This document shows, one piece after another, positions 1-64,000 of a DNA stretch of 64,000 bases. The DNA is from Polytrichum commune. Lineage: Eukaryota; Streptophyta; Polytrichopsida; Polytrichales; Polytrichaceae. The translations under genes and the position numbers were made by a program. Where the stretch lies: assembly GCA_950295325.1 (NCBI GenBank), contig OX485809.1:29404144-29468143 (forward strand), given 5' to 3'. Positions within the stretch are counted from its first letter, which is position 1. Each line of letters opens with the position of its first letter. The notes under the pieces were generated by a model, which did not search any database, was not told the DNA's origin, and saw nothing but the letters and a program-made list of their open reading frames with translations.

Positions 1-74
1 CTAGCGCCAGGTAAACCATTTTGCCATTATGTTTATCTGTCTGTTAACATCAAAGTAGTAAAATATGACTAAGG

Positions 75-340
75 AGGGTGTGGGGCGGACGGGGCACGAG
101 GGTGGGGGGTGGGCGGACGGGGGGGGGGGGGGGGCGGGAACGGAGCGGACGGGGTTGGGAACGGGGCGGACGGGGTTGGGAACGGGGCGGACGGGGGGGC
201 GGGAACGGAGCGGACGGGGTCGGGAACGGGGCGGACGGGGGGGCGGGAACGGAGCGGACGGGGTCGGGAACGGGGCGGACAGGGGGAACGGAGTGGACGG
301 GGGAGGGAACGGGGGCGGACGGGGGGGCAGACGGGCGCTA
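75..340. repeat. G-rich minisatellite
   Basis: A tandem array of GGGAACGG(A/G)GCGGACGGGG-type units of about 20 bp, arranged in higher-order pairs of about 44 bp. Nearly all Gs lie on the plus strand, with many runs of four or more G, against an AT-rich background. Long open frames across it on both strands come from the absence of A/T-rich stop codons and are not genes. The sequence suits G-quadruplex formation on the plus strand (inference). Confidence 0.9.
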
Positions 341-482
341 GTAATTTTTTCCCCACTTTACCTCATTTTGCTGACATGTCATCACACGTGGACATCTTAC
401 ATCCTACGTGTCTGAAATGGGGTAGTGTAATTACACACAGAATTCGGTAAAATTCAAGTCCGTCATGATAAAGACAGCATCC

Positions 483-530
483 GGCATAATGTCATGACGG
501 ATACGTGTCGTGATGGCACGACATTATGCC
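483..530. repeat. Short imperfect palindrome
   Basis: Eleven-base perfect arms (GGCATAATGTC at 483-493 and its reverse complement at 520-530) enclose a 26-base centre that is itself partly self-complementary (CATGAC/GTGATG). It sits immediately before the small reading frame at 513. It may be the tip of an eroded inverted-repeat transposon. Confidence 0.6.
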
Positions 531-743
531 GAGATTAGCCTCCGTCACGACACAATAGACAACCATGCCTACATACTTATTGAGGAATTTACAGGTATGC
601 TTGGTGAAAGAGATGATGCAGTTTACCATGTACCCATTGAAGAAGTTGATAATGTGCAAATTGGTGATGTGGTGGTAGATAGAATAGGATTCAAAGATGC
701 TAAAAATACATTAGTGACCTTGAAACGGTTTTTGGGACAATGA
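513..743 (+). pseudogene. Repeat-associated coding fragment, copy 1
   Basis: An open frame of 76 codons from an ATG at 513. I do not recognise the product. Its C-terminal half (containing VPIEEVDNVQIGDVVVDR) recurs almost unchanged on the minus strand at 35794-36009. Homology continues past the stop codon into the motif CCTAGTGGTGTTTCACCTCTC at both places. Conservation of reading frame in two copies 35 kb apart suggests the 3' end of a gene carried by a transposon, or a small duplicated gene. There is no clear start context and upstream homology is poor, so a fragment is more likely than a complete gene. Confidence 0.45.
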
Positions 744-808
744 CCTAGTGGTGTTTCACCTCTCATCCAACGCATTTGAACACTTCCAAAAGAACAAAAT
801 CTTAGCTT

Positions 809-1168
809 GCACCCACTTTATTGCATGTCATCACGGGAATTGGGTGGACAAAGAAAGTACACTTCAGAACATCACATGTCATTTTATTTAATATACTTTC
901 TAGTATACTTTTAAGTACAATCTTTTGTCAAAATGAAAATAAAAGAAAATAAAGGAATTAACATATTGTGGCTTTTTCTATATGATGTTAGTGATATCCC
1001 CCTAAACATAGAATTCACCTTCTAAAAGGAACCTACAACCCACCTTATACTAGATCATGATCACCCATGTTCAGTACAAGGAGAACGGGCTCACATTCAT
1101 GTAGGTGTTCAGATGTGTACATTCTTTGTCCACCCAATTCCCATGATGACATGCAATAAAGTGGGTGC
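809..1168. mobile_element. 360-bp MITE with ~50-bp inverted repeats
   Basis: The left end (809-861, starting GCACCCACTTTATTGCATGT) is the near-exact inverse of the right end (1115-1168, ending ACATGCAATAAAGTGGGTGC). The ~260-bp interior is AT-rich and non-coding. No clean target-site duplication is visible. A solo copy of the right end lies at 34031-34080. Confidence 0.75.
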
Positions 1169-2006
1169 ACTTCTAAACACTGACATTTCCCTATTTCCTG
1201 TTCTTAATGAAATTTTAAAGAGATATAATTTCTATCTAGAGGCTATTGAACTCCCCCTTCATGAAGCTCTCCCTTTAGTCAAGTGAAACCCTCATTAGTT
1301 TCCACACGTGTGTGTTCATTTTCTATTTTGTACCTACTAGGCAAGAAAAATTGAGGTTGTTTTGAATAGCACATTTGATGGTTCGATAGTTTCTCTCAGT
1401 TATCTCACTCCTTATAGTCCTTAAGGGGGGTGCAGATAAGTAAACACATACAACTATACGTAAGTGCACAAAGAGGTACTCATTTAAACTTTGCTGCACC
1501 ACATAAACATATGTTACACAATTTTTTAACTTGTAGTTATGTACATGAAAGGGGGACTTTTAGAAAATATTCAACATTTTTATTTGAAAATAGTTTCACT
1601 AGACTTTTAGTACAAGTTTTTTATATTAACTGAAACAAGGATGAATCATTTTCTCTCCATCAAACATGGGGATCGGCTTATATTGGTATCAAAAGGACCA
1701 ACAACAAGTGTACATACGATCTCACTGATCATTTGATAATAGGCTTAGAAACTAGAAGTGCATTAGCCTATATGACATACATTATAGACTAAGATGCTTC
1801 TTAGTTACATCTGGGGGATGAAAAAAAAACTTTAAAACGACTTTCTTGATGAATGCTAGGGTTTGCATTATGCATACGATAGGGGTTGATTGTCATTCAA
1901 AGTATATATGTATACTTATGTTAATGTTTATGTATATTGGTAAAATTTTAATGTGTACACATTATCACTTGTATTTCATCAATAAAATTATAAGTCTATT
2001 GCTTCA
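1169..2006. other. AT-rich intergenic DNA
   Basis: No supported gene. Short open frames here lack homology, codon structure or splice signals. The sequence looks like decayed repeat DNA. Confidence 0.5.
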
Positions 2007-2146
2007 TTTGACAGATAAAACTTGTATATGGGGATTTTTAGAGTATGTTGCAAATGCATGTGATTATTAGTTTGAATTTGACAAATAAAACTTGTATATA
2101 GGGGTTTTAAGAGTATGTTGTAAATGCATGTGATTCTTGGTTTGAA
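2007..2146. repeat. Two-copy 70-bp tandem duplication
   Basis: Copies at 2007-2076 and 2077-2146 both begin TTTGACA(G/A)ATAAAACTTG and end in TTTGAA. They differ at about ten positions, so the duplication is not recent. Confidence 0.85.
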
Positions 2147-2502
2147 TGAAAGTTGCATTCTCCAGGTTGTAGTTAGGTTTTTGCTATGGATTAAAACAAC
2201 AAAACCTAGGGCCCTAAGTCTCAAAAGAATATTGGTCTAGTTCTACAAGAATTAGTGTCATATTGGTTTAAGAAATTATATAACAATCTAAGGTTCTTTC
2301 CTCATAATTCCCATTTGGAAAGGTTGTTTACCTCTTAGAATGCATTTGTGCTTTATCAATTGTGAGTGAATCTATCTTATATGAAGACTTCAAAACAATA
2401 ATGACATGCTTCTAAGGTTGTCGTATAAATCTTTTGGTTTTTGGGAGTAGTCATTTGTATTGGTGATAGTCTTTTGTGTTGGTAGGGTGTTGGCAATAGT
2501 CC

Positions 2503-2577
2503 ACCAAAAAACTTTCATTCATTTGTGTTTAGGGTTTAGGGTTTAGCATTTAGGGTTTAGAATGAAAGTTTTTTGGT
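2503..2577. repeat. Interstitial telomeric repeats inside an 18-bp inverted repeat
   Basis: Perfect 18-base arms (ACCAAAAAACTTTCATTC at 2503-2520 and its reverse complement at 2560-2577) flank a 39-base loop containing four TTTAGGG-like plant telomere units (2527-2559), one slightly degenerate. Confidence 0.85.
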
Positions 2578-2757
2578 TTCCCTTATTAGGTTTTTTGTCT
2601 TCCCATAAATCATGTGAAGGTGGAAATCTTTCTTGCACTCATGTAGCCAACTTTGTGATGGTAGTTGCCACCACAATCCTTTGAAGCTCCCAAATTTGCC
2701 GTAATCGATTCACTCATACTGTAGTGCTCCACTTTCCTATGTTGATCGATAGTGGGC

Positions 2758-3167
2758 CACGGGGGGATCACACCCCCTTACATTTCATAACCACGTGCGA
2801 TAAAAGTTTGCTAGCCTATATTACATGCCATAGATAATTTTTAAAATTATGATATTTTTTCTACATACACATAACCATTGATAATATCTTTTGTATATTT
2901 TTTTGAAATTTTTAGTCATCTTCATTTTTTGTAGTAATTTGTTTAGTTCAATGTTGCGTCATTCTAGTTAGAAATGGTATGTTTTATAAAAAAAAACAAA
3001 TCATCAAATTTGGTTACCAATTTTTACTATGTAATAGATACTATGTATATCTACTCATGAAAAAAAATCATAAACTTTTGAACCATTTTGGTGATGCTCT
3101 ATGTAAAAAGTAGATTTTGTTTTATCGCACGTGGTGTTCAACTTGACAATGAAGTGCACCCCCCGTG
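2758..3167. mobile_element. hAT-type MITE family A, copy 1 (410 bp)
   Basis: Ends in CACGGGG...CCCCGTG inverted repeats and is flanked by an exact 8-bp target duplication, TAGTGGGC (2750-2757 and 3168-3175). The interior is AT-rich. A second copy of exactly the same length (410 bp), in inverted orientation and with its own 8-bp duplication, lies at 43264-43673. An 8-bp duplication with CA...TG ends is the hallmark of hAT elements. Confidence 0.88.
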
Positions 3168-4159
3168 TAGTGGGCCTTGAACGGTAAACCATGATGGGAA
3201 TTGAACATTTTCTGTGTGCATGGTCAAATTCTTCCTCAAAGCTTGAGAGAGTGTTGATTGTGCTTGGTTTTCACCTTTCTCATTGCTGATGCTCATACTA
3301 ATTTCTGGGGTAGATATGTGTTTGACGCACTTAGATCGAAACTACACAAATTTTCCCGGTTCACTTTCTTTCATTTTTTCTTTTTGTATTTTGACTTGTC
3401 CTTGGTCAAATTTTTTACCACTTTCTTGTGTCAATGGCATATCGAGTGCACTCATTCCTTGTGTTGGGATGTGCAAGATGTTGATGTTTTTCTCTTTCCA
3501 AATTTTCCTCTCCTCCATTTGATTTTTCTTGTCTAGCATGTAGAAGTCTAAAGAGTCTTTTGTTCTAAGATGTCATTATGGTTGGATGAATCCCCCATTC
3601 CTTACCATCTTGATCATCTCCTTTGGCATCCTCCAGGGATCGTCTAGGTGCTCCTTCGTGTTGCCAACATCTTTCCCTTTTTGGTTATTTTCCCTGAGGT
3701 TTATTAGGTTATGTTTCGTATATCCTATTGAGGGAAGCTAGCATGTGAGCATTGAGCGGTGAGCAGTGAAGCAGTGAGCGGTAACATGTGAGTAGTCAGC
3801 AAAAAATGACCAATTATAGGATTTTTAAAGAAAACATTCCAATATAGTTGGATTATATAATATGAAAATAACGTTGTGGGCAAACAAAATATTGAACTTG
3901 GCCCTATTACCATGGATTTCAGGTAGTTTGCTGATCCACGGTGATAGGCATTTTATTGACATGTCAAGTACGCCATTGAAATGTCGAGCACTTTATTGTG
4001 ACAAACAACTATTTAGTTGTACCATCAATTTGTACTACATACATTTCATATGGATATACACAAATATTTCTATATATGTAGAAATGATGAATAATTGCGT
4101 CCATGCCCTTCACCCCTATGCCATTACACCTTTTTTGCAACACCCGCAAGCTCAAGAAG
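3168..4159. other. Intergenic DNA without a supported gene
   Basis: T-rich plus strand with scattered short open frames (for example 3258-3536) that show no family features. A degenerate short repeat GTGAGC(A/G)NTGAGCGGTGAGCAGTGA occurs at 3745-3790. Confidence 0.5.
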
Positions 4160-7100
4160 TCACATCACCTCATTGTAGCTAAATGTCGGTGCATGAATGA
4201 ACTTGTCAATGGCATAGTCAACCTTGCACAAATACATGAACATGTAATACAAGTGCTTGCATGAAACCCATTGACCCCTCTTTCCCACTGCCAAAGACAA
4301 CATTTTCGCAAAGTCCGGGCAAGTGCATTGCGGAATATCTGCAATGGAGACAAGGTATGTCTTCTTCTCTTTGGAAACTATGGTTATGATGCATCCATAT
4401 CTTGGGTATGGAATGGGAGTCACACCAACCACATAGTACCCATCCATGTGTAATGCGCTCTCCCATTTATTCATGTGCTCTGATAATGGTGTTGTCATGT
4501 TCCGTCGAACTGCCTTGGAAAACCGTGTATTTGAATGCACATCTGGGTTTGGAGGAACACGGAAATGTGAACGAGGGATGTGGAGGTTTGTCATTGTTCT
4601 CAATCAACGACGTGGTGACAATGCCTCTTTTTGTTGCAGTTGAAACCCAACATCTTCCAATGCAAACACCTCCTCCCATGTAAGGTTTGTATTAACCTTC
4701 ACCGGCCACACCTTAGGGAGATTTGGCCATTCAAACACCCATTTTTTCTTGCTCCCCTTCACACATCGATTTATGTCATCTGCACAAAACCAAAAATATG
4801 TCGGAACGTGGTTGTTGGAACGGTATTCTTTTTTCATGCCTATGTATGTTGGCGCAAGTGTGCCATGTGTACTTTTCCCAACTTTAGCCCAACATGGATG
4901 TCCAGTATTTGCCTACAATGCTTGACACTCTTTCTTGGACGGATAAGGCAATCGTGAAATATACCATTGGGATTTAGGACACTCTGATTGTAAGACATTA
5001 ATTAGTGGTGTGAGACACCACATTCTCATCACTTGAATGATTCATCTATGCGCGCCCTCGTTGACCTTGTATTAGGGTGAGGGATGGAGTAGTTCACTTT
5101 GTCAGGACGATGAGAATCATACTCAGATCCAAGTGGTAAGTCTAGTTTCCTCTTGGTTGATCCAAACAACTCAGAGCCCTCCAGTGCACAATTCCTTGTA
5201 TTAAGATCCTTTGTCCCATGGTATGACCTCATTGCCTCTGCAAGAAGCTTGGGATCACCGGTGTGTGCTGTAGCTTTGAGCTTCAATGATGTTTGATCTG
5301 GCCCTTTCCTTGAAGAACCCCTTTTAAGCCAAAAACGATAATTTGCGATATGCATGAATGCGCAGATCATGTCATCCACGGTTGCCTCGTACAAACATGT
5401 CATTTTGTTCCGTGATTGTTGCAACCACTTGTTATGTATTGTTTTTGCTAGGTTGCAAGTTGGCATCTCAGGGCATTGATCCAAAATAAGATCTTGCAGT
5501 ACATATTGGAGATATTTTTAGTTTAAAAAATGAAATGACACAACAATTTCATCAATTATTAAGGAGGGGCATTTGTATATAGGAATAACTTACAATGAGC
5601 ATGTGACCTCCCCATTGTCTATATCGATAATGCCAAAACCCCAACCATTCCGATAAGTTGTACATGCCCTCCTCGGTGGTTGCCCCTGATGACAACCACC
5701 ATGCCCGTATTAGATGGTATTTGATGTTAGCGTCCTCCAAACTCTTGGCATCCTTGTAATCTTTACAAAGTTGTTTGTGTTCATGTTGCAATGAAGGTCG
5801 GATGTGTTTTTGTGTTATTTTATCCAAATTGGCAGACCAATTAATGAAAAAGACATGTACGCTCGCGACCCTTGAGGGGAACAGATGGGTCACCATCCCC
5901 GTAAATTTTCCTCACAACAATCCAATTTGTTCGGGCACTGTCCACCATGAATCCTTTGAAATTGACATTGGGAACAACATTTTCCAACATGACAACATTT
6001 AAATTTTCCCCAAAAATGGTCTAGGCCCGAGCATCCTTCGATTGCATATCGCAATATGCTATTGTGAGAACCTTGCAATGTTTGCTATCGTAGATATGAC
6101 ACGCCATTGTAGTCCAGTCTCGTAAACGCTTCACGTGGTCAAACGTAATCCACAAATTTTCCATGTCTCCTCCATACTGCATACGCTTCACCAAATCGAC
6201 TCCGCTTCTAGAAAGATCCACAGACATCTTGAACACAAAGACCTTATCTTTGGATTGCTCTGGAAACCGAGTATCATGCACATATTTGAACCCAGAGTGG
6301 TTTTTCAGTGCCATGATGCTATCCAAGGAACCCATCCCACTACGAATGAAACGTTTGGAACCCGCCACGAAGTTCCTACAGTTAGGGTAAACCATTGAAG
6401 TAGAGAATTTATCCATTACCACCTCCAAGTATGCTATATGAAGATGGTTATTTTCTCCTAGGAGAGGGAATTTGAGGATGTAATCTGCCAAAAATTGTTT
6501 ACTGGCAGCCATAACAATAGCTGAGTTCTTTGCAGTTGGAGTTTTAGCCATCTCATTTGCCAAACATTGGTAAGTCATATCTAATGATTCACGACACACT
6601 CCACTAGACACAGGGTGGTTGTGAACACCCAAATGAATACAAACACGGGACATGTTTGATGATTGTGAATGCACGTATATAATTTTTGCATAGCAAACAT
6701 CAAGACATATGGGAGCGGTATGACAAACCTTGCATTGAACCTTAGATTTCTCTGGTGGGTCTGTACCAACCATGAAAGGAATGGGTATAATACCAATCCA
6801 TTCAATAGAGTTGCGAACTCGACCATTTCGTGAAAAATACTCACACAAGTCGTTAGGGCATTGGAGATGACCAATGCATTAAGACCTCCGAAAAGTCAAA
6901 CTAAAATAATTCTGAATGTTTGTTGTTTTGAATTTGCACCAAGCATACCCATCGTAAATCTTGTTTATACCATCCATCACCTTGTCATAAGCATCTGGAA
7001 TTCCAGTCTTGACCGGTGGCAAAATTAAAAGGACATCCCTATTGAAAAAAGACGGCAGATACTTCACATCCTCTATAGCAATGTTATCAAAGTCAATATT

Positions 7101-7589
7101 TGTGAGATTGGATTTGGATCTTCTACGACACTTGTCGATTTTGAGGGCTTTTAATACATAGACATTAGATATGGATGACGTAGGATAAACATGAGGTTTT
7201 GTGGAGGGTATGTGTTGATAAAAATTACTCAAGTTCAGTGGTTTGTAAGGGGAGGGGTCATTGCCAAACAGAAATTGTATAGAAGATGTAGAAGGAAAAG
7301 AACACAAAGATTGAAATGGATAAGACGAAGTCCGTGCAATGTCCACCACTTGGATGCTATCTTCATCTGAATCACTAAGGACCATCACATCATCTACCTC
7401 CAATTTAACCTTGCGAAGAGAATGACTTTGGGGTGCGGGTGTAGTAGACTCATTTGTCAACAATATTGTAGATGCATCCATCTCCAATTCTGACAATCCT
7501 ATCACTTTGAATGAGCCTGCACCCAATGACCAAAAAGACCCATTGGCAAAGCCACAAATTGCAATTGAAGTTTGAGATTTTCCGAACAC
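4160..7589 (-). pseudogene. MULE-like transposase with GCM-type and SWIM zinc motifs (decayed)
   Basis: A long transposase relic read on the minus strand. From the N-terminus: an acidic region (about 7470-7330); a Cys/His cluster resembling the WRKY-GCM1 zinc-finger fold (CKVCHTAPICLDVC, then HLGVHNHPV; about 6740-6600); a MULE DDE core with FDHVKR and GFMVDSARTNW aspartates (about 6150-5930); a C..H segment near 5860; and a C-terminal SWIM finger, CTCPDF...SCKH (about 4345-4255). Babu and colleagues described the link of GCM1/WRKY fingers with MULE transposases. The gene is broken: in-frame stops at 6879-6881 (TAA), 6021-6023 (TAG) and 4604-4606 (TGA), a frame change near 5845, and another between 5484 and 4837. 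A possible intron with a GTAAGT donor lies at about 5593-5493 but does not keep frame. Family assignment is firm at the level of MULE-like; the exact clade is uncertain. Confidence 0.8.
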
Positions 7590-8412
7590 TTACATATGCA
7601 CTTTTGATAAATATAACATATATACCTGAAATATAATAAAATAAATATGAAAATATCAACATGTAACATGTGGGACTTGGAAATACTAGGATCACGACAG
7701 ATTATGTCCAGGAACCTCCCGGTCGATTTTTCAGAAATTGTAAGCAAAGTTTGAGACTTTCCGAATACTCACATATGCACTTTTGATAAATCTATCAAAT
7801 ATATCTAAAATGAGGAAAAAAATCTGAAATTATCAACATGTAACCTGTGGGACTTGGAAATATTAGGATCGAGATAGACTATGTCTTGAACCTCCTGGTT
7901 GATTTTTACAAATTGTAGGTGAAGTTCGAGACTTTTGAACACTTACAAATGCACTTATGATAAATCTAACATATATACATGAAATAAGAAGAAAACAAAT
8001 ATGAAATTCTCAACATGTAACTTGTTGGACTTGGAAACACTAGGATCCAGTACGACTATGCCAAAAGCCTTAAATGCCCTAAAGCAAACCATTGTTCTTT
8101 AAACGAGGAGGGAGAGCTCATCACCCCCTTCCACATTTACCCAACAAAAATCTGGCAAAATTCTGCAAGTGCAGAATTTTGTCAGTTGTACCTTCGGCAA
8201 CGAAAGTACAACTCACAGAATTATGCATTTGCGGAATTCTGCCAAGTTTGTGCATAATACACCTCAAATAAGAGGACTCAAACTTGAAATCATCAACATG
8301 TAACCTGTCGGACTTGGAAACAGTAGGATCGCGGCAGACTATGTTCAGAAACCTCCCGGTTGATTTTTCACAAATTGGTAGCAAAGTTTGAGATTTTCCG
8401 AACACTTACAAA
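7567..8412. repeat. Tandem array of ~178-bp units upstream of the MULE relic
   Basis: Units begin near 7567, 7746 and 7921, each with GTTTGAGA(T/C)TTTCCGAA followed by an AT-rich stretch and the core CAACATGTAACCTGTGGGAC / TTGGAAA(C/T)ACTAGGATC. After about 200 bp of unrelated sequence a partial fourth unit occupies 8258-8412. The array abuts the 5' end of the MULE relic (whose first open frame starts at 7589), so it may be its 5' region. The core recurs alone near 32390, 35040, 36690-36810 and 52300-52450. Confidence 0.85.
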
Positions 8413-10319
8413 AAACTCACTCAACCCCAAAGTGACCAAATCCACATGGCCATGGCCTTTAAAATACATTCCCTAATCTAATGGCAACCATTGTTTGGAT
8501 ACCACACATAGAGCCAAAGGGCAGAGAGGCAACTCTTTAGTTATGCTTTCTCCGCCTTGGAGCCGGTTTTATTGTCTTTTTTAATTGTCTTTTAAAAAAT
8601 ATATATATATATTATATAGAACAATAGATTAAACATCAAAAAGTGGATATTTGGTTTCGTACAACATGTTTGAATATCATAGCATTCAAGTAATATGTGA
8701 GCCCGAAAATTGTACTCACATGTTAATTAACCCTAACGCAAGTGTGGGAAGTAAAAATACAAGCTAAGAGGTGAACCTCACCCTTAAGAAGAGAGAAAAT
8801 AAAATAAAATAAATAAAAGGTAAGTGCAATTACCATGTGCAGGAAGGTGGAGTCTAAAAAGGGAGTAAAAGCCAATGAGAAAGAAAAAACCCGGTTTTTT
8901 TCTTAGGGTGGCCTGAAGATGCCGGGTAGTGCGAAAAAAAAGGGGGAGAAAGTTGGAGGGGTCTCGGGAGGTAGGAAGAGGAGAGGCTCATTAGGAAAAA
9001 GAGAAGGTGGGGGGGAGCGGTGTTGTTAGAGGAAGGGGAGCGACGGATCGCAGGATTGGATGGCCGGACGAACGAGGATGAGGGAAGAGGCTAGAGGGGC
9101 AGAGGCTTCATCCCAAGGGGAAGGTGAGAAATTCTAGAGTTGAGTGGCAGAGAGGAGAGGGAGAGCTATGGGTGGAGTTGCAACAGTGGTAGGGCTGGAG
9201 CGGAGTCACGAAGGCTATTAAGAGTTGAGCACTGCCGCGACTCTCCGGATGGCTCATGGGGTACCGAGATGCTTTCCCTTGAGAGTGCTCAGGTAGCCCG
9301 CACCATCGGATCTGTAAGTTGTGAAGTTGATTGAGTACGGGAGATGGGGATGCCACTCACTTCGATAGCTTTACGGTGCTTGAGATCTATAGAGGACAAT
9401 TAATTTTTAACGCGCAACAAAAGACTCAATGGGTCCTCTTGAAGGAGCCGCGAGGCCAGATCAAGGTCGTTTCTATATCAACGGTGTAGGAGTCACGAAA
9501 TCTCGATTGCAAAGAGTGTAACTTTTAACGGGACGTTAATCTGCCGAGGGGAGTGCGAGGAATTCAATGTTGGTTTGACAATGCTATTCGGGATGAACAG
9601 TATGGTAGTGCATATCTACAGTAGGTTAGAATCATGGTGAGGTAGTGATGCTAAGGCCAATCCTGACAATGGTGTGTTGTGGCATCAAATTGCATTGCAC
9701 ACTGCCCGGTTGTAAATCTAGCGGATAACTGCAACACAACATGGCTATAATAGTAACGAGACATGGGTGTAGGCTCTTGGTCTGAGTCGTAAAGGAAGAA
9801 TATGTCAATTTGAATTGGGAGTTGTTGGTCGTTGTTGATCAACTCCTTCATTGGGTAGTCCTCTCAGTGGTCGTGACTTAACGGCATTGGCTTTATTTGG
9901 TGGTCGTGTCAATGAGGATGGAGGAGAGCCTTTCAGTAGCGTCGTGAATTCTCTCCGCAACTCACAGTTGGGGTGGCTCCACTCATTGATGGGCTGCGTG
10001 GAAACCTGTCATGTTCTAGGATCCTGTCAGAATTTGTAGATGCAAGGATGGGTTTACAATCCACCGGATCCAGACCTTGCGTTGAATCTTGAAGTTGCCT
10101 CTTGAGTGGAAAAGATACGAGGAAGACATAGAATTTAAGCTGTTGACGCCCAGGTTGAGGGTAGAATGTGTGGGCAGTGATTGGTGCACTGGGGCGGGGA
10201 TTGTTGCTGCTTCTTTTTGTTCTTTTGTGGTGTCGTGTGGGTGTTAGGGTAGGGTGTAGGGTGTGGAAGAGGCGAAACACTTTTGAAACTGTGAGAGCAG
10301 CATTCCTTGGCAAAAGCTC
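8413..10319. other. Intergenic DNA, relatively GC-rich in 8900-10300
   Basis: No supported gene. It contains a (TA)n run near 8598-8612 and a purine-rich plus strand at 8930-9110. Open frames at 9108-9356 and 9933-10313 show no recognisable motif or splice structure. Confidence 0.45.
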
Positions 10320-11010
10320 TTCAAGCAGGAAATTTCAGGGACCTCTGGAACCCCCCATCGCATGTCCACTCTGTTCAGCAACTGATAGAGCTGGTGTTGC
10401 ACACAAACCTTGTGATCACAAGTTTGCGTTTGAAGAAGGCGGTAAGCATCTAAGTCCAACACTGAAGTTCAAGCACTTCTGCAATTTTAGGATTATGAAT
10501 CGTAGGGTTACGAATGGGATTCGCTGAATTTGATCCATAGGTTACCGACAGAGGATGCTCGTATTAACACAAAGACATGCTTATTCCTGGGTGTAGGCTA
10601 AGGGGGCGATCCTTTGCATTATGGAGCAAGATGTGCAGTGTTGCGTTTGAAATGGGGGGAAATTAAAACTTCTGGTGGCAGGAGATGCCTTTCATTTCCA
10701 CGGAGGGACTTTGAAACCTGGACCAAATGATAAAAGCACAAAGTGGATATTCGGGAGAGTCCTGGACCCACGCAACCAGAATATTCGAAGATGGAACCGA
10801 CTCTTTCTTCTGTCATCTACATGGAGCACTGCAGTAGACCCTCTGTTTTTCTATCTCTTAAGCATTAGCAAAGAGCTCTCCTGTCTCTATGTCGACAGAG
10901 ACTTTGCTCTCGCCGTCACATTTCTCAGGAGACTGTTCGACTCCTTTAAACTGGTGCACATGTATCTGCAGCTTCGGCTGGCATACTTGTCCTCGGAGGC
11001 TGTGTTTGCT
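10320..11010 (+). pseudogene. CNGC channel gene fragment (N-terminus through S1-S2)
   Basis: Two exons joined in frame. The first ends at 10441 with a GTAAGC donor and carries a Cys-rich N-terminal region (ACPLCS...HKPCDHKFAFEEG). The second starts at 10682 after a GGCAG acceptor; splicing keeps the frame (codon G|GA). It encodes GRVLDPRNQNIRRWNRLFLL, then AVDPLFFYLL, CLYVDRDFALAVTFLRRLFD and LQLRLAYLSSEA, which follow the order of transmembrane segments S1 and S2 of plant cyclic nucleotide-gated channels, closest from memory to the CNGC2/4 type. S3-S6, the pore, the cyclic-nucleotide site and the calmodulin site are absent. Coding sequence does not stop but runs directly into TMEM214-like sequence. 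The 5' start of the fragment is not resolved. Confidence 0.75.
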
Positions 11011-11084
11011 CTTATTTTGGTCCACATTGTTGATGTGGTTTTTTGTGGATTTAGAAACCATTACATCCAATATTCCTGTGAGGC

Positions 11085-12511
11085 TGGTCTCAATTTGCCT
11101 GTTGAAGTTTTGCAGGAATTGTTTGCTTCTGTTCCTGATGTTCAACTCATGCGCTCTGCCGATTATTTTGGTCGAGCTTTTGCAGCTGTTACAACTGCCC
11201 AGTTTGGGTGGAATAAGATACTTCGTGAGAATACTATCATAAAGGCCATTGATGTAAGTGGTTTTTTTACTTCATAACCAAAAGTTGATGTTTATTTGCT
11301 TCAGCTATTCAGTGCAGCATTTTCTGCTCGTACTTTTGCAACTTGCTCCCACAACTTTGAATACGAGTAATCTCTGTGCAGATTCCTTTGACCTATATTC
11401 CAGATGCTCTCCAGAAGATCTTGGCTGACTGGTTTTCACAAAGGCCTGTTGATGCCCTGTCAAAATTCACTATATGGTTACTTAAGGAAATATTAGACGA
11501 CCCTCAAGCTCATGCTGCGTCCCTTAAGAATTCCAAGGAACATGCTCCTCCATCACAGAAAACTAAGGTTAAGTTTGTTATTATAACAGCACAGTCCTTG
11601 GTTAGCACTCTGTGAATGCATGACATGTTTGTAATGTGTATTCCTGACATGTAAGAATGTTTCTATATCCAGGTAGGTTGTCTTGTACTCATGGCCATCA
11701 TTTTGAGACGAAGACCAGATGCTCTACAACAGCAAGCTGCCTGTCTGCGCACACAATTTCAAGGACAAGACAAGCTGCCTACATTAGTGTGGGCTTATGG
11801 ACAGGTTGCTTTTTTTACTGTATAGGAGTCTTCTGTTTTTTCCTATTTCACTTGTCAATATCAGCTTTGTGACATTATTCTATGTAGAATACAGTGTGAG
11901 CTTGTTAAGACTGGGCTTTATAGGAGAGGATACTTTTCCCTAAACATTTTCTAACAAGTTATAAATAATTTTGTGATACACCTATATTTAATACATTTTG
12001 AACATCTTGCTTTCTGACAGGCTGCTCAAGGTGACCTGGTGATTGGAATGTCTCTATGGGTTCAAAACTTGTTGCCACTTGCTGTTGGGAAGTCTAGCAC
12101 CCCTGTGTCGCGAGATACTGTTCTGCAATTCATAGAGAGGTATATATAGAAGCAATGGATTACTTGTCATCTGTGGTTTAATTCTTGGGATTTTTCAGAT
12201 GTCCATCTACTTGGTGGATATATTGTAAGATGATCAATGATTCCTGATTGATTGATGGCCATAGACATGGGTTCCTTTTCTTGTGAGCTGATACACATAC
12301 ATGGATTTTGATTTTAATGACAGGTGTATTATGAGGTTGTCAAGTTGTAATAATTTTTCATGTTTGGTGCAGTGTGTTGTTTGCAAATTTGAAGAAGGCA
12401 CGTCCTGTTCTGCTTAATGGTGTCTCAAGGAAAGGGGAAAGATTAGTACATGCTGCATCTCTTGATTCATTGATGCGAGTATCCTTCCCTGCTGAGTCAG
12501 CCCGTACCAAG
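11085..12511 (+). pseudogene. TMEM214-like (DUF2359) gene, middle exons only
   Basis: Five segments with good splice sites: to 11253 (GTAAGT donor), 11382-11567, 11673-11804, 12021-12139 and 12373-12511. All junction phases agree and no stop interrupts the spliced frame. Diagnostic stretches are PDVQLMRSADYFGRAF, IPLTYIPDALQKILADW, LRRRPDAL...FQGQDKLP, AQGDLVIGMSLWVQNLLP and LNGVSRKGERLV, as in the plant homologues of TMEM214, an ER membrane protein family. The N-terminal part is replaced by a CNGC fragment. The expected next exon (plant copies continue ATERFEA) is absent: after the next plausible acceptor near 12590 the frame stops within 12 codons. A decayed pogo element begins 400 bp further on and may mark the break. 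It could still be transcribed as a chimera. Confidence 0.8.
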
Positions 12512-12936
12512 GTAGGCCAATAGGATTGGAAATTACTTGCAGCTATCTTTCTCTTAGTTATTACTAATATGTTTGGAGAAATTCAGGCATTCTCCTCAGT
12601 TGTACCACATCTTTGTAGATAAGCAGGTGATTATGTTGTGTTTGTGGTTTATGTTTTTTGGGAATAAGTCTAGTACCTTTATAAGTCAACCTTATAAGTT
12701 TAGTACACCGAAAAATATCTTCCTGTTCCAGTTCATTGCTTCAAAACTCATGCTTTCAATGAATACAGTGAGCTATGGCAAGCATGGAGACAACATTGAA
12801 TAAAAGACATCAACTCCAAAGGTATGTTTCATTACTTGTCACATTTACATAACTCCATGGTCCATCAATCCATTTTTAGACCTTGATAGTACATCTAAAT
12901 GAACTATTTTATGAAGTATGTCTACCTTAAAATTCA
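12512..12936. other. Break region between TMEM214-like exons and pogo relic
   Basis: No clear exon. A short open frame (12573-12803) does not resemble the expected TMEM214 C-terminus. Confidence 0.4.
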
Positions 12937-14777
12937 CTAGGTTAAGGTTTTCTGTTTACCTCTCTTGTCAATCTTTTTAGATGTATTCTTTCTCTTCTTT
13001 ATTGTTGCTCCATGTACAAATGATGATGTTGGTGCTTCAACATTTGCAGCCAAACATTCCTCAACCACATTCATGAGTGGTATGGTTGGATCAGAAACAT
13101 CTTCTTCTTCAACATTCTCCTCCAAGTCATGGTTCACGGTAAAGAGATGAGATTCAGCACTCACCTCCATTGCCTTCAATTGGAATGTAGGTAAAAAATA
13201 CTCTCAAACCCACATTTTTGCAACCCTTTCTGTATCATAGCTTTCATCTTTTTGACCTGTGCCCAAGCTGAGAATAATCATGCAGGGATGCGTGGTTTCA
13301 AGTTACTCATGCTTAGATCAACTTCAAGTTCTCCATTGGCTTCAATTTGTAATTTCACCTTTGTTGCTGTCCAATTGTGAATTTCTAACTTAAATGCATG
13401 CTTAAATGGCCTTTGCAAAATGACATCAGCTAGCTGTAGCTTAGAAGTACAATTGGCAAGAACTAATATCACTAGGATATTTGCATGCTTGGATTTAATC
13501 CAATTCAATAATTCTGAACTTTTGTGCACATACCATGATCAATCAACCACATTAACTTCTGGTCTTTTGGGAGATTGTGCAGGGCAATCTTGGAAGCCAA
13601 GTAGGGCTCTAAAATCTCTTCAACAAATTGTCGAGAGGTATGGAGTGTATTCCAATGATTTGGAGAAAAGTTAAAATGCCATCCTACCTCCATGCATTTA
13701 ATATTTTCATCACTTTGTTTTGATAAGCATCTTATTGTTTTCCCTGTGAATATTGCTTGAATTCGCAAAAATTCTCCACTAGCACTAGATGACATAATAC
13801 ATGTGATTTGCCTTTTGTCCTCCATATCTAAAATTTTGACATCTTTTATACATTTTGCATCCCATGTTTTGCCCCCTGCTGCAGGTACCAAATGAATACC
13901 CGTTTGGTCTGAATTGACCACAGAGATGATGGGATGCCATAAACTTTAGCAAGGTAAGCTACCATGTAATTCATGTTAAGTCCTTACTCCATCCAATCTA
14001 ATGGTGATTTACTTGCAGCAGTAGTACATTTTCTAATTGTTTAATTCATGTAAATTTTCATGAATTCATTTGTCCATTGTCTTGACACTGTGAAACCTCC
14101 AAGTCTATCATCAAGAAGTTGAGGAGCAAGAGCCTCAAGCATTCCTCTAAGAATGGGCTGTACAATGGAAATGAAAAAAAATTGTCCAGCTTCTCTCATT
14201 TTTTGCAACTTGGATACAAGTTGATCATGAACATGAGGATAATTCTCTAGAATTGGCAAGTTTTGATCTTGTTTCTTTGGGTGATGTGCTAGGTTTGCTG
14301 CTTCCTTGTAATTAGCTTGTAATTCTTATTTTTCATCAAACCAGTCATATAAGCTTGATCTTCTTAGTTTTTTGTAAAGACTGGGACCTCCATATGTTCT
14401 AAAGGCAATTTTCAAGTAGTGAATTGCAGCTTGTGTCATTTTATACCTCTTAACTGCCTCTTGAATTGGTGGGAAGAGGTCCGTGGTGAACCACATGTTG
14501 TATAAATGCCTTTTCTTTTGTAAATGTTGAGATTTCTTCCTCTTTGCATCCTGCTCCTCCTCCTCTTGTTTGATTGTGCTTGGACATATAAGCATGGTGT
14601 TTTTCCTTGGACGTCCAACTTGGCGCTTCTCTACAATTTCTCCTTGAATTTCCCTCTCAGCTGTAGCTATGGCTTTTTTTGATCAAATTCTTTTGCAACA
14701 ACACACTCTCTCTCCTCATGAGAGATCTTAGTAAACATAGAAGTCAACATAGTTTGTTTCTTCTCACCAAGCGCCAT
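12937..14777 (-). pseudogene. Pogo/Tigger-type DDE transposase (decayed)
   Basis: Minus-strand relic starting at an ATG at 14777 (MALGEKKQTMLTSMFTKI). It continues through a basic helix-turn-helix-like N-terminal region (about 14600-14330) to the DDE_1 catalytic domain: NSDQTGIHLVPAAGGKTW (first Asp, about 13910), LMWLIDH (second Asp, about 13540), and ILVLANCTSKLQLADVILQ followed by RPFKHAF (third Asp, about 13440). The C-terminus is Lys-rich and ends near 12937. Breaks include a stop or frame change near 14680, an in-frame TAA at 14326-14328, a stop at 14041, and a frameshift between 13505 and 13529 in the middle of the catalytic domain. The motifs place it in the pogo/Tigger (CENP-B-like) group. 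No terminal inverted repeats were found. Confidence 0.82.
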
Positions 14778-16818
14778 TGCTCCTACTTGGCATACACAAG
14801 ATTATGAAGCTATGACTTCCTACAGCAGAAGGAGGAGAAACACTACAGTAGAGAGTTTGTGTTCTAAACCCTAAGCAAATACAGGAAATACTCTCAAAGG
14901 TTTAGAGTTTCTTGAGTAGATTTTTGTAACAAACCAATTATGATCATGAAACGTGCAATTCCGTTACAGTTTGTTAGGAACAGTTGAATGAATGAGAAAT
15001 TACTACTTGCATCCGTCGAATTTTGATGAAAATATTGTTTCATCCGTTGAATGTAAAAAGTGAAAATTAAATTAATTATTCGATACCTTACTGTCGAACT
15101 GGCCTATCACGTACGGTAGTACACTAGGGAGCGAGCATGGTCAAGTATACAAAAAATGCTCCGGTATACTAAAACCATATTCTTTTGGTCAAACACTTAG
15201 AGTAGTAGTAAGAGGTTCTTTAAATTGGATCGTTATTCATGGTGCCCTCTATTGTTGTGTTAGGTATTCAAATATAGAATATCAAGATGAGATCTTCAAA
15301 ACTTATCATTAAAAGTACTACTCATAAGGTAATGGCTAAATCTAGTTTTGGACATAGATTTCATGACCTTAAATATTTTCAAGTTGGATTTTTTTTTCAT
15401 GTTCCTTGAATCCATTTAAAACTTGAGTTCATCTTTACAAAAAATTCAAAAAAACATCAATTTAATGTAGTTTTATCATGTTTTAGACAAATTCAAGACA
15501 ATTACGTGTTCAATATACTACTTGCACACTACTTGCACCATCTTCTAGAATGTGTAGACTTTTCCCTTAAGAAAATATGAAAACATAAATTACTTAACTT
15601 TGTAGATCAATGTGTTTTTCGAATGTTTATGATTTCTTCCTTCACGAAATTCAAAAGTTAGTATCTTTTTTTTGAATCAATTTCACTTAAACCTATGCAC
15701 GGTAATGGAGTTGTGTACTTGACCATGCTTGTGCTCACTAAATATGATATTTAGTGTCGGGTGCAAAACCATAGTACTTGGTCATGTTTGCCCACTATTC
15801 TCTAAGTTGTACCGTCTCCACTCTGATGATCCTCCTTTTACAATATGCTTGACAGTTTGCTTGTCGGGCTTGTCATAAAACTTCAATCATATGCAAAGTT
15901 GCTCCGAAACAATTTACCATTTGCTTTGAAACCTCAAGCATCTGCAAAGTCCAAAAGCAAGTTATGATGCTTCTTCTTCTTCCTATCAAAATGAAACTTG
16001 CGCAACCTCCGACTAAGTTGAAGCTGGCTCCAACACTGGCCCCCCGAATCTGTGACTTTGAATTTCAATTGCATCGAATCCTGAGCAGCCGCTAACTTCC
16101 CTAACTTATGTACACCACCTCTGATAGAAGGCTGTTCCTCTACTGACAAAGGGCATTGCAATGGAAACACGAAACGTAGGAGAGGAGATACATCCTTGCC
16201 TTCCTCAAAGTGCTCTATTATTTATTTGGTTATGTGTTCATTGCAGATTCGGAGCTTACTTCTGTGAGCCCATCGTCGCTGGTCTTGATGATGAAGGAGT
16301 CGCCTCCATCTGCACTACAGATTTGATTGGTGCCAAGCAATAGCCCTCATCTGGAACTTTCCATTTCTCAGTCCATTTCTCTCTGGTTTTGAGTATGAGT
16401 GAGCATACCCTTGTGATGTAGGTCCCAGGTGGGTGCAAGAATGTCCACTTTTGTTATGCTATTGGTATGGATTCATTTCCATCTGTTATCCCTTCTGCTT
16501 TACTTTCCAGAGTAGGTCACTCAAGAAGTGACAAAACATTCACTTGGAGTATGTACGTTGGTATTCTGCGATGGCAATTGTTCTGGCTACGTACAAATCT
16601 TCAGCGTTTCTGTGAATTTGGTTCAAAGAACTCCACATTTTGTCGATGCAGGATCATCACTAGTGTCTGTAGATCTAAAAGCTCCTTGTAATGAGTCGTG
16701 AGACAATTTTTAGGTGGTCATGCCACAGATGATCCAATTGTGATTCGGAATGGAATGGGTATCTACGATCATCATAAGGATTCATAACTTATATCCCAAC
16801 TATATTTTCTATTCACTA
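14778..16818. other. Intergenic DNA
   Basis: AT-rich with no supported gene. Short frames near 15934-16170 (minus) and 16161-16343 (plus) have no recognisable domain or splice structure. Confidence 0.45.
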
Positions 16819-16995
16819 AGTAAGTGTCAGTTTTTGCAACGTTGTAAATCTTAATGCCCAGCTTTTTTTTTGCAAGGAATGACAAATAATGTTAGGATTA
16901 CATTTAGTGTTGGGTGAGACTACACATGCAGCTTACAATCAGTATTGAGCAAGACAAATAGAATTGGTGACACTAAATACAATGTCTAGTGTAGT
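16819..16995 (+). repeat. Dispersed repeat family D, copy 1
   Basis: Shares GCAACRTTGTAAATC, then ACATTTAGTG, TTGGTGACACTAAATA and TTTAGTGTAG in the same order with copies at 50271-50440, 53136-53304 and (inverted) 33596-33765. Short TTTAGTG/CACTAAA inverted words inside suggest a MITE, but outer ends are not resolved. Confidence 0.75.
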
Positions 16996-17512
16996 TTGTT
17001 TCTGGGAGCAGGTTCAAAATTGGTCTCAATGAAGAGAACATTAAGCAGCTTTGTTGAATAATATAAACATGAGTATAATATGTGAACATCATGCTTTAAA
17101 ATGAAAAATGAAATGGTTATGTTGTGGTCACTTGTAAAGCCCTTGCTCTAGAGTCATGTTTAAGTTCCTCAAAATACCCGTATGGAAAGAGCAAGTTTGA
17201 GTTGTATGTTTGAAGTTGGGATAAAAATGTGGACAAATAGCCCCATGCAAAGTAATTTAAGTTATATGGTGTTCGTAATATTTGAAGCATGTACACATAC
17301 TTGCAAAACCTATAAATAAGAATAATATGTATCTAGTGATGATAATAATTTATGTCATAAACATGCATGATAAGAAGCCGCTTCAATCACATGTTAGTGC
17401 AACATTTTGATGGTGACCATTATTTTAGCTTCATGTTATGCACAAGCGATTAAAGCCTAAGGTACTTTAAACACACAATGCAAGCTATTTGTTATTTTCT
17501 TTATCTTACATT

Positions 17513-20500
17513 TTACCATGCTTTCACCCATTCATAATCTGTGTCTTCAGAGTACACATCTTCTTCACCGAGAACAACAAAACTGCCAATTTGATCAAGG
17601 ACCATACCACTTCTACCATAGAAGCCCACAATCCTACCCCGTTCACTTTGAAATGGTGTCTCACTGTCTCCTCCAAATGGACCATATTCTTTTACGTTGG
17701 AACATATTGTTAATGATGTCACACTTGTGACTGCATGAGGACCGAATCTCACCGCTGGAGTGATGCCAACAGTCCCTTTAATTTGAGCCAAAAACTCACC
17801 TGGCTCAGTAAAGTCGATCTGCATAAAGAAAACATGCAAATTCTATTTAGTTCATCAAAATTTGAGGTATTTTTATTGCATTTAAATGTGGTGGGTGTGT
17901 GTGTTGCCCCCCTCCTTTTTTTCTCATATATTACAATCTAGATTAACAACTGTAACATGTGATCTAGACTAGTGTATGATACGGGATGGCAAAAAATCAT
18001 AAACTATCGGATTACATTATTGTTGACAAGATAGAGTTCAATTCCATTATAACAAAATCCATTACATAAGCATGAGTAAAAACCTAAATTCAGACTCCCA
18101 ATGTTCTTTAGCTAATTTTAATGTTTAACATCATGCTATAATTCGCAATTTTGGTTGACAAGATCATTTGCTTATGTTTGTGGGCATACCGTCTCAGTCT
18201 TTGAACCGTAGCTGGCATCGCCATGACCTGCTGTGAAGGTGATCCCATTGATATCATATTCTGCCTCAAAGTACCATATGCACCTTGGTTGCACATCATG
18301 TTTCACAGTTATCCGTTTGATGGATGTGACTATACCATCAAAGAAATGGCCTCCACCATTGCCTCCCCAAGGTCCTGATACCTGTTTCAATCAATGGCAT
18401 TGTGGTGATGTCACATATAAAGATAAGTATATTGATGTTACCTTGACTTTTAATCTCATCAAAGAATCTAGTTATGGAAATCTACGATTATACCTAAGCT
18501 CTTACTCCCTTTCATTAATATGAAATACCATGATTACATTTTTATTTAATACATAAAATTTGTAACCTATGGGTCATGAATAAAATGTAGCAACTTAAAT
18601 TTATCCTCAATTTTTTACATTACATATTTAAGATTTATAAAGCCCATCAAACCATGAAACATCTTCGGTTGTGATATGAGCCCCAATTGTATGATGAGCC
18701 CCAATTGTATGCTTGATATTGCTGACAATGTTCAACATTAAGAAAATTCTCCTAATATGTATGTTACATCGTATATCTTCTTTGTTGTGGGAGAATGTAT
18801 ATTTATGTATACAACCATGTGTAAAATCTCCTATTTTTGCCGCATCGTGGACACAATCCTATTTGAGACAACTGGGTGTTGTGCATTTTGATATTTAAAA
18901 TTGCTTATGAGTTACCATTTGTTCAACATATATGTTCCACCATTTGAATTATGACCTCATAGATGTTTTTCTAAGGAGCTTAGGATGTAACGTGGTCAAT
19001 ACTTGATGTCATGGTTGTTTTGGCTCATAATTTAGAATTGCATCATCAGGGTATTTCATGGAACACACAAGATACAAAATGCAACCACCGACATATGCAA
19101 ACTACGTATAATACTTATATTCAATGTGCTATGTGCTTTGGTTATTTTACTTTATTGGAAATGGTTGAACACAAATTTCTCAATGAATTTAAGAAGTTCC
19201 ATGACCTTGAACATCTAAGAACTCAAATTTAAAGTATAAAACACACTTACAAGTGTTACTTGTCATAATAATGTTAATAAACCATCCTTTAAACCATTTG
19301 TAAATAACATGTCTAGAAAACAAAACAAACAATAGTTTATGAATATCTAATGGACTTTGTCAAACACACTAAAATTTATAATATGTTTAATTTTATGGTC
19401 ATATTGGAAGACTTGAAGACCTACTTCAAGGTTACATTGATAAAAATGTGGCATAGTGTACTAAGTGCATCCTTTTGAAGCACATAATCATTCATATTTA
19501 TGTTATATATAATTCAAATACTTAAATATTATTTTGCAAAGGTCTAAAATCTACCTTGCCTTTCTTGGTGTTGAGAATCTTTTCAAACTTAAAATTATTT
19601 ATTTATTTATTTATTGATTGTCATGAATTTTTCAAATAAGTGTGTCATGAGATTATGAGGTTGGTAAATTATGAATGACTTTATTTGTCCAACCATTCAT
19701 AATTGCAGTGGCAAGTCCCTACATATTTGTTTGTGTTGAAATGAACAATGCTAGAATATTCAGAATCAATTAAACAAAGGTAAAAACCATGCCACTGGGT
19801 TTCCATGAATTATGACCTTACCTTTGCACCATCTAAGTGGAACTTGGGAATCTCGGTTTGCTCCAACTTTGGTTTGTCACCTAGACAAAAACAAATGAAC
19901 AAAAACCACATATCATATATTTGATTGTCAACTTATCCATCAATTTCCATTACATGACATTTCTTTGTCTTGTTGGTAACAAAATTTCTTAAGAAATCAA
20001 TTCCAATTCACAAAGACACTTTGATACACGACAATTGTTTTTTAGTAACAAAATAAATCAACTAGTATGTACATGTGCGGTCTTAGTTTTCATGAAAGTT
20101 GATGCTAGATTTTACTGAAATATTATGGTTAAATTTTCAAATCATAGTTACCTCTCAACAGAAGACCTTTGATGTATCTCAATTCCTTGCAAATTGCAAA
20201 GAAATCAGGACGCCGACGCGGATTCATATCCCAACAACGTTGTATGAGAACCGCCATTCTAGAGGGGATTCCTTTAGGCAACTTTGGTCGCTCACCCGCC
20301 TTCACACGTGTTTTCAATCGAAATTGATCATGGTATGGTTCTTTTCCAGTCAAGAGCTCGTAACACACAATTCCAAAGCTATAAACATCAATTTTGTTGG
20401 GTTGAAAACGACTTGAAGGTGGCTCATCGTTATCTTCGAGATCAAAGACCTCTGGGGCCATCCATTGTCTGGTGCCAGTGTTTAATGTTTGATGGGAGTA

Positions 20501-21736
20501 ACGAGTACTCATGTTCTTGACCTTTGTTAGGCCAAAGTCAGCAATTTTTAAAATGAGTGGAGCACTCGTAGAAGTAGATGTCATTGCCATCTTAGAATCC
20601 GCAACCTTCACCAGGATGTTGAGTGACTTGAGGTCCCGATGTACCAAACTCTTGCTATGGATGTATCTGGCCCCCTCTGCAATTTGGAGCATGAGATCCA
20701 CAGCTTGTGTATTTGAGAATGGAGGAGCCATACTATTTGTGTTGGTGTTTTGCGATCTATAATCTTGAAGTAGGTCAAACAAGCTCTTGAACATACGTTC
20801 CATAACAATCCCAAACTTATGCCCATCTTCTGAACAACACACAATATGCACTATGTGGGGATGGTTTAGCCCTACCGATGCAACAAGCTCTTGTTTAAAA
20901 GATGGTTGTCCAATTGGCCCATCAACAAATATCTTATGCGCAAACTTCTCACCCAACCATGTTGTTTCTCTTACTTTTGCAAATGCACCTCTTCCAATCC
21001 ATCTACCTTTCGGAAGGTCTTGTGGATTTACCCATAGGAAATGGGGTGATGATTTCGGGTCCAACCAACCCATCTCTTTCTCTTCGGCATCCAATTTATC
21101 AAGCAGTTTGACCGCTAAACATTTCTCACCCATATTTTGTTTGCAGGATTCATCATCACATACATGATCTCCCTTCAAGCATTTGAGGAGGTCATTGAGG
21201 TGCTCTTGGTCGTGTTTTGCTGCTATCAACAAGTTGAAGAGGTCGGTGTATAATAAGTTACCATCACATGTTGTGGGCTCAAAAATGTCACTTGTTGGAA
21301 CCAAAATGCTACACAACAATGACATTTGCCATTGAATGTCATATAAATTTTTTGCGAACGTTTCCTTCATGTTGCCTTGCTTGATTGAAACCATGAGCCA
21401 TTTTTCTTCACAACAAGCTTTGATGAGGACATCAACCTCTTCCAAAATCCTAAGAAGTTCTTCCTCCATTGGAATCCAATTTTCAATACCCGAGACATTC
21501 TTCTGGATCTTTGGGCCATGTAGTGCTTTGCATAGTTCTCTAAATACCTCTCTGCATTCAGAGGTTTTTTTGGCAACAAGTTTCCATTGTTGGGGGTTGA
21601 TGTTGACTTTCGAGGCGTGCTCGCAAATGGACTCAATTGTTGTGTTGATGTTACTTTTCATGACTTCATTGAAGTTTATGCAAGACATAACTTCTTTGGG
21701 TTCCCAAGTACTTTTGACAATGATTGAAAATGACAT
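17513..21736 (-). CDS. Protein kinase-jacalin lectin fusion
   Basis: Four exons: 21736-20152, 19880-19822, 18381-18190 and 17818-17513; all junctions are GT-AG and frame is kept, giving about 713 aa. Residues 1-230 are mostly helical and Cys-rich without a signal peptide; placement before a TKL kinase resembles the helical N-termini of plant MLKL-type proteins (inference). The kinase (about 240-525) has every key element: glycine loop GRGAFAKV (248-255), Lys268, Glu283, HRDLKSLN (366-373), DFG (400-402), MAPE (426-429) and DVYSFG. A short linker exon leads to a jacalin-like lectin (about 549-713) with GPWGGNGGGHFFDG at its start and GPFGGDSETPF...GRIVGFYGRSGMVLDQIG near its end, the conserved jacalin repeats. 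It is probably a cytosolic carbohydrate-responsive kinase, perhaps in defence. No premature stops. It stands alone, with no neighbouring gene in 5 kb on either side. Catalytic activity is predicted, function inferred. Confidence 0.9.
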
Positions 21737-24549
21737 CCCACAATCTTAGTAGTTAGCAACTATATATCAATGTCTTTATTTAGTTCCAAAATCAAACAAA
21801 CATGGATGGCTATTGCTATGCACTTGTCAACCATGCATTGAAACCTGAGCAAATTATCCGCAATCTACATGTTGAATCTCATAGGTTAAGAATAAAACTA
21901 TGTAAGGACAGCTTGTAATATTGTCCATTGACTATAAATTGGTAGGTACTACTTGACCTCAAGGTGATGGAAGCCATGATTTATTATTTTTGAGTCACAT
22001 GATAAATCATCACCAAATTTGTTTCGATTTTTTTGGAGGAAGGGGGATCAGATTTTTGTGTGGTGGTCGACTTAAAAAAACTAACCTATGAATATTATTT
22101 GTAATGATTTTTTTATTAATCCTATTTTTCCTAATTTTACAATCTTATCTAGATTTTTAGTCATGTACATGATAATAGGTAAAATAATACAAAAACCTCT
22201 ATGCTAATATTGACGGCTAACTACGTTAACCAAAAAGTCAAATTCTTATATAATGGAGGGCCCAAAGAAATAATATAATAATATCCTTTACGCATGCACA
22301 ATTTTATGCAAAAATTAAAGAAAATTTGAACTATATTGTGAAAGATCAACATATTGAAGGGGAGTGAGGTACCCATTGGAGTCGATTATCAAGTCATTTG
22401 GAGAAGATTCCCCTCTCATAGCTGGTGAAGTTAGTCTTTCTTCACATCTGGAATTGCTTAGAAAATTTTAGAAATAATAAATCTCACAAGCTTGAGACTC
22501 AACAATATGTCTCTCATTCCATTTTAGTTCAAAAGGAAATATGGATAACTACATCTATGTTGATAATCAAGTATTGAATATGGGAATCGACTATCTCATA
22601 TTCCAAATTGCAATTCAATTTGTCAAGGGTAGAAGCACAAAAAATGATTTGTAAGTTAACAATCTCCAATCACTCTAACTTCAATGTGACGAAGTAATTT
22701 TTGATGTATTCTATAAATGTATGTTTTTGGTTGGTGCTCTTAAGAAAACAACATCCTTCAACAATAAAACAACTTCAACAAATTAATCTACCCAAAAACT
22801 CAAATCCTTCCATATTTGAGGGTCACAAGGAATAAGCAAGACATGCATAATATCCAAATGCTCTAAAGAATAATATTTATTGCTATGGAAAAAAGAAAAT
22901 GTTATCTACAATAACAATGTCCTCAATTTTGGAGGGAGATAAAGTACCCATCAGAATCTATTGTCGTGTTGTTTTGAGGAGATTCTCCTTTCAATGTGGA
23001 TATTATTTCCTCAAAATCTCCCATTGGATCTGCCAAATATCATAATCAAAATCCCACACTTTACTTAGTGATCAATTGTGTCTCATGCATTTGAAGGGAA
23101 ACCATGCATACGTTTGACTATGTAGTTGTTGTCAAGCGTTGAAACTTGACAAGCTTATTGCATTCTCCAAGGTGCATTTCTATTGGTAACATATAAAAGC
23201 CCAAAAGCCTACAATGTTGTCCATTGAACAAAAAACTAAGTACTCTTCAATTTTAATTTTAAGTAGGGTATTTTTATATTCTTTATTTTTTATTATTTGT
23301 TGATGAATCTTGATATCATAGAATAAAAATAAGGGCCTTTATGATATAAATGAAAAAAATATATGTCTACAAGAATAATCAAATGTTTGTATATTTCAAG
23401 GTTGTATTTTTTCAAAAACACAATTAATATCTTTCTTATGCATGCAATTTGAATGCTCAAGGACCAATATTTAAGTAGAATGTTATGATATGTCAATTAT
23501 ATATTATGCAATATACGATACAAAAGTTCCATACTTTAGGGTATATGAGGTAGCCATCAAATTCTTTTGTTGAGTTCCTTTCACCTTAACATCATGTTTG
23601 TTGGTTTTCTCCAAGAGATTTGACATTTTTTTGGTCCAAATGCTTATGAGAAAGCAAGCAAAATGAGTTTCCATGCTCGTGGAAGGTAGCAATTATATTT
23701 CGTGACATTTCAAATTCAATTTTAAAATAAATAAATAAATTCGTAGCCATGACTATGACATACATATCAAGCATTAAACATAACAAGCTTGTCACATCTA
23801 TATGTCCATAGCATACAATAAGGATGGCTTCATCCTTGCAATATCATGTTTCACAAACCCACAATATGGAGTATTAGATAAAATATTAAAATATCTTAAG
23901 ATTAGGGAGGGCATGTGGCACTTATGTCCACATCTTATTAGTTTAAAGTTATTCCAAATACAATTGCCATTGTCTACACCCTCAATATTATTACAAAACT
24001 TGCAATTAGTATTGGGCTCTTGAAACCTTTCTAGGGGTGAAAACATGGCCCAATAAATACCCCATTTGTACAGTGCATACCCACTTGGAGCGATATAGCT
24101 AATTTGAGATCAATTTGCTTTCAGGTTTCACTTAATAAGTGTTCATTATTTGGTTAATGAACCTAGAATAGGCATATGAGTTCCAAACTGAAAATTCAAA
24201 TTCTCACATGTATTTATTTTAACTTTAAACAAGTATTATTATTTCTATATAGGGACCTCAAATATGCCGTCATCCCAAATAAGAAGAAAAAATATTTATA
24301 CTAATTGCCCATGTTTCTCCAAATACTTCAACTTTGCGACCATTTGCTCATCTACACATAATCTGAAAAGAAATAATGGAAGATTTGGATACTTTACATG
24401 GTCTAGACTATAAAACATATCAAATATAACTTGTCATTGTTGTCAAATATGACCGTATTTTCACAACCTCTTTGTAGTAGGTTGTGTTCAATACAATCAG
24501 AATCTCAGAGACCAAGTTGAAACATGACTTCAATACTTATGGAGGGATT
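21737..24549. repeat. AT-rich intergenic DNA with diverged ~600-bp repeats
   Basis: No gene seen. Related blocks occur near 22350-22480, 22925-23070 and 23530-23660 (common words: GAGGTACCCAT(T/C), a TGTCGTGTTGTTTTGAGGAG-like stretch, GATTCYCCT), and the phrase ATTGTCCATTGA recurs near 21925 and 23210. These look like old duplications of one repeat upstream of the kinase gene. Confidence 0.5.
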
Positions 24550-27500
24550 TGTGAACCCTTTGAGTGGTCCACCACTCCGCGGGACCACTTTTAGTTAGAA
24601 TGATAGCATCAAAATTTAGAATTGATGGGAATTTAGGGAAAATTAGTTCATTTACTATTTAGCCTAGAAGAAGGAAGGTGAAGTACCGAGGACTTCGGGC
24701 CTTCAACCGAAAGTAACAAAATTCTAGTAAAGGGTAACGTTCGTTAACATGAAAACTAAATAGTGCTAGAAAGTAACGAAGTAGAAAAAATATGCTAGCT
24801 AGTAAAAATTGCTAGCTAAGCAAATGTTAATAGATGCTAGCTAAGCAAATGATAGTAGATGCTAGTTAAGAAAATGTTAGTAGAAGCTAGATAAACAAAT
24901 ATTAGTTTATTAGTTAATGGGGGCCACACAAGACTATTGGAGGTGTTTGGCGTAAGAAGACAAAATCGGCTTGAAATTTTTTGAAAAAAACAAAACAAAA
25001 AAACAAGGGACTACTTGCCCACTTGCCCCCTTGCCAACTCAATGGCAAAAATTTAGAAATATTTCTAAGGTTTCCCGTCAAAGCCACCTCGGCGAGAGGG
25101 TGGCAACCTCAACCGAAAAAACCCCCGAGCCAAAATTTCAGGAAATCCAATAAACCGAGGAGAATTGAGGTATATTAACTAACCCTAGCCTTTTATTTAG
25201 GGTTGGAAGGAGCGTGGCGAAGGTATGCATCTCTAAACTTATTCACCTATTTCGTAAGGTCAAGTGATATGACCACTTGACCGCTAAGGGAATACCCAAC
25301 TCCATTGTTCTCGGGCCCCTTGGTATGTTTTGTGGTAGTAGTTTTATTTATTAGCAAGTTTTGTATGTGGTAAGTCGGATTAATCACCAACACGACCACT
25401 CTGAATGTTGTTGGTGGAAATGTGGGATTAATGACCCGTGAATCCACTATTATGTTGTTGGCCCCATAGATTGGGAGTAATGACCCCAATTTCTGAAGAT
25501 TGTGCAACAGGTTGAACCTACAGGTTGCCCGTCACCCTAGTCCCATTAAGTTGCATTTCGTGGTCTATCCAGTGTAAACACACTTAACAATTAAAACATA
25601 CAAAACAAATCGTAATCTCTTGTTGACAAGAGACCCAAATCGAAAATTTAATTCGGTAGGGTGACACCACCCTTCGGACCGTTGAAGTCCGAAGGGTTTG
25701 AGATGTCACTCGACCTTCAAAAGACCTCCACGAGACCTTAGAAGGTTCTGAGGTAAGGGGTGCACCAACCAGGTAAGGGGTGATGCCTAATATATGAATA
25801 TAGTGAGGTAAGATGTGCAAACGAAATTAAGTAATTAAGAAAGAATTTGTGTAAAGGGTGGGACTTAGGCCAAGTTCCCTCGTTTAGAAAATTAAACATA
25901 ACTAAATAAAGAAATAAGATGAATTGAATGGTCCATCAAATCGTCATTATTCCGTTCATTGAGCTAGGGTGGTATGAGTCACACCGGTTGGTGTGTATCA
26001 GAACCATCCCAATTCACAAGTTAGGATTGTCTTGGTTTCAAGGCTGATGTGTATGCACTTAGAATAGGTTTTAGGTAAGATTAGAACTAGACATGAAATT
26101 GGTTAGTAGAGTTTAGAGCCACAATAGTAAAAAAACTAAGGCCCAACCTCCGAAGGTACTACAACGCATATTTAATTTCGCTTAAAAATCTAAGTACTCA
26201 CGTTATACACCTATCATCCGGGTTGGGCTTAGGCACCTGCAAGTGCAGGCCACCTTCACCAAAGGGCTTGTGTGATACTTTTAGGCTCCCTCGGAAGGGG
26301 GTGGCCCAAAAGTACTACATGATTGTACGAAATATTGCGTAGGTCATTGTGGTACTTTTGGGCCACCCCCTTTCGAGGGAGCCTAAAAGTATCACACAAG
26401 CCCTTCGGTGAAGGTGGCCTGCATTTGCAGGCGCCCAAGCCGAACCCGGATGATAGGTTTATAACGTGAGTAGTTAGATTTTTAAGGGAGATTAAATATG
26501 CGTCGTAGTACCTCCGGAGGTTAGGCCTTAGTTTTTTACTAGTGTGGCTTTAAACTCCACTAACCAATTTCATATCTAGTTCTAACCTTAACCTACAACC
26601 TATTCTACGCGCAGACGCACCAGCCTTGAAACCAAGGCAATCCTAATTTGTGAATTGGGATGGTTCTGATACACCCAACCGGGTGTGACTCATACCACCC
26701 TAACTCAACGAACGGAATAACGACAATTTGATGGACCATTCAATTCTTCCTATTTCTTTATTTAGTTCTATTTAGTTTTCTAAGCGGGGGAACTTGGCCT
26801 AAGTCCCACCCTTCACACAAATTCCTTCTTAATTACTTACTTTTGTTTGCACGTCCTAACTTACTACATTAACATATTAGGCATCACCCCTTACCTCGGG
26901 TCTCTTGCCAACAAGGGTTTACGATTTATTTTGTATGTTTTGATTGTTAAATGTGTTTACACTGGATAGACCACGAAATGCAACTCAATGGGACCAGGGT
27001 GACGGGCGACCTGTAGGTTCAACCTGTTGCGCAATCTTCATAAATTGGGGCCATTACTCCCAATCTATGGGGCCAACAACATAATAGTGGATTCGCGGGT
27101 CATTAACCCCACCTTTCCACCAACAACATTCAGAGTGGTCGTGTCGGTGATTAATCCGACTTACCACACACGAAACTTGCTAATAAATGAAGCTACTACC
27201 ACAAAACATACCAAGGGCCCCGAAAACAATGGAATTGGGTACTCCCTTGGCGGTCAAGTGGTCAAGCCACTTGACCTTACGAGATAGGTGAGTGGGTTTA
27301 GAGATGCGTACCTTAGCCGTGCTCCCTCTAATCCTAAATGGAAGGCTTAAGGTTAGTTAATTTACCTCAATTTTCCTCGGTTGATTTGGGCTTGATGTAG
27401 GCCGAGCCGCTACCTCCTTCCTTGCTCCACTTTCCGAGCGTCGACCTTGCCTCCTTCTTTGTAACTAGTTTGGTAGTAAGCGTACCTTAGTTAACAATTA

Positions 27501-29186
27501 AAATATAAAGTGTTATTCTGCCCTGTAATTTAATCCTAAGCATAATATTTATACTTAGTGCACCAAATTATCTTTCCAATGATCTAAAAATCACTCTAAT
27601 CGGATAAGAAATGCAAAAGTTATGAGGGTTGGAAGTGTGAGGTCGATTCAACCGACCCTTCCAACCCACCTATCTACCTTCTAACTTCAAAAATTCATAG
27701 CACATTCCTTACTACTTGGATCTAGGCTTTCCTTATACCATTGGAAAGCTATAAACAAGCTCTAACTAGAAAAATTATGACATCAGCAGGTTAAGCTAAT
27801 AGAAATTCAGCGGACTCCTTGTAACACAGCAGTCAATCAAGAAGGCTTAAACTATGTATCTCGCCTTCAACAATTCATATCTAATTCAAATCTTAGTCAA
27901 ATCAAACGTTCTATATGACCCTGGAGAGATATTAAAAAGATGTATTTGATAAAAATATGTGATTAGAAAGGTAAGCCGAAGTGAACCCAGCAGGTCCTCT
28001 GTAATGCAGCAGTCAACCAAAAGTTCTCAAACTATGTGTCCCATCTTGCACAATTCATATCTAATTCAAATCATGCTCAAATCAAATGTTCTAAGCCATT
28101 TTGGGAAGCTACACAAAAGTTCTACTTGGGAAAAATATAATTTCTTGGAATTAAAATTCCTATTGGGCTCGCAGGTTTGATCCAGCAGCCGCTACCCACA
28201 AGACCACCCAGTTTTTCTACTCCATCTTTGAAAATCCATAACTAATTGTCATCTCAACCAAATCACAAATGGGAAACGGCTATGGATAGCTATATGAAAT
28301 CTCTCTAAGAGAAAAATGATAAGTATCTTGTTCTAGCTTTTGAACTAAGCCTTCAGGGCATTGGCAGATGAGGTCTATAATGCCTCTACTCAAAACTCTA
28401 CCATCCAACCTACCTCTACAAAAGAAGGAATAATTTTGTTGGTGTGTTAATAAACACACAACCTAACTAGGAGAGAGAGAGTAGAGGAGGTTCTCAAGCC
28501 TTTCTTTTAGACCATTGAGAATACATGCTAAAGGATTTTTTCCTAACTACATTGAAGCAGGGCTTCGCCCAAAAACTAGAGAAAGAGAAAGAGCTACAAG
28601 GTGGAAGGAGGGGTTTTTAAACCCTCTCACAAAAGGATTGGACCCCTCCTCCACCGGATCCATTTTTCAAACCCTTTCCCGAAATTTTGGCTCGGGGGTT
28701 TTCCCGGTTGAGGTTGCCACCCTCTCGCCGAGGTGGCTCCGACAAAAAACCTTTAGAAATCTTTCTAATTTTTCCGCCATCGAGTTGGCAAGGGGGCAAG
28801 TGGGCAAGTATCCCCCTTGCTCTCTTTCTTTTTTGTCTTCAAAATTCTTCACGCCGATTTTATCTTCTTACGTAAAACACCTCCAATAGTCTTGTGTGCC
28901 TCACACTAACTAATAAACTAACACTTGCTTAGCTAGCATCTACTAACATTTGCTTAATAACTAGCATCTACTAATATTTGCTTAGCTAGTTGTTTTTACT
29001 AGCTAGCACATTTTTTCTACTTTGCTATCTTCTAGCACTACTTAGTTTCATTTTGACCTTCCTTCTTCTAGGCTAAATGCTAAATGAACTAATTTTCACT
29101 AAATTCCCTATCAATTCTAACTTTTAATGCTAACATTCTAACTAAAAGTGATCCCGCAGAGTGGTGGACCACTCAAAGGGTTCACA
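24550..29186. mobile_element. Giant inverted repeat (foldback-like element)
   Basis: A 4.64-kb palindromic unit. The left arm is 24550-~26324 and the right arm ~26336-29186, with an ~11-base loop near 26330. Outer ends start TGTGAACCCTTTGAGTGGTC on the left and mirror this on the right (CCACTCAAAGGGTTCACA, to 29186). The arms match along most of their length at roughly 85-90% by eye. The right arm carries an extra block of about 1.28 kb (~27393-28672) not present in the left; the left arm has ~80 bp extra near 24690-24780. Both arms carry short TGCTAGCTAAGCAAATG subrepeats near their outer ends, as in foldback transposons. The mirrored reading frames at 25247-25507 (minus) and 27027-27287 (plus) are a consequence of the palindrome. 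No clear target duplication was found and no transposase is encoded. Confidence 0.88.
27820..28110. repeat. Diverged tandem copies inside the unpaired block of the giant inverted repeat
   Basis: Two related segments (about 27820-27925 and 27999-28105) share CAGCAGTCAA(T/C)CAA, AACTATGT(A/G)TC and CAATTCATATCTAATTCAAA. A third, weaker relative is near 28190-28270. This AT-rich, non-coding texture is typical of long terminal repeats or spacers of retroelements, but no retroelement coding sequence is present. Confidence 0.6.
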
Positions 29187-31356
29187 GTCATTGAGCACAT
29201 ACACAAGTTTCTCTTAAATACGAAGAACAACAGTTTCTAAAGGACATAAGCAATAGGTCAAGCCAAAAATGTCCATTGCAAGAAATTGCAAAGAGTACTC
29301 ACTTGATGCAATGACACTTTCAACTTGTAATATTCAACCATGGTCATAAATCAAGATATATGCAAATTCCTCATCAATTCATTATGTTTCGGGAGAAAGG
29401 AGAGGGAGATTATTCTTACCTTAAACACTCACAAATTCTCCTTGCTACACTTCCAGATTCTTGATGAAAGCTGCAAGAATGAAAAATGGCACACTAAGAT
29501 GAGTGAGCGTGGAAGATCATTATGTGGAGCGCCATGAAAATGAACAAGAAAGTCATTGAAATCCACCAAGTTTTTTAATGCAAACTATTTTAAAGACAAC
29601 AATGGTCAACAATCATCCGTACAATTGCGATCCAGAGCCTCCCGCCTCACCAATGCAAATGGTTTTTGTAGTATGTACTCCCAAAATGACAAGCTAATCG
29701 TCTACACCAGCGAATACAAAAGGAAGGTTGCCCATGCCTGAGGAAATTGTATGTCCTGTTTTTTTGAAACAGTAGGTGAATAAATGACAAGCTATTGCAA
29801 GTTCTCCTTCACTTCATCTACATTGCATGTAGGCCGCTCACCCACGAGATTCTAGGAAACTAGTGGGTCGGAGGTGTCCGCATGTACTTATGTGCAAGTT
29901 GTTATCCAACCGCATTCTAGCATACTGCCAAAATGTGGAGGGTGGTGAACACATGCCGCTAGGCTTCCATGCGTCCACTAAAGCATCCACATAAAAGTGA
30001 ATTGAATGAAAATTTGGAAGATATAAAAATTCAACTAAAAAAGAATAAAAGTGGTGAAGGGCACTACATTCAACCATGGAAACAAAAGGCCAAATATTAA
30101 AATAAAAATTTCCTATTGAATGTTGGTTGACTTTACCATGTAAGCCTCGGGAAGAAAGCTCCACTTGTAGGTGAACTTGCTCTAACATGTGGATACTTTC
30201 CTTAGTGAATAGGGAAAAATTGACTCCCAAGCACGTAAGTCACCGATACACTTAGAATCTACTCAAGTATGGAAGGAAGTCACCAAATAGGTTGGATGCT
30301 TGAGAAATGGAAAGGTGGTTGTGTGTGCACATAGAGAGCAACTTCTTTCAAAAGAACTCTTCCTTTGCACTAGACTTGCAATTATCGCAAGCTTGCACTT
30401 GAGCCATGTGATTAGTGAATACTTCACATTTGTTATGATGTGGATCCCTTGTTCTTTTGTCCTTCAATTTGCTAAAGCCATTTGACATGGGAAAGGGGTA
30501 GTAGTGCTCTTCAATTGAGTTTTGATTTTAGGGGACCCAACAAGCAAAGCCTAATGTGTCTCCTTGCTCTTGAACATCACCATAGTTTGACAACGGTAAT
30601 GAAACACGTCACTTGGATCTCATATAAGCAGACATAGCCATACAATGTAACAAGTCTGGTCGTTCTTTGCAACTCACCTAACTTATTCAACATTAGACAT
30701 AAACAGCCCTTCCCTCAAAGTCTTTCATGTTATGGCTTTTTCAGCTTCATACGCTTTTAGTCTCGACAGCATTGCTTTGTTTCCGCAATGACCTTGTCTC
30801 TTTGCTTTCGATATAGCGATAGTTTTTTTGTACTCTGCGTTTGTTTACACTTGCTTTGGGAGGTTTGGACTAACATTGGATCTTTCAGCGCTAATTTGAA
30901 TATATGCGGGTGTTATTTGGTTACTTTTCTTAATTGGACCCCTATATTTGATTGATTTTTGGTACAGTGAGGATCAGAATCAAACACCATAAATGCACAT
31001 GTTTTGAAAAAGATTGGACTATGTCTTCAAATTATTCACCACTCCACACTCAATAGTGAACTTGATTGGGAGCCTAACCTTCGTATTCAGTGAAGAAATC
31101 AACAAACATGCACGCCCGACAACCAGTACCAAATCAAGGGAGGTGTGATCTTCAGTCCAATTTGTGCTGATATTTCATCCTAGTTTTGTTCATTGCAACA
31201 CAAGCTGCGCTGTGTAAATCTAATAGGTAGACGTTGGAGAACATGGAAAACCAAGTGAATAACATCCACATACCTTCCTCCCAAGGAGACTACAGCTCCA
31301 GGATCTCTATCTCCTCCACTAAGTCAATTCCACTTTCCCTTTTCCAAACACAGCAG
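29187..31356. other. Intergenic DNA
   Basis: No supported gene. An open frame of 130 codons on the minus strand (29838-30230) has no recognisable motif and no splice context. Confidence 0.4.
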
Positions 31357-31716
31357 TTACTCTGGAGTCTCGACCTCTATCGAACAACCAAGACTACTGC
31401 AGTGCGCAGCAAGATGAAGCAAAACCTTTCCGACTCTCCTCCGCTTTCTCCAACCCGATTTCAATGTCTTTGAATCTACAAGCAACCGAGACAGCAGAGC
31501 AGAATTGAAGCGAATTGTGGACAATACGGGAGTGGCACAAGCGAGGACATGGCCAGGATCTGAATGAGAGAAAGTTGACAGGCAGGCTGCAAGAGTGTTC
31601 AATGTGAAGGAAGCCAAATCTGACTTTATGGACGTACTCAGATTCTCTTAGAGTGTAAGCGAGCCACCCATTGTCCTTGGCACACCATCCTAATGCCCCA
31701 CTCACATCCTTACACC
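31357..31716 (-). pseudogene. Unidentified exon-like fragment
   Basis: A stretch with protein-like composition. A good acceptor (CTCATTGCAG) precedes 31716. The frame then reads CKDVSGALGWCAKDNGWLAY TLRESEYVHK before shifting by one base near 31600 into SDLASFTLNTLAACLSTFSH and onward to a stop at 31357. The shift and absence of neighbouring exons point to a gene fragment. I do not recognise the family, and chance cannot be excluded. Confidence 0.35.
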
Positions 31717-32046
31717 TGCAATGAGATAAGTTCTTTAGATCTACACGGAAGCATACAACACTATAGGTTATGTGCTAGAAAGGTGCATTCCTAGCATCGA
31801 GCCACTAGCCAGATTCCATTATATTCGTCGGTCGTCAAAACACTTAAATATTGATAGCAAGGTCCAAACTTTCATAACATTGTTAAAGTACTTCTTCCCA
31901 TTGAGTGAGATTTGGAGGGTAGAGTAGGTCGTGGCGCCATATGGGACCACTCCTAATGAAACCTGAGGCTACCCTACTGGTAAAGTGAGGTATGTCCAGC
32001 TACTGGTAATTTTATGACTCCCGGAAGAACCAGAAGTGGAATACCT

Positions 32047-33154
32047 ATAGACCTTGTACAGCCGCTAGCCCACGGACTTTTTGGGCTAGCGGCTAACCTC
32101 ATAGCTAACAGTTATAGCTGAAAACGGTTCTTGAAAAAAATGGGCTAGCCCAGCTATGGCTAGATCGCGGCTTGAAAAATTATGGGCTAGCCTAGCTATG
32201 GCTAGATCGAGGCCTCAAAAAATATGGGCTAGTCCAGCTATGGCTAGATCGAGGCCTCAGATAATATGGGCTAGCCCAGCTAGTTATTAGCTAGCTAAAG
32301 ATAAGTCATGTAACTCAATTGGCCCAAGCTAAGGCCCAGCCATGTCATCCCTACCACTACCATAAAAAATTTAGGGTTGAGATCATCTATCCATATCCAA
32401 GTGTTTCCAAGTGCAACCGGTTACATGTTTACATCTTTTGATATGTCTTTACTCAAAGTGGGCTAAATTCTCTACATTCCTCTAAAAAGATGGGTCGGGT
32501 GGGCTAGAATGTGACTTTGGCAGTCTAAATGATATCATTACTCCAAAGAGATCATCGCTTGGGGGAGGATTTGCAGAGGCATCAATGATGTTGAAGTTGA
32601 ACAAACATCTAATGCCGTACGATCCTGAAAAGTTGATCTTGTTGGATAATTCCGATTGGAAGAATCACATTCCCAAACGCCCTATTTTCGATGAGGAGTT
32701 GCAGATAGAGGATGATGACAATTTGTTGGTAGAGAATGATGAGCAACATGTTTTAGATATTGATGACAATGAGTGATTTTGACTGATATGAAATATAATT
32801 GTATTGATGAGACAATGTCTCCTTGAATTCATTATATGAGCTACATGAATTAATTTATTAGGTCAGCTAGTCCAGCTATATGGCTAAAAATGGTACCCGA
32901 AAAAAATGGACTAGCCCAGCTATGGCTAGATCAAGGCCTCCCAAAAATATGGGCTAGCCCAGCTATGGCTAGATCGAGGCCTCAAAAAATATGGGCTAGC
33001 CCAGCTATGGCTAGATCGAGGCCTTAGAAAATATGGGCTAGCCTAGCTATGGCTAGATTGAGGCCTCAAAAAATATGGGCTAGCCTAGCTATGGCAAGAT
33101 TAAGGCCTCAAAAATATGGGCTAGCCCAGCTAGCTAATGGGCTATAAAAGGTGT
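32047..33154 (+). mobile_element. Non-autonomous hAT-like element with subterminal repeats (1.1 kb)
   Basis: Flanked by an 8-bp direct repeat GAATACCT (32039-32046 and 33155-33162). The ends are only loosely inverted (AGACCTTGTACAGCC against ACACCTTTTATAGCC). Inside both ends are arrays of a ~42-bp unit, GGGCTAGCCCAGCTATGGCT followed by AGATCGAGGCCTCAAAAAAT: about three copies at 32130-32290 and five or six at 32880-33130. The middle (32520-32776) reads as the 3' end of a transposase-like frame (LKLNKHLMPYDPEKLILLDN...HIPKRP), resembling the extreme C-terminus of some plant hAT transposases. Subterminal repeat arrays are typical of hAT elements. Confidence 0.68.
32585..32776 (+). pseudogene. 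Possible hAT transposase C-terminal remnant
   Basis: Sixty-three codons from an ATG at 32585 to a TGA, ending in an acidic tail (DDDNLLVENDEQHVLDIDDN). The KHLMPYDPEKLILLDNSDW and HIPKRP segments resemble the last residues of hAT transposases after the dimerisation domain. It is enclosed between the two subterminal repeat arrays of the surrounding element, so it is probably what is left of that element's transposase after internal deletion. Confidence 0.45.
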
Positions 33155-33595
33155 GAATACCTACTTGATATCTTCCAGGACCTTAAGAGTACATGGTCGG
33201 ACAAACTACTTAGATTTATTTCCTCCGCGATACCTCTGTCAATTCAATAATCAAACCTATGTGAATTCTAAAAAGATAATTTAGAGCATGCTCAATATTT
33301 GGATTTTGCTTCTAGGATTATTTTTGAGGAATTGGATGTTAAATCTAACAACAATATTGTAATTTCATTTCCAAATCCTCATGCTAAGCTTGCGGATATT
33401 GAATTTAAAACTAGAGTAAGGCATTCATTAGGTTAATTACACTTTGTTCGAACTCCCCACTTATATCATTCTAAAGAAGATGTTAGTATTTATGCTAAAA
33501 TATCACAGTATAAGATACAAGTGGGTGTATTTTCAAATATTTTTTCCTCCCTCACTTTTCAGAAGTTACCTCTCACCGCTCACATGATAGCACTC

Positions 33596-33765
33596 CCCTA
33601 TTTAGTATCACCGATTCTACTCATCCTGCTCAATACAAATTGTAAATTGCCCATGTAATGTCACCAACACTAAATGTAAACCCTACACTGATTGTCAATC
33701 CTTGTAAAAGACACAAAATCGGGCATTGTGAATTTACGTTGTTGCAATTACTTTCACACATTGTG
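33596..33765 (-). repeat. Dispersed repeat family D, inverted copy
   Basis: The reverse complement reads GTAATTGCAAC...ACATTTAGTGTTGGTGACAT...GGTGATACTAAATA, in the same order as the copies at 16819, 50271 and 53136. Confidence 0.75.
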
Positions 33766-34030
33766 TGATTTTCCATTAGAATTTCAGTCATACATGACAA
33801 TATTTCATTACAAATTTATCAGGATGCAAAAAATACCAAACATTGTATCAATAATTGGCATGGATGTCATCCAAATTTCAGTTGTCGATGACAATATTTC
33901 TAAACTTATTCGGCCGGCTCGACGCCTGAGTCAAAATTGTATGGAAGAATGACGCAAGGTGTTTGTTGATATATGACACATGGAAGAGCAAAGCATGGGA
34001 ATAAAATGACGCATGGTGTTTGGAAATGTA

Positions 34031-34080
34031 TGTTCTTTGTCCACCCAATTCCCATGATGACATGCAATAAAGTGGGTGCG
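34031..34080 (+). repeat. Solo end of the 809-1168 MITE family
   Basis: TTCTTTGTCCACCCAATTCC and CATGATGACATGCAATAAAG, then TGGGTGC, match the right end of the element at 1115-1168. No matching left end is seen; a local direct repeat (TGACGCA(A/T)GGTGTTTG) lies just upstream at 33950-34025. Confidence 0.75.
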
Positions 34081-34221
34081 ATTTTTTTAAACTTGAGTGG
34101 CAAGCTCTATGATGGCTTTGCTCATCATGAGGCAACGATTTTAAGCCTTTGTAGCCGGCGCCATTTACCCCCAGAATATAGGTGTTCGTTTTAGACTAAG
34201 CCCCTCTGCGGTCCCTATAAG

Positions 34222-35332
34222 CAGTGGTGATTTTTCACAAGGTCCCCAACATGTCCAGGGACATGTTCATAAAAAAAAAACCTTTCCAGTGGACGGGTGC
34301 TTAGAAAATGAACCGGTTTTTGGACGTGTCAAATTCACTTTGGACGGGTTCTAAAAATAACAATTTTTTTGATAATTATTTCCAAACAATATAATTGGTA
34401 CAAATATCAGTTACATTATGTCATATATGACATGTGAATATAAGCATAATGCAATCAAACCACTAATACCCAATCGAAATATCCATCTTGAAGTGCTTAA
34501 TACACCTGCATACATTAATTCATCAACCACAAAATTTAGAACCTTCTTAACATAATGTCAAAGATTATAATTGAAGGTAAACTTAGCAATTGAATAAGAA
34601 TTAATATATATAAACATGTTCAAAAAATTTTAAATAAAGAGCTACTCACCCTTCAAAGAAGTGGATGAATTCTCCTATCCTTCATGTTTCTCCAAACAAG
34701 CATCACTGCATTCCAATTGATGTTTTCAACTGGAATATTTGCACATGAAATGCGCATCAAAGCATCTAAAGTCTCTAACTTCAAACTAGCACGTAGATGA
34801 CTTTTGATTAGGTTTTGTCTAGGAAAACCCCTCTTGTGGAAGGAATGCAGGTGGTGACGGACAGGCAATGACGGGTGATGGAAACACCTTGAGGATAGAG
34901 TGTGGGGAAAGAAATGGGAGATTGAAGGACAAGAAATAAAAAGAAATGATGGTGGCAGAGGAAATTAGAATGGGGTGTACTGGGAAGATGAGAATTGACA
35001 GCAACAGACAGATAACTGATGGGCATTGAAGGCATAATTTGTGAAGATCCTATTGTTTCCAAGTGCAAACAGTCACATGTCAACATCTTTTGGTTTTTTT
35101 TGTTTTTTTTAAAAAAAAATTACAAACATTGTAAGAGACTTATTTATATGTATTGCAGGACGGGTATTTTCATTTCCAAACCAGTTTTGGGATGGGTTGT
35201 TTTTTCTTTAACCTTTCCATGGACGGGTTGGTTTAGAAACTACTGGTTTTGGGACGGGTTGCAATTTTTTTTCCTTTCAATTCAAGGTTTTTGGACGTGG
35301 ATGGGCAAAAACTTTGTGAAAAATCAGCCATG
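34222..35332 (-). mobile_element. Non-autonomous hAT element (1.1 kb) retaining the transposase 3' end
   Basis: Flanked by an exact 8-bp target duplication CCTATAAG (34214-34221 and 35333-35340). Terminal inverted repeats: CAGTGGTGATTTTTCACAA at the left against CATGGCTGATTTTTCACAA (reverse complement) at the right. Subterminal GGACGGGTT words repeat at both ends (34302-34355 and 35160-35265). The interior carries the hAT dimerisation domain on the minus strand. The dispersed core repeat seen in the 7567-8412 array lies at 35035-35090. This is an internally deleted derivative of a hAT transposon. Confidence 0.9.
34653..34868 (-). pseudogene. hAT dimerisation-domain remnant
   Basis: The minus-strand frame contains KSHLRASLKLETLDALMRIS and then WNAVMLVWRNMKDRRI, the conserved C-terminal dimerisation motif of hAT transposases (usually KS.LR..L...TLDALMR.SL). 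The rest of the transposase is missing. A closely similar motif is encoded at 43860-43990 in the hAT relic at 41448-44010. Confidence 0.82.
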
Positions 35333-35793
35333 CCTATAAGTGTTGAACCACTCCTCATTCACGTGACTGATGAACACATATGATGCAATTTTTCTTTAAG
35401 TTATTTGGCTCTTTTTTCTTCTCAAAATTCCCTAATCTACAAACCCTTTTACAATCCACCCTCAATATCTGTCAACACTTCGGAGCAAGGAAACTTGTAA
35501 CGTTTATGTGGTGTTAACACTTTAACACTTATCAAGGGTAGCACAAATAATTTGTAACATTTACGTGAATAACACTCATATGATTTTGGAATTAAAGATA
35601 ATAACAACCTATAGAAAATAATGGATGAAAATACATAAGACATGAATGTTATCATAGTTTCAAGCATAATGGAAGGACAAAGTTATAGTAGTTTGACGAG
35701 ATTTTTGTGCAAGCCAAGATCTAATTTTTGAAGTGTTCAAATGCTTTGGATGAGGTGGAGAGGTGAAACACCACTAGGTCTTTGTCCCAAAAT

Positions 35794-36009
35794 TTATTTC
35801 AGGGTCACTAATGTCTTTTTAGCATCCTTGAATCCTACTCTATCTACCACCACATCACCAATTTGCACATTGTCAACTTCTTCAATGGGTACATGATGAA
35901 CTGCATAATCTCTTTCATCAAGCATACCTATAAATTCCTCCTCAATAGGTATGTAGGGATTGTTTAGATAAAATTCCACTTCATAATTGATGAACTCATG
36001 TGCATTCAT
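35794..36009 (-). pseudogene. Repeat-associated coding fragment, copy 2
   Basis: Seventy-one codons from an ATG at 36009, ending with the block EEFIGMLDERDYAVHHVPIE and then EVDNVQIGDVVVDRVGFKDA, nearly the same as copy 1 at 513-743. The N-terminal part differs. Homology continues downstream of the stop into the same GAAACACCACTAGG motif. No family recognised. Confidence 0.45.
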
Positions 36010-36689
36010 AGTGGGTCCAACTTCACTCTATGTAGATTCCCATGCCAATAATTTCAGTAAGGTAGTAGGGTTCAGGGTTAGGGTCTCTAACAATTTCATC
36101 CAAGTCGTACAATTCATAGCTGCACTTTCATCCAAATTAACACTTATTGAGGTGAATTCATTGAAGAGGGGAGCATAATTTGTATAAATTCTCTTAATAG
36201 TTAACAATTAACACTTACGAGTGTAATGTTTTTGGACTTATTTTGGGGAGTGCAAATTTCCTTAACATACATGCATTTTTAACACTTATCAGGGTAACAC
36301 ATATTGAGAGTGAACTGTAAGCCAGTCGCACACGCAAAGTCATTGTTTGGTAGAAGCTTGGTGCTCACGTTCAAAGATGTTATATGTACTTTCAAGTTGT
36401 ACTAACAAGTAAGTTGCTACAACAAGTATTATTATATATGCATCATGCACTTGTCTATTACGAACTCCAAAATCCGACCGCTACACTCTCTCTTATGTCC
36501 ACATGGGTCATTGCGTGGGCTTCCACCACCATGTTGGACCACCACTCTTTGCACATGGTCATCCCTCGCAAACCATCACCATTTCCCTCTTCTTTTATCT
36601 ATTGTGGGCTCCTAAATATTTTGCCATCATATTAGGGTTGCCCACTTAATTGAGGTTTAAGAGATGCCCACTTAGTTCAAGAGTTCAGG

Positions 36690-36810
36690 AAAATTATCAA
36701 TCTTTTTAGAGGAATCTACAAAATATACCTTGATTCAATAAAGGAAAATTGCAACGTCACAACACGTAATCGTTTGGACTGGGAAACACTAGGATATTGA
36801 CTGGTTACCA
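36690..36810. repeat. Dispersed core repeat (solo copy)
   Basis: Shares ATCNNTTTTAGAGGAAT, ATTCAATAAAGGAAAA and GTTTGGACTGGGAAACACTA with the copy at 52320-52450, and its GGACT(T)GGAAACACTAGGAT core with the tandem array at 7567-8412. Confidence 0.65.
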
Positions 36811-37379
36811 GGGGCAAAGCTAGGGGGGCTTGGGGGGTTGAGACCCCCCTAACATCACTAGTAGAAACCATGCCAAAACAACTACATATTTTACTTTTTC
36901 GTTTTGCAACTGCGATGTTAAAATTTTTGAGGCGTGTAATACACTGTTCGAAAGGTGTTTTCAAGACCTTTCCAACACTATATTACAAGCCCCCAAATTC
37001 CTAAAATTTCAATTGGGAAAACCAAAATGCAGTTGTTTAGCAATTGCAGAGCAAGCTAGTCAAAAGAACCGCAATGGGAAAACAACTGCGGTTCTTTTTC
37101 GCAATGTATTCCTCGAGTGCATTGAAGGAAAGTCGGGCATCTGCTTATTATTGGCAATGTTTATTGGCAATGATTGGATGGTCAATCTAATGATCATCTA
37201 TATCAAAAAGACCGTTGCCAAAGCTTTGAATATTAACGACATTATCAAATTTTTATGGAAAAATCAGCGTGATGAGTCCAAATCTCTCAATATATAATCA
37301 AATTTGACAGGCATCGGTAAAGATGAAAGTCGGGCGTCTTTACCGATGGTGCCCATAACTTATTCACTGCATTCACTGC

Positions 37380-37680
37380 TTGCCTACAGACTGGTGAAAG
37401 CGTGCGTTGGAAGTCATTATGCGCACACCCATGCAATCTGTCTATCTTTCTTGGACACGCAAGTGGTGACTCTGCACACCCAAAAATTCTGGAATGACAT
37501 TTGAATGAAGGTCTGCACATGATTATTATCTATATGTCTGTACAACTTGTTGTCTCACGAGTAGAAACACTACACCATTTATGGTATTCAGTGCCACTTA
37601 TTATTTGCCTACAGACTGGTCAAAGCTTACATTTAAATTCATTATGTGCATAACCATGCAATCTATCTTTCTTGGGCGCC
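37380..37680. repeat. Local duplication of ~70 bp and link to MITE at 44220-44410
   Basis: GCCTACAGACTGGT(G/C)AAAGC...CCATGCAATCTRTCTATCTTTCTTGG occurs at 37380-37450 and again at 37608-37672. Between them, 37520-37600 (ATTATTATCTATATGT, TTGTTGTCTC, AGAAACA(C/T)TACACC) matches 44310-44400. Confidence 0.7.
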
Positions 37681-38149
37681 AGAGCGAGATGTAGTTTTAA
37701 AAATATGTATTTTTGCAAGTTTTTCACTTTTGACATGCAAAAACTCAACCAAAAATAAATAAATAAATAATTGACACGCACAATTTAGAAGTTGACACCT
37801 ACTGTGACTTGTGAAGAAAGAAGAAAAACACATGTCGATTGACACGCTAGAAATTGAATTGAAACGTATTGCTAGGTAACTTAAGTACTATAAAATGCAG
37901 CTCAAGTATCCGGAAAACATAACCCATAATAATAGGAGAACTTCCTACACTTCCTTACATACTTAAGTTCAACATTGTTCTTGTAATTTCATTTGTAACC
38001 GGGAAGGCTACACCAATTTTTTGGCTTGCAAATATTAGAGGTACCCCACTTTTTAAGGTCTTTTTTGGTACAAATTGTTTTGTATTTCATCACATTGCTA
38101 GAAGCCTAGCTTATGATGCAAATGAGATTTTGTGATTTTGTTACAGGTT

Positions 38150-39000
38150 TGTATTAGCTCAAAGTAAACAAACTCTTATTTTGAATGAAATGGAAGGGAT
38201 TGAATTTGAATATGTGGATTGAAAAGTATTGTGGATTGAATTTGTACAAAAAGAGCGTTTGTGCTAGGATGAAGGCTTCTGGTTGCCCATGGTGTATGTG
38301 AATGGCTCACTCAAACTAAACAGACTTTTGTTCTAAATGAAATGGAAGGCATTGAATTTGAATTTGTGAATCATGTTGAAATTAATACCATACTCCTGAA
38401 CTCACCTTCCTCATGGAGTTTTTGAGGAAATTGGGAGTTTGAAAATAGCAAAAACATGCCTACACCAACTGCTTTTTGAATCATATGGTGGGATGCAAAT
38501 ACTTGTTCATATGCCTTAGGTGCCGGTTTCCTTAGGGAATTCCCTCTATGCACGAATCGTGCCACCACGGAAAACTCTCCTTAGTAAAAATATGACAACC
38601 AAAAAAAAAGATTGTACAATGTCAATGCTATCCACTTGAGCATCCACTTTGAGGTTGCATTGCTCTTGATTAATCAACAACCTACAATTCCCAATGGAAA
38701 ATAAAAAAAGGTAATTCTAGATTAAGTCACACAATGATGATTCAACATGTTATGTTGTTACAAAATATATACTAAGGCGTAAAGATATAATGAAATAATG
38801 TTTCTCACAATCTGTCAAATTAGAGGGTGTATGTGAGTGGCTCAATCAAAATAAATAGACCCTTGTTTTGAATGAAATAGAAGGCATTGAAATTGAATTT
38901 GTGGATTGAATTAGTGTGAGCAATGCGTTTGTGTTGGGATGAAGGCTTTTGATTGTCCAAGCTACATGTGAGTGGCTCATCTGACTTAGAGACTTGTATA
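38150..39000. repeat. Three diverged copies of a ~130-bp repeat
   Basis: Copies near 38155-38285, 38288-38370 and 38825-38960 share GGCTCAN(T)CAAA, TTTTGAATGAAAT(G/A)GAAGG, ATTGAATTTGAAT and GGATGAAGGCTT. Non-coding. Confidence 0.7.
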
Positions 39001-41447
39001 CTACACCAAAAGTTGCAACTTGTAACATCCAATTGTATATGATTGCATAATACAATTGTAAACTAAATTTTGGGCCATCGCCTAGCTTTCGAGCTAAAAC
39101 CACTAAGTTAGTGAAGATTAGCTGCGATAGTCACTTCGGAGTTCACTCACAGTGTGAAAAGAGGCTATAGCCGTTCCAAGACGGTTGCAACCACCTTCTT
39201 CTTCCTCGATTGATAAGAAGGAGGCCGGCTATTGCCCAAGTAGGCTATTTTCAATTGAGTAGAACCTTACATAGTCTCAACATAGGATAGCAATAGGTAG
39301 TGAACGTCGAAACTCAGTGATTGAGTTCGGCCATTGACACTTAGCCGGGCTGTATGCTTATAGGAATAGACGTAGATGCAAGAGCCAAGTGATTCGGACT
39401 CTAAGTTATCTTGGAAAACTTGACATTGAGAGTAAAAATGGCAATTGACTAAAAGTGGAATGTGGATTGTTGATCTTGGTGTTTGAATATAAGTATCATT
39501 TTGTGTGATTTCTGGCAATAGCCGTAAGCATTGAAATAGATGAATCATCCGCCAAGAGGGCGAGGAACTTTGCAAGTAATGTCTGAAAGTAGCAATGGTC
39601 GAAGTCAGACTATGGCCATTAGCATATGAGTCAGTTATGTTAAAGAAGCAAAGGTTGGTTGCCGAGAAAGAAGGGCAATAGCCTAGTGGAAGAGGAAGAG
39701 TCAAAGTCAGAAAGGCAAGTAACCTTTGGCACGAGGCCAGATGAGTGAGAAACCGAGAACGAGTCTGAGCGATAGGCCAACGATAGTGAAGACAAATTGC
39801 CTGAGAGAGGTTTTGATTGTTGAGAGGAGTTTGAGGGAAGGAATTCGTGAGACTGAGTTGTAGGCAATAATCTTAAAGCGAAACACTTAGCCCAAGAGAG
39901 GTAAGTGTAAGAGTTTAGCCAAGTGTGCGTAGGAGAGAAAGCAATAGTCTTGAGGGAGTTATATTAGAAGGCAATAGTCTGGAGTCAAGCCATTGAAGAC
40001 AACTAGCCGTGAAGAGGCGATTCCCTATCCGAGAGAGGAAGTGGCAATGCCAAGAGAGGCCGTAAGTCAAATTAAAATCAATTAATTTGAAATTATTGCA
40101 AAGCTTAATTCTTGAGATGCAAAGATGATGTGGCATACAAAAGACATTACCCCGGACTATGTCCTGACAAATTGCCCATGACAACTTGCCAAGCTTTTGA
40201 GCTTCACGACTGAAATAGGTCAAGACATAGATTGATAGAAAATTCCCTGAAAATAGGACGGAATCACTCACGACAAAGAAAGCACAAAATAACCATAAGA
40301 GTGGAGAATAAGTGGAATAAAGAAAGAATGAAGAAAGAAAGACCCTAGGTTGTTATTGTGATCTTTAATCCAATGTGACATTAACCCTTATAGACACTAT
40401 CTCAGTCTTCCTGGAGACTTAGTTTCATGGGTTTGTTATTTTGAGTCATAGCAAAAACCTAACTACAATAATATTGCAAGCAAATTGGGTCTTGTTGAAC
40501 TTGTTTCACTGTTTAGTTGGATGTTAGACAACTTGCTTCTTGTTCATGAATATGGATACATGTAAGCACATATTTCAGTTTAGCCTATTATATTAGAGGC
40601 TCGTACAATCTTGAACAAATATATATTTCATACAAGGTTTACAAAAACTTTCACAAAATCAATCCAATATGCTAATTTGGTTGGTGTTATTTTACCAACT
40701 TACACTTTGTATCAAGAAAAAAACATTACATCAAAGAGGCACATACGGAGATGATTCTTAGGCAAATATTTTATAAGTGCATAAGACCATTAAATCTCAT
40801 AATATTTAAGAGACTTGGTACAATTTGAGAAGTGGCTTGTGTTTGCAGGCATTACCAACACATAAAATAATTATACAAGAGACCTTGATGAAGAGCAGAA
40901 AGGTGTTACTGGGCCAGTGGACAATCTAAAGCTTATCAAGTCAAATCATAGTTGCATGCACATGTGATTCATGTAAAACCCTATTGTATATGACTTCTCC
41001 TATTTATTGATATAAAGTGGTGAAAAAATTGAAATTTGAGTACAATGTAGTTTTTTATACTTTATTTTTAAGAAGGATATATATGTTTGTGTATGTATGT
41101 ATATAAATAGTATATTTATATCTGAAGAATGATGTCATCAATCTTTGAATGATGTGCTAATTTTGTTCATGTTATCATTATCGGCAGTATAACATTACTT
41201 TGTATTTGTGTATTTGCATGTGTCGTTTTGAACATATTTCTCATACAAATAAAAGACAAGGAATGAATTCTTCTTGTATGTTGATAATATACTCTTCATT
41301 TTATAGAATTGAACTAAACTTTGTTATTCATTAGGTGTGAGAATTATTTGAAATAAATGTTGGACATGTCAATCCTATGTAAATTATTATATTTTTTTGA
41401 AATGTCTATTAGATGACAAGAATTGCATTATTTTGCGGACATAACAT
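39001..41447. other. Intergenic DNA
   Basis: No supported gene. In 39170-40270 the word GGCAATAGYC recurs many times without a fixed period, which opens minus-strand frames (39267-39704, 39915-40271) lacking any domain. The rest is AT-rich. Confidence 0.45.
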
Positions 41448-44010
41448 ATGGCTTCTAGAAGTAACAACAACCGTGTAAGAGCTCGTCAACTCAATTTGAA
41501 TGAGATGTATAATGAAAGAGTTTCATCTCGATTTTAAATTCAGTCATCTCAACAAACTCTGAGGCTCGAACAATTTGAAAAAAATTCTTACAATCTAGAT
41601 AGCGAAATTGCAACTCAATTAGGTGAAGTTGTTGGGAATGATGTAATTGGGGAATTTGCTCATGTCATTTCCAAAGCTAAATAATGGGTCAGCAACATGA
41701 TTTATGAAGTGCCCTACTTGTCAAAAAATACATGTAGATTCCAGATGGTAGACATGTATAGGTTGCAAGATTTTACAAAAACATTGTTGTCAAGGTTCAT
41801 ACAAATAATGTCGACCACATAAATTTGGTAGCTCAATGGGAGGCTATACATTTTCTTCAACGTGCAAATGTACCTCCAGTGATTCAAGGGCTAAATATCA
41901 TGGTAGATAGAGAACAATCAAGAATCATCACTGTGATGAAAATTTTATATATTACAATATGGAATGATCGTTCAATTTTGAGTTATCAAGACTCATGCCA
42001 ATTGATTTTATTACTAGAAAATCCAAATTTGCCTATTAATGATGAATATGGCTCATATACTTCAGGGTATGCAACATTGGAATTTTATAGGGAATTTCAA
42101 AGCGTATGAGTGATGGACGCAGAATCCTCCATATTTTATTTTTTGATGATAGATGAGGCCACTGATCAACCTTTTGAACAACATTTAATTGTTTATGTTA
42201 TTTATTTATCAAATAATAGAGAAGGAACTCATGTTACAAGATTTGTTGAGCTTTTGGCTCTTTGAGATGGTACATTAAAATCTATATATGAAGTTGTCAT
42301 TGGACAATTGAAAAAAATGCATTGAATGCCTCTCAACCAAGTAGCTTTAACCATTGATGGGGCTTCTAGTATGACGGGACACCGTACAAGACTAGCAACT
42401 AGAATGGGCGCAAAGGTTCTAATTCTCACAAATGTGCATTGTATTACGCATCGTAAAGTTTTAACTGCAAGAGATAAAACTAAAGTTTTTCTATAGTTTC
42501 AAATGTTGGATCGTTTTGGCAACAAAGTTTATAAGTGGATGGGCCGTAGTACAAATCGATGCAACGAGCTAAACCGATTATTGAAGGATGTATTTTAAGA
42601 ACATTATGTAGAGGTTTTACAAGTTCATGTAGTATGCTTGCCTTCTCGAGGTAATGTTTGACCCGCTTACGACAGTGCCAACATTGTTGGAATTATTCAA
42701 AGACGTAGAGCCGCACTGGTATGATATCATGTGTTATTTTAAATTCCATTTTTACTTGAATTTGCTTGTAGATGTTCTACAAGAGTTGAATAAATTGAAA
42801 ATCAAATTTCAATCCAACATGGTTGCTATCACAACTGTTAGTATAATCATCAATATCACTATCTCAATTTTATCATGTCATTTTTTATTCATGAATGGAC
42901 CTATGTTTGGTCATACAAGCAAGAATTTGGGAAAATTCTTGAGGAAATCTATAAGAAATCTTCAAGTGAGTTATGAAAATAATATAGGAGATCATATCAT
43001 TCATGCAATGGCAATTGATGGGCCCAATGAGCTACAACAATGCATATTATTGGTGCATCTTATGTGCAAAGAGTTGTTCATGCTTTGAATGAACATTTCC
43101 TAGATCCTCTATTGTTCAATGCAACCAAGTTTTTCAACCCTTGTAATTATCTGAGCGATAATAGTGACCGAATCACAAATACCGAATTGTGGCTCGAAAG
43201 ATATTGTTGAAGTTTCAATACACTGAAGAAGAAAATGACATGTGTAAAGGAGAACTCTAGAACCACGGGTAGATCACTTCATTGTCAAGTTGAACACCAT
43301 GTGCGACCAAAAAAAATCTTCTTTTGGTAAGTTGCACCACCAAAATGGGTCAAAATTTTATCAATTTTTTTTCATGAGTAGATATACATAGTACTTATGA
43401 CATAGTCAAAAGTGGTAAGTAAATTTGATGATTTGTTTTTTTCATAAAACATACCATTTCTAACTAGAATGACACAATATTGAACTAAAACAATTACTAA
43501 AAAGAATAAAGATGACTAAAAATTTCAAAAAAGTATACAAAAGATACTATCAATGGTTATGTATATGTAGAAAAAATATCATAAATTTTAAAATTATATA
43601 TGGCATGTAATATAGGGGTAGCAAACTTTGTCCGCACGTGGTGTCAACTTGACAATGAAGTGACCTCCCCGTGTCTAGAACTTATGGAAACACTTCGACA
43701 TGAGTGTGAGAACAAAATGATATTTTAGGCTTGACACATATGTGGTAGCAATTTGGAATGGCACACAAATGGGCCTAAACTTATGCAACTTTAGCAAAAA
43801 GTTATACTCATTTCATCAAGTATAGTTATTTGTGAGAGAGGATTTTCCAAACAAAATGCAATCAAAAGCCACTTGCGCAATAGGTTGAACTTGAAGACCC
43901 TTGATGCTCTTATGTAGGTTTCTCTTTGTGGGCTTGAAGTAGATGCAATGGATTGGGCTACCATCTTCAACATTTGGAGAAACATGCAACACCGAAGGAA
44001 ACTTATGCTC
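41448..44010 (+). pseudogene. hAT-superfamily transposase relic, split by a MITE
   Basis: Starts with an ATG at 41448 (MASRSNNNRVRARQLNLNEM) and reaches a stop after 30 codons. Later frames give a recognisable hAT/DUF4371-type body: LMIDEATDQPFEQHLIVYVI and FVELLAL (about 42145-42260), then LTIDGASSMTGHRTRLATRM with the CITHR histidine motif (about 42345-42455). A further helical part at 42550-43100 is followed by LWLERY near 43190. The C-terminal dimerisation motif SICERGFSKQNAIKSHLRNR...LDAL...AMDWATIFNIWRNMQ (about 43820-43990) lies beyond a 410-bp MITE inserted at 43264. At least five stops or frameshifts lie outside the MITE, so the gene was dead or decaying independently of it. Ends of the original transposon were not identified. 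Confidence 0.8.
43264..43673 (-). mobile_element. hAT-type MITE family A, copy 2 (410 bp)
   Basis: Same length and sequence family as 2758-3167, in opposite orientation. It has CACGGG...CCCGTG ends and its own exact 8-bp duplication TCTAGAAC (43256-43263 and 43674-43681). It sits inside the hAT transposase relic, so it inserted after that relic arrived. Confidence 0.9.
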
Positions 44011-44518
44011 GATTGATAGTTTTTGGTTACAAATCAAGATTGTATTTTGATTATTCAAGATATTAATTTTTCTACAATATCATGTAACCCAAAATTGAGA
44101 TGACATTTTAAAAAAAAATTACATGTCACTTGACATTCATTTTTGTTTTCAAAATTCATACATCACATGACACTTTGGTTTGGAAGTTGAACGTCAAATG
44201 AAATTTGTCAAACATACACACTGCACCCGAGCTGTGACTCTGCCAACACATGGGTATTCATTGTGAACCCAAAATTCAAGAATGAACTTGGAAGGAAAGT
44301 CTGTTCATTGATTATTATCTATATGTTTGTAAAATTGTTGTCTCGCTAATAGAAACATTACACCGTTTATGGTATTTAGTATCGCTTACTATTTGAAGTT
44401 ACATTGTGCTATTACTATTTACTATAGGTCTCATTTTTTATCAACAAAAGTCAAATTGGTTTTTGGGACACTATATAAGAGTAGCATCTTTACTTGGTAC
44501 AATTTTACATTAATAATA

Positions 44519-46450
44519 CTCCCTCCGTTTCATATCAAAAGTTACGTTTCACTAAATATGTGGGATTAAGGTCATTTTTAGCATTTTTAGCACGAAATTG
44601 TGTGCGTTGTATAGCTCTCACTAAGCACTTTCCGGTGAGCTAGGGGTGTCCAAAAAAAAATCAAATTTTTTTTAACGCCAATTTCATTGGAAGCCCGTCA
44701 TTTTGGGCGGATGGCACCGAAGCTCATTTGCTAATGAGTAGTGAGGTTGAGACTCGTGCTCCTTAAGGTTTGTGTTTAGGGTTAGGGTTTTTGAGAAGAA
44801 ACGGCATGGCGATGTCCATTTATGATGAAATCGACGTTGACGGTGATGCTCACGGAGTGGAGATGGAGCCCATTGTGAACAACAAGAAAAAACCCAACCT
44901 GGGTAATGAGAACCGCCAGTTGATCTACCAGAAGTTGTTCGCCAAGCAGCGAGACGATGGATCGCTCCCGAAAGGTGTTTTACTCAATGTTGGCAAGGAG
45001 TTCGGTGTCACACGTCAATCCATCTCGCGAATTTGGAATCGTGGAAAGCAATCACTTGCGGCTGGCGATCGGTTGGCCAACATATTGAATCGCAAGCAGA
45101 AGACAAGTCGCAAGAAGAAAATCATCGACATGGATCGGATTAAGGCGGTTCCGCTAAGACAACGCGGAACTCTGCGGGCGTTAGCAGCTGCGCTTGGCGA
45201 CGTGTCATCCACGACCATTCATCGTCGCATTAAGGACAAGAGTCTCAGATTCCATTCAAGTGCGGTTAAGCCTTTCCTCACCAATGCGAACAAATTGGAG
45301 CGGTTGAAGTTTTGCCTGTCCATGTTGACGTACGACACTTTGCAGCACCGGGATTACAAGTTCGACAGCATGATGTGGAATATCCATTTGGACGAAAAGT
45401 GGTTCCAGGTGACGAGAACCCAGACCGGATACATCCTTGCGCCAGACGAGACGGACCCTCATCGTACGTGCAAGAGCAAGCGCTTTATTGACAAGATCAT
45501 GTTCCTCTGTGTTGTCGCGCGACCTCGATGGGATACAGTTCGGAATCAATATTTCGACGGCAAGATCGGAATGTACCCATTCATTAGGGTTGAGAAGGCC
45601 AAGAGGGCCAGCCGCAATCGCCCAAGAGGGGCAGACGTGATCAAGCCAGTGGATGTCGATTGGGAAGTGTCGCGTCGGATGCTGATCGATAAGGTGCTCC
45701 CAGACATTCGTGCAAATTTCCCGAAAGGATGGGACGGGATGGGCCCTGAACGGGAGATTGAGCTTCAGCAAGACAACGCGACACCCCATGTTAATGGCGA
45801 TGATGAAGAGCTCGCTCCTGAGCTCATCAAGGACGGCATCAAGATCGTGCTCGTCAATCATCCGCCGAATTCGCCTAACATGAACGTTCTAGACTTGGGA
45901 TTCTTCCGCGCAATTCAATCGTTGCAACACACTCTGCCTCAAGAGGGGTACGCTGGGATCATCAGTGCGACAACAAAGGCCTTCGAATTGATGTCGACGG
46001 ACGCGTTGAACAATGTTTTTCTCACTTGGCAGTCGTGCATGATTGAGGCCATCATGACTGAGGGGTCGAACCACTATAAGATTCCACACATGGGAAAGGC
46101 AGCGTTGCAACGTAGGGGCGAACTTCCTCACACTTTGCGTTGTTTGGCAGAAATCGTTAGGAATGCTCGTGAATTTGTTGAAGGCAACACACCCGTTCAT
46201 CACCATTGACGAATGATACACATAAAACCGTGTTGATGTTTGGGTTTAGGTTGAGTTCAAATATCAATTGTTAAATAAGTGTAAATTGTTAGTTGATTGA
46301 CTTGGTAGTTCATCAGCAACAACATTTACATTGCTTATAGCAACATTCCAATTCGTTTGACGAAGTTTGAAAGAAATTTCACCAAACGTATCTTTTGTTT
46401 CGTAACGCAAATTATGTCCAAACGTAACTTTTGATATGAAACGGAGGGAG
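44519..46450 (+). mobile_element. Mariner-like element, apparently complete (1932 bp)
   Basis: Terminal inverted repeats begin CTCCCTCCGTTTCATATCAA and are identical for 31 bases at both ends. A TA duplication flanks the element (44517-44518 and 46451-46452). The CTCCCTCCGTTTC end is the classic end of plant mariner-like elements and of Stowaway MITEs. One uninterrupted transposase gene fills the interior. Perfect ends and an open gene indicate recent insertion compared with every other transposon here. Confidence 0.95.
44806..46209 (+). CDS. Mariner-like (DD39D) transposase
   Basis: An intronless gene of 467 aa from the first ATG (44806) to TGA, the usual size for plant mariner-like transposases. 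The N-terminal third has two helix-turn-helix segments (GKEFGVTRQSISRIWNRGKQ and LRALAAALGDVSSTTIHRRI) that would bind the 31-bp ends. Catalytic motifs: NIHLDEKWFQVT (first Asp), IELQQDNATPHV (second Asp), and HPPNSPNMNVLDLGFF; the Asp in LDLGFF lies 39 residues after the second Asp, giving the plant DD39D triad. The nearby SPD aspartate usual in the family is Asn here (SPN), which could affect activity. Codon use is more GC-rich than the surroundings. A telomere-like TTTAGGGTTAGGGTTT lies 16 bases upstream of the ATG. Cut-and-paste transposition at TA sites is known for the family; activity of this copy is untested. Confidence 0.94.
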   Translation: MAMSIYDEIDVDGDAHGVEMEPIVNNKKKPNLGNENRQLIYQKLFAKQRDDGSLPKGVLLNVGKEFGVTRQSISRIWNRGKQSLAAGDRLANILNRKQKTSRKKKIIDMDRIKAVPLRQRGTLRALAAALGDVSSTTIHRRIKDKSLRFHSSAVKPFLTNANKLERLKFCLSMLTYDTLQHRDYKFDSMMWNIHLDEKWFQVTRTQTGYILAPDETDPHRTCKSKRFIDKIMFLCVVARPRWDTVRNQYFDGKIGMYPFIRVEKAKRASRNRPRGADVIKPVDVDWEVSRRMLIDKVLPDIRANFPKGWDGMGPEREIELQQDNATPHVNGDDEELAPELIKDGIKIVLVNHPPNSPNMNVLDLGFFRAIQSLQHTLPQEGYAGIISATTKAFELMSTDALNNVFLTWQSCMIEAIMTEGSNHYKIPHMGKAALQRRGELPHTLRCLAEIVRNAREFVEGNTPVHHH

Positions 46451-46505
46451 TAAAATTTTATAGAAATGCGTAACTCCCGATAGTAAGTGACACTAAATAT
46501 CATAA

Positions 46506-47025
46506 AATATTTACTTAAAATATGTTATTTTTACAACATGAAGATTTGACACAAGGTGATCGTAACAACACGAGCTCGACTCGGGCCCTAGTCGGGCTCG
46601 TGTCGTTCTGGTCACTTCGTGTTGAATCGTTGTGCCATGAAACTTTCATATTTCTAGTAGTGACAGATGGGGTTTGCAAAACAACCATAAATGACAACCC
46701 CCACTACTAGAAACATGGTACTTTCACAACAACACTATCTGACAACTTTTGTTTTGAGTCCAAATATTTCGAAAGCTATCATTTCGAGTCGAAACATTTT
46801 GGCAACATTTCGGGAGGTCAATCAGGGTAGGTTCGCATTGGTCGCAATAGGTTTGGATTGTCACAACAAGTTCAGAGACCTAGTTCATAGGTTTGGTAGC
46901 TATGATTGAGGTATAGTGCTACGTACTCCTTGTGCCACTCTAATGAAGTTCAAAGTTTTGAAATAAAAATTTGGCACATGACATTATTATTTTTCATGCT
47001 ACATTTTCATCTTAGCTCTACATTG
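46506..47025. other. Intergenic DNA
   Basis: AT-rich. 46545-46620 contains an imperfect inverted motif around GGGCCCTAGTCGGGCTCG. No gene seen. Confidence 0.4.
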
Positions 47026-47236
47026 ATTATCCCAATTAGTGCGTGTTCTTATTCAGAATTACGCAATACTATAACTGTTCAATGAGAATGTAATATTCTA
47101 CCAAGCAAAATTAATTAATTATTTTCTATAATGTCCAAACCACCTATTGAAGTTTCATTATCAAAAATTGAACTCTTGAGTAAGAGATTATTACATTGCG
47201 TAACTCTGAATAGTAGCATGCACTAATTGGGATAAT
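47026..47236. mobile_element. 211-bp MITE with ~45-bp inverted repeats
   Basis: The left end, ATTATCCCAATTAGTGCGTG then TTATTCAGAATTACGCAAT, is the near-perfect inverse of the right end (47191-47236, ending GCACTAATTGGGATAAT). AT-rich centre, non-coding. The inner end sequence (TACTATTCAGAGTTACGC) is related to that of the MITE hosting the mariner element. Confidence 0.85.
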
Positions 47237-48108
47237 TAAAGTTTCATTAGGTATTTAACATCCATAAACATTTCAATGGGTGAAATGTTTCTTCGAGCAA
47301 GCAATTGCAAGTCACAAACATTGTCATATCAAATTCACAATAGGAGTTTAAATGGGAAAATTCAAAAGATGTGGTAGTAAGTGTATATATATATATAGAC
47401 GATCATGTAGGTCTTCTTGACTACGTTCATTATTGATTATAGAATGGTCTCTTTATGTTGAGCACATACTTTAGTCTCATTGATTTGATGCCAACCATGC
47501 CACTCCACTTTATATTCAAGCTTCGGGGATTGAGGAAGTTTGAATGAATGGAAAACTACATGGACTCTACATGACATAAAGTGGATAATGTGTCAAGGGT
47601 TACTTCACCAAATATTGTATTTAGTGTCATATGGTATTTTAAATTACTCTAGTAGTTTTCTTAGTACACTTCTTATGAATGTGTTTACAAAAATTGTCAT
47701 TCCAATTTACTTTTAGTTCATTCACTTTTGGTACATTCTACACTCTAACATTTTTTTAATTAATTACCGTCATGGATGATTGAAATATTGATGAAAATTG
47801 AAAGGCCATGACACTTCAAAATCTCAAAACCCTTGATTTGGAGTGAGAGTAAGGTTGATGCGTTTTGATTATTAGATTGATTTTCATGAATCACTTTGCA
47901 ATCACCAAATGTTCCAAACACCAAATGTGCATCTGGCATTAGGAACCTTATTTTCGGCAGTCATCATAGCAGGCCCAAGTCGAGTTGCTTTTCAGAGTTT
48001 TGCTCCATTGACATAATTATTGCGCATCACTTGAGATATTTACCATGGAAGATCATACCCTCTAGATGCAGTGGATTTGATGTCATAAACTACATTGTTT
48101 TGACGTAT
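47237..48108. other. Intergenic DNA
   Basis: AT-rich, with a (TA)n run near 47385-47396. No supported gene. Confidence 0.4.
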
Positions 48109-48292
48109 CGTTTTGGGTTACCATCTGGAATTACACATTGCTATAACATGTTACCAAGAGTAACATTTTCTACCCAAATATTATAAGTAGTTAGTATGCA
48201 CACCGAAGAATATGATATAATTTAGTTGGTGAAAAATGATAATGTCAGTAAAAAGTTATAATAACATGTAACTCCAAAACAACCCACACTAA
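48109..48292. mobile_element. MITE family B, copy 1 (~184 bp)
   Basis: Left end TTTTGGGTTACCATCTGGAA then TTACACATTG; right end is a loose inverse (CATGTAACTCCAAAACAACC CACACTAA). Aligns over its whole length with 52521-52702, including AGTTAGTATGCACA and GATATAA. Confidence 0.75.
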
Positions 48293-50270
48293 TTAGACAA
48301 AACAATGTAGTTTGTAAATGTTCACTGTTGCAGTGATGGGTGTTTGTCTTGGAGGTTTACTGATGCAGCATAAGTAATTTTGCTTGGTTGAGAGTGGATT
48401 TCAGACAAACGTTTCCTGTTGCAAGTTTCCTGTTCCTAGTATTGCAAAGCATGTACTTATGTGGTATACGTCTCTGTTGCATATTCGATGTACATATCGA
48501 CATATTACATGAACTCTGAAATTTGTGTGCTGCAAAAATACAAGCGTGGAAAATGGGTGTACACATATTGCAATGTGTGCTATATGGTAGTAATTGTTTC
48601 ATCAAATAAAGTGGTCTACATACATGAATCACATCAGCTTCCACGTACAAATTTCTGTGTGCATTCCTAAATGGTAATGCTTCCACTTACACTCCAAACA
48701 CGGTCCACTAATTGCTTGAATTGCATGATCTAAACGCAACTCAGTATACTGGCATACTATAAGGCGTCACTACATGCTTTATATGGGCATCTGATGAGCA
48801 CTCCGCGGATCCGCGACAAAATATGGTAGTGCGTCTACCATCGTTGCTGGAACTTCTACTCCGGCAGCATGCAACTCAGGCTGCCTCCAAAGTTGCGCAA
48901 GCTCGGCTACGAGTGGGCACTCCCCGTTTGATTCCTGAACTCCGATCATGGCGTCAAAAGGTCTAGCAACTACCCGGTACGAGCGTGATTCCTTTTGAAT
49001 AATAACATACCATCATGCTCGTTCGGGGTAAGCAGACAGAAATACCTGCGTGGATGTCACACATTAAGGTACATGGGTCTTAAGTAGCTCGTAAATTGGT
49101 AAGCGGTTCAGTGAGGATCAAAGACCAAACATTATAAAGATATTGCATGCTAAAAAGAGATCGGACTACGTATTCTAGTATTGGAAACTACTCTACACTC
49201 ATTGTGTGATCCAATGGGGAAGACCTTTGTATCCACTTAAGAAATCATCTAGCATGCACTTCCAATAACCATAAGTAAAGCGGGGGAGGTCCCATTATCT
49301 ATCCGCTTTTTGCAGATGTTTCATTGTAGCATTGTTAGTGTGAGACTTGCAAATTCTTTTAGGTGGGTTGCTCAAGCATATCACATCGTGCACTACCTCC
49401 AACCCTTCTCTCATTGCTGAAATATTCTTCGAGTGTAACCACTCCCTTAAACACAAGACACTATCACCCAAGGCTACTGCCTGCTCATGTTTCCTACATC
49501 ACACACACCATTTCCGAGATTGGCATACACCAAACATACTGACAATGGTTGCAAAGTACACAATCACCTCCCACTCCCAAGCAACATCCACGTGTACCTT
49601 CTCTCTTGCAGTATCTCTACAATATTTTGAAGAACGTGGTTGTGGATGTCCTCCAACCCCTCCAGTGACAATTCGCGCCGTTCTCCTCGGCGTTCCAAAA
49701 CGCAACCCTCCACAGTCGTGTCCTCTGCACACTCCCACACGACGGCTACTATGTGATTACAAGTTGACGTGTTCGGTGCAAAATCCAAGGGCCTTCTCAC
49801 TCACATATCTGCTAGCACGATAATCAAGTACACAACTTCATTACCTTGTATAGGTTTTTAAGTGAAAATGGTTGAAAACTATATACTTGTTTTGAAATTT
49901 GTGAAAGAAAAAATCATAAATATTTGAGAAACACATTGATCTACAAAACCAAGCAATTTATGTTGACAAAAAGGATTTCAAAAAAGTCTACATATTTTAG
50001 AAGATGTCTATATATTTTTTTGTTATAGGAACAATATGTTATAAAGGTCATCAACATATCTTGCATTGTGGGCCAACAATCGTCCACCCAGTTCTTTCCT
50101 GCCTAACTCCATACACAAGCAAACGCTCTTTCAAATGTGGCCCTCTAATTTGAAATTTCCCTCCATTGCATGCCAACAAACCTGACTTTCTATTACAATC
50201 CAATCCGCACAAATTTCTATGAGCCTACTCAACTTTTCTCCTTTGTCACCTTCTTCATAAGCGACAAATT
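48293..50270. other. Intergenic DNA
   Basis: No supported gene. A plus-strand frame of 158 codons at 49347-49823 is Cys/Thr/Pro-rich with no domain, and minus-strand frames across 49499-49800 contradict it. Confidence 0.4.
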
Positions 50271-50440
50271 ACAACATTGTAAATCTATAATGTCCAAATT
50301 GTTTTACAAGGATATTAGGTTTATATTATACATTATTAGGTTGACATTTAGTGCTGGTGGCACTACACTGGCAGTTCATCATTGGTATTGAACAAGACAA
50401 AATAGAGTTGGTGACACTAAAATACAAAATTTAGTGTAGT
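50271..50440 (+). repeat. Dispersed repeat family D, copy 3
   Basis: ACAACATTGTAAATCTATAATG...GACATTTAGTGCTGGTGGCACTA...GTTGGTGACACTAAAATA...TTTAGTGTAG, collinear with the copies at 16819 and 53136. Confidence 0.75.
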
Positions 50441-52319
50441 AGGTGACCACATACAGTTCATATGATGACTGAGGGTGAATTGTCAATCCATAGCTACGAC
50501 CAAAGGACTTTGGGCAGGAACGAGGTGGATTACAGTTGATCAAATAGACGACCTCGATCGCATGGTCTAAGATGCGGTCCCTTCAGAGGTCAGATGAGTA
50601 GGCTAGACAGAGAGGGAATGCTCTGGGGCGGAAGGATGAGGCGGCATTACGCTAGGATCGCAGCTGAAAGTCTCTAATGGTGGCGGAGAATTGAAGCTCT
50701 AATGGCACCCTGCAGGTGTATGCACGTCTAAGGCGGCATGTGTACAAGAATAAGAATGGGGTCAATATGTCATCCGGTGGTGATGGGCGATGAAAATCAA
50801 CGAATAGGAAACAGACAAGGCAGGTTGTTGCGCCCGAGGTGTTGCTAGATGAAGGCAATGATTGTCAGAAGGCTACAAAAACAACACTAGTTTTGCCAAA
50901 TACACATGCTACCAACGCTCAAGAGTTCAACACAGATAACGGTGAAGACGTAGGAGCAGTAGAGAATGCGTTTGTGTTTACCTAGAAGATATTGCAGTCC
51001 TGCTAGGAATGTTTACGAAAGATACTCACAAGAGCGTATTTCTTGACATTAACGGGGAGACTTCAACAGGATCTAGATGAACATACACTTCGGAGAGTTG
51101 ATGCCATGGTTAATAGTATTACTCATGTTTGTATGTGAGGTATAGCAGTAAGTGGTTCCACCATGCAAGGGTCAGCACCTAGGAGAGCTTACTTTGGGGG
51201 CTCCGAATTGGAGGGTGGCATTGGAGCGGAAGGTTTAGGACCGGTCCCCAGCAACAAGAGGAATGCAGAGGCCCAAGTTCCTAGTAGTGTTGACACCCGA
51301 GGTGTTGGCAATGCGTCATCGACCCTATGGTGTCAACGTAGGTAAGGGCGCACATTGTTTTCCCAAAAACATGTAAGTGAGACAGAAAAGCAATATGCAG
51401 AAAGCGATGATAGAGCTTCAGGACCATAACATACTGCAATCTGGCGCCCACCCAGTCTAAGAATGAAGACGTTAATGACATACTGCAATCTGTTAGTGTT
51501 ACTCAGCTTCGTCCTCAACATGTAGGTTGTGTGCTCCTAAATTGAGTTGGTGATGTTGATGGTACATTGTGGAAGGAAATGACGAGATGGATGCTCGATG
51601 TTGAAGTTCGTTCTTTCGTATGGCACCATATATGGAAGAATCAACCTACACTGCTACGCACTTGAAAATAGAAGTCTCGAAAAAAAAGCTGAGCCAAATT
51701 CTCACATGCTTGGGGTGAGAGGATGGTGGGGACTCAGGTAGGACATGTGGTACCTATGATACTTGTGCTCCCATATATGAGGACCGTGACTGCATGCGTA
51801 GTAAATGCCTTGCATAGATTATTGAATAGCGTGAGTCTTCCATGAATCGTGGACATCAGAGCATGCAAGCATTGTGATGTGATAATATATGTGATTGTTG
51901 CAGATGGCCCGAATTCTGAGAGGGGCAAGGCAAAGGGCGAGAAAACGAATTAGGAAGGAAGGTGAGAATCTTGACCTCCTGTATGGATGTCGTCGATTCT
52001 GTTGGGATGGGTTAATACTACAAGAGAAAGATCCGGATGTGATAGCAAAATTCACACACGGGAAGCACTCTCCATCGTTTCGGACCCAGCATCACCGTCT
52101 AGGTAGGGGTGGTTTCCCTGGGTTCATGAGGAAATTTGTAAGACAATATATGTAGCAGACTGTGTGAGTGTTAGGCTAATTAATTCTTGCAAGTGGGACT
52201 TATGGATGGTTGCACTTAAACCAAGACCTCTAGTTGGGGTCAATGATCGGGGAGAACCGGCAGTTAGTTAGAATTGAACCGGTTGAGTTTGAGAAATACC
52301 TGGTTGAAGTTCAAGATTG
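50441..52319. other. Intergenic DNA
   Basis: Somewhat GC-richer but no supported gene. A frame at 51895-52155 (from a possible acceptor CAG at 51903, reading MARILRGARQRARKRIRKEG) is basic and has no recognised family. Confidence 0.4.
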
Positions 52320-52450
52320 CAGGAACATTACCGATCATTTTAGAGGAATTTATGGAATATATCCCAATTCAATAAAGGAAAACCAAAGGTTGTCAACATG
52401 TAACCGGTTGGACTTGCAAACACTAGGATCTCAACCGATTATGCCCAAAA
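52320..52450. repeat. Dispersed core repeat (solo copy)
   Basis: Shares ATTCAATAAAGGAAAA and the CAACATGTAACCGGTTGGAC core with 36690-36810 and with the tandem array at 7567-8412. Confidence 0.7.
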
Positions 52451-52520
52451 TTTTCCCCGATCACTAGTTGGGGTGAACTCCCACATTAACCACATGTAGG
52501 GCAACTACACCATATTGTCT

Positions 52521-52702
52521 CATTAGTATGGGTTATCATTTGGAGTTACACATTGCTATAACATTTTACTGAGCATGTGATTCTCTACTCAAGCTACATA
52601 AATAGTTAGTATGCACATCAAAGAGCATGATATAACTTTCTTGATGAAAAAAAAGGATAATGTCAATAAAACGCTCTAGCAACACGTAACTCCAAACGGG
52701 AA
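52521..52702. mobile_element. MITE family B, copy 2 (~182 bp)
   Basis: Starts CATTAGTATGGGTTATCATT then TGGAGTTACACATTGCTATA, collinear with 48109-48292; the right end is more degraded (ACGTAACTCCAAACGGG). Confidence 0.75.
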
Positions 52703-53135
52703 CTTTCCTAATAGCCCTAACATAACTTAACCAAATACTCTTTTAAGCAAGCCCGACTCCCAATGCGCTTGCCAACCAGCACTATTGTGCAGGGCCCATT
52801 TGCCTACTCGTAGCATTTGTTGGGTGGGCCCATACACTGCTACTCCAAATATAGCTCAGGCACCCATTATAACAGGTGCCATGGTGACATTAGATGTTGA
52901 CTATTACGGGTAGAGGTCGCCAAGTCGCCTTAACAAGCATGTCACCTATCATCCATGACAATATTTGCTCACTTATTTATAAGCAATGTCATCCAATAAA
53001 TGACCATAGTGACATAAAATATCATATAACACTAAATATCCTATTTAATGTAGTCATTTGACAACCCCTAGGCTACACTAAGTGATGAAATATTGTCATA
53101 GATGATTGAAATTTGGATTAAAAAACACTTGGTAA

Positions 53136-53304
53136 GTGACAGTAATTGCAACATTGTAAATCTATAATCCCCCAAAAAGATTACAAGGAATGACTAATAA
53201 TGTTGGGTTAACATTTAGTGTTGGTGACACTATACCGCAGTTTACAATTAGTATTAAAGGACAACTGGAATCGGTGACACTAAATATCATATTTAGTGTA
53301 GTTG
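53136..53304 (+). repeat. Dispersed repeat family D, copy 4
   Basis: GTGACAGTAATTGCAACATT then GTAAATC...AACATTTAGTGTTGGTGACA CTATA...CGGTGACACTAAATATCATA TTTAGTGTAG. Just upstream (53015-53130) further TTTAGTG/CACTAAA words suggest a second, more diverged unit. Confidence 0.75.
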
Positions 53305-54542
53305 CTAGCTGCAAGAGACCTATGACCCCTCATTTGTTCCAAAACTGGGACAGTCCCATTGTGGGGCCCTGTATAGCCAGTAGGTGGTCATGCTCAGAGT
53401 AGATATTGTTGAGTATCCTGAATGCATCCAACTCCGGGATGTCCAAAATAGGCACGCACATCTCAGGAAGTCATTGCACCCACCCATCTCAGATCTGTTG
53501 AGTCTCCAATTACCTCCCCAAGCCTGCTTATGTTTATGGAAGTAGTCTATGAGGAGTCAATCTCTATTCCAATCCACTACTTGCTCAGATGGGGATCACA
53601 TGGTTTATATTTGTAAACAATATTGCAAATATATGGTTTTGTGAACAATGAAGTTGAATGAACACACAAATCATGTAAGTGGCTCACAGTTAGGTCTTGT
53701 ACACAGACCCAAATTTATATGTAGAGGGGTGCTCTCAAAGGTAACCAAGCTAGGTTATGGGACGATCAAACATCCTTAGTATCCAAGAAAATTATATCTG
53801 TGGGCCTTGATAGGCATAGACTAGTAATTATAAATTATTGTTGGCAGAAGCTGGACTAGATGTATGAAAACATCGTTGTGTGCTAAAGCAGGAGTAAGGC
53901 GTTAAGATACTGGAGGGGTAAGTTGTACACAAAGAAAGTCCTCGAACCAATCTTGCAGTCTATATCACTTGAGTGAGTACAAATAAAATAAGTGAATAAC
54001 ATGAACTTCCATACTGTCCCGCTTCCTTCACATTACAATTGAAGGTGTTGGACTTAGTCCAATTGCAAAGTGTCAAATACCAAAACTTGCCAGCTCCTGT
54101 ATACACACTTACTTGAGCTTGTATGAAAATTGGTTCCACGTACCTATGTGTAGAGTCCAGGCACAGGCAATTGTTCTTTAAAATTCACCTATACAAGATG
54201 TCAGATTGCATCCAAAAACACTGGGATGCTATGTTGATTAATTAACACATTGTCAGAACTATGCAGTTTTTCAAATACATAAGCAATTAAGCATGTGATG
54301 GCATTTCTAGATCAACATATCCTCAAGGATACAACATGTTTCTTAAAACTGAAAAATGAATATTAATGGTAACACCTACTCAATGCCCAGAATCTCCAGA
54401 AGTTTGTCTTCACTCTAGATCCGTGGAACGTACATGTAAAGCTCATTATAACAACCCAAAAAACCCCTCGGACAATATGGCAGAGTTGTCAAAACTCCTC
54501 AATTTTAAGAGCATTTTGCAATGTAGTCTCAATCAGTAGAAC
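53305..54542. other. Downstream flank of UTP15
   Basis: AT-rich sequence without a supported gene; it probably holds the UTP15 3' untranslated region in its last few hundred bases. Confidence 0.4.
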
Positions 54543-57500
54543 CTATTTTAAGGCATTTTCCACTCCTAGCACCGAGGCATGAAGTAGTGGCTGCATGACA
54601 CCTTGGAGGTGCCGAAGCATCTGCTGCAACTTCACCTCTTTTAAAACTTGATCCTGTAGCACTGCCACCTGCACAGCCCCATACTTTGTTGAGATAACCA
54701 AAGTAGTTTGAATTTTCACATTTAGACAAGCATTCAGAGGCTCAAATATATACCACCATACCAATGTTTCCAAGGTACTGTTTCCAAGAGTTAAGGACAA
54801 GTGTGGCAACCCAATGAATCAATACTAAAAACTTTGGACCTTGACTTTAAAAGGCCAGAAAGTTTCTTAAAACACAATAATAATGACTTCCAAGTCTTTC
54901 AATAAACCACAGTGGATTGTTGAAAAGTGTCCACCTTCTTTTGATTCATAACCTCTCTTTAGTAACTAAGAGTAGTGACCTAAGGGAAGTATAAAGATGA
55001 AGTCAACAAATCCTTGATCCTCAAGGCGATTTGCAACATTGACATTTATGGTTACTAACTAACTCATAAATAATAAGGCTTGGGAGAATTAGAGTAAGAA
55101 TGTATACCAGATTTCTGATAGTTGAAGAAAGACCAAACATGGTTGCATACATGTCGAGAACTTTGTGAGCAACTGGGATCAGAAGCCTTGATCGTTTAGG
55201 AGTCACTGCATACCTGTAAAAAGTGTGATGTAAGAAAAGTGAGGAACTCAGTAAAGGCAGTCAGGGGACATACAGCAGGAGGTATGTACAGTTTCAGAAA
55301 GGTCTCATGAGATACTGACATTGAGCTGGAGTCCATTGACTCAATAGAGTGCGGGGTTGCATATCTTACTTGCACAGAAACGCAAGCAGAGGTTCAAGAG
55401 ATGGTGCATCACGATTTGAAATAGCGGAAACAAGTCCACCTCGGGCCACAAGTTCTTCCATGACTGCTACTACTACCTGGAGAAAATCCACCCAAGTTTC
55501 CATATTGTAAGGTAAGTAATCAAGAGAAAATCTCAAACAGCTCTCATCATCACACAGAATGATACATTAGACAACTTTGGGCATCTGAGGAGTAGTGCTA
55601 ACCGTGTCATCCGATGTGGAGAGAGCTGAGGATAGTGCTTCTCTATACTGAAACTGTCGAAGGAACTTGTCATGCTCTCTAAGACGACGTTGTTTTGGTC
55701 GTACAACTACATTGTCAGCTGCCTGCACAATGGAGGGAGCATCAGGGCATGGATTGAGCAAAAGCATTGCATCACCTCTGCTTAAGAAAACCTTCCCAAG
55801 AGGACTACAGTTTAGGTCTCCATCAGCAGGTCACCACTATCAAGCTATCCTTGCCAGAACAGATTAGCAAACTATATTATCTAAACTGAAATTGGTAATC
55901 AAGGTGACAGTGTGACTGCATTCCAAATACAGAGAGGACAAGGGCTCATCCTCCAAACTCACGGTCACTTCTGAGTGACCTCGTAAAAAATAGCGATAAT
56001 TGTTTGGATGCAGTCGCTTGGAACTCCTTGGCTGAATAGTGTCCAAAGCACTAATAGGCTCCTCCTCAGTAGATTTCGGTTCTCTTCTTTGGCGGATTGA
56101 AAGTAGGCCTGTTGAAGCACCTACAGCTAGTGTATTGCACGATGGTGACAAGCCCATACTCATGATTGGAGCAGGATACTTTGCAACATGGGTCACCTGC
56201 AGATGATTACATATTACTGGTTATTCATGAAGGTCTGTACATAAATCATAATAGACATCAAAAGAATGAGTGGCTCTCATTATGTCTCCATGCAAATCCA
56301 TTGGAGATTTTGAATTGGAATTCTTCTCATGCTTGAAAACCAGATCTCCCGTGGTTGCACAAGAGCAAAATAATTACTTTAGCTGGGACACATTAAGCAT
56401 GATACTAAAAAGTGGAGAGCAGATAGGTCACAAGATACCTTCAACTGGTTCAACTCAAAAACCCTGACATGGCCATCTAAAGACCCAGTCAACAGCCGCA
56501 AAGAATCATGATCGCCAGGGGCAATAGAATTGCCAGGAGCAGCCATAGCAAGGGATGTCACAGTTTTCTGGTGGCTCCCTGACATCTGCAGCTGCCTACC
56601 TCCACCAACAATATCCCATATTTTCACCTCAGTCCCACCTGCAGAGGCCAGCAAACCTCCAGATGGGAAAAAAATCACATCTTCCAGTGGCTTGCCATGC
56701 TGTGGACCCAACAGCAAACATCAGAAGAGAAAGCTTTGGTGAGAAGTGAACAATACTCGCCAGGACTCTCACATATTTGACAACAATAACAGCAGATACT
56801 AACCACCCACTTCCTTCACCACTGCCTTAGATATACCGTCTTCCTTGTTGTAGATTTCACAGGCACCTCACAATAAGCATGCACAGTCACTCAGCTGCCT
56901 TTCGTTTAAGACTAATGTGTACTATGTCAGATTCCCATCACAAGAAGATACTACCAGTAATCCACCAACTACAATAATAACCTTCTGCAAATTGATGATG
57001 ACAATGACACTCACACTGCAATGTATTGAAAAGGAGTGGATACATACCTGTAGTCTTAGAACACATTTGGACATCCGAATGTCCCAGAGACATATCGAAT
57101 GATCATATGACCCAGTGGCTCTGCAGCATTCCACAAAAGCATCACAGTCAACTCAAAACTGACTCTGTACAAATAGTGATAAGGGACACAAATTTGTAAG
57201 CCCTTGACATGAACTGTAGACAAATCAATGTTCTGTCATCATCATCAAACTAAGCTGCAGTGACTGGGAAGCAAGAAAGAGAGCAGCTTCAGATAGTTCA
57301 GGAAAATTGAATGTAAAGACAACCACATACAGAAGGTTGTTACTAGCAGAACTTGTCGCACCACAGCGCACATAATCAGTGTGACCTTCCAATGTTGATA
57401 GTGGCTCCTGCAATTGCAGATTAATATTTCATTAGAGACTAAATGCACAAAGAATTTACTTAGATGGATGCTGTGCGAAAAGTAGATCAGTAGCCATTGA

Positions 57501-59979
57501 AGTGGATGGGCCACATATCTCCGCTTAGTACTATGTCATATGACTGTTCAATGGCATATGACAGAAAGCACCATAGTGCTTACCATGCTGTGATACACAA
57601 AGTATATGAAGCAACCCATGTGATGTCCTACGAACCTATTATCAATACATGCACTTCCCACAAGCTTCAATAGTTGATTTCTTGCAAGGGCCATCCATCA
57701 ACTTGTAAAGATGCTGCCCACACAGAACTTGCAGCTAGTATTGCAATTAGTATCAATCCTTCTAAAAGACATTATACTTGATGAAATTTATGAAAGTCAT
57801 TTGTTGAGATTTTTCCATTTGCCTGTGAGATGAGGACCTCAAGAGGGCATCAGTAACCCCATCACTTGGCAGAAAATACTGATACTAGAATGCACATTAA
57901 GTTTGCAACAGTTTTGGCATAACCTACTATCTGCCCTTTTGATCGCCATTACTGTCAAACTGTCAGAATGAATACCTTTTCAGGTAAATCTCTAATTTGG
58001 CCTTCCTGAGTTATAAAAATTAATCTCGTGGTTGTGCAATAAGGTATACTTTTGACTCTGAGGAAACCTCGCAGGTTACCATTGTCTACATGATCAAAAC
58101 ATTTTTCTCTCAGTCTGACTATTTGAGAAATATTTCTCATTCTAAACTGCATAGGGGGTTATTGTGCCAAGTCAAAAGATACATACCGAGGTAGCAACAT
58201 CCCACCACCGAACAGTAGTGTCATCACCTGCTGATGCAATGTGCAGCTTATCTTGGGCACCATATTGGACCCAGTGGACAGCCCTATACCCATGCCACAA
58301 GACCACTGATTTCAACCCCTGGCAGAAAAAAACTTCTTGTATTGATCATCCTGGAGTTTTATCAAATCCTATGGACTATGCTATCATTTGCTATCACATC
58401 AGACAACCTTGTATATTCTAATCTTCATGGTTGCCCACCTGAGGCATTTATAAACCTCTAGTAACAGAACTGACGCCCCATAATGAATTGAAATTCACAC
58501 TCCAATCTGTTTCACACATCGTTATGAAGATTAATATGTGGAGTATGACAAAACTGTAGAAGGAGAATAAAAGGCACACACCCTTTATGTCCCTTGAGTT
58601 GCCGGAGTACCTGACGGCTGGCCATTTCAAAAACCTGCAGGACATGACCAAAGGCTATATTACCAACTCCCCATTAAATCAACTCAACTCAACATGTGGT
58701 ATATATAACTCAATATCAGGTGCACCAAAGCAACACCCTATGTGCAGCAGTCAGATCAGATAACTAGATAATAAAGAAGCCCCACTACCAACACTTAAAT
58801 CAAACCTGTATGATTCCTGACTGACCACCAGCTGCAAGGACTTGCCCATCTGAGCGAAAGGTCCCTGAGTATGCCTGCAAAAATTATTCAAAATCATCAT
58901 CTGTAGAAAAGAGAATTGTCGAGACCCACACAAATTCCACATTTCCTCTAGCACCTCAGATATTGGAGACCAGGACTCAACCACAAATTGAGATTTCAGC
59001 ATCCAACGGAAATCGAGAAATTTGCTGTAAGTGAACACGTTTCCTAATTTTCAAGTACATGATTGGACTAGGTAAGACATACCACATCGTTGAAACGTGC
59101 TATCCTCTTCTTCACCTCACAAGTCTTACCATCGTAAATGATGACCTGCGGAAACCCAAAACCGGATCAGAAACCTCATCACACAACCTTTTCCACTTTT
59201 TTCTTTTCTTTAATCAGTTTAGAAGACATTCCACCCTCAACTGTTTGCATGCACCACACTACAACATGCTTAGCATTACCCATTTTCTCAATAAGGAAGA
59301 GCAAGAAATTGCCACAAATGCATAAAGGTAGAGGGTGCTAAAACCAACATCCAAAAACAAACCCAAACAAAACCCTAAACCTTGCACAATAAGTGAAATC
59401 TGATTCTGAAAATATGCACCTCCTCAACATCAGGCTTCGGTAACAGGGTTTTGGGTAATCTACCAATAAAACTTTGAACCCTCATAACTGTTGCATACAG
59501 AATTTAATAAAGGCACGCTCTGGTGCATTGAAACCCACATTTCATTTGCTAAGGAGAAACATTGAATTTTATCAACCTTTAATATTACCTATACTCAGCG
59601 CTTAAAGTGACGGTTTTAGCTCCCTCTAACCCTTGGTCACAATTTACAGCAATTAGAGAGCCAACCAACAAAAAGTGCAGGAGTAGCAATTCCTACTCTC
59701 GTATGACATGAATTACTCCTCCACGATACAATTCCAAAATTTACATTTCATTCAAATCATGTTCAATATTCATGTGAGGGATAAGGACCATACTTGAGTG
59801 GAAGAAGTGACAGCAAAATCGTGAGGTTCCACGGGGCAGAAATCAACTGCAGTGACATTGGCAATGTGCTGAGGTGTGCTTTTAGTCCGGAACGACCTCC
59901 AGAACTTGGCATCTCGAGAGAGAGGATTTTTGGAGACCGGCGAGGCCTTGGGCTTCACTGCCACATATTTTCCATCCAT
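54543..59979 (-). CDS. UTP15: UTP15, U3 snoRNA-associated WD40 protein
   Basis: Thirteen exons, all GT-AG and in frame: 59979-59794, 59145-59083, 58874-58806, 58634-58578, 58318-58187, 57407-57331, 57120-57048, 56699-56439, 56196-55963, 55722-55603, 55476-55370, 55213-55108 and 54668-54543, giving about 536 aa, near the ~540 aa of plant UTP15. The N-terminus has the family opening (FWRSF...VDFCP...DFAVTSSTQV). WD40 blades follow: YSGTFRSDGQVLAAGGQSG, GDDTTVRWWDV, LEGHTDYVRCGA, TGSYDHSICLWDIR, FPSGGLLASAGGTEVKIWDI, LTGSLDGHVRVFEL. The C-terminal UTP15_C domain includes KQRRLREHDKFLRQFQYREA. UTP15 belongs to the t-UTP/UTP-A part of the small-subunit processome in the nucleolus, needed for 18S rRNA maturation and linked to RNA polymerase I transcription. 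The fourth donor (GTGCCT at 58577) is the weakest call. The start ATG is the first in the exon. Confidence 0.93.
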
Positions 59980-60175
59980 GCTTCCAGCAGCTACTTCCAC
60001 AAATGCTCAGAACCCATGCAACGGCATTCCGCAGACAGAAAAAAACCAGCAGTGAGTTAGACACATAGAGTGCACGGGAGGGGAGGGGAAGTGGGGCGTG
60101 AACAGACAGGGGATTGTGGCGAAGAGTAATGCTGATGCGACGAAGCGAGGAGGCAGAGACAACCAGGGGTTTAAG

Positions 60176-60202
60176 GTTTAGGGCTTGCGTTAGGGTTTAG
60201 GG
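60176..60202 (-). promoter_or_regulatory. Telo-box motifs upstream of UTP15
   Basis: On the minus strand, CCCTAAACCCTAA and a nearby GCCCTAAAC lie about 200-225 bases upstream of the UTP15 ATG. Telo-boxes (AAACCCTAA) in the promoters or 5' leaders of plant ribosomal-protein and ribosome-biogenesis genes are well documented, which fits UTP15. Whether this is promoter or 5' leader depends on the unmapped transcription start. Confidence 0.65.
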
Positions 60203-62497
60203 TCCTCAGTCCCCTTCACCAGCTCCAGCTTCTTCGCCACTCAGAGTATCTACACTTATAGAACTGCAAAAGGGCCGCCACGGTAAACGGGCCTTAAATG
60301 GGTACTTGCTCCGACCAGCCCACTCTCTCCTAGGATATGAAACACGATATTATTACAAGTGCGATGGCAAATCCAAATCGAGGCAAGGCCATCGAAGCTT
60401 TCCTCGTAGTGTTTGGAGCTCTTAAAAAAATATCTTATTAGTGTTAAAGCGAAGATCATTGTGCTCGTTAAATGGTCAATATAGTTTTCTCTCAATTATG
60501 TTTGTTGTTGAACCTAAAATGGTTGTTATCATATCTTTTCAATTTTTTGTAAACATACGCGTTTTTTGGTATTTGTTCTTGGGTCCACACCTAATAGTGT
60601 ACCACTCAAAAATAGGTGTTCAATTATGATTTAATAACCGAACGGCATGTCTACCTTGTCGTCAGTTTTTTTTCTTTTTAAAGTAATACAATATGTTACT
60701 TCCCACTTTTAAATCCAATATATATATCCAACATTCTTATTTCTCATCAATTATGTCACAAAGGTCCCTCTCTTAGAGCATAGAAGGCCTTTATAATGTA
60801 ATTGGTGGAGAATTACATTTTTAGATACATATAGAAGCTTATGAGTGGGCGCATACCAAGCTAGTTGCCTTAAAGACATAAACAACCAATGGTAGAGACC
60901 CAGTTGTGGCTCCATGAGTGAAGTCGCTCTTACTTCTTCTTTTCCTTGCATGTTATGCAGCCCTTGGCTCCTCCCCCATTCACAATATGGTCCAAGTATC
61001 TAGTAGGTACCTAACTACTAGGTGGGTGGGTTGGTCAGGAGGTAGGTTGCCAAGTGGGTTGTCAATTGCACATGAGATCTAGGCCTTGATTTTTGGCAAG
61101 GTATGTGGGTGCAGTCAGTTTTCAAGTTCTCCAACTTCTACTGATTAAATTTCCGCAAACTTGTGTTGCATTAGCAAACCTACAATGAAGCATATGTAAA
61201 AATTGGTTTGAAATTGTACCTCCCCTTATATAGTCATGGTTATTGGAAGTGCACATTTGTTGATTCCTAACACACAGGTCCTCCCAACTGTGTTCATTAT
61301 TGAGTGTGAAGTAGTTAATGAAAGTTGAAGATACAATCCAATCTCTTTTAAGCATATGTCTTATGGTGTTTAGACTTTGATTCTCACCTAAACTCATAAC
61401 AATCGATCTAGGTGTTTGATTAAGATACATAATTGAATAACGCACACTTGCCCTAGTGATGTTTGCATGCTAAGGTGCTCATGCCTTTCATGGTCATTTT
61501 TTGAATTGGACAATTAAATAAGTGGTATATTTTCAATTAATTGGAAGTATTTGAATAGTGTGTGATCATGTGTACACCTAAGAACATAGACCCAAAAAAC
61601 AAGGGTTTAGAAAAGATTGGACTGCTTTCTCAAAATGTATATCAAGCATTCTAGGCTCAATAGTCAACATAATTTTGGGTGGGGGGAGGCCTTGATGACC
61701 GTTATGTAAATGACAATCTCACTTTGGCAATGAATAGGAGAGTCACACACGCTCCAAATATTATGAGCAAAATGGTTATGGACACGATTTAGAATTTGTA
61801 ATCATCTCACACTAAGTGTTTGTTTCGCAACCTACAATAAGTCATGCTTCCTTTATGATTAAAGTATACATGTTTTAGTAAACCTTATAGGTCCAAAGGA
61901 CCCAACTTAGATCACAACATGTCATAAAAAGGGGTTTAAGAATACTTCTTGACATCCTAAAATAGAGTTTCATAATGAAATAAAGTGGCATACTAAAATA
62001 ACTCTTGCCTGCATGCATCATTGTGTGGGTTTCTAACACCCTTGTTCACCACCACTACTTGCACATAGTGTTGCCACCACTCTCAAAGTGCACATCTCTT
62101 AGAACATCCGCACCCTTGCTCTAAATCCACCACTCAGCAAAGGGCCGGTAGAGGGCTCTACAATGGTTTAGTGACTCGCCAAAAATGAGGACCCCCACTC
62201 TCGCTCCATAAATATGCAGTGTTATCCCGAATATCTGGGCCTGCTGATGCGGTCCATATGCATCGGCCCAACAAATGCTCATGTTGACTGCACATTGCCA
62301 CGGAGTCACGACCACACAAGCACGGTAGGGGCCCCATGCGCTGAGTTGGCTGGGGAGGTGACCGGGTGAACAGGGAGCTACAGAGACTGCGAGCTCTTCC
62401 ATAGCGACTCTCAGACTGCAAGCTCTTCCAGCAAGTTTCCAATTTTTTGCTTTCATAGTGGTTCACGGTTTCACATGTGTTTTTGGTAGTTGCTAGT
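60203..62497. other. Intergenic DNA
   Basis: No supported gene. AT-rich except for 62100-62460, which directly precedes the Harbinger relic and probably holds that element's 5' region. The element's terminal inverted repeats were not identified. Confidence 0.45.
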
Positions 62498-63794
62498 ATG
62501 GATCAATGGCGGAAACGCCTTCTTGCCACTTGGGAGCTCTTTTCGGAGGACGATGAGGAAGATGATTTCAATGTTAATTGGATTATTAGATTAGGGTTGA
62601 ATGCACCGCGTGGTCAAATACCGAGCATTGTCCGAGGATCACGTCCAGGGAAATCGCCCAACATTGACAGGCATAGACACGAGATGCATGCCCGCATGAT
62701 GTTTGATTATTTTGCAGATGAACCAGTGTATGGCCCAAACTTTTTTCGCCGCCGCTACCATATGCGGCGGTCATTATTTTTGACCATATTGGATAGGGTT
62801 TGTGCTAGAGACGAATACTTTGTTCAGAAAATAGATGCGTGTGGTTTTTTAGGGTTGTCCCCTCATGAGAAGATCACATCCGCTTTGAGGATGTTGTGTT
62901 ACGGGTTGTGTGCCGATGCTACAGACGAATATTGCAGGACTAATGAAACCACCGCGATGAGATCTATGAAGCGATTTTACCTTGCAATTAGGGCAAAGTT
63001 TGAGGCTTATCATATGAGGTAACCTACACGTGCCGATTTTGATAAACAATTGGCAATTAATGTTGATTGTGGCTTTCCAGGGATATTTGCCTCACTTGAT
63101 TGTATGCATTACGAGTGGAAGAATTGCCTGGTGGCTTGGCAGGGGGATTTTGGTGACAAAGATGGGAAGAAGTCCATTATTCTGGAGGCCATGGCGGATG
63201 GTGGATTGCACATATGGCATGCGTTTTTTTGGATTGTCGGGTTCCAACAATGACTTGAACATGTTGGATTGGTCACCGCTCATTCACAACATGTTGACTA
63301 GCGAAGCTCGTGACATGCAGTTCGAGGTTAACGGGTGTCAGTATGATCGGTATTATCTTCTCACGAACGGTATATATCATGTGTGGTCTTGCTTCGTGTA
63401 GAGCATCCATCAACCGCAAGATGAGAGGCGCAACTATTTTGCAAAAAGACAAGAGTTCGTATGCAAGGATGTTGAGAGATGTTTTGGTGTGTTGCAAGCC
63501 CGTTTCGCGATAATTCGAAACACGTGCCGCCATTGGAGCATGGATGTGATATCAAACATCATGTTCACATGTTGTATTTTGCACAATATGATAATTGATG
63601 ACGAAGAAGGTGTTGAAGGACTAGATGATATCATTGGTGAGTTGCACGAGGGAAATATCCCAATGCAAAGAGGTTTGTCCTTTGATGAGTTTATGGCAAG
63701 TACCATGGACATTGGCAAAGCGGACACTCATTTTGGTCTCCGTGGTGATCTAATTGAGCACTTGTGGATGTTGAAAGGCGCCAATTTGGCATAA
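62498..63794 (+). pseudogene. PIF/Harbinger transposase (HARBI1-like nuclease), recently disabled
   Basis: Begins at an ATG at 62498 (MDQWRKRLLATWELFSEDDE) and ends at a TAA at 63794. With three lesions set aside the protein is about 430 aa, the usual size. The body shows FFRRRYHMRRSLFLTILDRV, then the catalytic FASLDCMHYEWKN (Asp), SGSNNDLNMLDWSPLI (Asp) and DVERCFGVLQARFAI (Glu), the DDE triad of plant Harbinger transposases, and the CCILHNMIIDDE tail. Lesions: in-frame TAA at 63020-63022; one extra T in the T-run at about 63222-63229, which shifts the frame; in-frame TAG at 63399-63401. All catalytic residues are otherwise kept, so inactivation is young. Harbinger elements normally carry a second, Myb-like gene; none is visible upstream in the window, and the downstream side runs off the end. 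Confidence 0.9.
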
Positions 63795-64000
63795 TATATA
63801 AAAATGTGACTAGTATCCATAAGTTTGGCCATACCGATTGCAATACATGTGTGTTTTAGAGAAAAAATGGATGCTGAAATTTTCAAATAATATACAAATG
63901 TGTGACTACTATCACATTTATTGGTAAAAACTATGGCCATTCAACGCTAAATCAAGTCCCATGTCAAGTTCTATGTCTTTGTTTTGTGAATTGTCATGGA

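Follow-up and report, generated by a model that had tools for sequence, protein, structure and literature searches.

We report that a gene of the moss Polytrichum commune, lying on the minus strand of a 64,000-nucleotide stretch of DNA (hereafter the window), encodes a protein kinase preceded by an N-terminal region whose kinship to plant MLKL proteins is supported by profile comparison, and followed by a jacalin lectin. The N-terminal region and the kinase, together termed the cassette, also begin the kinase-NB-ARC-LRR genes of the moss PNL class. In a cluster of sister genes, the sugar-site loops of the lectin show unusually rapid change, of the kind that a sensor of pathogens would be expected to show. 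We propose, with a probability of about 0.5, that the window gene is an intracellular immune sensor-executor in which the lectin serves as the sensor.

Plant MLKLs are cell-death proteins, the triggers of which are, to our knowledge, unclear. A relative that carries its own lectin suggests a direct, testable trigger. If it is true that an MLKL-like cassette heads the moss kinase-NLRs, the role of the pre-kinase region in this receptor class would be explained. Rapidly changing sugar-site loops in a kinase of the cell interior would suggest that glycans or effectors are contested in an arms race separate from the NLR and receptor-kinase systems.

The coding region (Table 1) is interrupted by three introns, all GT-AG and of phases 1, 0 and 0. 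Six combinations of splice sites were tried, only one of which gave a frame of more than 700 codons (713 residues); along it, the splice model and Pfam place the N-terminal region, the kinase, a linker and the jacalin domain in that order. Pfam assigns residues 245-519 to PK_Tyr_Ser-Thr (E 4.4e-42) and residues 550-690 to Jacalin (E 6.5e-27), with no convincing match before residue 230. Since relatives begin near window residues 22-26, the true start may be M17 or M26. The initial annotation had described a complete TKL-type kinase joined in one frame to jacalin exons, with clean splice sites, no stops, a lectin C-terminal to the kinase and no membrane segment, and our analysis bears out each of these points; the best 19-residue hydropathy window is 1.24. 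A membrane lectin receptor kinase was considered and rejected, because hydropathy reveals no hydrophobic segment and, in the Pfam order, the kinase precedes the lectin. The signal peptide, membrane segment and lectin-first order of such receptors are thus not what Pfam order and hydropathy display here, the best 11-residue window near the N-terminus being 0.97 on a measure that is no signal-peptide predictor.

Table 1. Features of the kinase-jacalin gene, in window coordinates
Feature	Position	Strand	Basis
Whole coding region, four exons, 713 aa	21736-17513	minus	Splice model and Pfam
Exon 1, with a phase-1 donor: codes for the N-terminal region and the kinase	21736-20152	minus	Splice model
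N-terminal region (residues 1 to about 240), classed as MLKL-type from the family profile	21017..21736	minus	Profile searches and reversed control
Kinase domain, residues 244-519	20180..21007	minus	Pfam, PDB search, motifs
Exon 2: 59-nt linker joining kinase to lectin	19880-19822	minus	Splice model; paralogues; comparison of window gene with L001
Exon 3: first jacalin portion	18381-18190	minus	Splice model and Pfam
GG loop, GPWGGNGGG, residues 551-559	18349..18375	minus	Sequence aligned to solved lectins
Exon 4: second jacalin portion, C-terminal tail, stop	17818-17513	minus	Splice model and Pfam
Recognition-loop region, about residues 631-645, limits approximate	17720..17764	minus	Alignment to solved lectins
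Predicted GXXXD sugar-binding motif, GMVLD, residues 683-687	17594..17608	minus	Comparison of window gene with L001; role from PMC4059138

The genome containing the window (407.8 Mb in 64 contigs, of which seven long ones make up nearly all) holds 37 matches to the jacalin exons and at least 147 to the N-terminal region, which we count as cassette matches (E up to 1, weak ones included, 150 of 240 candidates having been scored). Eleven of the 13 other regions fetched (L001-L010 and L012) carry a cassette and jacalin exons in the same order and on the same strand; L011 has cassettes only and L013 jacalin only. Including the window gene, 12 loci found in the genome have a cassette followed by jacalin. 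A jacalin match lies within 9 kb downstream of 11 of the 147 listed cassette matches and upstream of none, and this asymmetry, together with the recurrence of order and strand in paralogues, indicates an arrangement beyond chance. The nearest copy of the window gene, L001, lies 25 kb away and splices in frame through four exons to give 714 residues, while the spliced frame of L004 gives 721. A separate downstream jacalin gene is rejected in view of the single joined frame and of the order, strand and linker recurring in paralogues, and we take the kinase and jacalin exons to form one gene. It remains true that reading into intron 1 meets a stop after a few codons, so a transcript ending there could give a lectin-less kinase; yet the notion that exon 1 stands alone as a kinase gene, with the jacalin exons forming another, is highly improbable given a linker exon and intron phases that recur in the paralogues and a joined frame that is open throughout.

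Between the window gene and L001, dN/dS is 0.31 in the N-terminal region, 0.16 in the kinase, 0.16 in the linker, 0.32 in exon 3 and 0.23 in exon 4, values that are rough because dS (0.75-2.25) is near saturation but that show the pair under ordinary constraint in every segment, the lectin included. Other copies are damaged: exon 1 is disrupted in L005 and L006 and fragmented in L012, L002 is without exon 3, and L010 (C5:28000-32700, some 30 kb into contig C5) has a short deletion just before the exon-1 donor. A tree was built from 29 cassettes, leaving aside L005, L006, L011, L012 and L013. All nine usable jacalin-type rows fall on one side of a single branch (100/98), recovered in all 200 bootstrap trees; for the rows sampled, a single fusion event is therefore enough, on a tree that is unrooted and has some long branches. 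Jacalin exons also occur in clusters at C7:39227220-39416989 and C7:20059306-20061883, with no cassette match nearby, and several matches in these clusters read through one in-frame stop.

The TKL kinase is apparently active, its catalytic motifs being intact (K268, E283, HRD 366, DFG 400, APE 427), and HRD, DFG and APE were found in all nine family rows checked. Compared with the PDB, the full window protein matched 6ka4 (E 6.9e-42) and 6lba (E 6.3e-37) ahead of every other kinase, mainly through its own kinase. We take 6lba and 6ka4, the entries of which are titled 'Protein kinase family protein' and 'F22L4.1 protein', to be Arabidopsis MLKLs. These are the best PDB relatives of both the kinase and the N-terminal profile, with the two parts in the same order, but they differ in that the aligned parts of the matched chains hold no jacalin and that their kinases, as aligned, lack the catalytic residues. 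An Arabidopsis MLKL, narrowly defined, is a pseudokinase, whereas the window kinase retains K, E, HRD, DFG and APE; the protein is therefore filed as MLKL-like and not as AtMLKL.

The window sequence alone matched no MLKL model of Pfam in its N-terminal region, and the relationship emerges from the family. A profile (A1) built from 16 of the 29 N-termini, near-duplicates having been dropped, ranked 6lba first among 177,635 PDB sequences (E 1.3e-9) and is collinear with residues 7-127 and 184-229 of that chain; second place went to an unrelated chain (0.0011) and third to 6ka4 (0.066). Disjoint subsets of these 16, namely seven jacalin-type rows (A2) and six PNL-type rows (A3), each returned 6lba first, if weakly (E 0.0048 and 0.0039). 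A reversed-profile control (A4, 11 of the 16 rows) lacked 6lba altogether, its best match being 0.028. The MLKL-like N-terminus foreseen in the initial annotation is thus supported, and a kinase closest to 6ka4 and 6lba following a region with such profile homology would place the protein among the plant MLKL type. Searched singly with Pfam at E up to 1, the 16 N-termini gave weak matches to MLKL_N in five (best 8.4e-4), to DUF1221 in four (best 1.5e-3) and to RPW8 in one, both scores seen falling under Pfam's cut-off; one N-terminus matched ATG17_like better (E 2.2e-4). DUF1221 has been equated with the N-terminus of AtMLKL (PMC10951266). For a plant MLKL-type protein, a four-helix bundle with brace would be expected in this region; a single-sequence structure model of residues 1-235 is all helix but poor (mean pLDDT 38.5).

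The cassette also occurs ahead of a different partner. At L028 (C2:17388300-17394300) and L029 (C6:799400-804400), one frame runs through the N-terminus, kinase, NB-ARC and LRR, and the LRR part of these kinase-NB-ARC-LRR genes is an array of very similar repeats. Pfam detects an NB-ARC frame just downstream of the cassette in L014 and L027, and a similar frame was seen by eye in L019 and L025. In L028, L029, L014 and L027, the part preceding the kinase shows kinship to the N-termini of plant MLKLs. Across the genome, an NB-ARC match lies within 4 kb downstream of at least 24 of the 147 cassette matches and upstream of none among the matches listed, 126 of 466 NB-ARC candidates having been scored. 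This sharing of the cassette, absent from the initial annotation, shows that PNL-class genes and kinase-jacalins begin alike. The PNL class has been described as moss-specific (PMC3352924). For Pkn-NLR receptors, the accessible text of PMC11218826 calls the N-terminus a kinase and does not mention HeLo; MLKL appears three times in it, in two cases for a distinct class of proteins and in the third within the title of a cited work. The window gene thus has the N-terminal region and kinase in common with the PNL/Pkn-NLR receptors of these two reports (PMC3352924, PMC11218826), a likeness seen within its own genome, and differs in carrying jacalin where they have NB-ARC and LRR after the kinase. 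L033 (C3:43649600-43653600) has a cassette with about 400 further in-frame residues, by eye possibly a degenerate second kinase, on which Pfam gave no match at E 0.01; the tandem-kinase reading was dropped, as Pfam detects one kinase there.

Judged by its residues, the lectin is a mannose-type jacalin and a candidate sugar binder, with both the GG loop and the GXXXD motif of that type. The sugar site of jacalin lectins is formed by the GG, recognition and binding loops (PMC4059138). The G and D of GXXXD are retained in 9 of 12 copies, with one or both lost in L005, L009 and L012.

The C4 cluster, six recent copies sister to the window gene, reveals how such lectins diverge. In exon 4, dN is 0.052-0.144 and dS 0-0.057, and the ratio exceeds 1 in all 14 computable pairs (15 in total). 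Exon 3 gives dN/dS of 0.45-2.35, above 1 in 6 of 10 pairs, and exon 1 gives 0.43-1.10, above 1 in one of six pairs; when exon 1 is split, its N-terminal part gives 0.42-0.79 and its kinase part exceeds 1 in five of six pairs, on 3-7 synonymous changes. Codon models were fitted with a purpose-written implementation, using one-ratio (M0) and M1a/M2a tests, which are limited by few sequences, gene conversion and multi-base mutations; four of the six copies were used for exon 1 and five for exon 3. Exon 4 gave w 3.0 (p 0.013) with M1a/M2a p 1.2e-6, and exons 3 and 4 together gave a one-ratio p of 0.039 and M1a/M2a p 6.2e-8. Exon 3 alone gave p 0.005, its one-ratio test (2dL 0.59) not being significant, and exon 1 gave w 0.91 and p 0.26.

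Such values could also arise if the C4 lectins were decaying under relaxed constraint, in which case the apparent diversification would be spurious, produced by gene conversion, by locally uneven mutation and by the small number of tandem copies, some of them broken. The exon-1 w is compatible with this, as are the broken exon 1 of L005 and L006, the missing exon 3 of L002 and the one-ratio test restricted to the three fully intact copies, which is not significant (w 1.28, p 0.48). The site test argues otherwise: it holds for those three copies (M2a p 1.1e-6), for exon 4 in the four copies that remain without those broken in exon 1 (M2a p 9.3e-5; M0 p 0.037) and after removal of the recognition loop (p 8.9e-4).

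Comparison with non-coding DNA bears on the same issue. Exon-4 dN is higher than intron 3 in every one of 10 pairs (mean 0.092 versus 0.046; five of the six copies), higher than intron 2 in 8 of 10 (intron 2 mean 0.079) and higher than the 3' flank in 7 of 10 (mean 0.085 versus 0.076, L005 omitted as unalignable), the other three pairs being as decay would have it. Tests on two disjoint pairs, which include the broken copies L005 and L006, gave 0.082 changes per nonsynonymous site for the lectin exons together, a rate that exceeds intron 3 (0.034, p 1.9e-6) as well as intron 1 (0.057, p 0.0097) and does not exceed intron 2 (0.073, p 0.25); exon 4 was likewise not above intron 2 (p 0.42), and this too fits decay. 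The three lectin loops, however, reach 0.153 (26/169.7) and exceed introns 3, 2 and 1 (p 6.7e-9, 6.9e-4 and 1.2e-5), and they hold 11 of the 19 sites with posterior >0.8 while spanning 39 of 160 columns (p 9e-4), p-values that are optimistic, as the extent of the loops was set with the sites already in view. Outside the loops, the lectin (0.061) is not above introns 2 or 1 in the same two pairs. The idea that the whole lectin evolves above the intron rate was dropped, being true against intron 3 and false against intron 2; only the loops exceed all three introns. Exon 1 lies far below intron 1 (49/2519.5 versus 128/1870, p 3e-16), which, like the loops, speaks against decay, a reading that we judge unlikely.

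The cassette looks like an executor under constraint and the lectin loops look like a variable sensor. The fast loops of the C4 lectins would lend indirect support to the idea, put forward in the initial annotation, of a kinase that senses glycans inside the cell. We infer that the window gene works like its C4 sisters, although the fast lectin change is in the C4 cluster and the window pair is ordinarily constrained. On the sensor-executor proposal, the protein would reside inside the cell and consist of a helical region of MLKL type, a TKL kinase that is apparently active and, at the C-terminus, a jacalin of the mannose type. The lectin would bind a microbial or damage-exposed glycan, or a pathogen protein. 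By analogy with MLKL biology, binding might free the kinase and brace, after which the helical region might act on membranes and bring about cell death or an influx of ions, whether or not the kinase also signals.

The main rival holds that the jacalin is an integrated decoy, mimicking a host jacalin targeted by effectors and sensing proteins rather than sugars, with the cassette executing as in NLRs with integrated domains. Cereal NLRs are reported to include some with an integrated jacalin, for which a decoy role has been discussed (PMC5536079), fast surface-loop change fits either kind of ligand, and part of GXXXD is lost in three copies; yet the fast sites cluster at the sugar site while most copies keep the G and D of the motif, and we consider a decoy role somewhat unlikely. 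Alternatively, the lectin could act only as an address tag that directs a constitutively active stress kinase to the glycans of membranes or of sites of infection, with the helical region a plain scaffold devoid of death activity. Such a tag would have no need of fast-changing loops, and the N-terminus is kin to MLKL and not to a known scaffold, so that this role seems improbable even though the kinase motifs are intact and the lectin domain of a rice dirigent-jacalin protein moves that protein to the site of attack (PMC5536079).

Extending the sensor-executor proposal to the family, we tentatively suggest that mosses mount interchangeable sensors, either NB-ARC-LRR in PNL or a jacalin with fast loops, on one executor cassette of MLKL-type region and active kinase. 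Kinase-jacalins might then be NLR-independent intracellular immune receptors with a polymorphic sugar-binding site, and moss kinase-NLRs might be MLKLs with an NLR sensor.

Parts of this architecture are already known. Kinase-then-jacalin proteins (JacLK) have been described from cereals, rice among them, and homologues are named for Aquilegia and Physcomitrium patens; overexpression of OsJacLK1, which binds both mannose and chitin, increases resistance to blast (PMC13165441). Kinase is, moreover, among the frequent partner domains of jacalin (PMC5536079), and with these reports the earlier view of the kinase-lectin architecture as little-studied is not supported as it stood. The window gene has the JacLK order of kinase then jacalin, but OsJacLK1 has two jacalins and is without the HRD motif, and the available portion of that report does not mention an MLKL-type region (PMC13165441); the likeness is by description, not by sequence. 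The same applies to Pm13 of Aegilops longissima, an immune gene and a precedent for MLKL-type active kinases as resistance genes, in which an MLKL-type N-terminus precedes a kinase with its key residues, no lectin being described in the accessible text (PMC10951266). The literature searched (supplements and preprints lay outside its scope) yielded no account of a plant protein that combines MLKL with jacalin, and jacalin, MLKL and kinase were co-mentioned there only in the context of ulcerative colitis and immunoglobulin glycosylation. Within this literature, three points are new: that kinase-jacalins carry an MLKL-type N-terminus, that moss kinase-NLRs share it, and that the loops of the lectin change fast.

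Elsewhere in the window, a 480-residue open frame on the plus strand (44767-46206) carries DUF7769 and a Tc3-type transposase helix-turn-helix and is probably a Tc1/mariner-like transposase, and a 25-nt unit is repeated in three head-to-tail copies at 24803-24877.
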